Shown here in pieces: positions 1-64,000 of a DNA stretch of 64,000 nucleotides (position 1 is the first letter of the stretch; every line of letters starts with the position of its first letter). A program made the position numbers and the translations under genes. The stretch is taken from the NCBI GenBank assembly GCA_035041965.1, contig JAPYMA010000913.1, forward strand, positions 62,001 to 126,000, given 5' to 3'. Source of the stretch: Anisakis pegreffii (lineage: Eukaryota; Nematoda; Chromadorea; Rhabditida; Anisakidae). Under the pieces are notes generated by a model. That model saw only the letters and a program-made list of their open reading frames with translations, had not been told where the DNA came from and searched no databases.

Positions 1-1197
1 GACAATGATTTGGCACTTCAAACAACTCACTGATAATGCCCTGATTTCGTTTCATGATAGATTATACGTCGTTATTCTCCTCTGCACACCATCAACAAGC
101 TGTGATTTAAACTCTGCAGTCGACCCATTAATGATTAATGTTTTTGCGTGTAGCAGAGCTTGAACCATCATAAACGCATAACCATCAGAACAAAATTGTA
201 CGGAAACAAATGGGTTAGCGTGCATCCCTGGAATGAAATAAAATGCAGACAATGATTTGACACTTCAGACAACTCACTGATAATGCCCTGATGCCGTTTC
301 ATGATAAATTACCTGTGGTTATTCTCCTCTCCACACCACCAACAAGCTGTGATTTAAACTCTGCAGTCGACCCATCAATGATTAATGTTTTTGCGTGTAG
401 CAGAGCTTGAACCATCATAAACGCATAACCATCAGAACAAAATTGTACGGAAACAAATGGGTTAGCGTGCATCCCTGGAATGAAATAAAATGCAGACAAT
501 GATTTGACACTTCAGACAACTCACTGATAATGCCCTGATGCCGTTTCATGATAAATTACCTGTGGTTATTCTCCTCTCCACACCACCAACAAGCTGTGAT
601 TTAAACTCTGCAGTCGACCCATCAATGATTAATGTTTTTGCGTGTAGCAGAGCTTGAACCATCATAAACGCATAACCATCAGAACAAAATTGTACGGAAA
701 CAAATGGGTTAGCGTGCATCCCTGGAATGAAATAAAATGCAGACAATGATTTGACACTTCAGACAACTCACTGATAATGCCCTGATGCCGTTTCATGATA
801 AATTACCTGTGGTTATTCTCCTCTCCACACCACCAACAAGCTGTGATTTAAACTCTGCAGTCGACCCATCAATGATTAATGTTTTTGCGTGTAGCAGAGC
901 TTGAACCATCATAAACGCATAACCATCAGAACAAAATTGTACGGAAACAAATGGGTTAGCGTGCATCCCTGGAATGAAATAAAATGCAGACAATGATTTG
1001 ACACTTCAGACAACTCACTGATAATGCCCTGATGCCGTTTCATGATAAATTACCTGTGGTTATTCTCCTCTCCACACCACCAACAAGCTGTGATTTAAAC
1101 TCTGCAGTCGACCCATCAATGATTAATGTTTTTACGTGATTCCGAGCTTGAACCATCATAACGCATAACCATCAGAACAAAATTGTACGGAAACAAA
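1..1197. repeat. 247-bp tandem array, five units
   Basis: Five consecutive units repeat with a 247-bp period. Units 2-4 look identical by eye. Unit 1, at the window edge, carries several substitutions. Unit 5 (from about 1030) is degraded: it has a one-base deletion and a changed stretch near 1135-1160, and similarity stops near 1197. The array runs off the left edge, so the copy number is unknown. Each unit holds one exon-like segment on the minus strand (next entry). Confidence 0.95.
66..968 (-). CDS. tandemly duplicated 162-nt phase-1 exon (unknown protein, partial)
   Basis: On the minus strand each intact unit has an acceptor (TTTCATTCCAG), a 162-nt open segment and a donor (ACCACAG then GTAATT). 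Segments lie at about 66-227, 313-474, 560-721 and 807-968. A 162-nt exon with one base left over at each end is symmetric, so copies can be spliced in series without a frame shift, each adding 54 residues. The peptide begins GMHANPFVSVQFCSDGYAF and ends GGVERRITT. I do not recognise it. In unit 1 the donor differs (CGTATAATC in place of CAGGTAATTTATC), so that exon may end two bases earlier. The fifth copy, above 1054, is frameshifted. The alternative is a non-coding satellite whose unit happens to be open. Confidence 0.5.
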
Positions 1198-2320
1198 TCG
1201 GTACATAAATAAACGATCGGATTTCCATAAACGATCTCTATCAATACAACAAGTTAATCGAGACAGTATTGAAGAAATTCAATTCTAAAGCACATTTTAA
1301 GCAGACGCATGGTCACGAAACAAGTTTGCACAAAAACACTCCAGTAGGGGGTAAATAGAATAAATTAAGAAGAGAATGTTAAAAATTGCTCGAGTGAAAA
1401 ATATTTGCAGGTGTTAAACCAGTCAGGTATTGAATTGGTTAACAACCAACTAATCACTTTACCATTGAACAAATGAAGCATAATTTTTAAAGTGCTTTAT
1501 TAACCTTTTTCAACCGTATCTTCCTCCGTATCGTAGCAAAACTATTTTTCAGACAACTCACTGATTTTAGACAATAATATCATAAACTATTCATTCATTA
1601 TCTGTTTTCCCAAATCACACAAGTATTCCACGGAATATTTGTTTGCCGACCCATCAACCATCCCCCCCAACATCGTAAAATTACCCTCCAGTAGGTAGGT
1701 TACTCCCTATAAGGCTTACTGCACTACACGGAAACCAAAAAATTTAACTTCTAAGCAAACTATCAGCAATAATTTCACTTCAATCGAGTAAACACCTCGA
1801 AAACATTTTCGAGCAATTACTGAAGAAATACGGAAAAAATTCATCCAAAACGATTTGCCAATCTCCTCAATTCTCCTCTTTGACACTAGCCAATTCCCCG
1901 TCCCCCTTTGACTGCCATTCGAGAGAACCACACTGTTCTCTCGAATGCAATCAAAATAACTCTTTTCTCATGGTGAGACTGAAAAATTCCCAATCATAAT
2001 CTCAACCCTCATATTCCACTTTCTATATTCGGTCAGATTATAAGTTCACAACTATGAGAATTTCACATGATTTCCCATTTAAAATATTCAACTGGAACCA
2101 CAATCCCAACATCCACATCCCATTCCCATCAATAGAACAACAATAACATCAACAAAATTGACAGAATGCGAAAATAACAACAATCAAAACAATAACAACC
2201 ACAATAATAACAGACACGATAGCAATAACATCGCGAATATAATCACGTATTATCCGAATACAGTCAAAAAATAACGCTTTATGAAAATCCTCATTTCTTG
2301 ATCCAGCGAAAGCCTTTCTC
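1198..2320. other. no gene seen
   Basis: A+T-rich spacer. The short open frames here lack exon-like boundaries or recognisable sequence. A CA/AAC-rich low-complexity stretch lies at 2130-2230, just downstream of the EBP2 stop. Confidence 0.6.
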
Positions 2321-5300
2321 TTAACGCCGTCCTCGTCCTCCCCTTCCTCTGAACCGACCACCTCGACTCGCACCTGACCGTGCCATACCCGGGAATACGA
2401 CCTCGTTGAAACTGCAATCGGTTCATCAAATAATACTCGACTCGCACACTTTCTTTCTAACAACACACGTTGATTATAAAATAAAATGTTCAAAAGAAAT
2501 CTCTTTTTTTTTTTGGAAAAATTCGCTCAAAAACCGCTCTCGCAGCACAATCTCACCTCTTCTCATCGTTTTGCTTGGATCGTTTCTTCTGTCCACCAAA
2601 GCCGAACTTCTTATCTCGTGTCGTTCTGCCCATACGTTTTCCTCCTCCTAATCTATTCTTCAGTTTGCCACGCTCTTTACCGTGTTGCGAATTCCGTCGA
2701 TCATCACCACCACGTTTCGCACTCATTTCTTCATCATCCTTCAAACAAAAACTTCATTACGTTTGCAGTGATAGAAAATTCAGAATCACAAAATTTTTTT
2801 GTTGACAACACTGAAATCAAATTTCATTTTCATAATGTGCTTTCATGTTTAATTGAAAAACCAAACAACATTCGTGCCAAAATAAAGCACAATACAAGCA
2901 AATAGCGCATTTAGCCATTCATATCATTTCTGTAAAAAAAACATTTTTTTCTTTTTTTTTATTGTTACTTGAACGTCGAGTGGTTGACTTGTCAATAGCT
3001 GCGAGCGATCGGCGGAATATTTATATTACTAGAGTTATGATTATTTATTGGATTGATATTTGGCTACGATTAATTATGCAAAATATTCATGGCTACTAGT
3101 TAATTACTCGGTTGTGTTCGGTTGGCCTGCTCGCCTAGCCAGCGGGGTGGCGTAAATTGAGGCTAAAACAATGTGCACGGAAACGTGAGCATTGTGGCCA
3201 GCAATGTTACAAACGTTTGATAGCCTGCTGCTTGCCAATCCAGGTAATATCATTTCTGTATGATCGAAAACTAATCGTTCCATATCGCACACAACCGTTC
3301 CAACACAAAAATAAACACGATAACTGAAACCTCCTCATCCCGCTGCAGTCGTTTCGCATTATTCAACATATCTTCCAACTGCGATTTCATCCCCTTACGA
3401 TGCTTCTTCACTGCTTCTAAGAGTTTCTTCTTTTCCTGTTGACGACCTTCCAGCACCTTAAAACAGCAACAAATAAAATAACTTTATGAATTACACTTGT
3501 CAAAGCAATATCTACCAAAACATTGGCTCGAATGCTCAAAACAACTAAGGTGATCATTCAAAATAACTTCATAATCGATAACAATTGAGCACGCCATCAT
3601 CAGATTTTTGAAATTCCGTACATGAACTCCTGACTACAAGACATGTAGAACACAACAAAAAATTTGCAAACTCCACAATGAGATTAATAATCACTCGAAT
3701 ATTTGACTTTGACAATGCAGATTTCTTTGAATAACAAACAAGTCAAAAGAACTTCTAATCTCAACCGAACCCACCATATGGGAATACTAACCTCTGTTTG
3801 AACTTTAGCAGCGAATTTCTTCTCGTCCCGCAGACGTCGGATTGCTTCTTGACGTTGTTTCCCTTGTTGAACGTCCAATAATCTTTTACGAACCTAAACA
3901 TTTCTTCATTTTTAGTTTTCCTCTTCGCAAATTTGAAAAACAAAAATAATATTCAGCAAATGAAATCAGCCACCTAAGAGAGTGATCTGAACAGTTTCGC
4001 ACAATCCAACGTGCTTCACGAATCACAACTTAAACGCAGCTGAATCTCAATCTTCGATTCACCGTTCCTTTCGATAAGATCAGTAGTTCTTAATTTCTCT
4101 CTCAGCCAAAAATAATGTGATTAAGTCCGCCGGCAGAGGGAACAAGTTTCACTCGAAACCGAATGCACTAACAAAGTCCCAAATGGATATCTTCAACAAA
4201 GAATAAAAACTCCATCAAATAACCTTTTGCATATGATCATCAGTTTTTGCCATTTCAGCATAATAATCCTCCGGTCTGAACACCTTAACACCCATACCGA
4301 GTAAACGTGGTATGGCGTTTTGTACGGCTTGTTGAGCCTGTTTGTAACTGCAAAATTTTTAGCGAACATAACTCTTAGCATTTTGAAAAATGTTTCGGAT
4401 TTTTAAAACTTGGTGAATTTTTCACAAATAATTTCTCGAACTCACAAGATAATCTCTCGCTCAAAATCATCCTCAACTGCTTCAGGCGCCATACTGTCAT
4501 TTGCGATCGTCACATCCAGAGTTTCTAACCACGACAGATCTTTCTTCTCAAATGCGGCTAGCTTCGCTCGTATTTCAGCCTGAAAAACAACGCCAGAACA
4601 TGATCTACAATACGATAGCATGAACTACGACTATCACATTACATAGGTAAAGGTATTTCCATATTAGATACATGCAAATTCAATAATGAATGCCAAAACC
4701 GGTCAGATTATTATCACTAAACTGAAACCAGCTGGCAGATATTGCGGAATTATCAGTTATAACTCTACCGACTTTTTCAGAGATGAAGGACTGGCTGCAA
4801 AAGAATACATAATAAATTGGGAACAGACGGATAGTTACAGATAGCGAAGAAATTTATATTTTCATTTTTAAGTTCATTACAATTATGATAACACTTACGA
4901 CTTTATTAATAATTGGTCGCTTCGTTTCGACAACGTAATTGAGGTGATCCGTTTTCAGAAGACCATCTTTCAGTGCCACTTGGAGCTGAAACAGAGACAG
5001 ATGCCGCAATTAGAAACTTTTAGGAACTCGTTGAAATTCATTCAGTACATGAAAAATAGCTTATCATTAAGAAAACTGACCGTTTTATTAGCTAGGAAAT
5101 ACCGATGACTGCATTGGATGGACCATAGAAAAGCAAGGAAAATGTTATACATTGGTGGAAAAGATGCAAAAAAAATAGAGAATAAAATGAATTGATGAAT
5201 ACAAAACTGGAATATATGAGCCACAAAATTCGTGGAGAACATAAAGTGTCCTCAGCAAGTAACTTATTAATAATATAGCGCAAAATGATATCCTTACGAA

Positions 5301-5686
5301 TTCGATGACTTAATGAAACTGCGATGCAAATATTTAAGAAAAACGATGGAATATAATAAGCACAAACTCAATTGAATTTAACATTTATAAACAGAAATTC
5401 TAATTTTATAAACTAATTTTTCTTATTCAGTCAGTTGTTCCTTCTCGATGAGTTCACGAATTACTAAATAAAATCAAACCTCTCTGTCAGAATCGTTCAG
5501 ACCATCGTCACTGTCATCCGAATCTGAATGCTCGCTCTGATCAATGTGCAGAATTGCTTTCTCTTCATTGGTACTTCCACCTTCTTCCGCTTCTTCAGTA
5601 ACCATTTTTTCATCAGTGTCACTTGATGCATTTACTAAGATCACCTTACGCTGTTTTGCGGCAGATTTTTTGAATTTTTTGACCAT
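2321..5686 (-). CDS. EBNA1BP2: rRNA-processing protein EBP2 homologue
   Basis: EBP2 is a conserved nucleolar protein needed for 27S pre-rRNA processing and 60S subunit assembly. I read eight exons: 5686-5480, 4985-4899, 4579-4446, 4347-4224, 3893-3792, 3456-3331, 2738-2557 and 2411-2321. Phases agree throughout, giving 350 residues, a normal family length. Residues 1-69 are a lysine-rich start followed by an acidic Ser/Asp/Glu region. The conserved core follows (LKDGLLKTDHLNYV, DLSWLETLDV, FYKQAQQAV, PEDYYAEMAK, then a long basic coiled-coil-like stretch with KVQTEVLEGRQQEKKK). The C-terminus is basic with FGFGG, ending in an RG-rich tail (RGGRFRGRGGRGRR). Intron 6 holds a retroelement. A possible trans-splice acceptor (CATCCAG) lies 11 bases before the ATG. 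Identity is firm; the last splice (2557 to 2411) was chosen by family similarity. Confidence 0.95.
2935..3246 (+). mobile_element. R1 non-autonomous retroelement, full length
   Basis: About 300 bp, beginning near TTACTTGAACGTCGAG and ending in CCAATCCAGGTAAT. It is flanked by a perfect 14-bp target duplication ATATCATTTCTGTA (2921-2934 and 3247-3260). A T/A-rich tract lies between the left duplication and the body. It sits in EBP2 intron 6, antisense to the gene. Confidence 0.9.
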
Positions 5687-5708
5687 ACTTTCGAGCTCTG
5701 GATGAATT

Positions 5709-5733
5709 CTACAAGATATATATTATCTTGTAG
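5709..5733. repeat. perfect 10-bp inverted repeat with 5-bp loop
   Basis: CTACAAGATA, TATAT, TATCTTGTAG. It lies 22 bp upstream of the EBP2 ATG and overlaps the left target duplication of the next retroelement. It could be a hairpin or a dimeric binding site; nothing else indicates function. Confidence 0.7.
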
Positions 5734-6027
5734 ATTACAAGATTAATTATTGTTACTTACACATCGAGCGGTTGTTTTGTTGATCGCGGTTAGCGATCGG
5801 CGGAATGTTTATTTTGTAGAGTTATGATTATTTATCGGATTGGTATTTGGTTACGTTTAATTGTGCAAAGTATTCACGGCAACTAATTAAATACTCGGTT
5901 GTGCTCACTTGGCCTGCTCGCCTAGCCAACGGGGTGGCTACAATCAAGGCTAAAACAGTGCGAACGGAAACGCGAGCATTGTGACCAGCAACGTTACAAA
6001 CGTTTGATAGCCTGGCCAATCCAGGTA
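5728..6027 (+). mobile_element. R1 non-autonomous retroelement, full length
   Basis: Same family as 2935-3246. It starts with GATTAATTATTGTTACTT and ends in CCAATCCAGGTAAT. Target duplication ATATATTATC lies at 5718-5727 and 6028-6037. It is inserted about 40 bp upstream of the EBP2 start codon, inside the likely promoter or leader. Confidence 0.9.
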
Positions 6028-7049
6028 ATATATTATCATACCAAGGAAAATGGATAGCATAAATTGTGACAACGATTTTAATTGATAGCACTGGTTAAAA
6101 AAATTATCACAATATGGACGAAATAATGGCAGTAACATGAAAATTTGACAATGAGAATAATACTTCAGAGCAATTGTGAAAATTGAAATATTTTTATGAA
6201 AGCAACAGTGATTTTGATATCGATACGTCTCCATTATATCAGACCAGTGGTCTTAACAATCAGGTGGCAAGTACAACTTTTATCACGCCATTCATTGATA
6301 ATATTTCATGGAAATATAATATTGGGAAGAAAATTTAAAGTCAATTCAGAGGCGTCGTCGCACTTCGCCACAAAAACGACGTGTCTGAGCGCAGGGGCGG
6401 AGTCAGCGAAGAGCATGCGCAATCGCAGGTCAACCAACGAGTTAATGAGCTCTTGAATGAGCAAAATTTATACCGATGGTATACCAGAAAAGGACCGTTT
6501 TGAGGGGTGATTCACTGCGGATTGATTGAAGAAATTGTGACCATTTTGTAGAGAATAAAATTCTCTATCATATGAACTATCATATTCTGAGATACGTCCA
6601 TTATAAAAAAACTTGACCGGTCTTAAAGTAGAAAATGTTGGGCAAAAATGAAAGACACATTTATGTAGTACCAAATTTCAGGGTGAAGGAACAATGTTTG
6701 AGCTATGAGACTAGGCACAATTTGTAGAGCTTGAAAATTTCTATGAAATGAGTTGGTTTCAAATATAGAAATACTGACCACTCACGGAAGTTATGAGGGT
6801 TTGAAAGTGGAAAAGGAAAGTTTACAGGATGGTTTAGGAAATTCGGGAGGAAGGATGCATGTAATTTTAATATCAGATTGTTAATAGATTTGTTAGGAAA
6901 GGATTCGAAGGAAAGTTTTTCAGAACGTTTTGCATAAGTTGATATCAGATAGAAAGATGTCATGGAATTTTTTGATTAGAAATCATTAGAAATCAAAGAA
7001 ATCAAATTAGAAATAAATCTTAAGTTATCATGATATAGGTATGGTAAAT
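6028..7049. other. no gene seen; short GC-rich island
   Basis: Intergenic, A+T-rich. A GC-richer block at about 6345-6440 stands out from its surroundings, but I can attach no gene or element to it. Confidence 0.5.
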
Positions 7050-7341
7050 GATAATCATTGTTACTCACACATCGAGCGGTTGTTTTGTTGATCACGATTG
7101 CGATCGGCGGAATGTTTATGTTTGCAGACTTATGAATATTTATTGGATTGATATTTAGCTACGTTTAATTGTGCAAAGTATTCACGGCAACTAATTAAAT
7201 ACTCGGTTGTACTCACTTAGTCTGCTCGCCTGAGCCAGCGGGTTGCTACAATCAAGGCTAAAACAGTGCGAACGGAAACGTCGAGCATTGCAACTACAAC
7301 ATTACATAACGTATTGATAGCCTGGCCAATCCAGGTAATCC
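7050..7341 (+). mobile_element. R1 non-autonomous retroelement, diverged
   Basis: Same family, with more substitutions than the other copies. Flanks share AGGTATGGTAAAT (7037-7049 and about 7342-7354). The exact right boundary is blurred because the duplication overlaps the terminal ATCCAGGTA repeats. Confidence 0.85.
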
Positions 7342-7957
7342 AGGTATGGTAAATATAATTTGCGATTTACACCGATCGAATTCTCATTTTCACAATTTGT
7401 CACGTTCCGTCTGACTTCAACTACGAAAATGTGCACCAACTAAATGCCGTCTTGATTTTAGCAATCTGAACTGTATTAAGCTGGTGGAATTATTTGTCGT
7501 CGATGGCAGAATTAAAAAGTTCTGTCATTCGTACATAACAAGTAGGATGTTATTTGCATTTTCAGCTTCATATTCGGTCAGCATCATATTCTCTTTTAAA
7601 TGGATTAGTTGGCATTGACCGATGAAATTTCTGTTCCGGTACTTTTTCCATCTCAATTGCTCGCCAAGGATTATTTGTCGTTATGAAGGTTCATTTTAGG
7701 TCACAGTCTCGAAAACTAGATTATGAATTTAATCAACGAGAAGTGTAGCAAAAACATTCCTGATTACACCATCCAGACAAATCAGTTTGTATTGACTAGC
7801 TTTCCCACATAATTGATCGCAACGCTGCGGTTGTCATAGTAACGCCTGGCTGCTAAACAAGTCTACTAGCTCACATCACTTAGTGGATATTCGCATCCGC
7901 ATAAATTGTTAGACTGACTTATTCAGCTGTTCGCCAACAACATTACATCAGTCCAGA
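7342..7957. other. spacer upstream of TTC26; no gene seen
   Basis: A+T-rich intergenic sequence containing the presumed promoter of the plus-strand TTC26 gene. No TATA box or other defined element could be identified. Confidence 0.4.
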
Positions 7958-10900
7958 ATGGTAATTTTTTATTCTTATTATCAAATCTGTCGTTTAATCA
8001 GAGAACAGTTAGGAGCAACTGAACAGTTTTACTTTATTATTGTTATTGGTACACCACTCGGTTTCAAGCAAAACTTTCCTCCGAATCGAACGGGAATCGA
8101 ACCCGCCAAGTAGCAATTACCGGTTGGGGCTCTACCTCTGAGCAGCTACCGCGGAGACCGTTCAGTCTCTGCCGAGTGGTTGTGCTGTTAAGATCGCAAT
8201 CAGTTCTTCAGGGCACATAATGCAAAACTGATTTGATGAACGTCAAACGCTACAATCAGAGCGAACTGATCTGTGCGCGATCATGACAACATAAGGAATT
8301 GCGGGTTCGATTCCCGTTTGCGGAGGAAAGTTTTGCTTGAAACCGAGTGGGTGTACCAATATCATTAAAATGTTGTGAACCTGAACCAGGCTATGATCCG
8401 GCTTCTATCTATTATCCAATTGTCTGTTATTATTCTTTATTATTGTGTTATGGTGATCATGTGTTGTTTGGGTTCTCATCCATTTTCAGCAACACCATCA
8501 GTAGATATCACGAAACAGCATCCGACACTAGTAATCTTACTGAATCCAGTTCCTCAATTTTTGCGTATCGCCATTTTTGATTCATAAACTATTCGATCTG
8601 TTCACTGATCACATAGTCAGGAAGCATCATGGTGATCCTTACCTTTTGAATTTTCCCTGAAGTGTTCTCAAAAAAAAATCTCGAAATCACCTGGCATAGA
8701 ATGAAAGGACCTTCTGCAAAGAAATTCGATTCCATCCTGGCATTTGGGTTTGTACTGAACGAAAATAAAGCCAACTACATGAAATGATGAAATAATGATT
8801 GAACATTCACTCGCTTGAGATGAATTTTTAGTTGTTATCACGTCTAAGACCAGCCAAGAAGAAGGCTCAAGAACGTGCGAAACAACGGAAGATGCCTGAA
8901 CTGGATGAATTTTTACTCAAACGAGACTATGCAGGAGCAATTTCATTGCTTGAGGTTAGTGCAAGGCGATCGTAAGCGAACGCCGCATGAGAACAAATGC
9001 TATGCGTTCTGGCTAGCATGGATTGATGATCAGTGACAAAAACGCGTATTACCTATCACAAATATTAAGAATACAAGATTTGTTTTGATTTCAAAATTTC
9101 ATTATTTCATTACCTCGTGCAAATCATCGTTTCCTTTCACATACATTACTAAAGTTCATTTGTTCTGATTCCACAGAAGACTTCATATATAAAGCATTCA
9201 AGATCAATGAGCGTGCAAGTACCACTCCATTTCATGATTGATTCGGCTTAAAATTCCGTTTGATTTCAGTTCCGTCAAAGCGAAGGGAATACAAGTGAAT
9301 TGAATGATCTGTGGTTAGGGCATTGCTCCTTTCATGCAGGTCAATACAAGAAAGCATGCGAGGTCATCCAAATTCAGTTCTTGTTGTTTAGTTCTCGATG
9401 AAACAATCACTGCTTTCGGAGTGAGATATTGACGCAATATCAAGAATTATTAGTTGATAGGTTCTCCTTGAAAATCGGAGAACTAGATTAAACAAAGGTC
9501 CACACTCCCATTTCATCATCAGTTCATGAGATCTATGCTGAATCTCGTTGACTGGCTTCTTATCGCTATAATACGGGCAAAAATGATTTCAACGCAAGAA
9601 TTTGAGCACTGCTGTGCTGAAACAACGCCGGAGAAGTGATGTGTGATGCCTGGAATGGGATCACTTAAATTCTCTTCCCAAAACTCGGAAAAGATAGGGT
9701 TTTGCTGCCGATGTTGAACTTTTTGCAGCCGGTAATGAACTTGTCGTAACTATCAGTAAACTTGCAATAGATTCCTCAGAGCTGAGTAGATCCAATAAGA
9801 GAGTGATGTGAATAATAATGATTATGATACGATAAGTAATTGTAAGTGATCAGATCAAGGAGATATTGAACTAGTGATCAATTTCGTGATCACTGTGCTG
9901 TGAAGTGGTATGCTTGTCGATTTTGAAATAAATGAAGAATAGCAATGAAGTGAATAACATTCAGTAGCAATGCAGCATTTACAGGTTTATGAACGAATGT
10001 TAAAGCAAAAAGAATGTCCTCCCGAGGTGAACGTCTATTTGGGATGCGCTTTCTTCTTTCTTGGAATGTATGCAGAGGCGAAGGAAGCCGCTGATAAAGG
10101 TCAAATCCTCACTCTAATTGTTACTTCCAAGTGAATTTCACAAAACCATGCGCATGGTGTTGTTCTTCTTTACTAAACATTCAGTTAAATGACACTTATT
10201 TCCATGAATTGACCAGTTTACCATAGCGAAGGATTGCAGTATGAAACTGGTAGCATACAGCTCTAGAGTCAGCATCGTCGGATAATATTTTGCAGCATCA
10301 TCGTTATTTTCACCGAAATTTCTTGGGAAGTAACGAAAAAGTTGCAAAATTTTTTCAAAACTATACTAGATTCACCTCTACCATACCAGCCGAACGTACG
10401 ACTGATGAAGTGACTAAAGCGCTAAAGAGTGTTCCAAACCCATAGATCGTTGAGAAATTCAGTTCTTCCTTCATTGGGAGGTTGGAGTTTGAGGGAGTGT
10501 ATCTTACAACACACCAGCACGATTATGTACTGTGTTAAGATGAAATCGCCTTGGCTAAATGATGAGGTTCCTGTCATAGGCACGAATTAAGTGATTGTCT
10601 AATAGTAAGATTTTATTATGACACTTTTGGATTCGAATCGGTTAGAGCTCAAGAGCTAGTCTGGATATCAGCTAGGCCTTTCACTGTTTTTGCTTGCTGA
10701 GTCGTCACCGAGATTTCGAATAGGCTGCTATGAAAGTTAATTGTTTCAGTTATGAGTTCCTTCATTTTCCCCTTTATTTCATCTTACTTCAGTAATATTC
10801 TACTGAAAGCAATGATGTGGTATTCTCAAATGATGGTATTTGTTGAACAGGCTCAAAGAACGCTCTCCAGAATCGTTTACTGTTTCACGTCTCACACAAA

Positions 10901-13900
10901 CTCAACGATGAGAAACGTTTAATGCATCATCACAGCCATCTGCAAGACACCATCGAAGACCAGCTATCACTGGCATCAATTCATTACATGCGATCACATT
11001 TTCAGGAAGCGATCGACATCTACAAAAAAATACTCCTTAATAATAAGTGAGTTCGATGGCAGTCAGCAAACGACTTTTAAGATACTTAAAGAATTACCAC
11101 ATTCGAGAATACGATTGTTACTAGTTGTCGTATCAATTATACAATGAAATGCGATGCTGAATATAGAAGGCAATTACTGAAGCATGATAAGAATGATGCT
11201 TAGTGATGATCTTTACTATCGTTTGGCCAAAGTTCTTGGTATGAGACGTTCCCAGCGCTTTACCTGAGAAAATGGCAAAGAGAGGTGTGGTGGGGACGGA
11301 AAAAAGAACCGGGAATGAAATCTTGTAGTAGGACATCCCAAAAATGTGGTCGGCTTGAACAAAGTCGGGATGGGAGTCGGAAACGAGCTCCCCGAAATTC
11401 CCCTGATTAAAGAAGCATGTGCATTGATAGGATTTGCATCACAAATTACTCTATAACGCGTCTTTCAGAAAGCTTTGGAGCTAAAATCAGAGCTCCCTAA
11501 CAATATCATTTGTTTGTTTGAAGCTGAAGTTGTTCGCTTAGTAATACTGAGTATTCAATTCCAAATTATGAACACATTTCAGGAATTTCATTGCGTTGAA
11601 CGTTTATCTGGCACTGTGTTATTACAAACTCGATTACTATGATGTTTCATTGGTAGGTGATCGAATAGACTTGATCTTCTGAGAATCATAGATTTTGGGC
11701 GAAATGTCGAAAGTATCAATGATGTGGGGTTGTTTCATCAAGTAGAGTTGTTTCAATGAAGACCCACGCAGTAGCAATTACGTGGATTTCTTTCGAGAGT
11801 TGTTTGTTTCATAAAAATCTATCGAGTTTAACAGAACAACACGTTCGAGGCTATACATCTCGTGTTTCTTTACCGGGTAATTGAACTTTTAAACTAAACA
11901 TCACTCGCGCGGAATATTTCTCTCAACATATCATTTTTCAGGAAATCCTTCAGATTTATCTCACCGAACATCCAGACAGTGCAACTGCAGTCAATTTACG
12001 AGCATGTAATCAATACAAACTCTACAATGGCAAAGCGGCTGAAAAGGAACTTCACCAGCTTGAAGTTCAGACCACATCGAGCTTCATGTTCGCCAAAGAT
12101 CTCATCACGCATAATACGGTACGAATACGACGACGGGTACATTCAGTATGGGTAGATTCTGCATACCGCATATTACCTGGATTGGCCAGGCTATCAAACG
12201 TTTATAACGTTGCTGGCCACAATGCTCGCGTTTCCGTGCGCATTGTTTTAGCCTCAATTTACGCCGTCACCCCGCTGGCTAGGCGAGCAGGCCAACCGAA
12301 CACAACCGAGTAAATAATTAGTCGCCGTGAATACTTTGCATAATTAAACGCAGTCAAATACCAATTCAACAAATAATCATTACTCTAATAAAGTGAATAT
12401 TCCGCCGATCGCTCACCGCGATCGACGAAACAACCACTCGATGTCCAAGTAATAATTAATAATCGCATACCTCATATGAATGCAGTAAATTACGTTGGAT
12501 TATTTCAAGTGCTTGTTCAAAAAAAAGTTCAGTGATCACCAATTTCAGCTCGATTTCTGACTATTTCAGGTGGTCTTCCGTGAGGGTGATGCCGCATTGC
12601 AGATTCTTCCCTCACTTATCGATACACTGCCTGAAGCACGCCTCAATTTGATTATTTTCCATTTACGAAGAGGTTTGCAAATGCTCCTCTTCCTTCTGAT
12701 TTTACAATTAGCAATTTTAGGAGCAGACCAGATATTCCTTACTTTAAGATTACTGCGCTGTCTAGCACGGTTTAGAATTGTAACCAACCATAGTCGATCT
12801 ATCACGGCTGCCGTGAGGTCAATTTGAGCTAATGTTCTACCTTCCATATATTGCTCTTTCTTTCGTAACATTTGGACAGCTTTTGATGGATTGGAGAATT
12901 TTAATCCTACTCTCCTAGGAAGGATTCTGAGTTGTTCAGAAGCTGAGTTAACCAAATGTGAACCCGACCTACTATGAGATCATCTTGATAATCATATCAA
13001 AACTGATTAGTGATATATTTTCATCCCTTTCATGAAATCACTTAATTAATTAGCACTAGTGATCATCACTCATTACGAGTCAATCAATGCGTGACCTTTC
13101 CCTCTAAATCGCCGGTAATATGCCGAGCACAGGTGAAATCTTGATGCTATGATATCCTCCTTCTTATATTACTGAATATACCCGATCAGGGCTCATTCGA
13201 TTCCATGAATTATTTTCTATTCACGATCTGTTTTCGGTCTCACAATCAGAGTCTAAACTTGGGTAACTATAATAAATCTCGGATAATCTCAGAAAAACCG
13301 AAAAAATTCTAAACTTTCAGACGATATACAAGCAGCAATGAGCTTAGTGGCGGATCTCGAACCACAAACACCGCAGCAGTTCCTGTTGAAAGCAATCACC
13401 TATTGTATTGTTGGATATCAGAAGCATTCTGTGCGTTTTTTTTCTGTGCTGAAAACCTTTTGATGGCGTTGTTATTTCGCTATTATTTTGTTTCATCGTT
13501 TCGCTGGGACTTCTTTATTGCTTTCAGAAGGAACATCTCAAAACGGCTGAACAATTCTTCAAAATTGTCGGCGAATCAGACGCAGAATGTGGTGAGTTAA
13601 CCGAATTCCAATTCTCTTCTCCATATTTTCACAGTTTTCATTTCCGTGTTCCATTCATCAGTATAACAGTGAGCGAGAAAATTTCCGCCGAGTGTTCCAG
13701 TGCCGAATCGTAAAGGGATCGTCGACATTGAGATGATGGAAGTCAGAAAATTTTCTCGGTATTTTCGCATCTTAACTCAATTTGGAACGTGGGCTAGCCA
13801 ACCAACCCGTATGAAGCATAGCAGATGGACAAGAAGTCCTATGAAATGAGTTCCTTCACAGAGAAACATCTGCATGGAAGGGAAGACAACAAGTAAATTT

Positions 13901-16900
13901 TGAACTAGAATCTGTGGGCGAAACTAGCGAAATGCAACAAGAAACACTCACTTAAGCGAAAAAAGACCTGCAATTTGATAAAATTAATTAGCGCACACAT
14001 TCCAGACACCATCGCAGGAAGGCAAGCAATGGCATCAGCATTCTTCTTGATGAAACAATTCGAAGAAGTGCTCATTTACTTGAATTCAATTAAGGTAAAA
14101 CGGATACATCTTAAGCAAATCATTATCTATGCACAATTGAGTCGTCATACCCTAACATCTCCACCTGCAATTCGCATCCAAAATTTTTTAAACATTTTTC
14201 CCTCTCGAAGCAAAAAAGTTTCCAAAGTAAACTTCTCTTCAGTTTTTTTAAAATCCAAAACATGCTAACAAGTGCCCGAAATCACTATAAAATGATACGA
14301 CAGTTAAAAAAGAGCTGCTCCCTTCCTAGACACTCTCAGTCCTGAGCTGTACGAACTCAACATTTACGAATCTGTGAATCATTCCATCTACCGTCCTATC
14401 GATACTGAAACATCAGTTGAACACAACATCAACTGACCAACACGTTCATATAATACAAACAGAAAAGGGAGGAGATCCTCCAAATGAGATATACGAAAGT
14501 CAAGTTTCATCATCTGAATCGATAGCGCATGATATTTGTGTACATCTTATACATATACAGCTAAGTACGGATTTAAAGGTTGATTTCACACATCACTTTG
14601 TTGTGCCTCACGAATCGTCTCTTTCGCGCTCCGTCGCGACAAACACACCCTTTACTTACTATTAGGCAGATGACCGAATATTGCAAATCTTTTGATTTTT
14701 ATATCATTCTGTAAAATAGTATTGTATGAAATCCTATCAGTCACATCCAAATCGCTTGACTTCGAATATGACCCACACGTTCAACAACAACTTAAACATT
14801 TATCAAAAACATTTAAAACGTTTCAACAATTAAAACTCTCTAGAAAATGCACAATTCAAGCAACGATGTATTCAGTAATAATGCATAATATCCCAGAATC
14901 ACAACATTTCAGCTGCTTGATCAGCAGTCCACCATGAGATCGATTAATGATACAACGATTTTCGCACATCCATATCATACATCAGTCACTGCTGACTTTG
15001 TCCTGAAACTACTTCTATATGTTGTGTATTCCGTTTGTCCCGTTAGGCAAAAGTGAATGGCATCAATTGCTCTAAAGCACTGAATTTGATGAAAACGTCA
15101 ACTTTTGATTTGCTCAAAACCGGACGATAAGAATCCTTCACGCGAAAATTTTCATTCCATGGAAACAATCTTCATTATTAATGAGAGTTTTCCTGAATGA
15201 AATGCATTCACCATCGAAAGAATTTGGAATTCTGTGAAATGATCCCATGTTCATAGTGAGAAACAAAGATTCTCAATTGAATGCGAAAGCTTCATCGTTG
15301 AAGAGAAGTATTTCAGTCATACTTCTACAATGACGATACGTTCAACTTTAATATTGGTCAAGCGCTGTTGGCATGCGGCAATTCAGTGGAAGCCGAAACA
15401 AGTTTGCTGTCAGTTGCCGATATGCATCTGAAGAAGCAAATAGCGTGGATGCTAAGTCTTGCCCGAGCATGTAAATCAACAATTGCTCAATCTTTCTTAT
15501 ATGATTTAAGTACTATCTTCTTTTGAGCAATATCTATCATTATATGCTAGCTTTTCGTGCTAGTAGCAACTCGAATACTTTAAAACTCCTGTTGTAATCT
15601 GCTCGATTGAATTGAAGCATCCAGTTTGAGACGTATGCCGCTTGGTTTCAGCCCAATTCAAGCATATAATCTTTCGCCTGTTATCAAATAAATGTTCGGG
15701 TGGAAGAGTGGATTCTGAACTCCAAATTTTCGACGCCTTATCGAGCATTGACTCATTGATCCGGAAAGTTTCTCCTGATCTGATTTATCGACTGCAACGA
15801 TCACAGTGAATAGAACGGCTGATCAGGTCACTAAATAAAGCACTTACAACTCAACACACAACTTTCAGACTGCTTAAATCGTAAAGGTAATCTTGCATGG
15901 GAGATGTACACAAAGACGAAAGCATCCGACGAGAGCTTCGCTATCCTTCGTATCATCGCAAACGATTGCTTTAAGGTACCAGTCCATTTTTGAGCATTCA
16001 GCTGTCCACTTGAAATGTCATTTGATTTCCACCCAAATCACGCGATCTTCTGCCTTCTATCAAACAAATATTTGGCTGCAAGAGAATGTCGAGAAACGTT
16101 CAATTCAATGGCATTCAGTGGCATAACTCGAAATGCTTCTATTGAACAGCACTCTTTTCGAGATGAGCGTGTTTCCGTGAAAGAACAGATTTGCATTTGC
16201 TACTATCCAATCCTGGCCTGCTCGCCTAGCCAGCGGGGTGGCGTAAATTGAGGCTAAAACAATGCGCACGGAAACATTGCGAGCATTGTGGCCAGCAACG
16301 TTATAAACGTTTGATGGCCTGGCCAATCCAGGTAATCCAGGTAAAACTATCCAATCCATTTGTGTTGGCCCATAACTTCCTCATGTTCTTTAAATATGCA
16401 CCATGAAATGACCTCGTATGAAACCAGATATTCTACTATATAAATACACCATTAGGTAGTCTTGAATCATTCGATCTGCTCTCGTGATTGTTTCCAGCCG
16501 CACAGATCCAGTTATCCTCATAATCTTGCATGTAGAGCATATGATGACCATCTCTCTTTGGAATGATTCCGTCGTTTCACTCCACTTTCAGTGTGGAATA
16601 ACCCAGAGATTCTTCATATTTATCAAAGAAATCGTGTAATTTTAAGGTTGGTGACTATTTTCACTCTGCGAAAGCATTCGACGCTATGGAACGAATCGAA
16701 CCCAATCCAGAATACTGGGAAGGGAAACGTGCTGCCGTCGTGGGCGTCTTCAAAATGGTCGCTGAACACAAAGCACCTCCGTAAGGTTCCCTCGAATTAC
16801 ATCGGCGTCAGATGCTGCTATCCACTATCACATGATCACAGTTGATGGAGCCGTATCTAGGCCCGACAAATTAATACGTTTGCTGCGGAACTTTTGAGTA

Positions 16901-17220
16901 ATAAGGAGTCGCAAAGCAATTCTGTCATAAAACCGATACGGTGGCGATGAACAAATATCTCTGATCATTTCGAAGACACTTGAAATGATATCGCTATCAG
17001 GAAATGTATCATGATATTGCAAAGTAGATGTATGATTGGAAGTATTCAATCGATTTTCAATCCGCTCATTCCATGCAATCGATTCACTTTCAGTCATTTC
17101 ACTTTCAGTGAACAACTAAAGGAGTCTATGCTACTGTTGGAGAAGAGTCGACATCCTCAAGTGGAATATATCGCCACTGTCATCAGACGCTTTTGCCGAG
17201 AGAACAATATCGGTATCTGA
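7958..17220 (+). CDS. TTC26: intraflagellar transport protein 56 (TTC26/DYF-13)
   Basis: TTC26/IFT56 is a TPR-rich subunit of the IFT-B complex that helps carry proteins into cilia; in nematodes it acts in ciliated sensory neurons. I read 15 exons: 7958-7960, 8832-8954, 9270-9362, 9985-10099, 10851-11046, 11583-11652, 11942-12118, 12570-12672, 13321-13430, 13528-13591, 14006-14094, 15317-15470, 15869-15975, 16647-16780 and 17109-17220. All junctions are in phase, giving 549 residues, near the roughly 554 of vertebrate TTC26. Family blocks include [109 protein letters not shown] and the C-terminal [12 protein letters not shown]. The first exon (ATG, then GTAATT) is inferred because exon 2 is open from its acceptor with no ATG. 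Exons 3 and 4 use GTCA-type donors. Introns hold elements at 8045, 12173, 14440 and 16214. Confidence 0.93.
8045..8432 (-). mobile_element. N1 inverted-repeat element with tRNA-like core
   Basis: Arms of about 39 bp (8045-8083 and 8321-8360) are near-perfect reverse complements; they start ATTGGTACACC and end CCTCCG internally. Between them on the minus strand is a tRNA-like stretch with a D-arm (GCTCAGAGGTAGAGC) and a T-arm (CGGGTTCGATTCCCG). A second T-arm-like motif faces outward near 8303. About 70 bp beyond the right arm (8361-8432) is also shared with the 28-kb copy, so the mobilised unit may be longer than the arms. It lies in TTC26 intron 1. Confidence 0.8.
12173..12464 (-). mobile_element. 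R1 non-autonomous retroelement, full length
   Basis: Same family, opposite orientation. The target duplication is 12 bp with one mismatch: GCATACCGCATA (12161-12172) and GCATACCTCATA (12465-12476). It lies in TTC26 intron 7. Confidence 0.9.
14440..14640 (+). repeat. dispersed repeat P, copy 1
   Basis: About 200 bp, nearly identical to 38990-39195 on the other strand. Both copies stay open in one frame with only a few amino-acid changes (shared segment [19 protein letters not shown]). No termini or target duplications could be fixed. It lies in TTC26 intron 11. Confidence 0.75.
15500..15570. mobile_element. N2 element end fragment
   Basis: Resembles the right end of the N2 element at 20085-20145 (TTTAAGTACTATCTTCTTTT and GCTAGCTTTTCGTGCTAGT). 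The tRNA-like part and the other end are missing. It lies in TTC26 intron 12. Confidence 0.6.
16214..16345 (+). mobile_element. R1 retroelement, 5'-truncated
   Basis: Only the 3' ~130 bp of the R1 family, yet flanked by a perfect 12-bp duplication ACTATCCAATCC (16202-16213 and 16346-16357). A 5' truncation with an intact target duplication is the hallmark of target-primed reverse transcription. It lies in TTC26 intron 13. Confidence 0.93.
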
Positions 17221-18027
17221 TTGAAGCTAACAATAAGCTAATCAGCCTCATGACTCAAAGACCCACAGGTCAATTCAGATCACTTGACTTGTTCTCACCG
17301 AGCAAAAACCATTTGAACAATGGTCTCGACGCAAATGCCGGGAAAAATGCAGCTTTCGAACAAAAACCTCTCAAAACACTCCTATGAAACGGATCCTTCA
17401 GTTGTGAATCCAATATTATCTTAATGATGTAATCTTTCTTTTAGAAAATGTCGCAGTTGTGTGAAAATTTCTCGCTAACCAAAACGTTCCTATCAAACGC
17501 TCGCTAATGACCTTCTAAGATACATCCTCAGAATGGTGCGGAGCCAACATAATTTATTGTAAAAATCCTATCGTCCAAAAAAAGTCTCACTTTGTAAAAT
17601 TTTGTTTTTCGTACACTGCATCTGAAGCACTGTTCCGGCACAATTTCGTCGGCTTTCAGTGAAGATTTTCTTCAGCTGATTGCGATACGTTATCCGAATT
17701 TGACTGCGTTTGCTCTGAAAAACATTGCGATTCCATTGAAGAACCATTTTGTATACTTGAGAATGCGATACCTTCTGTCTATGTAATATTTTCGTATAAT
17801 CCACCAAGTCATAAAAACAAAACCACCAACAACAAATCAGTTGGAAGTCAAAAGTTTCACTATCGGATAGCAGGTTTAATTGCGACATAATCAAAAACAT
17901 TTGCTATCTGACTGAAATAACTTTTCAAATTTGATCACCTTCATTATAAAACAACGAGAAAAGTAAAGTAGAGCATCCAGATAAATTCAGAAGAGACAAA
18001 AACGCGCAAAACAATCAACAAAAATCA
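17221..18027. other. convergent spacer between TTC26 and SHPRH; no gene seen
   Basis: Holds the 3' ends of two convergent genes. A 110-codon minus frame at 17568-17900 has no family resemblance and no exon support. Confidence 0.6.
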
Positions 18028-21000
18028 TCAAAACATACCCTGATTGATCGCCTGATCGAAGTACTCGGCTCCGGTATCTGAAAACGAATTAAATAAAACT
18101 ATGCCACTCAAACATATTACCACTATGCCAAAATACAATGATATAACCAATTTCCTGAAAAGACCACTCGGGAGACCTCCAATAAGATGGAAAGACGATA
18201 TTACAAAGAAATTGGGTGACACCAGGCAAAGGAAAGCAACATCAAGGACCGAATGGAAACGCATTGTGGCCAGCAATGTTACAAACGTTTGATAGCCTGC
18301 TTGTCAATCCAGGTAATCCAGGTAATAACCAATTTCCAAAGTACAGTGAAAATTCGCTATTCGCAAGTCCATTAAAGAATCCTCTCAAGTTTACTCGACC
18401 GCATCTAAGCTCCACCACATTCCAACGTACTAGAGATGATATTCATAAAGTTTCCAAAACGGTGATTTTATCGCACCTTCCTCCAAAACATTCATCACAT
18501 GATCACTTGCCCGAATTTCAGTTTGTCTGGGGATGGCTGGCTACACATCAACGCCAGAATTCTACATCATAGTAAATCAGTGGAATCAGTAGAACGTTTC
18601 TCATATTAACAGCACAGAGCAAATTCGAATACCAAGACAGATAACGTAAATTATACCGCAAAAACACTCAAATATATCCCTAGAGATTAATATTGCTACT
18701 TGGACGTCGAGTGGTTGTTTTGTCAATCGCTGCGAGCGATCAGCGGAATATTTATATTACTAGAGTTATGATTATTTATTGGATTGATATTTGGCTACGA
18801 TTAATTATGCAAAGTATTCACGGCAACTAATTAATTACTCGGTTGTGTTCGGTTGGCCTGCTCGCCTAGCCAGCGGGGTGGCGTAAATTGAGGCTAAAAC
18901 AATGTGCACGGAAACGCGAGCATTATGGCTAGCAACGTTACAAACGTTTGATAGCCTGCTTGCCAATCCAGGTAATCCAGGTAATATCCCTAGAATGCTT
19001 CTTTGGAAACAAAAATCGACAGAATATAAATAAACATAAACAAAGAGAGAATAAGAAGCAAGTGAATTGAAAAAGAGCGAAAAAGTGAAATTATAACCTT
19101 GTGAAATCAAGTTAAAAGATAAATCAAATAAAGGAATAAAATAAATCTGCAAATAAAAGAGCAGAACAGACACACAAAATGCGAACTACTCACACAACAG
19201 TTTCCTAAGTCCTGCAACAGTCCATTCAGTGCATTTTGGGTTGGTAATCCTGTGGTGAATGTGTTCCTCCACTGAACCGTACACAACAAAGTGATGTATC
19301 ATCATTTGCCGAGTCTGTCCAATACGGTCGATACGACCAATTGCCTGAATGAACATGAACATTCACTCAGCAAGGAATCCAAACGAAGAAAATTGTCAGG
19401 AAACTCACCAATGTTAGCTTGTCCTCTCTCTTATAATAGCACACAATAAATGAGCATCAAGTTATAAGGAATTCATCTGATCATCACAGAAGTCAAGTAA
19501 GTTACTTGTGAGCATAAATACACTTGGAATGGAAGGAGGTGGTGATCCAATTGCTCACTTCAAAACCGTGAACATTCATTATTTCCACTCTTATGAAAAC
19601 AGCCGGGCTTTGATGATTAACATGACCAATCTGACTGTGCAAATATAATTTTGATGTACAGAATCGAACAATCAGAACCACCCGAAGAGATACGAAAATA
19701 ATTACAGATATAAAGTACTCATATGCCATCATAAATATGCCTATGCAAAGATAAACACTGGATTAACTGGATTATCATCTCCTCACGCATCCATAAGTTT
19801 AAAAGGCTGTTTTCAATTCATTATCACACTTTAGAATCTGTACTCTAGCAAAGTTACAAGCGTCAATATTTTGAAGAAAATTGTCGAAACTAAGCCTATT
19901 TTTTGTGAATATCTCTTGAATTGAGATATTCTTGTGTGTTTATCTCTTTGAGATCAAACTTTTTGTCAAAGATTTTGGACCGACGCGGAATCGAACTCAC
20001 GCCCTCTGAACAGATCGGATCCTCAAAGCCCAGCGTGTACACCAGCACACTATCGGCCCATTGCACGATGTTTCTTATTTGGTTCAAGTACTATCTCTTT
20101 TAGTACTATCATCATTCTATGCTAGCTTTTCGCGCTAGTCGCGACAAAAATATTCTTCTGACGCTTGCAGCAACTTCAGAATGAAATACTTCAGTGATAA
20201 AGCAGCATCTGAGCATCATCAACTTATTCCGTAATATGACCAAACAAAACGGCAATAAGCTCATCAACAATACCTGTGCCAACTGTGAAGCGTTCAGTTG
20301 TGGTTCAACGAAAATTATATTGTTCGCTACGGTGAGATTCAACCCTCGGGCACCCTGACTGATAGGTATTATTAACACCTGAAGCATAGAACAAACCAAT
20401 GAATCGCTCATTATCATTTATTATTACCATTATCATCGCTATTATTATTATTATTATTATATTATTATTATTATTATTATTATTATTTTAAGTTTGTTTA
20501 TAAAGTACACTGCTCATTTAATAATATCTCTTTAAATCAACGTAACTGTTCTGAATTCCAGTGCATATGATGGGATTAAGATGAGAGCTATGATCAGTTA
20601 ATAAACATTCCAAATCAGCAAGTCATCTTATACTGAACTTCATAAGCCGTACTCATCGCACATAAACGCCATAAAATTTGCTGCAGAAACTTGCAGATAA
20701 AAAGTTGCTGACTGAATAAACGAAAACGAATGAACAGAAAAATCGAACGAAAGCATTCACTTGAATGTTTGGGTCGAGTCGAAATTCGGCCAATATTTGC
20801 TGTCGTTTCGAGTGCGTGAAATTTCGGAACGGAATCTCGTTTTCAGCGAAAAGCTCACAGATGATCGGAATCACCGAATTCAACGATGTGAACACCAGGG
20901 TTTTCGACCATGGATCACGTTCGTGAATTGAGAGCAGCCGTCGTATCACTGCATCCAACTAAAATACGTACAGATTTCCACTCGACTGATAAAACTGCCT

Positions 21001-24000
21001 CAAATTTTCTTTTTTGAAATTCATCGAAGCAACTTGTTAATTAGCCCAAAAGGGAGAGTAGCGCAAAAGCTCTGTGCTTGCTAAATCCAAAATCCAAATT
21101 CGAATCTCATGAAGACACATGCTTCCCAACGCTATTATCGTTAGCTGTGCGGAAAGAAGAATGCCAAGGAAGGAAGAATGTGATATCAGTGATATTGGTG
21201 ATAACAGAGAGGCATAAACTCGTAATGAGTTTGATTTGCTAATTAAATAAATAAAAGCATTTGTTAATTCTGTGCAAGATGTTGAGACCACATCGCACGA
21301 TATCATTAATCATTCAATTATTATTGCTTACAATGGGTTTTATACTCTGTGTGATCAAACTATTCATGATCACAGAAAAAAAACGATATCATTATGTCAT
21401 CGTGATGGGCAGATATACACAGAACGAAACGATCAACATAAAACAATGAAACCATTGAAAACCTTCACGGATACATTGCCTTTCACACTGACTCTCGGAG
21501 AATCCAAAAAATGAAGTGTCTGAGATGACGAGCGATTCTGAACGAAAGCTATTGAACCACGTGTTGCTGCGGCTCGACAAACCGGGCATCGTAGGAGTGA
21601 ACACACAGATTTGCTACTGAAATACGTACATGTAAGACAAATCATACTGTCCCACATGTAGAACACAAACAAATTCTGCAACAAACTTATCACAGGTAGC
21701 TGGCTGTGTTACTGCTCTATTGGGAAAAACTCTTGAAAGAAAACCAATTAAAACAAGATCCTCCTCCCATTCCTGGCTCCATTATTACTACTGCTTGTAA
21801 ATTATCATCCTTATCATTTTATCATTACTTATGAATCATCAATATTTGTTACAATTACTATTATTTGAAGGTTATCATTGCTATGATCATTATTAGTGTC
21901 ATTGCTACCATATTCTCTCTTATCAATATCTTTGTTATTCCGCTTCGACTATTCTTTCCACCAACCGTTACATTAGATTTATTTTACTTGTACTCGACTA
22001 TTTGACTCCGTAATACAATTCTCACACCGTATTCCTCTCCTGACTCAATTCTCCAGCTCATTTTGCCAGGCATACGATCGATATCAAAGGCTACAGTAGG
22101 CTTCTAACTCACTGCTGCTGAATTTCCTACTGATAAACATCAGACATCACTTACTGTTTCGATAACTGCGCAAAGCAACATGTGCACAAACAGTGAACAC
22201 ACGGGAAAACAAGCCAGTTCTGTCCCAACGGACTCAAGCATATCGGACAATCCGGTCGTTTAGCATTGTCGCGAGTGAGCGATGCCACATAACGCAGCTT
22301 TGACAGCAGACGTGTTTGAAGGAATTTCTCCGCTTCCAAAGCTTGCCAATGTGTTTGACGCTTAACATTTATCCATATTAAGATATCGGATGAGAAATTT
22401 GCAAAAGAAAATTTTCGAATTGTGTTGATTCCGAAAAAAAAGCCACAATGCAATCAATTGCTAGAAATCGCCCGTTTGTTTTCGAGATACGGCCGAAAAA
22501 AGCTGCATTGCTTACTCGCTGAGGATTTAAACAGCATAGGCAACGACGCTTCAATTTCTAGCGAACGTGACCGATTGAGCAAAACGACTAACAAGAATCT
22601 CTCAATAGAACGAACACATTCACAGATATGATCAAGAACGACGAATAAAAGCACTACTAACCATATCGCCTTCTGAACCACTGATAACGAAATTATTCGG
22701 CAAATCCTTCACAGATCCACCGTACTCTTGGATTGTTAGTTCTGTTGCGTACTCCAGCCGTAATTTACACTGACGTAATTCGTCGCTTAAATGAGACTGA
22801 TTAAATGAGACTAGGTGGAATACTAGGCGCGATTCTGCTGCTGTTCATTACCTCTATGTGAATCTCTGCAATCCAACCTAAAACTCATCCTTGAACTGTT
22901 TCATCACTGTCTTCTCGTCCAGATATTAGAGGAAACGAATATCAATTCGATTGAATGGTTAGTGACTAACGTTCTTGCAGCGAATTCCTCACTTGCTGCG
23001 TACAAATCTTTGCCAAGTTGAAGCAATTTTTTGAACATTTCAATCAACGATTCAGTCTCTTTCACACATTTCAATAGGTTCATGCTGAAGTACTCAAGTG
23101 CATAGCGTTGAAGCAACGAGCGAATCGAATGAATCACGATTTCAAGAGTTGAGATCTTCTTAGCGCCAGCTGTTCCTTCCGCCTCCTCTTCTTCTTCTTC
23201 CTTACCATTCTCCGAGGGTTGTTTTTGTTGTTGCTGTGGCTTTCTGCAATTTTACACATTAGCAAATAAAACTACTTGGATTTGATCATCAGGGGAACAA
23301 CTGAGGCCACTGGAAGCGACAATTGGATACTGTTCTCGTCGTGAGCGTATAATCAGTAGAGAAACCATGTCTTGTGTTTTTTTTGACTGCTATGGTTTCC
23401 TGGAATTGAAGATGGCCGAAAGGTAGAAGCTGGAAGCTGCTGAGATCTCCTACGCGAAACGAAACCGTAAGATTTGACGAGATCGGAAAAAATCTTCCTA
23501 TGCTGACGGAATTTTTGGCTTTAAAACCGACAGAGTGAGTGGAATACTATGATGACACTAACTTTTTGGATGGAGCACCCACGAACAGCAGTGATTCCAG
23601 TTGATTCAACTGCTTGTTGAATAGACACAACGGACAACTGAAATACGAGAACGTTTGAGGGGAAAAGTGTGAAATGAACGATGATACATCGAAACATCCA
23701 TTTGAAGGGCAATCCATCTCTACCGTCCTCTTTTCCCAGCGTTTTTCCCATCACATTTTCACAGTCACAACGGATTTTTCTCATTCAATTTGCTGACTGC
23801 TCTATATTCTAGTATTACTGTAATTCTTCCATATCTCCTTCTATTCAGTCCAAGAGCCTTGTTTTTAGTCGGCCTTGCTTCCTCTTTTTCGGTACTTTCA
23901 ACTTTAGAATCCTTTTATCGACATATTCCATGTCTTCTCTATGAACGCACCCATATCTCCACAATTCTCTCAAAATTCATCACCGGGTCTTTCCACTCGA

Positions 24001-27000
24001 TCAACTCCCCTGAGTGCATAAGCCTGACCCATTCTGGGACAACAGAAACATGACAACTGATTAATAATAATTTGCAAATGCAGCAAAAAACGGTTATGTT
24101 CATCGTTCAGCATCGCAAGCTGTTTGTTCAATCAATCTTATTCATATTGACTCAAGATGAGCGAATTTCAGACTTCAGTTTTTAACTGAAATCGTGAAAT
24201 TTCGCTGAAACTTCAAACCGGAATCGATCATCTCACAGAAAAAAAACAGAGAATACTGAGAGATGAGGCAAATTTCAAAGAAAAAAGATCACTTTTTTGC
24301 GGATTCCACTTGTTTATAGTGACATGCTGCGATCGTTTCAAGAATTTTAATGGACGATTCGGCCAGCAAATCGAGTCGTAAAATATTTGTCATATGAGCG
24401 AACGTCGTCTTGATACTGTCCACTAACTCGTCCCAACGTTGCACGCAAACAAAACTGGCACCAAGCAATTGATGAACACTGCAAAATGTATCACAACCAT
24501 TATCATTGTCATGGTTAGCACTGATGAGACTGTACCGAATCGTACAGTAATGACAGTCACTATAGTAACTGATTTAGACATTTTGGAGAAGGCAACTAAT
24601 TGGGTATACTGAAGTTTTGACGCATACGGGACGACGGTTTGGACACGGATGCTGCTTTAAGGGTTTAAGTTTCCAGTATTTTCAATACTACTTCATTCCT
24701 GTGCAATGTGAACTGATCCTCTCATTTCAATACCAATAACAGTTTCAAAACTGATTCCAACACCTCATATAGTAGTCAGTATTGTGATTGTCATCACAGT
24801 AAGAGTATACTATTATAACATCACTATGGTTAGGTAATAGCCGCTGATGCATCCACCATTTTCAGTAACCACTGAATATTTTGCCCAATATTGTGTCAAA
24901 TTATCATTGGGCAAACTTGAAAGTGTAAAAAAGATACGTGAAATGAGCTGTGGAATGAAACAAAAGAATAGTGATCAGCATGAAATTTTACGCATCTGAC
25001 TATCGCGAAGTTTTGAATTTGAAGGAGTTGAAACGTTGTGATATTGAAGAAAATAACGATGGAACTAACGGGAAATCTGAGCGATTATTCGCGTCGAGAG
25101 CGTTACGTAAAGTTTCACTGAACACAAATCGCAACGATGCATTCTGTTCTGCGATCGACAACGCCTCATTGATCCAACCGACTGAATCAGACATCTGAAA
25201 GAAGCGAATTTATAGGGAGTGTTGTGAATGAATAACAAATGAGTGGCCGTGATTCAACTGACTTGCATGACCATCAACTAGGAATTACTTTACTTTAGGG
25301 AGAACTGATAAGACTGTACCGAATCGTACAATAATGACAGTCATAATAGTAACTGAACTAGATATCTTGAAGAAGGCACTAATTGGGTATACAAAGTATG
25401 ATTATGAGAACACTCAAAATTACCTGCTCCTCGATATCTTCGTATTCAGATTGCAGCTTCTCAATGGCTTCATGCGCTACTCTCACGTTCAGAACGGCTT
25501 GTTTTGTGTAGCCGTTTTCGGTGTCTTTCAACTGTAATGAACATAAATTTCTATTGAACACATTCTCTTGTTTGTAGGCATGACCATAATCGTAAAATAT
25601 TCCTATGTATTTAAAATATCCAGCTTTTGATGTCAACGACGTATATCGCAGCATTCAAAATGAAACCGAACAAAGGCACCAAACAATTAGATTAATTTCT
25701 GTTTAGCACTGATGGAAAATTTGATCTGAATACATTTTGAGAGCAGTCAACTTTTTGGAAAATGAACTGTTCCATCCACTGTGGCGACCGATTCAAGCAC
25801 TGGCACCGAAGACCATTAGGGCTCGGTGCTGACGGCTGACGAAAACATGCTATCACCTAATAATTTATTTTAAGAAAAACTCCGCTTTCTTCTGACATTC
25901 TCGGAAACGCCTTGTGAATCGAATAATAGCCCACTGGATTAAAGTGCATTCGAACGCATGCAAATTCAAAAACATGAACACCAAATCCTTACAACTACCT
26001 TCTCACGAGCGTTTCTCACATCAATTCCACTCACTTGAACACCTTCATTCAACAGTTCAATCACTGAACTCATTGTATGGATCACTTGTAGTTTATCTGA
26101 CTGCAATTTTCTGCAAATGACCATTAAGAAGTGTGGTAATGAGACGATTATCTTCACGAAAATCTTAAAGTAGACACTGGAAAGAAAGGAGATGAAGACT
26201 GAACAATATGGTGGCGTCTGTGACGGTGACAATGCCAATGAGAGGTAAAAACTCACGAGGTATGATTGCTGATTAAATGAACAAATACATCTTCTAAAAA
26301 TGAAGCATGCATCTGGTTGTGCTGATCTACTCTAACTACTGATTATCCACTGGTGCCAACCGGGTATTTCTGACCTCGTTGAGGCAAACGTGCTTATCTC
26401 ACATTTCTATTAGAAAGACTCACACTTTGTAGTCGGAGCCGTGCTTGATGAGCGTACATTAGTCATATAATTACTTTGCATGACTGCGTTCAAACTCAGC
26501 AAATATCGAATAATAAATTGGTTAATAGGTATAAGCCGGATCACAGCCTGGCTCAGGCTCACAACATTAATGATATTGGTACACCACTCGATTTCAAGCA
26601 AAACTTTCCTCCGCGAACGGGAATCGAACGGGAATCAGGCGTAATTCAGAAAAACACAGCCAGCAAAGTACGGTCACGAATGGAACCAAACGTTTCCGGA
26701 TGAGACACATATCACATCGTAAGGATCACTTTTGTTATGACACAAATAATTTCGAGTGAATGGAGTTATGGAGATCGGTTGATAAGTATGGAAATGAGCT
26801 GGCTGCATAAAACCATTGAACAACTAACCGAAATGCACCACGTTGATTCGTTAAACTCAATTGCTCATTCACATTCTCCAGTAATCTCACAGCTGCCAAT
26901 GCGTTCTCGTAGGAACGTGCTGCACTCTTTCGATCACCCAAAAGTAAGTCAATGCCAGCTATGCCTAAAATTTCACTCTGATCTGAATGTACCATACTCT

Positions 27001-29961
27001 CTAGACAAATGTGTTTCTAGTGGTGATATTCTCCAGAAAAACACATCTGCAATGATTAAGTGAATTCATCGTTGAGCCAGTCGTGCGTCTGGCTGCACAG
27101 ACCAAGTGTTTTAAAAATATTTCAAAAACTGCCTAAAGAATCTATGAGTGATGGAAATGTAAAACCGTTGATGCTCGTTTGCATGAGACTCATTCGAATG
27201 AACACAACGAATGATTCAAACGGCTCAGTTTTTCTGATGGCAATGAAAATCAACGACGAAACAATCATGGTGGTGGTGGTGGTGGTGTTGAATGTTCTCA
27301 ATGTGATCATATAAATTTAGAAATCATATCAATCGAAAGTGGGTTTTGTGCATGATGGCTTTGTGCATGGAGAACGCATTCAACTAGAGACAAACACTCA
27401 CTGTTACAGTAGAGGAGTATACTGCGTTGTTTTTCCTCAATTTGATGCGTTGTTATCCGGAACAATTCCTCCATCATTGAATGCTCCGATGTGACATTTT
27501 GTTTGGCCTGAAATTCTTAGAGAGCAGTGTAAGTTTGGTCATCTTGTGGCTATCTAAACCGCAAGAATCAAATTCGATGGCAAATCTATCTATTTCAAAA
27601 GGACAGATAAGTGGATTAACGGTTTATCTATCTCGAAAAGGATAGAAACTATCAAACTGATTGGAAGATATTCTCAACAAACTGAATTGCGTTCCATCAC
27701 CACAATCACAAACATAGTTTGATAATTAGGTGAACATACACCATATTATTTGGCTTCTGTAAACATCACATCTTCCAAGATTTATAGGCTTAATTCAAAT
27801 TGACTGGTTCGCTGTTACCATGATGTGAACATTATTATTTTCTTGTTCTAATTCACTCATTTGTCCTATGGATTCACTTATATTGTAAGCTATCATGGAT
27901 GTTGAGCATTCTTGATTTGAAGTTCATCTATTCAATTTAGTTTCTGCTGATGGTTGCTGTTATTACAATTAATATCGAATAATAAATTGGATAATAGGTA
28001 TAAGCCGGATCATAGCCTGGCTCAGGCTCACAACATTAATGGTACTGGTACATCACTCGGTTTCAAGCAAAACTTTCCTCCGCGAACGGGAATCACACCC
28101 GCAATTCCTTATGTTGTCGTGATCGCAGGCGGATCAATTCGCTCTGATTGTAGCGTTTCACGCTCATCAGATCAGTTTCGCATTATGTGCCCTGAAGAAC
28201 TGATTGCGATCTTAACACAACCACTCGGCAGAGACTGAACGGTCTCCGCGGTAGCTGCTCAGAGGTAGAGCCCCAACCGGTAATTGGTACTTGGCGGGTT
28301 CGATTCCCGTTCGATTCGGAGGAAAGTTTTGCTCGTAACCGAGTGGTCTACCAATATCATTACAATTAATATCATTTCTCAAGCAACGAATTTCGCATTT
28401 TGGAGTTTGAAAGGCTAATGACATCAAAATTCCCAACGAACAGCCAGCCAGCCACCAGTTTGAATAAATGTGAAAATACCCTTGAAAATCGCAGTCCGGG
28501 GTGCACAATAAACGTACGAATTGCTTGCAACGGTTCCATAATAGCATCGAACAACTTCCCATGAAGTTGATTTATAGGCATTTCATCGATGTCGGTTGCC
28601 GCCGCACGTGTGACCACTGCAAACAAGACAAACGCGATTGATTCGTTGAATGAGATGATTGGATGAATTCTTAACTGGATGAATACTCTGACCGAAAGCA
28701 GAGATTCTGCTCAATAGAACGATGTACAAACTTGAATATGTTTCCGGGCAAACTTGAGAAGACGGTAGGCTTGAATGTACCCATATTTCTATAGTATTAT
28801 ATAATATGCATTGATCTATAGTGATCAAATGCATATCAATGAGCACCTCAGCGCCAGTTCAGATAGCTTTAATCAAATAGCTATAACTCCTCAGCTAGGC
28901 GGAATCGCCCGATAAAATGTATATTTTTCTGAATGCAGAGATTCTGCTCGATCGACTGGTGTGAAGAAATTTATATGTTACTGGTCAAAGCTGAGGATAC
29001 GGTAGGTTTGAATGTGCCAACCCCTATAGCATCAGAAAATAGCTATATCTCCTCGCAGAGACGGAATTTTTCAGTGAGTTTTTCATTTTTAGAACGCAGT
29101 CATTCTGCTCAATCGAGCGATGTACAAATTTTAATGTTTCCGGGCAAACTTAAGAAGACGGTAGGCTTGAATGTACCCATATTTCTATAGTATTATATAA
29201 TATGCATTGATCTATAGTGATCAAATGCATATGTTTGCGGTTCTCAGCGCTTTTATACCAGCTGATCGCCTGGGCTATGATTGAAACCAGACTGCGTTCT
29301 TCCCGTTCTGCGGCAGTAATTTTTAAGAGGCGATTTCAGAACAGACGGGAAAACATTACGAAAATCCCCAAGAAGTTTGTTTTATTTCACTCGAATCGCC
29401 TTTATTAATGCCATTTTTGCAAATTGCCCACGTTCAGATTCCATCAATAACGGGATCAATGATACAATCCAAGCCCTTCAACTCGAACTCTCAACTCCTT
29501 TAGTTGGATCTAATGTGGCGTTCGCTGTCTAAAAACTTTATGTAAGATGAAATAGCTTGTTAGGTAGCTCATATAATTTCAAATGACTGCTGAAACTAGA
29601 GAAAGCTTTGCGTTGGAGTTCTAGAACGTAAATTAAAATATGCCTCTTTTTATTGGCATCTGAAATGTGTTTATTGTCAAAAACATTTGGTACTTAGGAT
29701 TAAAAATCTTTCTCAGGAAGCACATATTAGTATTTAAAATGAAGTGTCGCAGTCTTCGCCTCACAGCAATTGATTGGAACTATTAAGACCCATCTCGCCT
29801 ATGCAAAAATTTCCATTCGTAAGACTCATACTCACAGCTCACATGAATAAAGGCATTTACTGCTCTTCTCCTCATTCCTGGTCTGATAATTTCCTAATTG
29901 GCCAAAGCGCTCAAGTAACCAGGCACATCGGAGATCTTGAGTAAGCATCTCATTATTATTA

Positions 29962-30021
<60 letters not shown>

Positions 30022-33000
30022 GTGAATGATAGATGTAAACGATACGAGCTGGTGGAAGGCGATTTAGACGAGAGGTTAACGTCTCTCGATACAACTGCTG
30101 CTCGAGAGGTGAGAAATGCAGTACTGTCACTTCACTTGCACGTGTCGGCGGTGAAATCTGCAAAACCGATTGCGTTTGATCAATCACAAAAAACAACACA
30201 GAAGAGATCATTTCGAAAAATTTCCCATTCCTGGAGCGTTCAAAAGACAGCTGGATCAATTGGACAGTCCAAGTGATCAGAATCAAAAGCAATTGGTGAA
30301 TCATTTTGGTATCAGAATGAGTTCCCACTTCAAAAACTGAATAGATGTCCTTCAAAGCAAACAGAGCGTGGTATAAGCGTCAAATATGAAAACATGTTAG
30401 ATTTCTTGACTTATTCGCTCCTTGACTTTTAGGTGAATACAAGAGAAAAGTCCGTTTGAAGAGTGAATTTCGCTACTCCGAATGGAGCTTGAAGAGGAAC
30501 ATTCTTCAGCTAGGAATCTTAATATCGCAAGACGCAGACTTATCGGGATCGACGAGCATTTTTGATTTTCTCCTCGCACAAGTCAGCAAAAACAGTAATA
30601 TAAGAAAAAAATCCACTTAACATAAAAACACTAAACAACAATTTCTTCGGTATTATATTACTTATCTCTGTTTTTCGCATTTGACTCGAATAGCTCACCT
30701 GATCAATCACATCATCTTTAGTGTTGCGCCAGAGAATTTTTGAAAACAGTCTCAGCAAAGGCTCAGTTAATCCTGTTTCATATGGTCGCCACAGTGCTCC
30801 ATACCACCAGTTTTGGTAACAGTACGGTTCCAGGCCGATGAAACACAGCAGACCATACAAATCTGGATTAATATCTTCATGAAGCTCCCTACGCTTAAAG
30901 AATGACTGATTCAGAATTGATCAATGAGCTGAGTTGATTTGGTCACACTAAAATCTGCAGTCATAACAGTGAATTCAATTGAAATGGTAGTGCACGAGAA
31001 TATCTTTCCCACATATCCGGCGTTTAGATACCACTTAATGCCTGATAACTTTATAGGTGGATCCGACTGGATGGCGTTTCTATCCGTGTAGCTTTTTTTC
31101 ATTTTTCATTCCAAATATTACGGGTTCTTAGGATCACTGGAAAAAACTCTTATACACTAAATTGTGAGGGTAGCTTAAAACATACACTGTCAAGGGTGCT
31201 CCTATAAGATTTGTCATATAAGATACCGATGAGATGTTGGTCATATATGATTTTATGATTTGTCATATTGATATTGTCATATTGACAATATGTCATATTG
31301 ACATATATGATTTGTCATATATGAAAAACACTCGTGTTGAATGAAATGTTGGTGAATATTTCATTCAGTTGAAATGCAAACATATAATTTGCCCAGGTGT
31401 CCAAATCTTACAGACACTCTAGCGTATGTCTACTAATCGAAGGTATTATGTCATGATCGTTAGCGCTGAAACTCACTTTGGACAGTATTCGTTATCGGTG
31501 TTCCAGTAACACACCATCTGTTCACCGCGTTCAACTTCCAGCACATTTCTGTGACTGTGTTCGACTGAGCCAAACTATTGCCTTCGATTACTTGTGCCTC
31601 ATCCACACAGATACGCCACCATTCAACGGCCAGCAGTGGTGTTGGTGTGATCAGATACTTGCACGGACGTCGAAGCGATTCCGATTTTCGATTAGTTTCA
31701 ACAAAATGCACCTCGTTAGCTAACGTCTCGAATGAACAGATCACAATATGACGAGTGGCTAAGTATTCTGGATGTTTGTAGCCTTCCTTCGCGACACCTT
31801 CATAGAGCTGAAGTATGGTAAGTTCAATTAAAAAACAAAAGGTTTTAATGCTGCAAAAAATTTCGCATTTTCAGAGGTCTCTCTTCAGAGATCTTTCAGC
31901 GATCTTCACTGCTTGCTTTTATAGGCATTTTTAAAGTTTTTGGAATCGTCAGCATTCGTTGAAAACAAACTTCAAATAGAAAACTGATCACTATCTATAC
32001 TACAGAGACCTTCATATGGTCACTCTAAACGAGATTTTTCAAGTGGTGCTAATGCATACCGAATGAAATGGTGAGGGCAGAATTCAGGACATGAGCGATT
32101 ACATGAAAAAAAAGAAAGCAATCTCTTCAGAATGAATCTCGCGCTTTCATCTCAAACAGCTGACCGATGAAAAACTGTATGAACGAAGTGATACGGAACG
32201 AAATCATCAAAAAAAAAACACGGATGGGGGATATGACAACGAAATGAAACGCTCACATCGACTTGAACAGTCTCTCGAACATGCCGCTTCACTTCTTCGT
32301 ACCACTGATGACATATGGTTGATGGAGCCAACACTAGGGTTGTTCCAATTTGTTTCTTCACTTGTTGCTTTTGTAGGCAATTCGGACATTTGAAGAGAAC
32401 GTTTTTGGACTCGAAACGATCCCAGAAGACTTTCCTACGTGAACATTCAATCGCACACAGTTCACATGCAATTGTCAGTGGGACACTCTCGGTATTGCTG
32501 CCATTATTGAGGCGATTCAGTCGTAAACAACTTCTGGCCTTTGATAACTTTCGCTTCTTCGATTTTGGTTGCAGTGCTCGACTGCTTGCATCCAGAAAAT
32601 CGTCGATCTGATTGAAATAATAGGTTCGGCCCAACGATCGCTTCCTCGCCTTCCACGCTGTTCTTAGACTTCTGTAAAGGTAAGGCGCCATCTATGCCTG
32701 CAACGACTGCAGAGACCACCTCATCGAGGACGCATTCCACGCAGGTGCGCTCTTGCTGTGGCCTTGGATCCATCTGTGGAGCTTCTGGATCATTTCGTTG
32801 ATGTGTCATTATCAGTGCAAGCAGTTCAACAGTTTTGCCAAGGCCCATTTCGTCGGCTAGGATGCCACCTGGTGGCACATGAAAAGGCGGCTCAGTGGGT
32901 AGGCAGTCGACGTCGAAGACAGTAGCAGTGAAACGAGAATAGTAGAACGGTGGATCGGCAGGTATACGAAGGAAAAATTCCTCGTTGGAATAATCGAGTT

Positions 33001-35224
33001 GGGCGTGAAGTTCACGTGAGATCATAAAACGTACGGCATCAACCTGAAAATTGAAACCAATTTGCATAGCTGCGTTCAGCAGAATTACATAGGAGTGAAG
33101 CGAAAAAAAAAAGTTTCAAACGTGAACGTTTTTGTAAAGATTCACTTGATAGGGTCGTAAGATGGGTACGATCGAGTCGGTTTTCAACTTCCAATTGCTC
33201 ACTTTCGGCCGCCTTTTTGATAGAAGTCGTAAGAAGCCGTCACAATCCTCTTTCGTCTTCATCGTACACTCCTCATCAATTTCATCGGCTGCTAAACGTT
33301 CCACATGGTCGGGAAAGAACCACGCCATAACATTATTGATGTTCACATAAGCGGCCGATGGAACAGCGCTGAGATCGTTCAGAACCGATGCTGACAGACA
33401 TATTTGCAGTTCCAATGCGCCCAGTGGTGGTCCATTGGAGGAACCATTCGAGAAAGAAGAGGGCGCAGAGGTGGAACAAGCGGAATCCGATGGAGTCCAC
33501 TGGGACGTGCTTGGAAGAGGCTGGCTTTCAGTGTTCAATTTGAGGGTGGATGACAATTTCAGTGCGAAATATTTACGACTCAGCGCTAAATTATTCAGAA
33601 GTGTAAGAATGTCGTGGTCTGTGACTGAATGGCCACTCGATTCATCACCGGATTCGACGTCGATTTTGCATTCGAAAAGTCCAAGAGGTGTACGACGACG
33701 AGCACAGCGACGGGACGGTACGATAGCAGTTTGCAGCTGAAATGAAATTGGTTGCGTTCAACGATTTCAAGTTAGACACACCTTTAAGAGCAATTTCTTT
33801 CATGTCTCTAGTTCGATCACTTCTATTGGTTTTCTTTTCATGCCAGTTTTTTGGGCACTTTTTTATCAGCTTTCAATCGAGTCGCTTATAAACGGGAGTG
33901 GCTGTTCAATCTTCCCCCATTGACATCCGAGTGACCAACGGAATACGAACATTTTTTGCTCGTTCACATCGGAATTCAGCGAACATATCAACTCTATTAA
34001 GGTTTCATAAATTTGATGATATGAACAAAAGAAACGTTTAGTTTCAATTGAGCAGTGAAGGGAATATCGCTTGAAAATGATTGATTGCTTTGCTAGTATC
34101 AATAATGCTTTAAAACCTCAACCAGCAAACGACTCTGCTCTTTAAACATCAACGTTTCTAGCTCATAAATTAACGAAGGATAGCCATAAGATCACGCTGT
34201 TTTGGACAGACGTTACGTTACGTACATCATCCACTTCGTGAAGAGAAAACGAATATATTGGGAGGTTTTCAACATCTCAACGGCTTGATGTCATCCGTTT
34301 CAAAGAATAACTGAATGCAACAAGTTCAGCAAACAAACCTTCACAACAGCACATTCACTGCAATACATGAGATACAGCTGAGTAGGCTTATCAGCGCTTC
34401 TTGACATTGATGATGCTGATGGTGACATTAAGTGATCATAGTAAATGCTCTTCAAGGGAATTTGAATTGTGCCTAAGTGACTCGCAGCCGGGCGATTGAA
34501 CGCATTCCATTTACATGGGATTACTTGCAGGAGCAGCTGAAAATGCTCGTCGGAAACTAACGAATTAAATTCTTTTCTGCGGAACCATAGAAGGAGTGAA
34601 GGTATCTTAAAGTTGGAGTGGTTCGAGTTTATGTGGCAATTGCTTGACGTGAATCAGAATTTTCGACGTTCAAAGTCGAGGACAAACTTATGGAAGTAGA
34701 ATCAAGTGTAAGATGTCATTGATATGTTTTTAGAAGCAGCGGTGATTATTCAAAATCAAAACATTGCAGATGTGAAAGTGAATCACATGGCAGGCACACC
34801 ATGCGAATGAAATGCTCATTCGGTGAATTCGATTGACTGTTTGGCTTAAGCTTAAGTCCTTGAAGTGTCATCAAAAGAGAACATTCAATGAGAACCGAAC
34901 GTCCTGCTCTTAATAATGTACACTTGAGATTTTGTTTTGATTGTGCCCATAAAACTTCTAAAGTCTGAAGCATTCACGTTCAGCTGATGATTTGTATTTG
35001 AGGATATAACTTACTGGATGGGAATGTGCGCCGCAATAGCGACCAACAAACAACGATCTCTCGTTTGCGTCTGTAGAAGCAGCAGCAGCAGCACGCTGAT
35101 TCCTAACAGTGCCATTTTCAGACTCGTTTCTGGGAGTATCATGGGAACTGCTCGGTGCATCATTCAACGTCCGATTAGCTTTGACAACAGTGCTATGAGT
35201 TGGAGTTGTTTTTGTCCTGACCAT
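18028..35224 (-). CDS. SHPRH: E3 ubiquitin ligase / SNF2 helicase SHPRH homologue
   Basis: SHPRH is a nuclear SNF2-family ATPase with a RING inserted in the helicase; it polyubiquitinates PCNA at stalled forks. Firm exons include 35224-35015, 34536-34339, 33736-33146 (ends ILRPYQ), 33043 down to about 32.7 kb (Walker [16 protein letters not shown]), about 32.6-32.25 kb (zinc-binding Cys pairs, then [12 protein letters not shown]), 31807-31477 ([12 protein letters not shown], the DEAQ box), 30905-30699 ([15 protein letters not shown]), 28616-28480, 27507-27402, 26982 down, 26.1, 25.5, 25.2, 24.5, 23.6, 23.2 and 22.8 kb, the RING split over about 22370-22160 and 21620-21470 ([17 protein letters not shown]), 20956-20760, about 20380-20270, 19344-19194 ([13 protein letters not shown], motif VI) and 18077-18028. 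Exons 2 and 4 and the splice near 32.7-32.6 kb are uncertain; overlapping frames there show a short intron is needed. A tiny exon near 29.94 kb is also uncertain. Many introns hold repeats. Confidence 0.92.
18156..18324 (+). mobile_element. 5'-truncated RTE-type LINE tail
   Basis: An open frame with the C-terminal signature of RTE-like reverse transcriptases ([14 protein letters not shown], then [13 protein letters not shown] and stop). A short 3' end follows and terminates in ATCCAGGTAATCCAGGTA. Target duplication ATAACCAATTTCC lies at 18143-18155 and 18325-18337. The last ~50 bases match the R1 elements, which makes this the likely autonomous partner. It lies in the last SHPRH intron. Confidence 0.92.
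18685..18983 (+). mobile_element. R1 non-autonomous retroelement, full length
   Basis: Target duplication ATATCCCTAGA lies at 18674-18684 and 18984-18994. It starts GATTAATATTGCTACTTGG and ends with two ATCCAGGTA units. It lies in the last SHPRH intron. Confidence 0.92.
19883..20145 (-). mobile_element. N2 element: short TIRs with tRNA-Ser-like core
   Basis: Ends GTCGAAACTAAGC and (reverse complement) GTCGCGACTAGC form imperfect 12-bp inverted repeats. The minus strand at 20059-19977 folds like a tRNA-Ser: acceptor strands GGGCCGA and TCGGTCC pair, a D-arm is present, the anticodon loop TTTGAGG gives UGA, there is a long variable arm, and a T-arm GAGTTCGATTC. It lies in an SHPRH intron. Confidence 0.8.
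20433..20487. repeat. (ATT)n microsatellite
   Basis: Uninterrupted apart from one slip; lies within an SHPRH intron. Confidence 0.95.
24521..25395. repeat. direct repeat pair, ~90 bp
   Basis: 24521-24612 and 25307-25395 are clearly related (both contain ACTGTACCGAATCGTACA and AACTAATTGGGTATAC or a close variant). They lie in two different SHPRH introns on either side of an exon. Confidence 0.85.
26500..26640 (+). mobile_element. N1 element, 3'-truncated copy
   Basis: Contains the shared flank block (AATATCGAATAATAAATTGG) plus the left arm of N1. Similarity ends soon after the arm, in a duplicated GGGAATCGAAC motif. Confidence 0.75.
27966..28355 (+). mobile_element. N1 inverted-repeat element with tRNA-like core
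   Basis: Inverted arms lie at 28044-28082 and 28317-28355; the shared flank block is 27966-28043. The core reads as a tRNA-like sequence at about 28241-28312: D-arm GCTCAGAGGTAGAGC, an anticodon arm CCAA-CCGGTAA-TTGG (GGU, Thr-like) and T-arm CGGGTTCGATTCCCG. Opposite orientation to the 8-kb copy. It lies in an SHPRH intron. Confidence 0.8.
28685..29240. repeat. degenerate tandem repeat, ~200-bp units
   Basis: Three related segments each hold an ATTCTGCTC(A/G)AT block followed by a (G/T)GTAGG(C/T)TTGAATGT block. The first and third also share about 100 nearly identical bases ending TGATCAAATGCATAT. A looser relative occurs at 62460-62640. Intronic in SHPRH. Confidence 0.75.
29948..30019. repeat. 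(ATT)n microsatellite in a short intron
   Basis: Lies between an SHPRH helicase exon (ends near 30063) and a putative tiny exon. Read on the coding strand, the whole stretch stays open as poly-isoleucine, so intron retention would not truncate the protein here. Confidence 0.9.
31205..31325. repeat. TGTCATAT/ATATGA low-complexity repeat
   Basis: Short palindrome-rich repeats of TGTCATAT and ATATGATTTGTC inside an SHPRH intron; they could form cruciforms. Confidence 0.8.
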
Positions 35225-35782
35225 GATTTGTTTTCACTCCATAATTGTTTTGTCTGTTGCACTGGGACAGCTTTTCACTTCTGAATTTTTTTAATGTTTT
35301 ATTTCATAGTGTATCTCCGCAATAACAACAACGATTCGTGAAAACAACATTAAAAAACGAACAACGCGTCCAAAACCGCAAACTTGCGACAAAACAAATT
35401 AAATCAAATTAGAAACAGTAAAAAGTCATTCAAACACTGAGCGAGTATAAGAAAACAAATCCAAATTAATCATCCAGAAAAACGACCAAATTTCACAAAA
35501 ACACCTTCAGAGCGACTGCTTGTACACAGTGCAGACAAATGAGAAATTTGGAAAATATATTCTCGCTGCTTCGAAAAAATTTGAGCCTTCGAAGCAAATT
35601 TGAGCCTTTGAAGTAAAATTTTGGATTTCTAAGTTTGAGATCAAGATCAATTCCTGATTAAACAAAATTGATTTAACAAAGCACATTCAAAAATAGATAA
35701 GGGAAACGAGTACAGATCACAAAATTCAGTAGGCGAAGATATGCTTTCATTGGAAACGTGATAGGTTCCACAATTCCGATGA

Positions 35783-37282
35783 TCAATGACACGACTCAAT
35801 GTCATAGTCCATCCTTCCTAACACTATAATCTCGTCGTCATTGTCTGCTCTCTTCAAGAGCGTTGCATTGCGATACGCTGAAATACTGGCAATTGCTGGT
35901 TCTAGATCCAATGGTTCCGGTACACTTATGATTTTTGTACTCTTCTCGTCTGTCTCGAGACAATCGCCAGCCACAGTCAGCTGGCCACAATTATTCCAAC
36001 CCCATACATAGACATCACCATCTTGAGTCAAAGCAACACTATGCCAAGCACCACAGTCGATTTGCACAACTCGTAATACAACAAGCGCGTCAACCTGCTT
36101 CGGCATCTGCTCACTGCCCAGAGAACCGTGACCGAGTTCACCTCGAGTGCCAGTTCCAAACGAGAACACTTCACCTTCAGCATTCAGCAAGAGCACGTGA
36201 GCTCTGCCGGCTTTCATTTGAACAATTGCTTGTGATGTGCCAATTTGCAGCACATGCACAGTCTCTGAGGAGCCGTTCGATTCATTCCAATGCTGTGTTT
36301 CGTCAAATATACACCACAGAGAAGGTGCATCTGCACGAGAATTTAATGCTAAATAGCAACACGTATCAGTACAACACAATAAAGCTCTAGGAATTGCATT
36401 CTGGTTGAATTTCTTAATTTTGAGCTCTTCGATTACCAAAAGCTGATTTTCTTGACAATGCGATAGTTCAGGAGCGATTTCCTTAGGATAAGGAGGCGTT
36501 TTTTGCGGAGAATGATTGGGAACGGAAGCGATCCTTTCGGATGGCAAATCACCAGAAGGCTCTAAAGATGAAGGACTCGGTGAGCATGCTGATAAAACTG
36601 GGATACGACTGGGCTTATTGGCCGAATCATCAGATACTGTGGCGAGTTCGGATGTCGTCTCGTGAACAGGAGGTGCAGACAGACCAGAGGGTGTATGAAT
36701 AGAATTTGAAGAGTTGGATGAAGTTTTTTCTAGATGAGTTCGGTGTGCAGTAGAAGAAGGTTTCATACGTTCGACTGAAATAACAGCATCTACAATATGG
36801 AAGTGACGTTGGCCTTTGGTACAATTTGACCCAATGGCAACATCACAGATAACTTCGTCTACTTTCAGTGGTTTTTCTTGGCTATCGTCAAATGTCAAAC
36901 AATACAGCTGGCTATTATATCCATAAATGTGATCAAATCGAAAACGATAAACTCGTACGGATGGCTTCAAGGCCAAGAAGAATGCATAATTATGAGTCAA
37001 AGCCAAATCTTCAATAGCCACAAAATCGAGTGTGATGTGAATATTGTTTTGTAGAAGATAATTTTGAATATGGATTTCTGATGATATGGTAGTTTTTCCG
37101 TTTGGACAGTCTTCTAGTTCATTTGATTCTCGCCGAACATGTCGTTCAACAATGATCTTTCCAAAGTAAGTGAAACAAATTAGACGAGATGGGTTGCCCT
37201 CCTCTCCACACGCCGCTTCCTCTATATTCTTTGCAGTGCCAGACAAGCTCACGTTTTCTGAGAGTATTCGAGCGGTAGACAT
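35783..37282 (-). CDS. RCCD1: RCC1-domain protein, RCCD1-like
   Basis: A single 499-residue open exon. The C-terminal third holds RCC1-type beta-propeller blades: HVLLLNAEGEVFSFGTGTRG with ELGHGS, then CGAWHSVALTQDGDVYVWGW with NNCGQL. Spacing and the WGWN motif match vertebrate RCCD1, which partners the demethylase KDM8. Residues about 185-285 are Ser/Pro-rich and likely disordered; the N-terminal 170 residues are only weakly RCC1-like. The ATG lies 20 bases after an excellent acceptor (AATTTTCAG), so the mRNA may be trans-spliced there or joined to upstream exons, since the frame stays open back to the acceptor. A long intronless frame is unusual here. Same strand as SHPRH, 559 bp upstream of its start; co-transcription is possible but unproven. 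Confidence 0.8.
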   Translation of the reverse strand: MSTARILSENVSLSGTAKNIEEAACGEEGNPSRLICFTYFGKIIVERHVRRESNELEDCPNGKTTISSEIHIQNYLLQNNIHITLDFVAIEDLALTHNYAFFLALKPSVRVYRFRFDHIYGYNSQLYCLTFDDSQEKPLKVDEVICDVAIGSNCTKGQRHFHIVDAVISVERMKPSSTAHRTHLEKTSSNSSNSIHTPSGLSAPPVHETTSELATVSDDSANKPSRIPVLSACSPSPSSLEPSGDLPSERIASVPNHSPQKTPPYPKEIAPELSHCQENQLLVIEELKIKKFNQNAIPRALLCCTDTCCYLALNSRADAPSLWCIFDETQHWNESNGSSETVHVLQIGTSQAIVQMKAGRAHVLLLNAEGEVFSFGTGTRGELGHGSLGSEQMPKQVDALVVLRVVQIDCGAWHSVALTQDGDVYVWGWNNCGQLTVAGDCLETDEKSTKIISVPEPLDLEPAIASISAYRNATLLKRADNDDEIIVLGRMDYDIESCH

Positions 37283-39809
37283 CACCAGCCTTTTAGCAGA
37301 ATCTGAAAATTTAATGGCTCGATGAAGTACGGGAAATTTTCAATGTTATTATCCAGCTATGACAATCTGATTGTGAGATATCTGGAGACCAGTTTTGAGA
37401 CTGCATCATCACTTCAATTGCTTGCTAACTTCTCTAGAATCAGTTCCGTCAAAAATTTTTGATAGATTTCTTTGAGGAATGACCAGCTGTGAGCACAGAA
37501 TTCAATCCATTCATTCCCTATAGTATTTCGAAGGCGTCTGAAAAAATTTTCGCAATTTGAGTGGAGTAAATTTGGGTGAACTGAATGCCCATATCAGAAC
37601 TACTCTTGCAGTCTACATTGGTAATACCACCACTATAAAATGAAATTTGCATTTCGAACATCGACACTTCTATCCTCAAAATTTCGCTTCTAAAAAGGCG
37701 TCGTAATTCAGGTCTCCGTTGGAAACAACACATCAATCTGACAGGAAATAAATTCACCTGCAACCAGGAAACAAGAAAAATGGAAAATATGCATTAGTGC
37801 AGGAAAAAACATATTCCAAACTATATGGATTCATATTCCATTTATATTTGGAAACACTTATTGTTAGATAATTTCAAGATTGAAAACATCAACCAATGCT
37901 TATAGCTACGATATTGCAATATAACTGAAGAATATCAGGAAGATCAGCAGTACTATAATAATAACAAAAATAATGTTGATAATGATTAGAGCTTAGCAAT
38001 AATTGTCAGCCATTTGATTTCACTGCGAATAATTATTACCATCAACACATAACACACCGAAAAAAGCGATCTCGAAAATAAACAAGCATAATCGGTTATT
38101 GCCAACAGACGTTGGAGTGTTTACGCCACAACGAAATGAGAACATTTAGGGGAAGAAGCGAACACAACTGGAGGACGTGATTTAAAAATTCAATGAAAAT
38201 CAGTCTAGGGTAACGTACGTGCGGAAATTTTTTCGAGATAGGACTCTATTTTTGATAACAGCAAAATTTCAAGTTCTCTTCACTTTGCTCCACATTAACT
38301 CTTCACTAATATCGTCAAAGACTAAACTTTCATTTCAAAGCTTAAGATGTAAAGCCAGAAAAGCGTAAAGCTTATCTTCTAACGTGGATCAGAACGCGCA
38401 ACTACGCCTTATTGGAAACACTCCGCTCACCTAAAGAGCTTTCCGATCCTTCTACCACTTACATTGATCTCATCTCATTACCGGATCAACGGTATGACGA
38501 CACGCGCAATATTCTTTCTGCAACATACGAAAAATATGAAAGCAATGAAAAAAAAAGATCACGAATTGAGTTATTGCTCAACGGATTCAGATTAGTGATT
38601 CATAGAGGATCTGGAAATCCAGTAGTCCACTGTAGATGCATTGCATCTATACTCTTAACATCAAGTAATCTCAGAGCATCTCTTGGAATATTCTCTCAAA
38701 AACTTTGTGAATTTTCACTCTGAAAAAAAATGGATTACTTGCAAAGAGAATATTTCAAGTAATATTGCTTCTCGTATGCATTATGAGCAGGTTTTAATCT
38801 GATTTTGTGTCGGTCGATACGATATGAAGTTTGCAGGAAGCATTTGAACGCAGTCATACAGTAGCGTTAGTGTGATCATACAATCACGATTTGTGGTTTG
38901 CTAACAGAATTAGTTATACGAGAATTAGATCTGGATTATTACCGAATTTACGGCGATGACTGCTTAATAATATTGTTGATGTCGCGACGGAGAGCGAAAG
39001 AGAAGCGCGAGAGAGACGATTCGTAAGGGACACCAAAGTGATATGTGAAAACAACCTTAAATCTGTACTTAGCTGTATATGTATAAGATGTACACGGATA
39101 TCATGCGCTATCGAATCGGATGATGAAACTTGACTTTCGTATATCTCATTTGGAGGATCTCCTCCCTTTTCTGTTTGTATTATATGAATGCTTTGTGTTT
39201 CCATATATAATACAGTGTTAATACAAACTAAACGCCGAAAGTTGATGTGTTGATGTTATGACATTTATGGAACATACAGAATGTTAATGTCATGCGCATT
39301 TCGGATGGGAATCATCGACTCATTGTTTGCATGGACATCGTTCTTTACTCCATTCATTTTGTACTGTCTAATTTATTCATACGTTAATGAAATTCACATT
39401 TCACAATGTGTTTCCGTTGTCTGCCTTATATACCCGACGATAACTTGTCATCGCATTTCGTACGTTACAATGAACATGAAGGGGAATTTACACCTATGTC
39501 ACCTATTTACACCTATTTACCTTGTTTGTCTTGAAATTTCCTACTCCTGCTCCAAAACACCTCGAGAACGGGCCGATCATCACCATTGCGTAGCGGAGCA
39601 ACGCACTGAACGGACTGGTTTAATCGTTCGATTGCGCAGCATTCACTGGATTGTTTCCATTTCTATGGCTCATGTCTTTTCATTCTGAAATCTGCATGTG
39701 ATTGGCATGAAGTTATTGAGATAAAACCGCTCGAGATAGAACTGTAATGCGCCATTTGGCGGTGGCATTTATTCACTCACGGGTTACATGGAGCACAGCT
39801 AGATATGTG
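37283..39809. other. mostly featureless spacer with dispersed repeat P copy 2
   Basis: No supported gene. 38990-39195 (minus) is the second copy of the dispersed repeat at 14440-14640. The frame at 38412-38723 has no recognisable similarity. Possible upstream exons of the RCCD1 gene near 37.5-37.75 kb cannot be confirmed. Confidence 0.5.
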
Positions 39810-39882
39810 GGTCCCGTGGTGTAGTGGTTATCACGCCTGCTTCACACGCAGGAGGACGCCGGTTCGATCCCGGCCGGGATCA
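39810..39882 (+). tRNA. tRNA-Val (anticodon CAC)
   Basis: 73 nt with a complete cloverleaf. Acceptor strands GGTCCCG and CGGGATC pair (one G-U), discriminator A. The A-box region is TGGTGTAGTGG. Anticodon stem CCTGC/GCAGG encloses loop TTCACAC, anticodon CAC. T-arm contains GGTTCGATCC. No intron. It reads GUG valine codons. Confidence 0.97.
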
Positions 39883-39965
39883 TTTTTGCCTCAAATGATC
39901 TTTTGTGTTTGTTTCGTCACTGAATGAAACAATTGTTCCCTAAGATGTGCATGTCAGGTAGACAC

Positions 39966-40023
39966 CAAGCTGAAGTGATTATCACGCCTGATTCACACAT
40001 ACATGAGGCCGCCTCGATCATGA
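39966..40023 (+). pseudogene. decayed tRNA-Val-like copy
   Basis: About 90 bp after the intact tRNA, GTGATTATCACGCCTGATTC recalls its D and anticodon arms, followed by ACACATACATGAGG and a degraded T-arm. The acceptor stem and T-loop no longer pair. Probably a dead tandem duplicate. Confidence 0.7.
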
Positions 40024-40429
40024 TAAGAATCAAGTTTTGCAGTGAGCATTAAGACTGAACCAGGTACAAGTGCAAAATATTCAGTTTAGGCAAAAAACAT
40101 TTTCTGCCGCAAAATACGATTTATTGCAGTAAAATAAACCACACGAGTGAGAATGGAACAGTGATTGAAACACTAACAAAACATCGATGCTATCGGTGTT
40201 AGCGTAATGCAGCTACTTTCAATACAAATAAAATTGCTATCATTAAAAACGATAACGCAAATACTTTCAATACAAAACGTTTTCTTGATCACCCTATGAG
40301 GTCAGCAAAATGCTCGTCATTGTTACGACTCTGTTCAATGGATTGGTATCCGGCTGCATTGAATTATGCAAATTATCTGTGGCAACAGGCATTCACTATT
40401 GCTCGGTTGTGGAATATTTGATCAGCAAA

Positions 40430-40640
40430 TTGCTATGGATCTTGCTATGATCTCCGAAAATCGATAAACTCCTCCAAATCTTGCAAGTGCCGCTCGAAGA
40501 AAATTGAAAACGAATACTCTTTGGCCGCGACGAACAAATCGCTTCGCATTGTTCCAACGTTTGCGCAGGTGTATTTGTCGAAGATCCTTTCAAAACCACA
40601 TTCAAAAGCATCACCAATGCTGGTGTTGCCGACATCAAGA
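40430..40640 (-). pseudogene. inverted duplicate of the PAN-like exon
   Basis: Translates to a PAN/Apple-like segment (TPAQTLEQCEAICSSRP, then SGTCKIW) closely matching the plus-strand exon at 41.5-41.75 kb. One of the conserved cysteines (PTCIGF in the sister) is changed to PKSIRF. No companion exons were found downstream on this strand, so it is probably a broken copy. Confidence 0.65.
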
Positions 40641-41700
40641 GAGATCTGAACGTTTTGATGATGGTTTACATTGGTCATCGAGGTACCGTGGTTGTGAGAC
40701 CACTTGGTATCGTTGATTGTGAGATCACTTGATATCGTTTATGCTATTGTACCAGAGTAAGTTACCAGCGCGGACAACTATGAAGTTTTATCTTGAGAAA
40801 GAGCGATATCCATTTATCCTCAAGAGACAGTCGATCCGCTCGAATTGAGAAATTGATTCGTTTTAGCGCAGAGAAGCGCAGTTTTTATCTTCTATTGAGT
40901 AGCAGATCCGCTTTGACGTGGATAAAAAAAAAGAATAAATGGTGAATTTTTCTTCCACAATTGATGTGAATGATCAAAAGCGAAAGCTTTATTATCAAAC
41001 TACAGTTGTTAGTGTCTTTAAGTGATTTCAATCTCAAGCCCAAACAGATTACAAAGTGAAATGAGAAGCATTAATAAGCGAGATTTACGTCTCCTTGACG
41101 TTGTCATGCAACCGAGATTGAAATCACTTAAAGGCACTAACAGCTGCAGTTTGCTAACCAAGCTCTGCCGCTTTTAATCTTTGTCATCAATTGTGGAAGA
41201 AAAATTAATCATCTATTCTTCATTCTTCATCTTCGTCAAGGCGGATCCACTACTGAATAGAAGATAAAAGCTGCGCTTCGGTGCGCTAAAACGAATCAAT
41301 TTCTCAATTTGAGCGGATTGACTGTCTCTTGAGGGTGAGTGGATATCACTGTTTCTTAACATGAAATTTCGTAACTGTTCGCATTTTTGCTCATTACTCG
41401 TTTTCGTACATCATTATATCAGATGCTCGAATCAACGATACCAAGTGGTTTCACAACCACCTACCTCGATGACCAATGTAAACCACCATTAGAACTTTCA
41501 GATCTTCTCTGATGTCAGCAACACCAGCATTTGTGATGGTTTTGAATGCGTTTTTGACAGGACATTATAGAAGTACACCTGCGCAAACGTTGGAACAATG
41601 CGAAGCGATTTGTACGTTGCAGCCAACGTGTATTGGTTTCCAATTTAATACGAGCGGCACTTGCAACACTTGGAAGAGTTCAACGAGCGGCAGCGCTATA
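40450..41700. repeat. large imperfect palindrome (~600-bp arms)
   Basis: Left arm about 40450-41035 and right arm about 41105-41700 are reverse complements at roughly 80% by eye, with about 70 bp between. Matching blocks include ACGATACCAAGTGGTTTCAC against its complement near 40700, and the GAGATTGAAATCACTTAA block on either side of the centre. The arms carry opposed copies of the same cysteine-rich exon. Confidence 0.9.
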
Positions 41701-44339
41701 AACCTGGACACAGATCAACCGCTCTATGTTCGCAATACACCGGAAATATTGGAAAAAGTGGGCCTACAAGCAATCCTTATATTACTATAGAATCAATAAC
41801 GTTAAGTATTCATACAATTTTGGACAATGTCACGATATAGATAAAATGAAAACCACGGTACCTCGAACAAACTCATACGGGATTTGATAGAATCACTTGT
41901 TATGTATGAAAAGACATCCATGGTAACTGTCGCAAAATCGTGAATTTAAGCCCGGTCAATATTTCCGCTTGAAACCCTTGTCGTTCGTTAGCATTCAACT
42001 TGCATTGGTTCCATCGGTAAGAATTCCATTGCGCAAAAATCCTCTATGTGAGCGCCTACTCATAATCTTTAATTCAAACCGATTCCTACTTGTCTGACTA
42101 CCCTCCCATTTCAATTGCGCGAGGTGAAATGTGTGAAAAATTTTACGTCCTAACATCATTTTGTGGTGTTCAGTGAATCATTCAAACAGTTTATTAAAAT
42201 CAGGTGAAAACAGTGTTGAGATGCTCTTATACGACTCTGCCGAAAGGAATGCATATTGTGTCAACTAAAACGGCGCCAGCCATCCAGAGCAGTCTTCAAG
42301 AATGCGGTGAAAAGGCATGCAATCAGGGATCTGAAGCGTTCAGCTACCTGGATCAGTCTGGTGGTTCCGATAGCAGCGGTACTTGCACGATTTACAAATC
42401 CGTAGACGCAGTATGTAATTTCTACAATTACACGGATAACTCAGGTGTTCAATACTATTATGAATCGATCCCAATGCTTGGACAATGCATGTCGGACGGA
42501 CCAAAATCAGGTAAATTATTGTTACAATCGTTCTATCATTGGGTGGAATACTCAGCAACACCAACGACTAATAATAGTCATCTCAATCCAGCCTGTCAGG
42601 TGAGTGTTAGATTACAAATCTTGATGCTCGAAGCGGCGATGTTTATGAGGCGCTGTGTTGCGGTCTCAGGTTACTTAGCTGAGCAGTGTATGACTTCATG
42701 ATTTCTTCTTGTGCCTTTTGGTGTCAGTGATGCGAACGTGTGTGGATGTGACGACCATCGATTCCAGAAAAGCATTCCTTATACCACCACAACTTCCATT
42801 TCAGGTCCTTTGAAAGCATGCAAAAACCCAGAACCCTCCTCATCTGTTCACTGTTCGGTTCGTGCCCAGCAAGGTATCACCCTGTACACGTTTAAAACGG
42901 TGAGTGCTTCGATAAAATTTGGGCTTTAAACGAAAATTCTTTACTAATAGTAAGATGTCGCCATATTCCAGTGATTAAGGTGTGTACTGAACTGACTATG
43001 AATTGAATTTCATTGCAGATGAGCGAGGCATACTGTACAGAGCATCAACTTCCAGATCCGTGTGGATGTATAGCGGCGTCTGTTCAAGACGTATGCCCTA
43101 TGCCCACCCTCCTCATTCTTACATCTAAAGCGCAATTGCTGACGGTCGTTAGTGAGTGGCTTGAACGACGTGTTCTCTGAAACAGAATTATCGTTGTTGT
43201 TGTTTTTTTTTGTAAATCCCAGGCGCTCAAGATGCGAAAGGCATCGACGACGCAAAAATTTGAAGTGACACTGAGTAGAGAGATGTTTGTACACAGGCGA
43301 ATGGAACAGGAATATTTTTGCAGGCTTGATTCAGCTCTACGATAAGCTAGTCCCACCCAAACAACCAGATCTGCGTAAATTTGTTACCGGCCTTGATTGT
43401 TCCACTCCACCAATATGGTCTGATGGTGAGACATATAGTGTTGACAATGACTTCTGGCCCAACTTTCCGGATAATTCGGATGTGCCTTGTAATTCGGAAT
43501 CGCCAGTGTCTATGGCAGTGTTCATGAACCCAACGAATGGTACATGATCAAGTTGGATACTTTCAATGCCTGTTAATAGATTCTTGTCGAGAAAATTTTG
43601 ATCGTTCTTCTCGCATCTGTCCTCTTTTCCTCACTTTTCTCTTCTTATTTTTTGTTTCCCTGCATTATCCAGCATTAAACGGCATATATAAATCATCATA
43701 CCATTATAAACCGAATGTAAACACTTGGAAAATATGATGGGAGTAGCCCAAAAAAGGATGGAAAGGTTGATGGTAGCGATTAAATTACGGGATAGGAAAC
43801 CGAATGAATGGTTGAGAGGGGTAACGAATGTTAAAGACTTTTTAAAATGTGCAAGGGAAAGGAAAATTAAGTGGGCAAGAAAAATTGCAACAGTGGACAA
43901 TAACAACTGGGCGAAGAGGTGCACAGAGTGGCAACCTAGAATCGGAAAAAGAAGTCAGTCGAAGTCGACCGAAAATGAGATGGCGAGACAATATTTGCAA
44001 AATAGCGAAATAGGTCAAACATGGATGAGAAGAGCAGTGAACTGTGATAATAGTGATAAATGGAGTGATGACTTGAAGAGGCTTATGTACGAAAGGTACA
44101 ATAATAGCTGAGTAAATAAATAAATAAATAAAGTAAACACTTTCGCAAACGAAAAGCATGATTCCAGGTCAACCAATAGTGGCCAACTGCACAGCTGTGT
44201 ACGACGTAGTACTTTATATGTACGACTGTGTAAGTAAATGTCATTTAGAAACAATTTTAGGTAATGAAATGCGGGCTGTTTGGATTTATCTACCTTATTG
44301 TTTCAGGACAATTGTACGTTCGCTATAGACAATGTGTAG
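41512..44339 (+). CDS. secreted cysteine-rich protein with PAN/Apple-like segments
   Basis: Exon 41512-41756 carries TPAQTLEQCEAIC with PTCIGFQF and SGTCNTW, a pattern typical of PAN/Apple domains. Exon 42204-42510 has a second Cys-rich segment (LQECGEKACNQGSEAFSY, GTCTIY). Further exons: 42556-42599, about 42730-42900, about 43019-43090, 43324-43539 (LDCSTPPIWSDGETYSV), 44168-44229 and 44307-44339 (ends TFAIDNV, stop). Phases agree for the last three exons; the joins at 42.6-43.3 kb are uncertain and the 5' end, including any signal peptide, was not found. The intron before 44168 carries an RTE fragment. PAN domains bind proteins or carbohydrates; the function of this protein is unknown. Confidence 0.6.
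43727..44132 (+). mobile_element. 5'-truncated RTE-like LINE, second family
   Basis: Open frame to 44111 resembling the C-terminal part of an RTE-type reverse transcriptase (RMERLMVAIKLRDRKPNEW, KIKWARKIATVDNNNW). It is followed by an A-rich (TAAA)n tail. Target duplication GTAAACACTT lies at 43717-43726 and 44133-44142. It differs from the 18.1-kb family in both sequence and tail. Confidence 0.9.
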
Positions 44340-45011
44340 AGAAAGATGGTGTTGTATGCAGTACTGTTTCATCGAATATGACAACATTTATCGGCGTGAT
44401 TCTTACTTTGAATAAACTTTTGCTCTCTGTTCCTTTGTAAAGCATATGGCTGGCACAGTTCAGGAGCGGTAATTTCAGCGAACTTGTGTTTGAGGCTTTC
44501 TTCATTGAGCCTGAGGGCAGGACCTTCACAGGGCCGAGCAGGAGGTTAAGCAGACAATGAATTCCCAGTCTCGATACTGCAACCTTTAGAGTCGTTGGTA
44601 AATGCAGTGATGTGCACTCGAATACAACGACATTTACTAACGATAAGATGACATTCTAACGCTTATCGTGAATAAACCTTGGATCTGTTTGCATTCGTAG
44701 CTAGTGTTTGCATGGGATCTCGAGAATCCCGAATCCAGCCTTCTGCGCTCCAACCCTGTTCCCACGACACATGTTTCCGGGATTCACGGGACTCGCGGGA
44801 ATCATACGGCAAGTCATTTTGCGCGAATTTGATTGTCGAACAACTGCTGTCTCCAATCATCACCACTACATATTTAGAGTCGTTCACCGGAATTTATTTC
44901 GGAACATATTTTTCCTTACATAATTCCACCGGATACGATGTGAAATCTAAATGATCAATCAAGCAATTGGTGAAATCATAAAATTCTCATAATCACAACC
45001 GCGTCAGTGAT
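44340..45011. other. spacer between convergent genes; no gene seen
   Basis: Contains an ORF-like stretch at 44663-44954 rich in GATTC/CGCGGGA repeats but with no recognisable product. Confidence 0.5.
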
Positions 45012-48000
45012 CTAGTTATCGACAGTGGGATATATCTGACAGATGAACGGAACTCTGTCATATTGTCTCAGTTTATTTGACCAATACGCGAAACCAGCCG
45101 CACCGTTATTGGCATTTGTCGTTGTTTGCAAGAACACGTACTGGAAGCCAGAAGAGGGTTTATAGAGCATATTCACTGAGCCTGAAATGACCCGTCAACC
45201 AGAGGAGCATGAAAAGTACAGCGGAATTTTATTCCGTAAAAGATCAGCTGATCACTTGTTACTTACACATCGAGCGGTTGTTTTGTTGATCGCGGTTAGC
45301 GATCGGCGGAATGTTTATTTTGTAGAGTTATGAATATTTATCGGATTGGTATTTAGCTACGTTTAATTGTGCAAAGTATTCACGGCAACTAATTAAATAC
45401 TCGGTTGTGCTCACTTGGCCTGCTCGCCTAGCCAACGGGGTGGCTGAAATCAAGGCTAAAACAATGCGCACGGAAACGCGAGCATTGTGGCCAGCGACGT
45501 TACAAACGTTTGATAGCCTGGCCAATTCAGGTAATCCAGGTAAAAAAAGATCAGCTACGAGCCAACGCTTGGAGTGGGGAGATGTTATCCAATCACATTC
45601 CAAAATTCACTGACGGACACTGATTCATCTAATTCGCAGCATCTCTCTTGGAAAGCTGTACCATGAAGATGAGAAAAGCGTTAAGCTTTGGCCTAAGAGA
45701 GCGTCAAAGTTTAGTTATAATAGAAGAGTTCACGAACCTCCTTTTTCCGCATACCAACGATAGTAGTCGGTCGCTGTGCCGTCAGTCCATGCCCACTGTC
45801 CGTTGACATACTGGAGCCCGATCAAGAAAGGACCCCATTGCTCCAGTTCTCCTCGAGGTTGATTGTACTGATATTGCATCATATGCCTTGCCATTTCTTA
45901 AAGTTCACTGCTATTTCATTCACTTCAAAACAATCAGTTAGGTGATTTGGAGCATGTGAGTCTTCAAGCAACTTCAAGCGTCATCATAAATCCCTATTTT
46001 CTTCGGGACCCAAACGTTCTCAACCAATCAACGACGATGCTGTCCAGGAGCTGTCCTGGAACGATATGCTCCTCCCTACTCTTCAACTAGGAGATCGAGA
46101 ACGCCAAATTGGAAGCCTACAAGTGTTTTAGTGCTCAGTTCCGATTAAGTCTTCATCGCACGTGTCTATTATTCATATTCATTGAGGCATTCTAATGAAT
46201 ATCCACACCAGAACTTCTTCTGGCTATTGAGCCAGAACCCAACAAGGGGAGCTTACTAAAACCTGGTGAGTAGTAGCGCAAAATGATTATTGGGCTAACT
46301 TGCTAGATATGTATTCACACGATCGTTGTGTATGGATGGTAGGTGTCCTCCTTCTCTCATGCACGCAGCTTCGGCTTCTGGTGGTGTGAGTGGCTGCATG
46401 AATGCCTGAACGGAAGCGCTAATTAGAGTCGAGTTCTTTTTGAGACATTAACTGAGCAACAACGACTTGAGGACAAGCGTACCTTATAGCATGTGCTACC
46501 GATAAGTGTGTAGTTCTCTGGACAGACAAGAATATCACCTGAAGAAAAAAAATTGTCGCGACTAGCGCGAAAAGTCAGCATTACAAAGAAGATAGTACTT
46601 AAATCAAATAGAAATGCTTGAGCAATGGGCCGATAGTGTAGTGGTGTAACGATGCTGGGCTTTGAGGATCCGACGATCTGTTCAGAAGGCATGAATTCGA
46701 TTCAGAACGCGTCGGTCCAACATCTTTCACAAACTTAGATCTCATTCAAGAGATAATCAAGAGGGCTTAGTTTCGACAAAAGTGTTACATTGTGAAAAAT
46801 GCTTCAGCATGCAAGCTCCAGTCATTGCGGATTAAATGTGGATCAAATGTTCAATGTAATCCGTCCAATTTGATAAGGTTAGCGGTTTAATTTGTACAGA
46901 ATCTAGTGAACTATTCTGATGAACCTATTGTTTTATCGTGAGTGTGTGCTGAGCAGAATTTTCGTCTTATGTGAAAAATATTCTCACTATCAGTATATGA
47001 AATCTTGCATGGAACTGCTTCGCCATTAAGTGAATCCAAGGTGGAACCATATCTAGATTGCAGATAGGCTTAGCCAGTGACCGACTCATTTCGCGACAAA
47101 AACTACCATATCGGAGTGAGAAGAGCTGGTGAGAGCAACTTTTGGCTAAGATTGAACCTACGATATTCGCACAGCAGTGGGAAGTGTTGTTGCTCGCCAT
47201 TTGCGTCGTTGAAGCCAAGCGTTGCCGAATCCAAATGCTCCAACGTTACAATATTCTCCGGTGGAGCCTCACCAGCGTTGTTTGGCTCACCGTTCAGCCA
47301 CAGATCAGCGTTCAGTTCACCCTTGAAATGATCGACATCTTATGATACATGATGCGAAAGGTTTTCACTGCATTGCGATATCACGCACTCACAAAGAGGG
47401 ATGATCATGCCAGAATGGTCAATGATTCATAATCTCCCTCCAGATCTTCTTTATCAGCATTCAAAATATTTGGCAGCAAGGATTCGAACTGTTTGAACGC
47501 AATTCAAGGATTCATACATACTGGGCGAAAATGATCAAATGAATATGTCACTGACAATGAGAGTCTCAAACCATTCCACTGAGAACACCATATGGAAGCC
47601 AGGTAACTGTTTACTTCTGTAAGTCTATATTTCCACTCTCTGTCAACTGGTCAAATGCTGGTTATTTAAAAGATTTGACTCAAGCACGAGCTGATCAGTG
47701 TGGCTGACCTGTTTTTCACCATTCGCATCAATATAGAACCAGTTCTTGTGATGTTCAGGGTCCTGATAGGTGCACAAGCGATCGCCGCAGTTCGATGGAG
47801 GATCCTCTTTGGCACCAATGAAGTATCGTCCACGTGGCTGCACTCAACACTATTATTCAACAATTCCACTCTGAGAAGTTTTCACCACAACACAAGTCAG
47901 CATTCAATTTGAAATGTTGGCTTTCGGATTTAGAAGACTGTCCAGGACAGATAGTGCTAACTCAAAGTGGCTGTGTCAGAACGAGATTAAGCCCTGAATT

Positions 48001-49563
48001 AGGACGACTACTAGCAGCATGTTGAAAATAGGCAAATTGACTCTTTCCGCTGGTGCGCTGTTCAGTCGCGCTATTTCAGAATTTGGGAGCAATTAAGCAT
48101 TGCGTTGGTGCACTCACCGAATATTCAGTGTTTAAATAACATTAAATAAGGCACGATCTAGGTCATTAACACTGAAACACTGAAGTGTGAATGGACAACG
48201 AGACTAGATTAAGGTAGCGAAACCGAAACCACTATTCGAGCCTGATTCAGCACAACTGAATAAGTGTGAAAGGCTCGTCGAGGAACCGGTAAGAAGGCAG
48301 CTCTTCTTGTTATGGTTTATCCTCAGTTACGTATCACTCAAAATCACACAGTTCGTAACTACGGTAGCAGTGGTCCACAGCTACCGTGCTTCATTGTCCT
48401 TTCGATGGTCTGTGAATCCTTCATTGCTCTTTCTTTCCCCCCACCCCCTCCCCTCCGGCCACAATAACTTACCATCTCACTGGAATCTAATGTCAGAAAT
48501 AATTTCCCGACCTCATCCATTACTCCCTGACACCCTTAGATTACCCAAAAATGGGTAATTTACTCGTATGGGGTCTTTGGTACACGGCATTCTGGAAACG
48601 GCCTGCCAGAAGGCATTTGCTGATCTGAGCGAGATAGGAGAGAGCCGTAAGTGAGCATCACACCTCAATAACTTCCTCCTTGATCAGTGCGTCGATTTGT
48701 GCTCGTGTTTTGATGAATGCCAAACGTCCCTTGTAACCGGCCAGGCTATCGCAATGTCGATGCAGCTTGTACCATTCTTTCAGCGATGTCGAATAGTGCT
48801 TTGAGGTGGTCGCAAAACACGAATTGCCATGGTAAACGCTTGTGGTTTGTGTTTTCAAAAATATGCACTTCTTCTCTAAGGCGGTGTCAACTGCAATACA
48901 AACAAATTCACTCAATCGGACGATAGCGCAGATGAGACGAGCTGAATGATATTTTAAAAGTTTCATTAATTCACTTATTTTCACAATAAATCCTATGGAG
49001 GTCATGGAGATGCTTTCAAATTCGGCTCTCAATCAGCGCAACTAATTAATTCAATCACACATATCACATTGTCATAAACTATCACTGATTCCGTAGTTGA
49101 GTCCCTAGTGCTCTGTATGCGCCGATTAAGCAATTCAGCAGAAGCATGAACATATTTTGCGTTTGGTGAGATAAACCGTATTAAATGATCATGAAGATTT
49201 CGATAAATTATGAATCGAAAAGCCGTTTTCACTGCCAAATGATCAAAATTAGGTTTCCTGAACCGATCCTGAACGGGGCAGTGCCTTTTCAGCAAAAGCA
49301 AATAGCAGTTTCATTCACAATTCACTGTATTCTCGTTCTTGCAGGGCCGAAAGTGTTTCACATTTTAGAAACTCGTCAGCAATACTGGGTCCCACATCAG
49401 ATAGTGTGAAAACAGGTCGATGCTAGCAAGCGACTGAACATCAGTGGCTTGGGAATGTTTTGATTCCGGAAGGTGCATATAGGATACCTGATTGAAACGG
49501 TTCACTGAACACAACAACGATAGCGAATGAGAGCGCCGTGAAAAATGTTCGAAGGAGCCACAT
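45012..49563 (-). CDS. secreted protein with two C-type lectin domains
   Basis: Eight exons: 49563-49488, 48890-48664, 47837-47709, 47321-47162, 46538-46483, 46405-46300, 45896-45738 and 45181-45012. All are in phase, for 360 residues. Exon 1 encodes a signal peptide (MWLLRTFFTALSFAIVVVFS). CTLD1: HCDSLAGYKGRLAFIKT, YFIGAKED, NWFYIDANGE, LWLNGEPNN, FND and LLCEY. The EPN motif with an ND partner suggests mannose-type calcium-dependent sugar binding. CTLD2: CPENYTLIGSTCYK, EAEAACMREGGHLPSIH, FLIGLQYVNGQWAWTDGTA, then AYWSN and PFICQIYP before the stop; it lacks an obvious EPN/QPD motif and may not bind sugar. Nematode CTLD proteins often serve in innate immunity or host contact. Introns carry an R1 copy (45250) and an N2 copy (46553), the latter 14 bp from an acceptor. 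Confidence 0.9.
45250..45544 (+). mobile_element. R1 non-autonomous retroelement, full length
   Basis: Target duplication AAAAGATCAGCT lies at 45238-45249 and 45545-45556. It ends with CCAATTCAGG and one ATCCAGGTA unit. It lies in the last intron of the lectin gene, antisense. Confidence 0.93.
46553..46782 (+). mobile_element. N2 element: short TIRs with tRNA-Ser-like core
   Basis: Begins GTCGCGACTAGC and ends CTTAGTTTCGAC, matching the element at 19883-20145 in full structure. The tRNA-like core is 46627-46718, with acceptor strands GGGCCGA and TCGGTCC and anticodon loop TTTGAGG. It lies in a lectin-gene intron. Confidence 0.8.
48400..48565 (-). repeat. dispersed repeat Q (three copies)
   Basis: Related copies at 50640-50800 and 52345-52530 (both plus). 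All share GGGTAATTT or ATTACCC blocks, then GTGTCAGGG or GTCAGAGGG, a purine-rich GGGGAGGG tract and a terminal GACGGCCTGTCA or its decayed equivalent. Ends could not be defined. Confidence 0.65.
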
Positions 49564-49744
49564 AACTGCAAACAGAACGTTTGACTGTAGTGTTCTACAA
49601 TCCATTTCGTTGATCGAACGGAAGTTTGTAGAGCTTTCAACACAATTATTCTACAAAACGTGACTTTGACCACATAACTGTGGATATTTTGATTTTTTTT
49701 TTTTGGGGGGGGGAACGAATTTTGTGAAAGCATTTTGAAAATTA

Positions 49745-49928
49745 ATCGACTACTAATTTCACGACAACTAATTAATTATTCGATTGTGTTCGGTTGACCT
49801 GCTCGCCTAGCCAGCGGCTAGGCGTAAACTGAGGCTAAACGAATGTGCACGGAAACATTGCGAGCATTGTGGCCAGTAACATTACAAATGGTTTGTTAGC
49901 CTGCTTGCCAATTCAGGTAATCCAGGTA
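49745..49928 (+). mobile_element. R1 retroelement, 5'-truncated
   Basis: Target duplication ATTTTGAAAATTA lies at 49732-49744 and 49929-49941. It starts inside the family consensus and ends ATTCAGGTAATCCAGGTA. It lies just upstream of the lectin gene. Confidence 0.93.
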
Positions 49929-51529
49929 ATTTTGAAAATTAGGAACTTCTAACAGTCAAATTATGAGAACAGAAACTGCCTTAATTCAACCAGCGAATTT
50001 CCTTTCGTCACATTATATTACAGTATAAGAAATGCAAAAAAAGGAAGCTATGCATGAGACGACTTAAAATTCAGTGCGTTGAGCAGACATCAAATTATGA
50101 AAGCTAAAACCGTGAAGCAATATCCTAGTGCACAACGATGCAGCATATCAAATCATTCTGCTTGACTGTCGTAACGTCGGTCAGCCAGCCAACCCTTTTG
50201 CACTAATCATATTCAGAGCAATAAAATTGAAACGATTAAATTGCTTGAGCGCCGATGGTGTGCATTTTAATCGTTCAAAATTCTTTAGAATGACGACTAT
50301 TCGGTGAAGATGAAATTAATGTTAACATAGAATGTGCTAATATCAAAAATCCATAATGAGCACAATATTGCGGCGATTGCGAATTTTCTTCGAAAACAAA
50401 TTTTCTCTGATTGTGAGCCGTTTCTTCCTTAAACACTCACCGATGTTCAAATGATGTCGTCTACTAATGAGTGCTTTTCAGTTTCACTTCATCTGTCGCT
50501 AAAACTGAATTTAAAGTGCCAAACGTTGATAGAAAACTGAATCAGTTGGTAAGGCCCATTTGGACTGGACTGGAAACAACTGAAAAAATCGTTTGTGGAA
50601 CGCTGAGAAGCTTCACTTTTGAGTAGAAGACGGGTCTACATAGGGGAGAATTACCCGTTTTTGGATAACTTAGAGGTGTCAGAGGGGTAACGGAGCGGAT
50701 CGAGAAGTCAGTTCTGACGTCATGACCCTGGAAATAGTAAATCATTGGGGATGAGTAATGACGGCCTGTCAAACCATCGAACAGGGAGGGGGGATTAAGA
50801 AGCGCTCGAACAGAGAGGGGACAACTGGTGTAAATCTAACTATAAAAGAATAGCCTGGAATTGTTTTAGATTCAGAATCTCTCCGGGTGCTCAGCCTATT
50901 TGCATAAATTACCAGTCAAAATTTATCCCAATGAATCAACTCCCTATCATCACCATCGCATATGATGCTGTCTGACATTCGAATGGAATCGCACTTGCTA
51001 GATCGCTGGGAATCTACAACAATACCCCAATTAAAATGGACAAAAAATGGCACGAGTGCGGCTGAAAATGATGAAAATGCTCAAAGTTTTATTCATGAAA
51101 TATCCAGAAAACGTACATGGACTTGCGATAGATTATAGCGGTTTCGTAAGGAAACTATCAAATAAACGCTATAACAGAGAAGTCATTCACATGCATGTGT
51201 ATCACGTGCGTTACATCGGCATTTTTAAACAATATTTGACTGAACACTGACTGCATTCTTTTTGAAACCGATCTCAATAATCCTCATGCAAATGGACAAG
51301 CCAGCGCCATTTTCGAGAATGGATCCGAATTGAGAATCGAATCTTCAGCAGTTGCTGATCACTTACTTGATTCATTTCATCGATATAATATGAAAGAACA
51401 AATAAGCGATGGTAACATCGCTGGAAGAATTGATCTTTTGATGGCGATTTTCAGCTAGAAAATTTGGGATTAAGGCGGCGGATATTGAACGCTGCAGCTT
51501 CGAGTTTCATTCGAGGTGCTGAAGGTTTC
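49929..51529. other. spacer with one dispersed repeat Q copy; no gene seen
   Basis: A+T-rich. Repeat Q occupies 50640-50800. The frame at 51047-51250 is short and unrecognised. Confidence 0.5.
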
Positions 51530-53461
51530 TCAGTGTTCTACTGTAAACTCTACTTGATTGTACATGCATTCCGAAACTTTCGGACTAAAACTATCCAATT
51601 TTCTGGCACCGAACGAAATTCGGCTTTCACCAGCGAATATTTTGCATTTGTCTCGAAGTTTGGCGCAACGATAAGCATTGATATTGATAATGCATCGACT
51701 CCACAGGTCTTCTGAAATAGTGCAAATAAGTTTCATCTGCATATTCTGAATTACGAATTATGAATGAATAAATGCTACAAGATTGAAGCAAGACAGCCAT
51801 TACGAATAAAATGACGCGCAACAATTAGTCTTGCACAAAACTATTTCTTAAAGAAAGCTGGTCACAAGCTCTCCAATATAAAGTACTTTCGGCAGATATT
51901 ACATATCGTGAAATAAGAGAAAATGACAAGGCATTAATGATAACAAATTGACCATCCTGCGCATGAAGTGTAGTCATCCGGAGCACAAATCTCCTTTGAA
52001 GTGTGATTTTAAACGAAATCATGCTGGATTGCAGCTATTGCAGACCATAAATAAAGCAACACTCACGAGCGAGAACGCATTTTGCAACATGTTGATACAT
52101 TTTGTATGCTTTTCGAGAGTTTTGCGGCAGTGGAGCGTTCAGTTGTTTCGTACACTCGGATTCCATTTTCAAGCAGTCAGCCTGACCATGATAGCGCTCA
52201 CACATGCCGAAGAGACCATCTGAAAAGAATCGCTCGCATTCATATGAGAAGGAAATGTTTCCAAATCTTGTAACATGTGGTGACTGTCTGCTTGGTATCG
52301 ATCACCTTGCCCTCCTAATCAAACATCTAATCCAACGGTATCACAGGAGAGGGAAATTACCCATTTTAGAGTAATTTGAGGATGTCAGGGATGATGGAGG
52401 GGTTGGGAAATTAGTTTTCACGTTATGTGTGGGAATAGTAAATTATTGTAGCGGTTGAGGGGGCGGAGGAGGGGAGGGGAGGATAATGACGGCCTGTCAG
52501 TCCAACGAAGAGGGTAGTGAATCACCGGGACGTGAGGACACTGTCCTAATGCAACATTGAAGTAGATAAACCTAAGTTTATGAATGACTGAGCTGGATTT
52601 TAGGCAGTTGCTGATCGGCGAACACGAATATTCTGGCGACTTGTTCAAAGTTCAAAACGATTGCCAGGCTAATGTCAAAGGATGGAAGGACGGTGAAACT
52701 CCATCAGGCCAGTGCCTCTTAAACTCTGCGCCGTAATTACCATGCGGTCGGATGGTTAGCTTATAGGATTCAAAGAAAACTTATGGCAAAATTGAAACTT
52801 GCTTGCTCAGCGCATTAGATTCGTTGACTTTGCAACGGAGTTCTCTAGTGGTTCGCCTTAAACGTGTAGAACTGGACTCATTTATAGATTTACCAAGCAA
52901 ACGGGCTCATGGATAACCTATTCATCCAGAAATGCTGGCTACGATGTGCCTCGTAGCAAGCAAATGGAGTGAAAAAAGAAATTGCCACGAAACCTCGTTT
53001 GATGCACTCCGAAACGGACGGTTCGTATTTTCGATCGGCTCGATTCGGTTGTTTTGGTGCCTCTATCGCAAACGCTTTGAGACATTCGTCTTCGATCACA
53101 TCACAAAACTCCTCATCATGCCTCTCAACGCATTGTCCCCATACGTTACCTAAATATGCGATCCTGACAACGATAAATGAGGCAGTTGATCAATCAGTGT
53201 TTCCATCGTTTCAGCTAGGTATCAGGACTTCAAGCGTTTTTCAAATCTTATCCATAACTTATTCAAGTTCTTGTAGCAAAACTGAAACGACTAATTCGTT
53301 TCAAGAAAGTCCAGCAAACTGATGACAACAGGAGATTGGCGAAAGCAAATTACAATGATGAGTGGCGAACCTGGATAGTCAGAATCCAATATATCATAGT
53401 CTAACGATGAGATAACGTTGTGTAGAAACACAATTAGCAATAATACAAAGTATGGTTGCAT
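51530..53461 (-). CDS. secreted protein with three C-x8-C-x6-C-xn-C domains
   Basis: Proposed four-exon gene: 53461-53371 (signal peptide MQPYFVLLLIVFLHNVISS), 53149-52994, 52219-52067 and 51711-51530 (stop). Phases agree, giving 193 residues. Each of exons 2-4 encodes one domain with the same cysteine spacing: C-x8-C-x6-C-x25-C (ends ECIKR), C-x8-C-x6-C-x24-C (ends KCVLA) and C-x8-C-x6-C-x25-C (ends ECMYNQ, then VEFTVEH). The internal domain exons are flanked by phase-1 introns, so domains can be added or lost without frame change. I do not recognise the family; nematode DUF19-type domains would be one comparison. The alternative is that exon 4 belongs to a separate gene with a weak start at 51800. 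Three-exon relatives lie at 57-64 kb. Confidence 0.65.
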
Positions 53462-54544
53462 TATTGTTGTTTTATCTACAATGAAGGTGATCAGTGATTT
53501 TTGGATATTGCATCGAATGACACAGCTTGATGAAATATGTGATCCGATTGGGGTGACGTTAACAGCAAAAATACGCAACGAGTTGAAATTGCAATGAAAA
53601 AATCGCATGAGATGGGAAAATATGACCAATAAAAAGTGCTGAGAATCACTGGTAGTTTCTATTGAAGAGTATGCAAGCTTCCCTTGAGCTGTGTTCAGTT
53701 CTGAACACGGCTGACACTCTGAGGACAATGTTCCTCGGTCAAAAATGCTGTGCAAATGGACAAATATACGTCCTAGAACAATGTTGTGGTATAACTGATG
53801 ATTGCGTGCAATGAACTGAACCCGTAAACAGTTCATCGTCAAAAATCTTACAATTAGCATTTTCATTTCATATGACTGCTAGATCGGATGCTGAACACAC
53901 ATACGATTAATATAACAGGAATTCGGCCACTAGTCTGACAATGTATTGCAGATTGATATGATAGAATTGAAATTTTATGATGACAATCTGCCGAACAATA
54001 CAGGTTAGAGGTGATATATGTGGAGATAGTTGCTTGTAATCGCATATCAGATGCCGTTCGTATCGTCTGATGATGACAGCAGTGCTGATCAAATTGATTG
54101 CTGTGATGATGAGAGCAGGTGTTCGGTTTTTAACAACGCAGTGACTGCAAATCCCTTTGTCCTTTGCATTGATTCGCGAAAATTTTGGTTTCGAGTTGGT
54201 GATTGCAGATGAAATTTTTCTGTATGCGATACTTCATGATAATGAAGCGGTCTGTGAGCAATTTTGTCTGACAGCTGAATTTTTTATTTATTTCCACTGA
54301 ACAGTTGGAAGCGACTCTCAATGTTAGACAATGTTTTATTTTTGTTTGCAATTATGTTAGTGTCTCATTTTATTGATATGTCAGTATATCAGTCGTTGAA
54401 TGGGGTCAAAATCTGATTATGATAAAAGATTATGGTGTCGCGGCGAGCGCGATAAGCCTAAGCCGGCAATAAATGATGTGAATGAGTTGAGAGCAGCCAG
54501 CATGTATTTTAATTGAATTTGAAATGAGCGTCGTGCGATGGATC

Positions 54545-54625
54545 AGTGCTGTGCTGAGGTCACGTTTGGATTTAAGGATCCGATCAGTTCAGAGGGCCTG
54601 TGTTCGATCCCACACGCTCCAAAAT
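54545..54625 (+). mobile_element. diverged tRNA-Ser-like (N2-type) relict
   Basis: AAGGATCCGATC, GTTCAGAGGGC and GTTCGATCC correspond in order to the N2 tRNA-like core; the element ends are gone. Confidence 0.6.
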
Positions 54626-54947
54626 ATTTGTGGTGTTCCGTTGTCGTTGTTCAAGATATTTGTGAAACTGGATGGAAAGTGAAGAGTGCCTAATTGAGAC
54701 AATCCAATTGTTGTCGAGTTGAAATTGGCGCATAAAAATTGCTGTAACAAGAGAGCCCATAAAAATGTATCGCGAATCACGGCACCACTTTAATCCTCAA
54801 CCAGAATTGCGCTTTCAGCCAAGTTAGATAGCCGTTTCTTGGAGTTGGAATCTTTCTTAGCCACAAAAATGTGTGATCATTAATCACATAGTTTTGTCTG
54901 ATGTGTTCCGTGACCGGTCAATCTACGTAGAGCCATCTAGCCAAACG

Positions 54948-55332
54948 ACCGTTTGCCTAAAGACACGTTGCCCAACGGACAGTTTGCTTAACTTAAGGTT
55001 TTTAATGGATATTGCGCTTAACTGTCCGTTAGGCAAATTGTCCGTTAGGCAAACTGTCCGTTAGGCAATGCGTCTTCAGGCAAGCTGTTCCTTAGGCAAA
55101 CTGTCCGTTAGGCAATGTATCTTCAGGCAAACTGTCCGTTAGGCAATGCGTCTTCAGGCAAGCTGTTCCTTAGGCAAACTGTCCGTTAGGCAATGTATCT
55201 TCAGGCAAACTGTCCGTTAGGCAATGCGTCTTCAGGCAAGCTGTTCCTTAGGCAAACTGTCCTTTAGGCAAACTGTCCGTTAGGCAATGTGTCTTTAGGC
55301 AGACTGTCGTTAGGCTAAATGTCTTTAGGCTG
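54948..55332 (+). repeat. TTAGGC-bearing minisatellite
   Basis: Degenerate 16-17-bp units of the form CTGTCCGTTAGGCAAA, alternating with CTTCAGGCAAGCTGTTCC variants in a higher-order pattern. TTAGGC recurs many times. The first ~45 bp (TTTGCCTAAAGACACG, GGACAGTTTGC) are in inverted orientation to the rest, giving a hairpin-capable left edge. Confidence 0.9.
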
Positions 55333-57192
55333 ATTAAACGGGTACCGATGTGTTCAATCAATTCACTTATAGTTAATATCAAAACAACATTCAACCGTTC
55401 GTGACTTAAAGCGATCATCTGTTCGGCATTCGATCGCACTGATCAGCAGTCGTATTACATCGATCGACTCGTGTTCCAAGCCTTCCTAAACATTCTCGTT
55501 TCCCATCAGATCTGTCTGCAAATTTGATCACTCGTACACAGTATCCGTTCACTCACTCATCAACAGTGATGAAGAACTGTGTGAACGTGTATATCGATAT
55601 CGCATCCAAACTGCACATTCGAGTACGTGGTACTTTGGGATGGAAATTGTTTATGTTTGGTTTCGGATTTCAAATTTGGCGTTCAAAAACAACTCTGGCT
55701 CGTCTACCTACAATGAATGAAGCAAACTCTCATCGGTTCTATTCTAAATAAGCACCCACAAATGCATTTCATGCGTTCGTTTTCGACTGTAGCCCGTTGA
55801 AAGTTACGATTTTAAAAATTGCGCCTAGCGAACCCCTTCGCATCACCGTAAAGGTCGCTGATGATTTTATGGACATAAAATCATCAATGATATAAAATTA
55901 CATTGGACAGATGGACATAAAACTATCAAGACACTTTGTCACAACCCTGTGGCTATTGTCCTCCCCGATACGGATGATAGTTTTGCTCATAAAACGTTAA
56001 AAAGATAAAACTAACAAACTGTCATGTTTGTAAGGCTTTATTAAAATAAGAAACCAATGAACAGTGCGCGTAGAGCAGATATCGACATCATCAGCCGGAA
56101 ATCAACATCAGGAACAGGTAATCTACAGCCAGAACACAAAATGAACCCCATCAGCAATAGAAAGTCCGCATCAAATCAATATCATCAGCACAAAATTATC
56201 AAAATAAACAAAACAAAACAAGCAAATGAATCGAAAGGCTGAATTAAAAATGTTCCTGCTATTTAAAAATGATATCACAAATAATTTGATGCTCATTTAT
56301 TCGCCTTATGTGTGCGGTCAGTAGCGTATAATTGAGCAATATGGAATTCAAGCATTACTTGAGACGTTCGATAAATGCCATCAATGCTGATCAAGTACAG
56401 TTTCATTACGTGCTGGTTGGCCAATCACTGATCAACACCTGAATGCTGATCTCCGGATGTCTATTCGAATAAGGTGATTCTCATTCGAAACACTCTTGGT
56501 AGCTACATCCGTGGTGAATCTCACTTCTGCTGCTCTTTGCCGTTGACTAGATGATGGTGTTGGAGTTTTTTTGTCAGCATCAGTGAGTAGAATGTACTGC
56601 GCAATGGTCGAACTGTTCGTGGTGCAGATGATAATCGTGCAACAGATCATCGATCATCTGCACTGCTTTTGCCTTTGATTTCTCACAAAAATTCAATCAA
56701 CAAGAGGAGAACGTGTATTCACGCACCAAACCATAAACCAGGTGTAACATTAGGAAACGTAATTGAAAATGTTGGAAGGATATTAATTCACACAGGCGAT
56801 ACAGACCAGGACTCGTCGGGTGGAAACTTTGTGGTTGGAGAAGGGCGCCAAGGTTGATCGGGAAGGGAATCCAGCAAGATACTCCGGGAACGAAATTCTC
56901 CGTCCTATAAGATTATAACGTTTTTGGGAGGAAAATAATTGAAAATCTTGAAATCACATTAAAATACTTCGCATAGTGCAACGGATGAGTGAAAGATGTA
57001 TCCGATGATTATGGAGACAAACGTGATCAGAGAAGCCAAATTGAACAATCCAAAATAAAGAGAGAGTATCACTGGAAACATTTCGTGAATGTTCGATCGT
57101 TTATTCGTATGTGATCGAATAGCACTTAAGGGAACGCTGACACGCTGATTTCGAGGACAACCGTCTTTAAGCGCAATCAACAGCGGATCGAT

Positions 57193-57762
57193 TTATTCGG
57201 CAAATTTTCTCATCCCTGAAAAACGGATTCGATAATTAGAGACGTTGCGAGACGAGATCAATGAACTGAAAACTTTTACTGATTCTGTCGTAACTGAGAT
57301 ATGTGTTCCCAAATTTGTTGAATTTTTGCACAGAATGTAACTGAAGAAAAAAACTCAGAAGAATGTTTTCTCAGCTAAAGTGTAACAGCGATCAAGTGAA
57401 GCGGTTTTCTTGATTCCCGTTCACATCGCGCAATTTGCTCTCAAACCCAGAACTATTCAGAAAATTGAGATGAAAGTACTACGTACCTCGCTTAATGCAT
57501 CGTGCCTTTCCTAGTGAATCATTTTTTCCCCTAAAACGCCAGTCGCATCTGGATACTATTTCGGCGCACTTCTGCATTCCAAATCTGGTCACACAACCGA
57601 TAACAGTTCCACCCAGAATCGCATCTTCAATTGTCAGCAAAATTCTCAATTTTCGTCAACTTCTAAGAAATCCAAAGAGAAAAACGCTCACTCACTTGGG
57701 GAACGTCGATCAGCGTTGAGCGAATGCGCGAGCAGAAGCAAAATGAGCACTTGTAGAAACAT
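57193..57762 (-). CDS. small secreted C-x8-C-x6-C family protein (copy D)
   Basis: Exons 57762-57696, 57624-57487 and 57215-57193 are in phase, for 75 residues. Exon 1 is a signal peptide (MFLQVLILLLLAHSLNA). Exon 2 carries C-VTRFGMQK-C-AEIVSR-C, 15 residues, then C-IKR. Exon 3 adds only GMRKFAE before the stop. Gene structure, intron phases and cysteine spacing match copies A-C on the other strand. It is transcribed away from copy A from a shared upstream region (TATA boxes at 58156 and 58465). Its sequence is the most diverged of the set. Function unknown; small secreted Cys-rich proteins in nematodes may be effectors or antimicrobial, which is inference only. Confidence 0.75.
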
Positions 57763-58155
57763 CCTAAAAGCATACGCTAGGTTACAATAGAATCTCAATG
57801 CTCTTGTGCGCTAATGTGTGGATATCGTTGCTCATCATGTCACTGTCAAATCTGAGGTTAGACGGATATTGTCGCATAATTCAGTGTTCGGTTTGATGCC
57901 AGCCGAGAGGTGAATGATGCGAATCGGTGCGTCAGAGACCGAGCAAACCATTCCGAATATCGCTTTCAGTACCGCAAGCGATCCAGTTCGAGCAAAACCG
58001 CCTGATTCAGATCGTGCAAAATCTGGATCGAATCGATCACATATTCGAACATCCCATTGTCGAAGAAACGCAGACACACCTCAGAAAACACTTCCACCGG
58101 AGCGGCCAATTCCAATGCTCCAGCGACGAATGGTTCCTTGTTGAAAACATTGCTC

Positions 58156-58162
58156 TTATATA
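58156..58162 (-). promoter_or_regulatory. TATA box, copy D
   Basis: TATATAA in the context GAGGCTATATAAG, conserved upstream of four family members and about 400 bp before the copy D ATG. Confidence 0.65.
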
Positions 58163-58274
58163 GCCTCATGAGAAACAAAATTATGCAACAACTCAGCAAT
58201 CGTAGTAATTACTCAAAACATACTATTATTCTATGTACTGAAATGGAAATTCTAATAGTAAGTATTGAAATTAT

Positions 58275-58316
58275 TTATTGTTACTTGGACGTCGAATGGT
58301 TGTTCTGTCATCGCCG
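58275..58316 (+). mobile_element. R1 5' fragment at a rearrangement boundary
   Basis: Matches only the first ~45 bp of R1 (ATTGTTACTTGGACGTCGAA), then breaks off directly at the start of the block shared with copy C (GCATTA.AGAAACAGT). It lies between divergent copies D and A. Confidence 0.75.
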
Positions 58317-58329
58317 CGGCATTAAAGAA

Positions 58330-59470
58330 ACAGTATAAATTGCGGGGAATACCAATGCAATGCAGTGGTTCAATTTGCATGATTAATTTTGCATAAGTCA
58401 TTTGCAAGTTATGAATTATTACTCCGATCGCTGAGTTGTCGCATAATTTCGCTTCGGATGAGGCTATATAAGACCAGTTTTTAGGTCAAAAAAGCATTTG
58501 TTGGAGGAACGCTGGGATCGGCAGCCCCAGTGCAGGTGCTTGGGGAGGTGTGTTAGGTTTCTTCGAAAAGATAGACTGTTCGGGTCTTCCTAGCCCAGAT
58601 TTCACCTGAGTCAGTGGTTCAATTCTAACTTGACGATTTGCGATAGCCATTTTTAAGGCCTAAGCTCGTTTGTCCATATCATGAAGCATTTATTCGTCTT
58701 TGACGGATAGGTGTCGGCTGTGGAACGAACAGAATCGACCAAATCGCTAATTTCTGCATTTGCGATCAGCTCTTGCATGTTGCGCTTCTACTCTTCGCCA
58801 CTTCTACTCTGAATGCAGACAAATTACCCATTAAAAGCGATGCTGGGAATGGTTTGCTGAGTCTTTGACCATCTGATTCGCAGTCTTTCACATCTTAACA
58901 CGCAGCAAACTGGAAACTGAATAAAACACGATAAGTCACGTACAAGTTAAGATCTGATAGTGACAGGATGAGCAACGATGTCCTCGCATAAATGTATAAG
59001 TGTACAGAGATTCTATCGAAACGTTGAACATCATGCTTTCAGGATGCTTCGACAACTGCTCATTTTTCTTCTGGTCGCAAATTCCATCGATGCTGATAAA
59101 TATTCCCAAGGTGAGTGAGCGTTTTTGTCTTAATTTCACTTCTTTGAAGGTGACAGAAATTGAAAAATTTGCTGACAGCTGGAGAAGTGTTCATACGCAA
59201 AGTTATGTCGAAATGTCGCGAGGATTTCACTTCTGGCCAGTGCGACAAGTTGTATTCAAAATGCAAGGATCTTTACAAGTGGAACCTAAGAATAGGCTTT
59301 TGTATAGAAAAAGGTAAGTCCTTTTTAGATTTGCGATCACTTCACAAACATTTCTCAGTTAGAAGGCAAATAACCCGCGGCGAAATGGACTCAAGATGAC
59401 CGCTTCACTTCATCGCCGTTATGTTCTAGCAGGGAAAGTTCATTCTGCGCTTCTTATCAGCTCCATCTTG
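58330..59470 (+). repeat. segmental duplication, copy A (partner 62894-64000)
   Basis: Colinear with 62894-64000 at a constant offset of 4564 bp. TATA box, signal exon and both exon 2 boundaries all keep that offset, so there is no net indel over more than 800 bp. Non-coding parts differ at only a few percent by eye. Confidence 0.95.
58465..58471 (+). promoter_or_regulatory. TATA box, copy A
   Basis: TATATAA inside a conserved block (TCGCTTCGGATGAGGCTATA). The ATG is 579 bp downstream, so the leader is long or contains an intron. Confidence 0.7.
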
Positions 59471-59670
59471 TGAAAAAATTCAAGAAGTATCAATACCCTT
59501 TGCATCATCACAGCTATGAGATACCGTCAGTGAAAATCATCAGCTCGCCGGTCACGTCTCGCAACATCTCTGATTATCGTTTTCTTTTTTCAGGGCGTCT
59601 CAGGATGTGGTGCGTAATAAGCCCAATTAATGAGATCTCCAAACTGCTATGTAAAAGAGATTGGTTCTAG
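59044..59670 (+). CDS. small secreted C-x8-C-x6-C family protein (copy A)
   Basis: Exon 1 59044-59110 (signal peptide MLRQLLIFLLVANSIDA), exon 2 59179-59313, exon 3 59594-59670; in phase, 92 residues. Exon 2 has C-REDFTSGQ-C-DKLYSK-C, 12 residues, C-IEK. The homologous acceptor in copy C would start exon 2 at 59185 instead; both keep frame. Exon 3 is uncertain: the first acceptor gives a 25-codon tail with two more cysteines, while a second CAG ten bases on gives a four-residue tail, closer to the short tails of copies B and D. Confidence 0.75.
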
Positions 59671-61052
59671 TTGCACTAAGAAAACAGTTGTGTTGTTGTG
59701 TGATGCCGTTGTTTGCAGCATTCAATTAGTTTATTGTTCGATATGATTTTCAATGTGATCAAATGCCAAGCATTTTAATTGTAGTTTAATAAATCTCAGT
59801 TATTCTCTTCGATGTACCATTCAATGTTATGAATAAACGTTCGAACATTTGAGAACTATTTTCAGAAATTTTGTTCATTTTGCGGTGTTCAATTAGGCTT
59901 TTCCAACCACGGTTGTCCCCAACGGCTAATTGATACATCTTCAATTCATCAGTCGTGCTCTATGAGTATTTGTCCAATCTGCGCAACAGGTTAAACTCTG
60001 AAGGCAATGCTCGTGAGGTAGGATGCAAACTGTTTGCCTTCAGTCTCACAGCTCCACCGTGCTATCCGCTGAGTGAAGAGAACACGCTAATATTCATAAG
60101 GCAAAATCGGCTTAGTATCGTTTTCCATCAGTTCAAGTGGGCGCGCATGAAAAACCTGCTCACATGAGGTAACCGTCACTGTTTTATATCAGATGCCAAC
60201 CATTTCCTGATGGGCGGAAAATGATTCGATCACATTGGTCATATTTTCAACCACTCGGCGGACACTGAACGGTCTCCGCGGGAGCTCAGAGCTACAGATC
60301 AAGACTGATAGCAGAATTGTAGAAATGATGCATCGAAGGTCGCATAGACTCTGAACTCGTTATTTTGAAAGAAACTGTTGAAAACAACATGAGTGATTTT
60401 GCATAATTCATTTGCATGCTTTGAATAACTGCTGTGATTGCTGAGTTGCTGCAAAATTTTGATCTAGGTGAGGCTATATAATGCCAAGCTTTGCATCGAA
60501 GAACCATTCGTTGCCGGCGCTTTGGTATCGACTGCACCGGTGGAAGCGCTTGGCGAGCTGCGTTTCTACATCAATTGGCTGTTAGAATCTTCATCGTCCA
60601 GATGTCACCTGAATCATTCCTTCAACTCTAACTGGACGATTTGTGTAATTACTTCCGAGGCATAAGCCCGTTCGTCCATATCACGAAGCACTGATTCGTC
60701 TGTGACAGATAGGTGATGACCGGCGAACGAAGAGAATCGACTGAATCGCTACTTTTTGCATATGCATTGAGCTCTTGAATGTTCCACTCGTTTCATCTTC
60801 CGTACGCTTGCTTGCGAAGACTTACTGAAAGCGTGCAAATTGCCCATCGATGAGATATTCGGGATGGTATGCCTAGTCTTTTACTGACTGATTACCATAC
60901 TTAACATCTCAGATCGCAACAAATCGGAAATTGAATTACACGATAATCTACCTACAACCTGTAATCTGAGAGCGACATGATAGGCAACGATATCCACACA
61001 TTATTGTATAAGTGCACTGAGATTCTATCGAAACGTTGAGTTTACTTCCAGA
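59671..61052. other. spacer with relicts and copy B promoter
   Basis: 59800-59935 resembles 61690-61830 (shared 3' flank of copies A and B, including GAATAAACG, a possible polyadenylation signal). 60252-60300 is a relict of the N1 tRNA-like core (ACTGAACGGTCTCCGCGG). The copy B promoter block begins near 60380. Confidence 0.6.
60475..60481 (+). promoter_or_regulatory. TATA box, copy B
   Basis: TATATAA in GTGAGGCTATATAATG, aligned with the other family members; 578 bp before the ATG. Confidence 0.65.
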
Positions 61053-61583
61053 ATGCCCATACAACTGTTCATTGTCCTTCTGCTCGCAGATTTGACCAAT
61101 GCAAATCTGATCCTTGGTGAGTGAGCGCTTTTTCGTTGAATTTCATAGGGGTTAACAACATTGAAAAACTTGCTGATATTTGAAGATAAAATAATCCATG
61201 CTATTATGGACGCATGTGAAGATATGTATGGAGATTTGGGCTGCGGAATTGTTCGCGACGAATGCAAGGAGCTTACATTCGCGAGATTTGGTGAAGATAT
61301 ACCAATCGAAGTAGCAAAATGTATTTTTGAAAGTTTGTCCTTCTTGTAGTTTAGATTATTTTCCACAACATTTCTCGATTTATGATCAACTAACGCAATC
61401 GAGAAAACTTATCAGTTCCGTCTTGTGGAAAAATTCAGCATATTTGGAAACCCACTGCATTACCACCGCTACGATACATTCAGTGAAAATCAACAGGTCA
61501 TCGATCATGTTTCGCAACATCTCTGATTATCAATTCGTTATTTTTCAGGGATGAGAGAAGTAAAACATTATACCGGCTGGTAG
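61053..61583 (+). CDS. small secreted C-x8-C-x6-C family protein (copy B)
   Basis: Exons 61053-61116 (signal peptide MPIQLFIVLLLADLTNA), 61186-61332 and 61549-61583; in phase, 81 residues. Exon 2 has C-EDMYGDLG-C-GIVRDE-C, 18 residues, C-IFE. Exon 3 gives RMREVKHYTGW and stop, with no further cysteine. Intron phases equal those of copies A, C and D. The surrounding sequence is related to the A/C duplication but clearly older. Confidence 0.75.
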
Positions 61584-62893
61584 TATTGCTTTGAAAAATG
61601 ATTGCCCTCCTGTTCGGCACGAATTCACAGCAGTCCCAATGATTCACTAGTGTTGTTGATTATCAGTTGTTTTGTCCAGTGTTCTTTCAAGTGCTATTCT
61701 ACCTCATATGAATAAACGATTAAACATTATAGCGAAGTGTTCAGCGGTACTCTTTTTTTGGATTGTTCGATTCGGCTTTTCCACCACGGTTACCCCATTG
61801 CTCACGGGATACAACTTCCACTCACTGCTCGACAATGCATACACCGTTCTGAGACCTGAGAATATGCGTGAACCAAATCATCCAGGAAAGCATGGAGTTG
61901 CTTGGCAATCTTAAAGATGCAGTTGGCATTGTTTGTGATGTTGACTGACACTGTTCGCGATGTTACTTGTATTGCTGGTGCAAAGGCGACAATTAATAAT
62001 ATGATTTATCCACACAATAAATAAAGACGACAATAATGGTTGAGTAGAGTGAAAATACACTGACAGTTGAGTGACGAAATATGCCGATGATGGCTCGTAC
62101 ACAACAACAACACTGGATACACGAACAACACACTGACTGACTAGTACAGAGGAACTGATATAACCGCACTGAGCTACTTATATAGTGATTGAGATTAGCT
62201 GATCACAAAACAACAGTCACGAGTTGCCAACGGTGGCCAGAGAACACACGACGTACAAAGCACTATAGAGAGACACACAATAAGCCGCAAGCAATGAACA
62301 AGAGATCATCAGTTTATCTCAGCATCATCCTTCAGGCTTAAAGGTGCTACTCAAAACCTTGCTGCAGAACTGTTTCATTGATCACGTCACAATGATCAAT
62401 TATGCACAGTTTGGCTGAATTATAGAATCGCTGAGGCAGTTTGAGATGTCTTCAGAAAATTGGTTATATCTCTTTAACTATGCAAATCCCTCGACAACAT
62501 ATATACTACTCTTAAAGCTGAGAATCTGCTAAATACGATGGTAAAAAGAAACTAGGGTATTGCTGAGCAAACTTGAGAGTACGGCTGTTTGAAAATAATG
62601 CTCCAGATATTCCAATAGAACTGTTTAATTGATATAACTGAGATCAAACGTGCACTGTTTGGTGGCCCATGAGCGGAGGGATCACCAGTCTAGTGCAACG
62701 CAACAAACGTTCCATTCAAAAAATATCCGACGTTGTGATTCTTGCAAATTTCGATGAGAAGGTCCCGGTTTCTACCTTAATTGTGCTGATCAAAATCATT
62801 GTCCAACGTGAGATTGCACTATTCGTCCATTATGATGTCCGCTTTTCACGGTGTGCTCTTTCTTGCATAAGTTTTTGTATCGGCATTACAGAA
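61584..62893. other. spacer between copies B and C; no gene seen
   Basis: A relative of the 28.7-kb tandem repeat lies at about 62460-62640. The frame at 62669-62902 has no support. Confidence 0.5.
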
Positions 62894-63028
62894 ACAGTCT
62901 AAATTGCGTGGAATACCAGTGCAATGCAGTGGTTCAATTTGCATGATTAATTTTGCATGAATCATTTGCAAGTTATGAATTATTACTTCGATCGCTGAGT
63001 TGTCGCATAATTTCGCTTCGGATGAGGC

Positions 63029-63035
63029 TATATAA
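63029..63035 (+). promoter_or_regulatory. TATA box, copy C
   Basis: TATATAA in the same block as copy A, at exactly the same 579-bp distance from the ATG. Confidence 0.7.
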
Positions 63036-63607
63036 GACCAGTTTTTAGGTCAAAAAAGCATTTGTTGGAGGAACGCTGGGATCGGCAGCCCCAGTGCAGG
63101 TGCTTGGGGAGGTGTGTTAGGTTTCTTCGAAAAGATAGACTGTTCTGGTTTTCCAGGCCCAGATTTCACCTGAGTCAGTGGTTCATTTCTAACTTGACGA
63201 TTTGCGATAGCCACTTTTAAGGCCTAAGCTCGTTTGTCCATATCATGAAGCATTTATTCGTCTTTGACGGATAGGTGTCGGCTGTGGAACGAACAGAATC
63301 GACCAAATCGCTAATTTCTGCATTTGCGATCAGCTCTTGCATGTTGCGCTTCTACTCTTCGCCACTTCTACTCTGAATGCAGACAAATTACCCATTAAAA
63401 GCGATGCTGGGAATGGTTTGCTGAGTCTTTGACCATCTGATTCGCAGTCTTTCACATCTTAACACGCAGCAAACTGGAAACTGAATAAAACACGATAAGT
63501 CACGTACAAGCTAAGATCTGATAGTGACAGGATGAGCAACGATGTCCTCGCATAAATGTATAAGTGCACGGAGATTCTATCGAAACGTTGAACATCATGC
63601 TTTCAGG

Positions 63608-63877
63608 ATGCTTCGACAAGTGCTCATTTTTCTCCTGGTCGCAAATTCCATCGATGCTGATAAATATTTCCAAGGTGAGTGAGCGTTTTTGTCTTAATTT
63701 CACTTCTTTGAAGGTTACAGAAATTGAAAAATTTGCTGATATTTGAAGAGCGGTTCATAGCCGAAGCTGTGTCGATCTGTCATAGGGATTTTACTGCTCA
63801 CCAGTGCAGCAACTTGTACTTCCAATGCAAGGATCGTTGTGAGCATAAACTTCAATTAGCCTTGTGTATACTACAAG
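63608..63877 (+). CDS. small secreted C-x8-C-x6-C family protein (copy C, 3' partial)
   Basis: Exon 1 63608-63674 (MLRQVLIFLLVANSIDA) and exon 2 63749-63877 are in phase; exon 3 lies beyond the window. Exon 2 has C-HRDFTAHQ-C-SNLYFQ-C-KDR-C, eight residues, C-ILQ, so it gains a fifth cysteine relative to copy A. Its acceptor (GATATTTGAAG) matches copy B rather than its near-identical partner A. Confidence 0.75.
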
Positions 63878-64000
63878 GTAAGTCCTTTTTAGATTTGCGA
63901 TCACTTTACAAACATTTCTCAGTTAGAAGGCAAATAACCCGCGGCGAAATGGACTCAAGATAACCGCTTCTCTTCATCGCCGTTATGTTCTAGCAGGGAA

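Follow-up and report, generated by a model that had tools for sequence, protein, structure and literature searches.

Two neighbouring genes that differ mainly in their mature exons

How can two neighbouring genes be nearly identical in promoter, leader and introns and yet encode very different mature proteins? The question is posed by gene copies A and C in a 64,000-nucleotide stretch of Anisakis pegreffii DNA (henceforth the window). The two blocks align at an offset of 4564. From the promoter onwards no gap interrupts the alignment until about 59546, shortly before intron 2 ends, and both blocks are sharply bounded on the outside. They differ at 16 of 726 positions in the 5' flank, 3 of 67 in the signal exon, 1 of 64 in intron 1 (counted up to 59174), 12 of 272 in intron 2 (4.4%, plus 12 gap columns) and 31 of 579 in the 3' UTR and flank (5.4%, plus 12 gap columns). 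The noncoding sum is 60/1641, or 3.7%, and the blocks are about 96% identical outside the mature exons, gaps being left out of the count. By contrast, exon 2 differs at 42 of 129 positions and exon 3 at 23 of 76 (plus 15 gap columns; A side counted over 59595-59670), a divergence of about 33% across two whole exons. Exon 3 thus reaches the level of exon 2, with a 280-bp intron of low divergence lying between the two, and the divergence drops again near the homologous codon that is the stop of C in the alignment. Between these neighbours, noncoding DNA is about ninefold less divergent than coding DNA.

The changes alter the proteins substantially. Among the 64 codons compared, 36 change the residue, and 21 of these change its charge class, a comparison that the earlier note on this DNA had proposed. 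All four cysteines of exon 2 are common to A and C, as is an MWCV motif. Cysteine codons specific to single positions, judged by eye, carried no information with five copies. That note had described A and C as colinear at this offset without indels, with about 42 differences in exon 2, 3 in the signal exon and about 3 in the 95 bp that follow exon 2 (we count 3 at the start of intron 2), with cysteines kept while other residues change and with introns far more conserved than the coding exon. The alignment bears out each of these statements; the intron divergence as high as that of the exon, which the note had named as a contrary outcome, was not seen (noncoding 3.7% versus 42/129). Its account was incomplete in two respects: exon 3, which lies partly beyond the window, is equally divergent and was overlooked, and exon 2 was set against introns only, whereas the synonymous sites within the exons are as divergent as the nonsynonymous ones.

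A cluster of genes encoding a predicted helical, four-cysteine module

As judged from their sequences, A and C appear to belong to a small cluster of nematode genes, in inverted and tandem arrangement, that encode short secreted proteins (Table 1). The order is G (minus strand, three modules), D (minus), A, B and C (plus) and E (minus, beyond the window), and a copy F at the contig end probably belongs to it as well. An RCC1 gene neighbours the cluster; among named proteins its best match comes from Toxocara canis (36% identity), followed by Gongylonema pulchrum (43% over a smaller part of the query), and proteins without a name rank between these two at 42-48%. The inferred exon models of A to E share a predicted three-exon architecture, with a signal exon first, a second exon of phase 1-1 and a short third one. 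The exon 2 motif C-x8-C-x6-C-x(12-18)-C matches in A, B, D and E, and C escapes the pattern through its extra cysteine. Just before exon 1 of A we noticed by eye TTTCAG followed by G, adjoining the ATG, a possible trans-splice or cis acceptor. The six bases that close intron 1 read CTGGAG in A, against TTGAAG in copies B to E; the acceptor of A exon 2 may lie 6 bp upstream, at 59179, the coordinate given by the earlier note. Counted from the end of exon 1, the net charge of the mature proteins is +7 in A, -2 in C, -5 in B, +8 in D and +1 in E.

Table 1. Positions of the predicted gene copies and their exons, in window coordinates
Feature	Position	Strand	Basis or remark
Copy A block: TATA-like promoter (by eye), leader, exons 1-3, 3' flank	58318..60249	+	alignment
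A exon 1, signal peptide	59044..59110	+	3/67 differences from C
A exon 2, four-Cys module (start alternatively 59179)	59185..59313	+	42/129 differences from C
A exon 3, hyperdivergent	59594..59670	+	alignment with C
Copy C block, running on to window-scale 64834 (contig 126834)	62882..64000	+	alignment
C exon 1, signal peptide	63608..63674	+	
C exon 2, four-Cys module plus one extra Cys	63749..63877	+	
C exon 3	64152-64252 (outside window)	+	alignment with A
Copy B: exons 61053-61116, 61186-61332, 61549-61583	61053..61583	+	5' flank closer to A/C, coding region closer to E
Copy D: exons 57762-57696, 57624-57487, 57215-57193	57193..57762	-	head to head with A
Copy G, multi-domain relative: three module exons 53132-53004, 52202-52077, 51694-51566 (motif spans)	51530..53132	-	

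Exon 2 is predicted to encode a three-helix, four-cysteine module. AlphaFold2 returned three helices for the A module (mean pLDDT 90.7; folded with residue 1 as M, the GTG start reading, in place of V) and three for the G module (pLDDT 77.5). Elsewhere in this nematode genome a giant exon array is filled with modules of a similar kind, and module exons end alike in the array and in A and C, with the last cysteine, 10 bases and GT. When a profile of 115 distinct array modules was run against 1070 six-frame segments from the window and the rest of the contig, its eight best matches were the exons of the three G modules, E, A, B, F and D (E 3e-9 to 0.011; best reversed decoy 0.044). C was not recovered by this profile (E 5.6, ranking under unrelated segments), and its membership in the family follows from its alignment with A.

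Pfam gave no match above the curated cut-off for six proteins and four module sequences, a search for homologues of C among 5.8 billion proteins gave no candidate with three words in common, and Rfam at E 0.1 gave nothing in L003 and L004. PDB searched by fold gave 0 matches for the A module and seven non-significant ones for the G module, including Varroa OBP1 (rmsd 1.7 over 38 columns, E=9.8). PDB searched by sequence gave a single row for query A1, a 20-residue peptide at 0.11, and 24 rows for query A2, the best of which (0.001) was the same peptide; we judged this match to be chance. Among the papers that our literature searches listed we recognised none on this nematode family, a weak statement of absence.

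Could the contrast between A and C come from the assembly itself, through a chimera or collapsed haplotypes? COX1-like pieces in the assembly are interrupted by stops and accompanied by partial copies, and the assembly may contain errors. Such an error is unlikely, however, to yield two distinct open reading frames in which cysteines, splice sites and phases are all conserved, and to do so again in exon 3, and five copies yield coherent gene models. We give this explanation hardly any weight.

In the mature exons of A and C, synonymous and nonsynonymous sites are equally divergent

One account of the profile, of the type usually given for venom toxins, is a recent duplication of the whole block, after which extreme positive selection acted on the mature exons alone, the introns being merely young. 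In its favour, divergence begins and ends where the coding sequence does, down to the shared stop position, the block is sharply bounded, and the residue and charge changes are numerous. The synonymous sites speak against it. Over the 64 codons of exons 2 and 3, counting gave dS=0.42 and dN=0.42, and codon maximum likelihood gave dS 0.32 and dN 0.48, an omega of 1.5 that does not differ from 1 (P=0.34); across methods dN/dS ranged from 1.0 to 1.5. Synonymous sites in these exons are about tenfold more divergent than noncoding DNA. Indeed, the 28 codons that encode the same residue in A and C hold six synonymous differences over 14.2 sites, where about 0.5 would be expected from the noncoding rate of 3.7% (Poisson P=1.7e-5; 1.4e-4 at the 3'-flank rate of 5.4%). 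Since the synonymous sites do not behave like the introns, A and C are probably not simply a recent duplicate under positive selection, and since dN equals dS, this pair does not display the classic acceleration with dN above dS.

We asked how far selection alone could go in simulations in which the 28 codons were fixed to their residue. Even at an omega of 45, the largest tried, on average just 32-33 of the 36 residue changes were reached. Without multi-nucleotide mutation, six or more same-residue differences arose in none of 2000 runs under the mean noncoding rate and at a frequency of 0.0105 under the 3'-flank rate. When 10% of mutations hit two adjacent bases the probability rose to 0.07-0.17, and at 30% to 0.42-0.68. 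The synonymous evidence for old exons is thus strong but not decisive: it weakens if multi-nucleotide mutations are common, and six differences are a small number. Duplication with selection would need an omega of at least about 45 together with frequent multi-nucleotide mutations and would leave the clustering of noncoding differences (see below) to be explained; we consider it unlikely, although it is the strongest competitor.

The other copies show fast exons to be a trait of the whole family. In the sister pair B-E, exon 2 differs at 52 of 147 positions (0.35) versus 0.27-0.32 for the introns. Counting gave dN 0.57 and dS 0.20 (0.57-0.66 and 0.14-0.20 over methods), and maximum likelihood gave an omega of 4.6 (P=0.025), which indicates diversifying selection in this pair and speaks in favour of duplication with selection. 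In the other eight pairs, exon 2 divergence (0.55-0.60) also exceeds that of the introns (0.18-0.36), and diversifying selection within the family is plausible. Part of the earlier claim of accelerated exon evolution therefore holds, namely exons exceeding introns and dN above dS in B-E; for A and C themselves nonsynonymous change is not significantly above synonymous change, which is raised too. Among the larger relatives of the module, exon divergence is lower than that of the flanking introns in 58 of 58 pairs of same-length exons (medians 0.283 and 0.569; exon distance 0.02-0.30, drawn from 128 module exons in seven loci), which reflects only the usual order of exons and introns in pairs that are non-independent, include some exact repeats and have introns near saturation.

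The B-E pair bears equally on a mutational process aimed at the mature exons, such as the error-prone synthesis of exons suggested for conotoxins (PMC3862624). Such a process would raise nonsynonymous and synonymous change equally and give sharp edges, as in A and C. Yet the synonymous sites of B-E are not above its introns, dS being lower than intron divergence, so exons are not hypermutated in general, and the cysteines and the MWCV motif are retained between A and C. We hold targeted mutation to be most improbable. A broader version, in which some process confined to the mature exons, either mutational or an exchange of exons from a phase-matched pool of four-cysteine modules, acts while promoter, leader and introns form a constant cassette, is compatible with the equal rise of both kinds of change and with edges at the coding boundaries; it seems to us very doubtful.

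Noncoding differences are clustered and ancestry changes along the gene

If A and C were simply young duplicates, what would their noncoding differences look like? We find these differences, 60 over 1696 ungapped columns with exon 1 counted in, to be clustered. Between them lie stretches of complete identity, 296, 204 and 157 bp long (permutation P=5.5e-4, 5e-5 and 5e-5), and in 0 of 20000 permutations was the sum of squared identical runs as high as observed. The runs lie in unconstrained DNA, because other paralogues differ there by 27-33%: between A and B the divergence is 27% across the 296-bp run and 33% across the 157-bp one, and within the 204-bp run A and D diverge by 33% over 59820-59975. 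Towards its two ends the block is more divergent than in the remainder (25/340 versus 35/1356, P=1e-4, a post hoc contrast with cut points picked from the observed differences).

Bootstrapped neighbour-joining trees were built for each of eight segments from the five informative copies. A and C group at 93-100% in all of them. The 5' flank groups D with E (-330..-1, 100%; -650..-330, 83%, with just about 145 bp of D and E), and exon 1 (100%), exon 2 (100%), the 3' flank (99%) and intron 1 (81%) group B with E. The intron 2 tree is unsettled (BE 41%, DE 31%, BD 28%), and flank -100..-1 joins B and D (71%). This conflict along the gene suggests segmental exchange, and B seems to combine an A/C-like 5' flank, from another lineage, with a coding region that resembles that of E.

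A mosaic of two lineages in B would also suit exon replacement, the second process put forward in the earlier note, by which exons 2 and 3 of a recent duplicate were overwritten by an older paralogue since lost or unassembled. Replacement would account for equal nonsynonymous and synonymous divergence, and phase 1-1 module exons are plentiful in the genome. The 122.6-Mb assembly, which is possibly incomplete, yielded no donor, though. Searches that took as queries the DNA of A and the proteins of C, B and E found matches in this cluster only, and no near-identical exon elsewhere. The DNA of A exon 2 and the C protein each matched A and C only, and the DNA of A from intron 2 into the 3' flank, exon 3 included, matched within this cluster only; all these match counts are lower bounds. 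Moreover, four tract ends would be needed within a few bases of the exon edges, with intron 2 staying at 4.4%. We regard replacement as improbable.

Probable gene conversion around exons that selection may keep apart

Based on the divergence profile, the raised synonymous sites, the clustering and the mosaic ancestry, each observed directly, we infer gene conversion as the process and selection as the reason why the exons are spared, an explanation we consider probable and the most economical one. A and C would be older paralogues rather than recent duplicates, between which interlocus gene conversion would repeatedly copy the promoter, leader exon, introns and 3' flank, holding their difference at 2-5%. 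Conversion tracts over the mature-protein exons would not persist, leaving the old divergence of about 33% in place, most likely because selection would favour two distinct mature proteins that share a standard promoter and leader. Several observations sit less easily with conversion. Conversion plus selection would usually give a gradient at tract edges, whereas the edges here are very sharp (one difference in the 64 bp of intron 1, one in the opening 60 bp of intron 2). The block is also sharply bounded on the outside, which suits recent duplication too, the informative copies number five and the synonymous differences six, and neither intron 2 nor flank -100..-1 clearly gives the B+E or D+E grouping. 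As to function, the charge changes and the variability are the sole basis on which the products may be assigned a role in recognition or conflict, for example as secreted effectors or as antimicrobial or chemosensory proteins.

In venom and immune genes, exons that diverge more than their introns are often taken as a sign of accelerated evolution. The present case cautions that this contrast can also arise through gene conversion of the surroundings, and comparing synonymous sites with introns helps to tell the two apart. To our knowledge, neither a venom tissue nor toxin homology is associated with the A/C family.

This kind of pattern is known already, and A and C provide a nematode instance in a family without a Pfam match. 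Ruminant CEACAM32 and CEACAM1 paralogues have a leader exon and introns under gene conversion while the mature-domain exons escape, for which natural selection was proposed as the cause (PMC7042247). A and C are similarly alike in leader and introns and divergent in mature exons. The CEACAM genes encode mammalian Ig-domain receptors, and tracts were tested there by GENECONV on several paralogues (PMC7042247), whereas A and C are one closely matched nematode pair with an apparently unrelated helical module. At exon 5 of the human red and green opsins, a "peak of divergence" is kept at selected sites between homogenised introns (PMC3924837; for related islands of divergence see PMC3728101). Introns that are probably homogenised likewise surround the divergent exons of A and C, but the opsin peak is linked to two functional residues in exon 5 rather than extending at about 33% over two whole exons. 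Snake toxins (PMC2711939, PMC6062510) and conotoxins (PMC3862624) combine a conserved signal exon and introns with fast mature exons and a retained cysteine scaffold, all of which A and C share; the pair differs from these toxins in lacking significant dN above dS and in its predicted three-helix module.

In a separate count, which marks the genome as that of a nematode, the exact SL1 22-mer gave 132 occurrences, against 0 in the reversed control.

A giant array of module exons related to the cluster

Directly before the cluster of small secreted-protein genes lies copy G, a relative with three of the four-cysteine modules, which links these small genes to a giant array on contig C1684 of G000, the 122.6-Mb assembly of the same genome. 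Every module exon of this array encodes a single C-x(7-9)-C-x6-C-x(n)-C domain, and the few modules tested had no Pfam match. A search with a single query returned 273 candidates, of which 150 were scored as matches; these lie on five contigs, the majority on C1684. The array may be a single enormous secreted multi-domain nematode gene. Within it, many repeats of a six-exon unit share identical module sequences, a recent internal amplification.

Coordinates of the features (contigs are those of G000)
Feature	Location	Remarks
Copy G	window 51530-53132	minus strand
Giant module-exon array	C1684, about 105-247 kb	loci L045-L049; all on one strand
Six-exon unit	C1684, about 209-235 kb	about 1767-1782 bp; L049 and further search-match places
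Exact SL1 22-mers	C14:549-3882; C181:498-2175	tandem
COX1-like pieces	C496:187-1425; C446:101459-102776
Repeat tract	window 54900-55350	tandem and inverted; TTAGGCAAACTGTCCG-like units

Other repeats and mitochondrial-like pieces

Because exact matches to the spliced-leader 22-mer (SL1) recur in tandem every 552 bp on two contigs, an SL RNA gene array is suggested there. The COX1-like pieces carry several stops under the invertebrate mitochondrial code and are either nuclear copies or read errors left uncorrected. The window itself contains a repeat tract; TTAGGC is the telomere word of nematodes.
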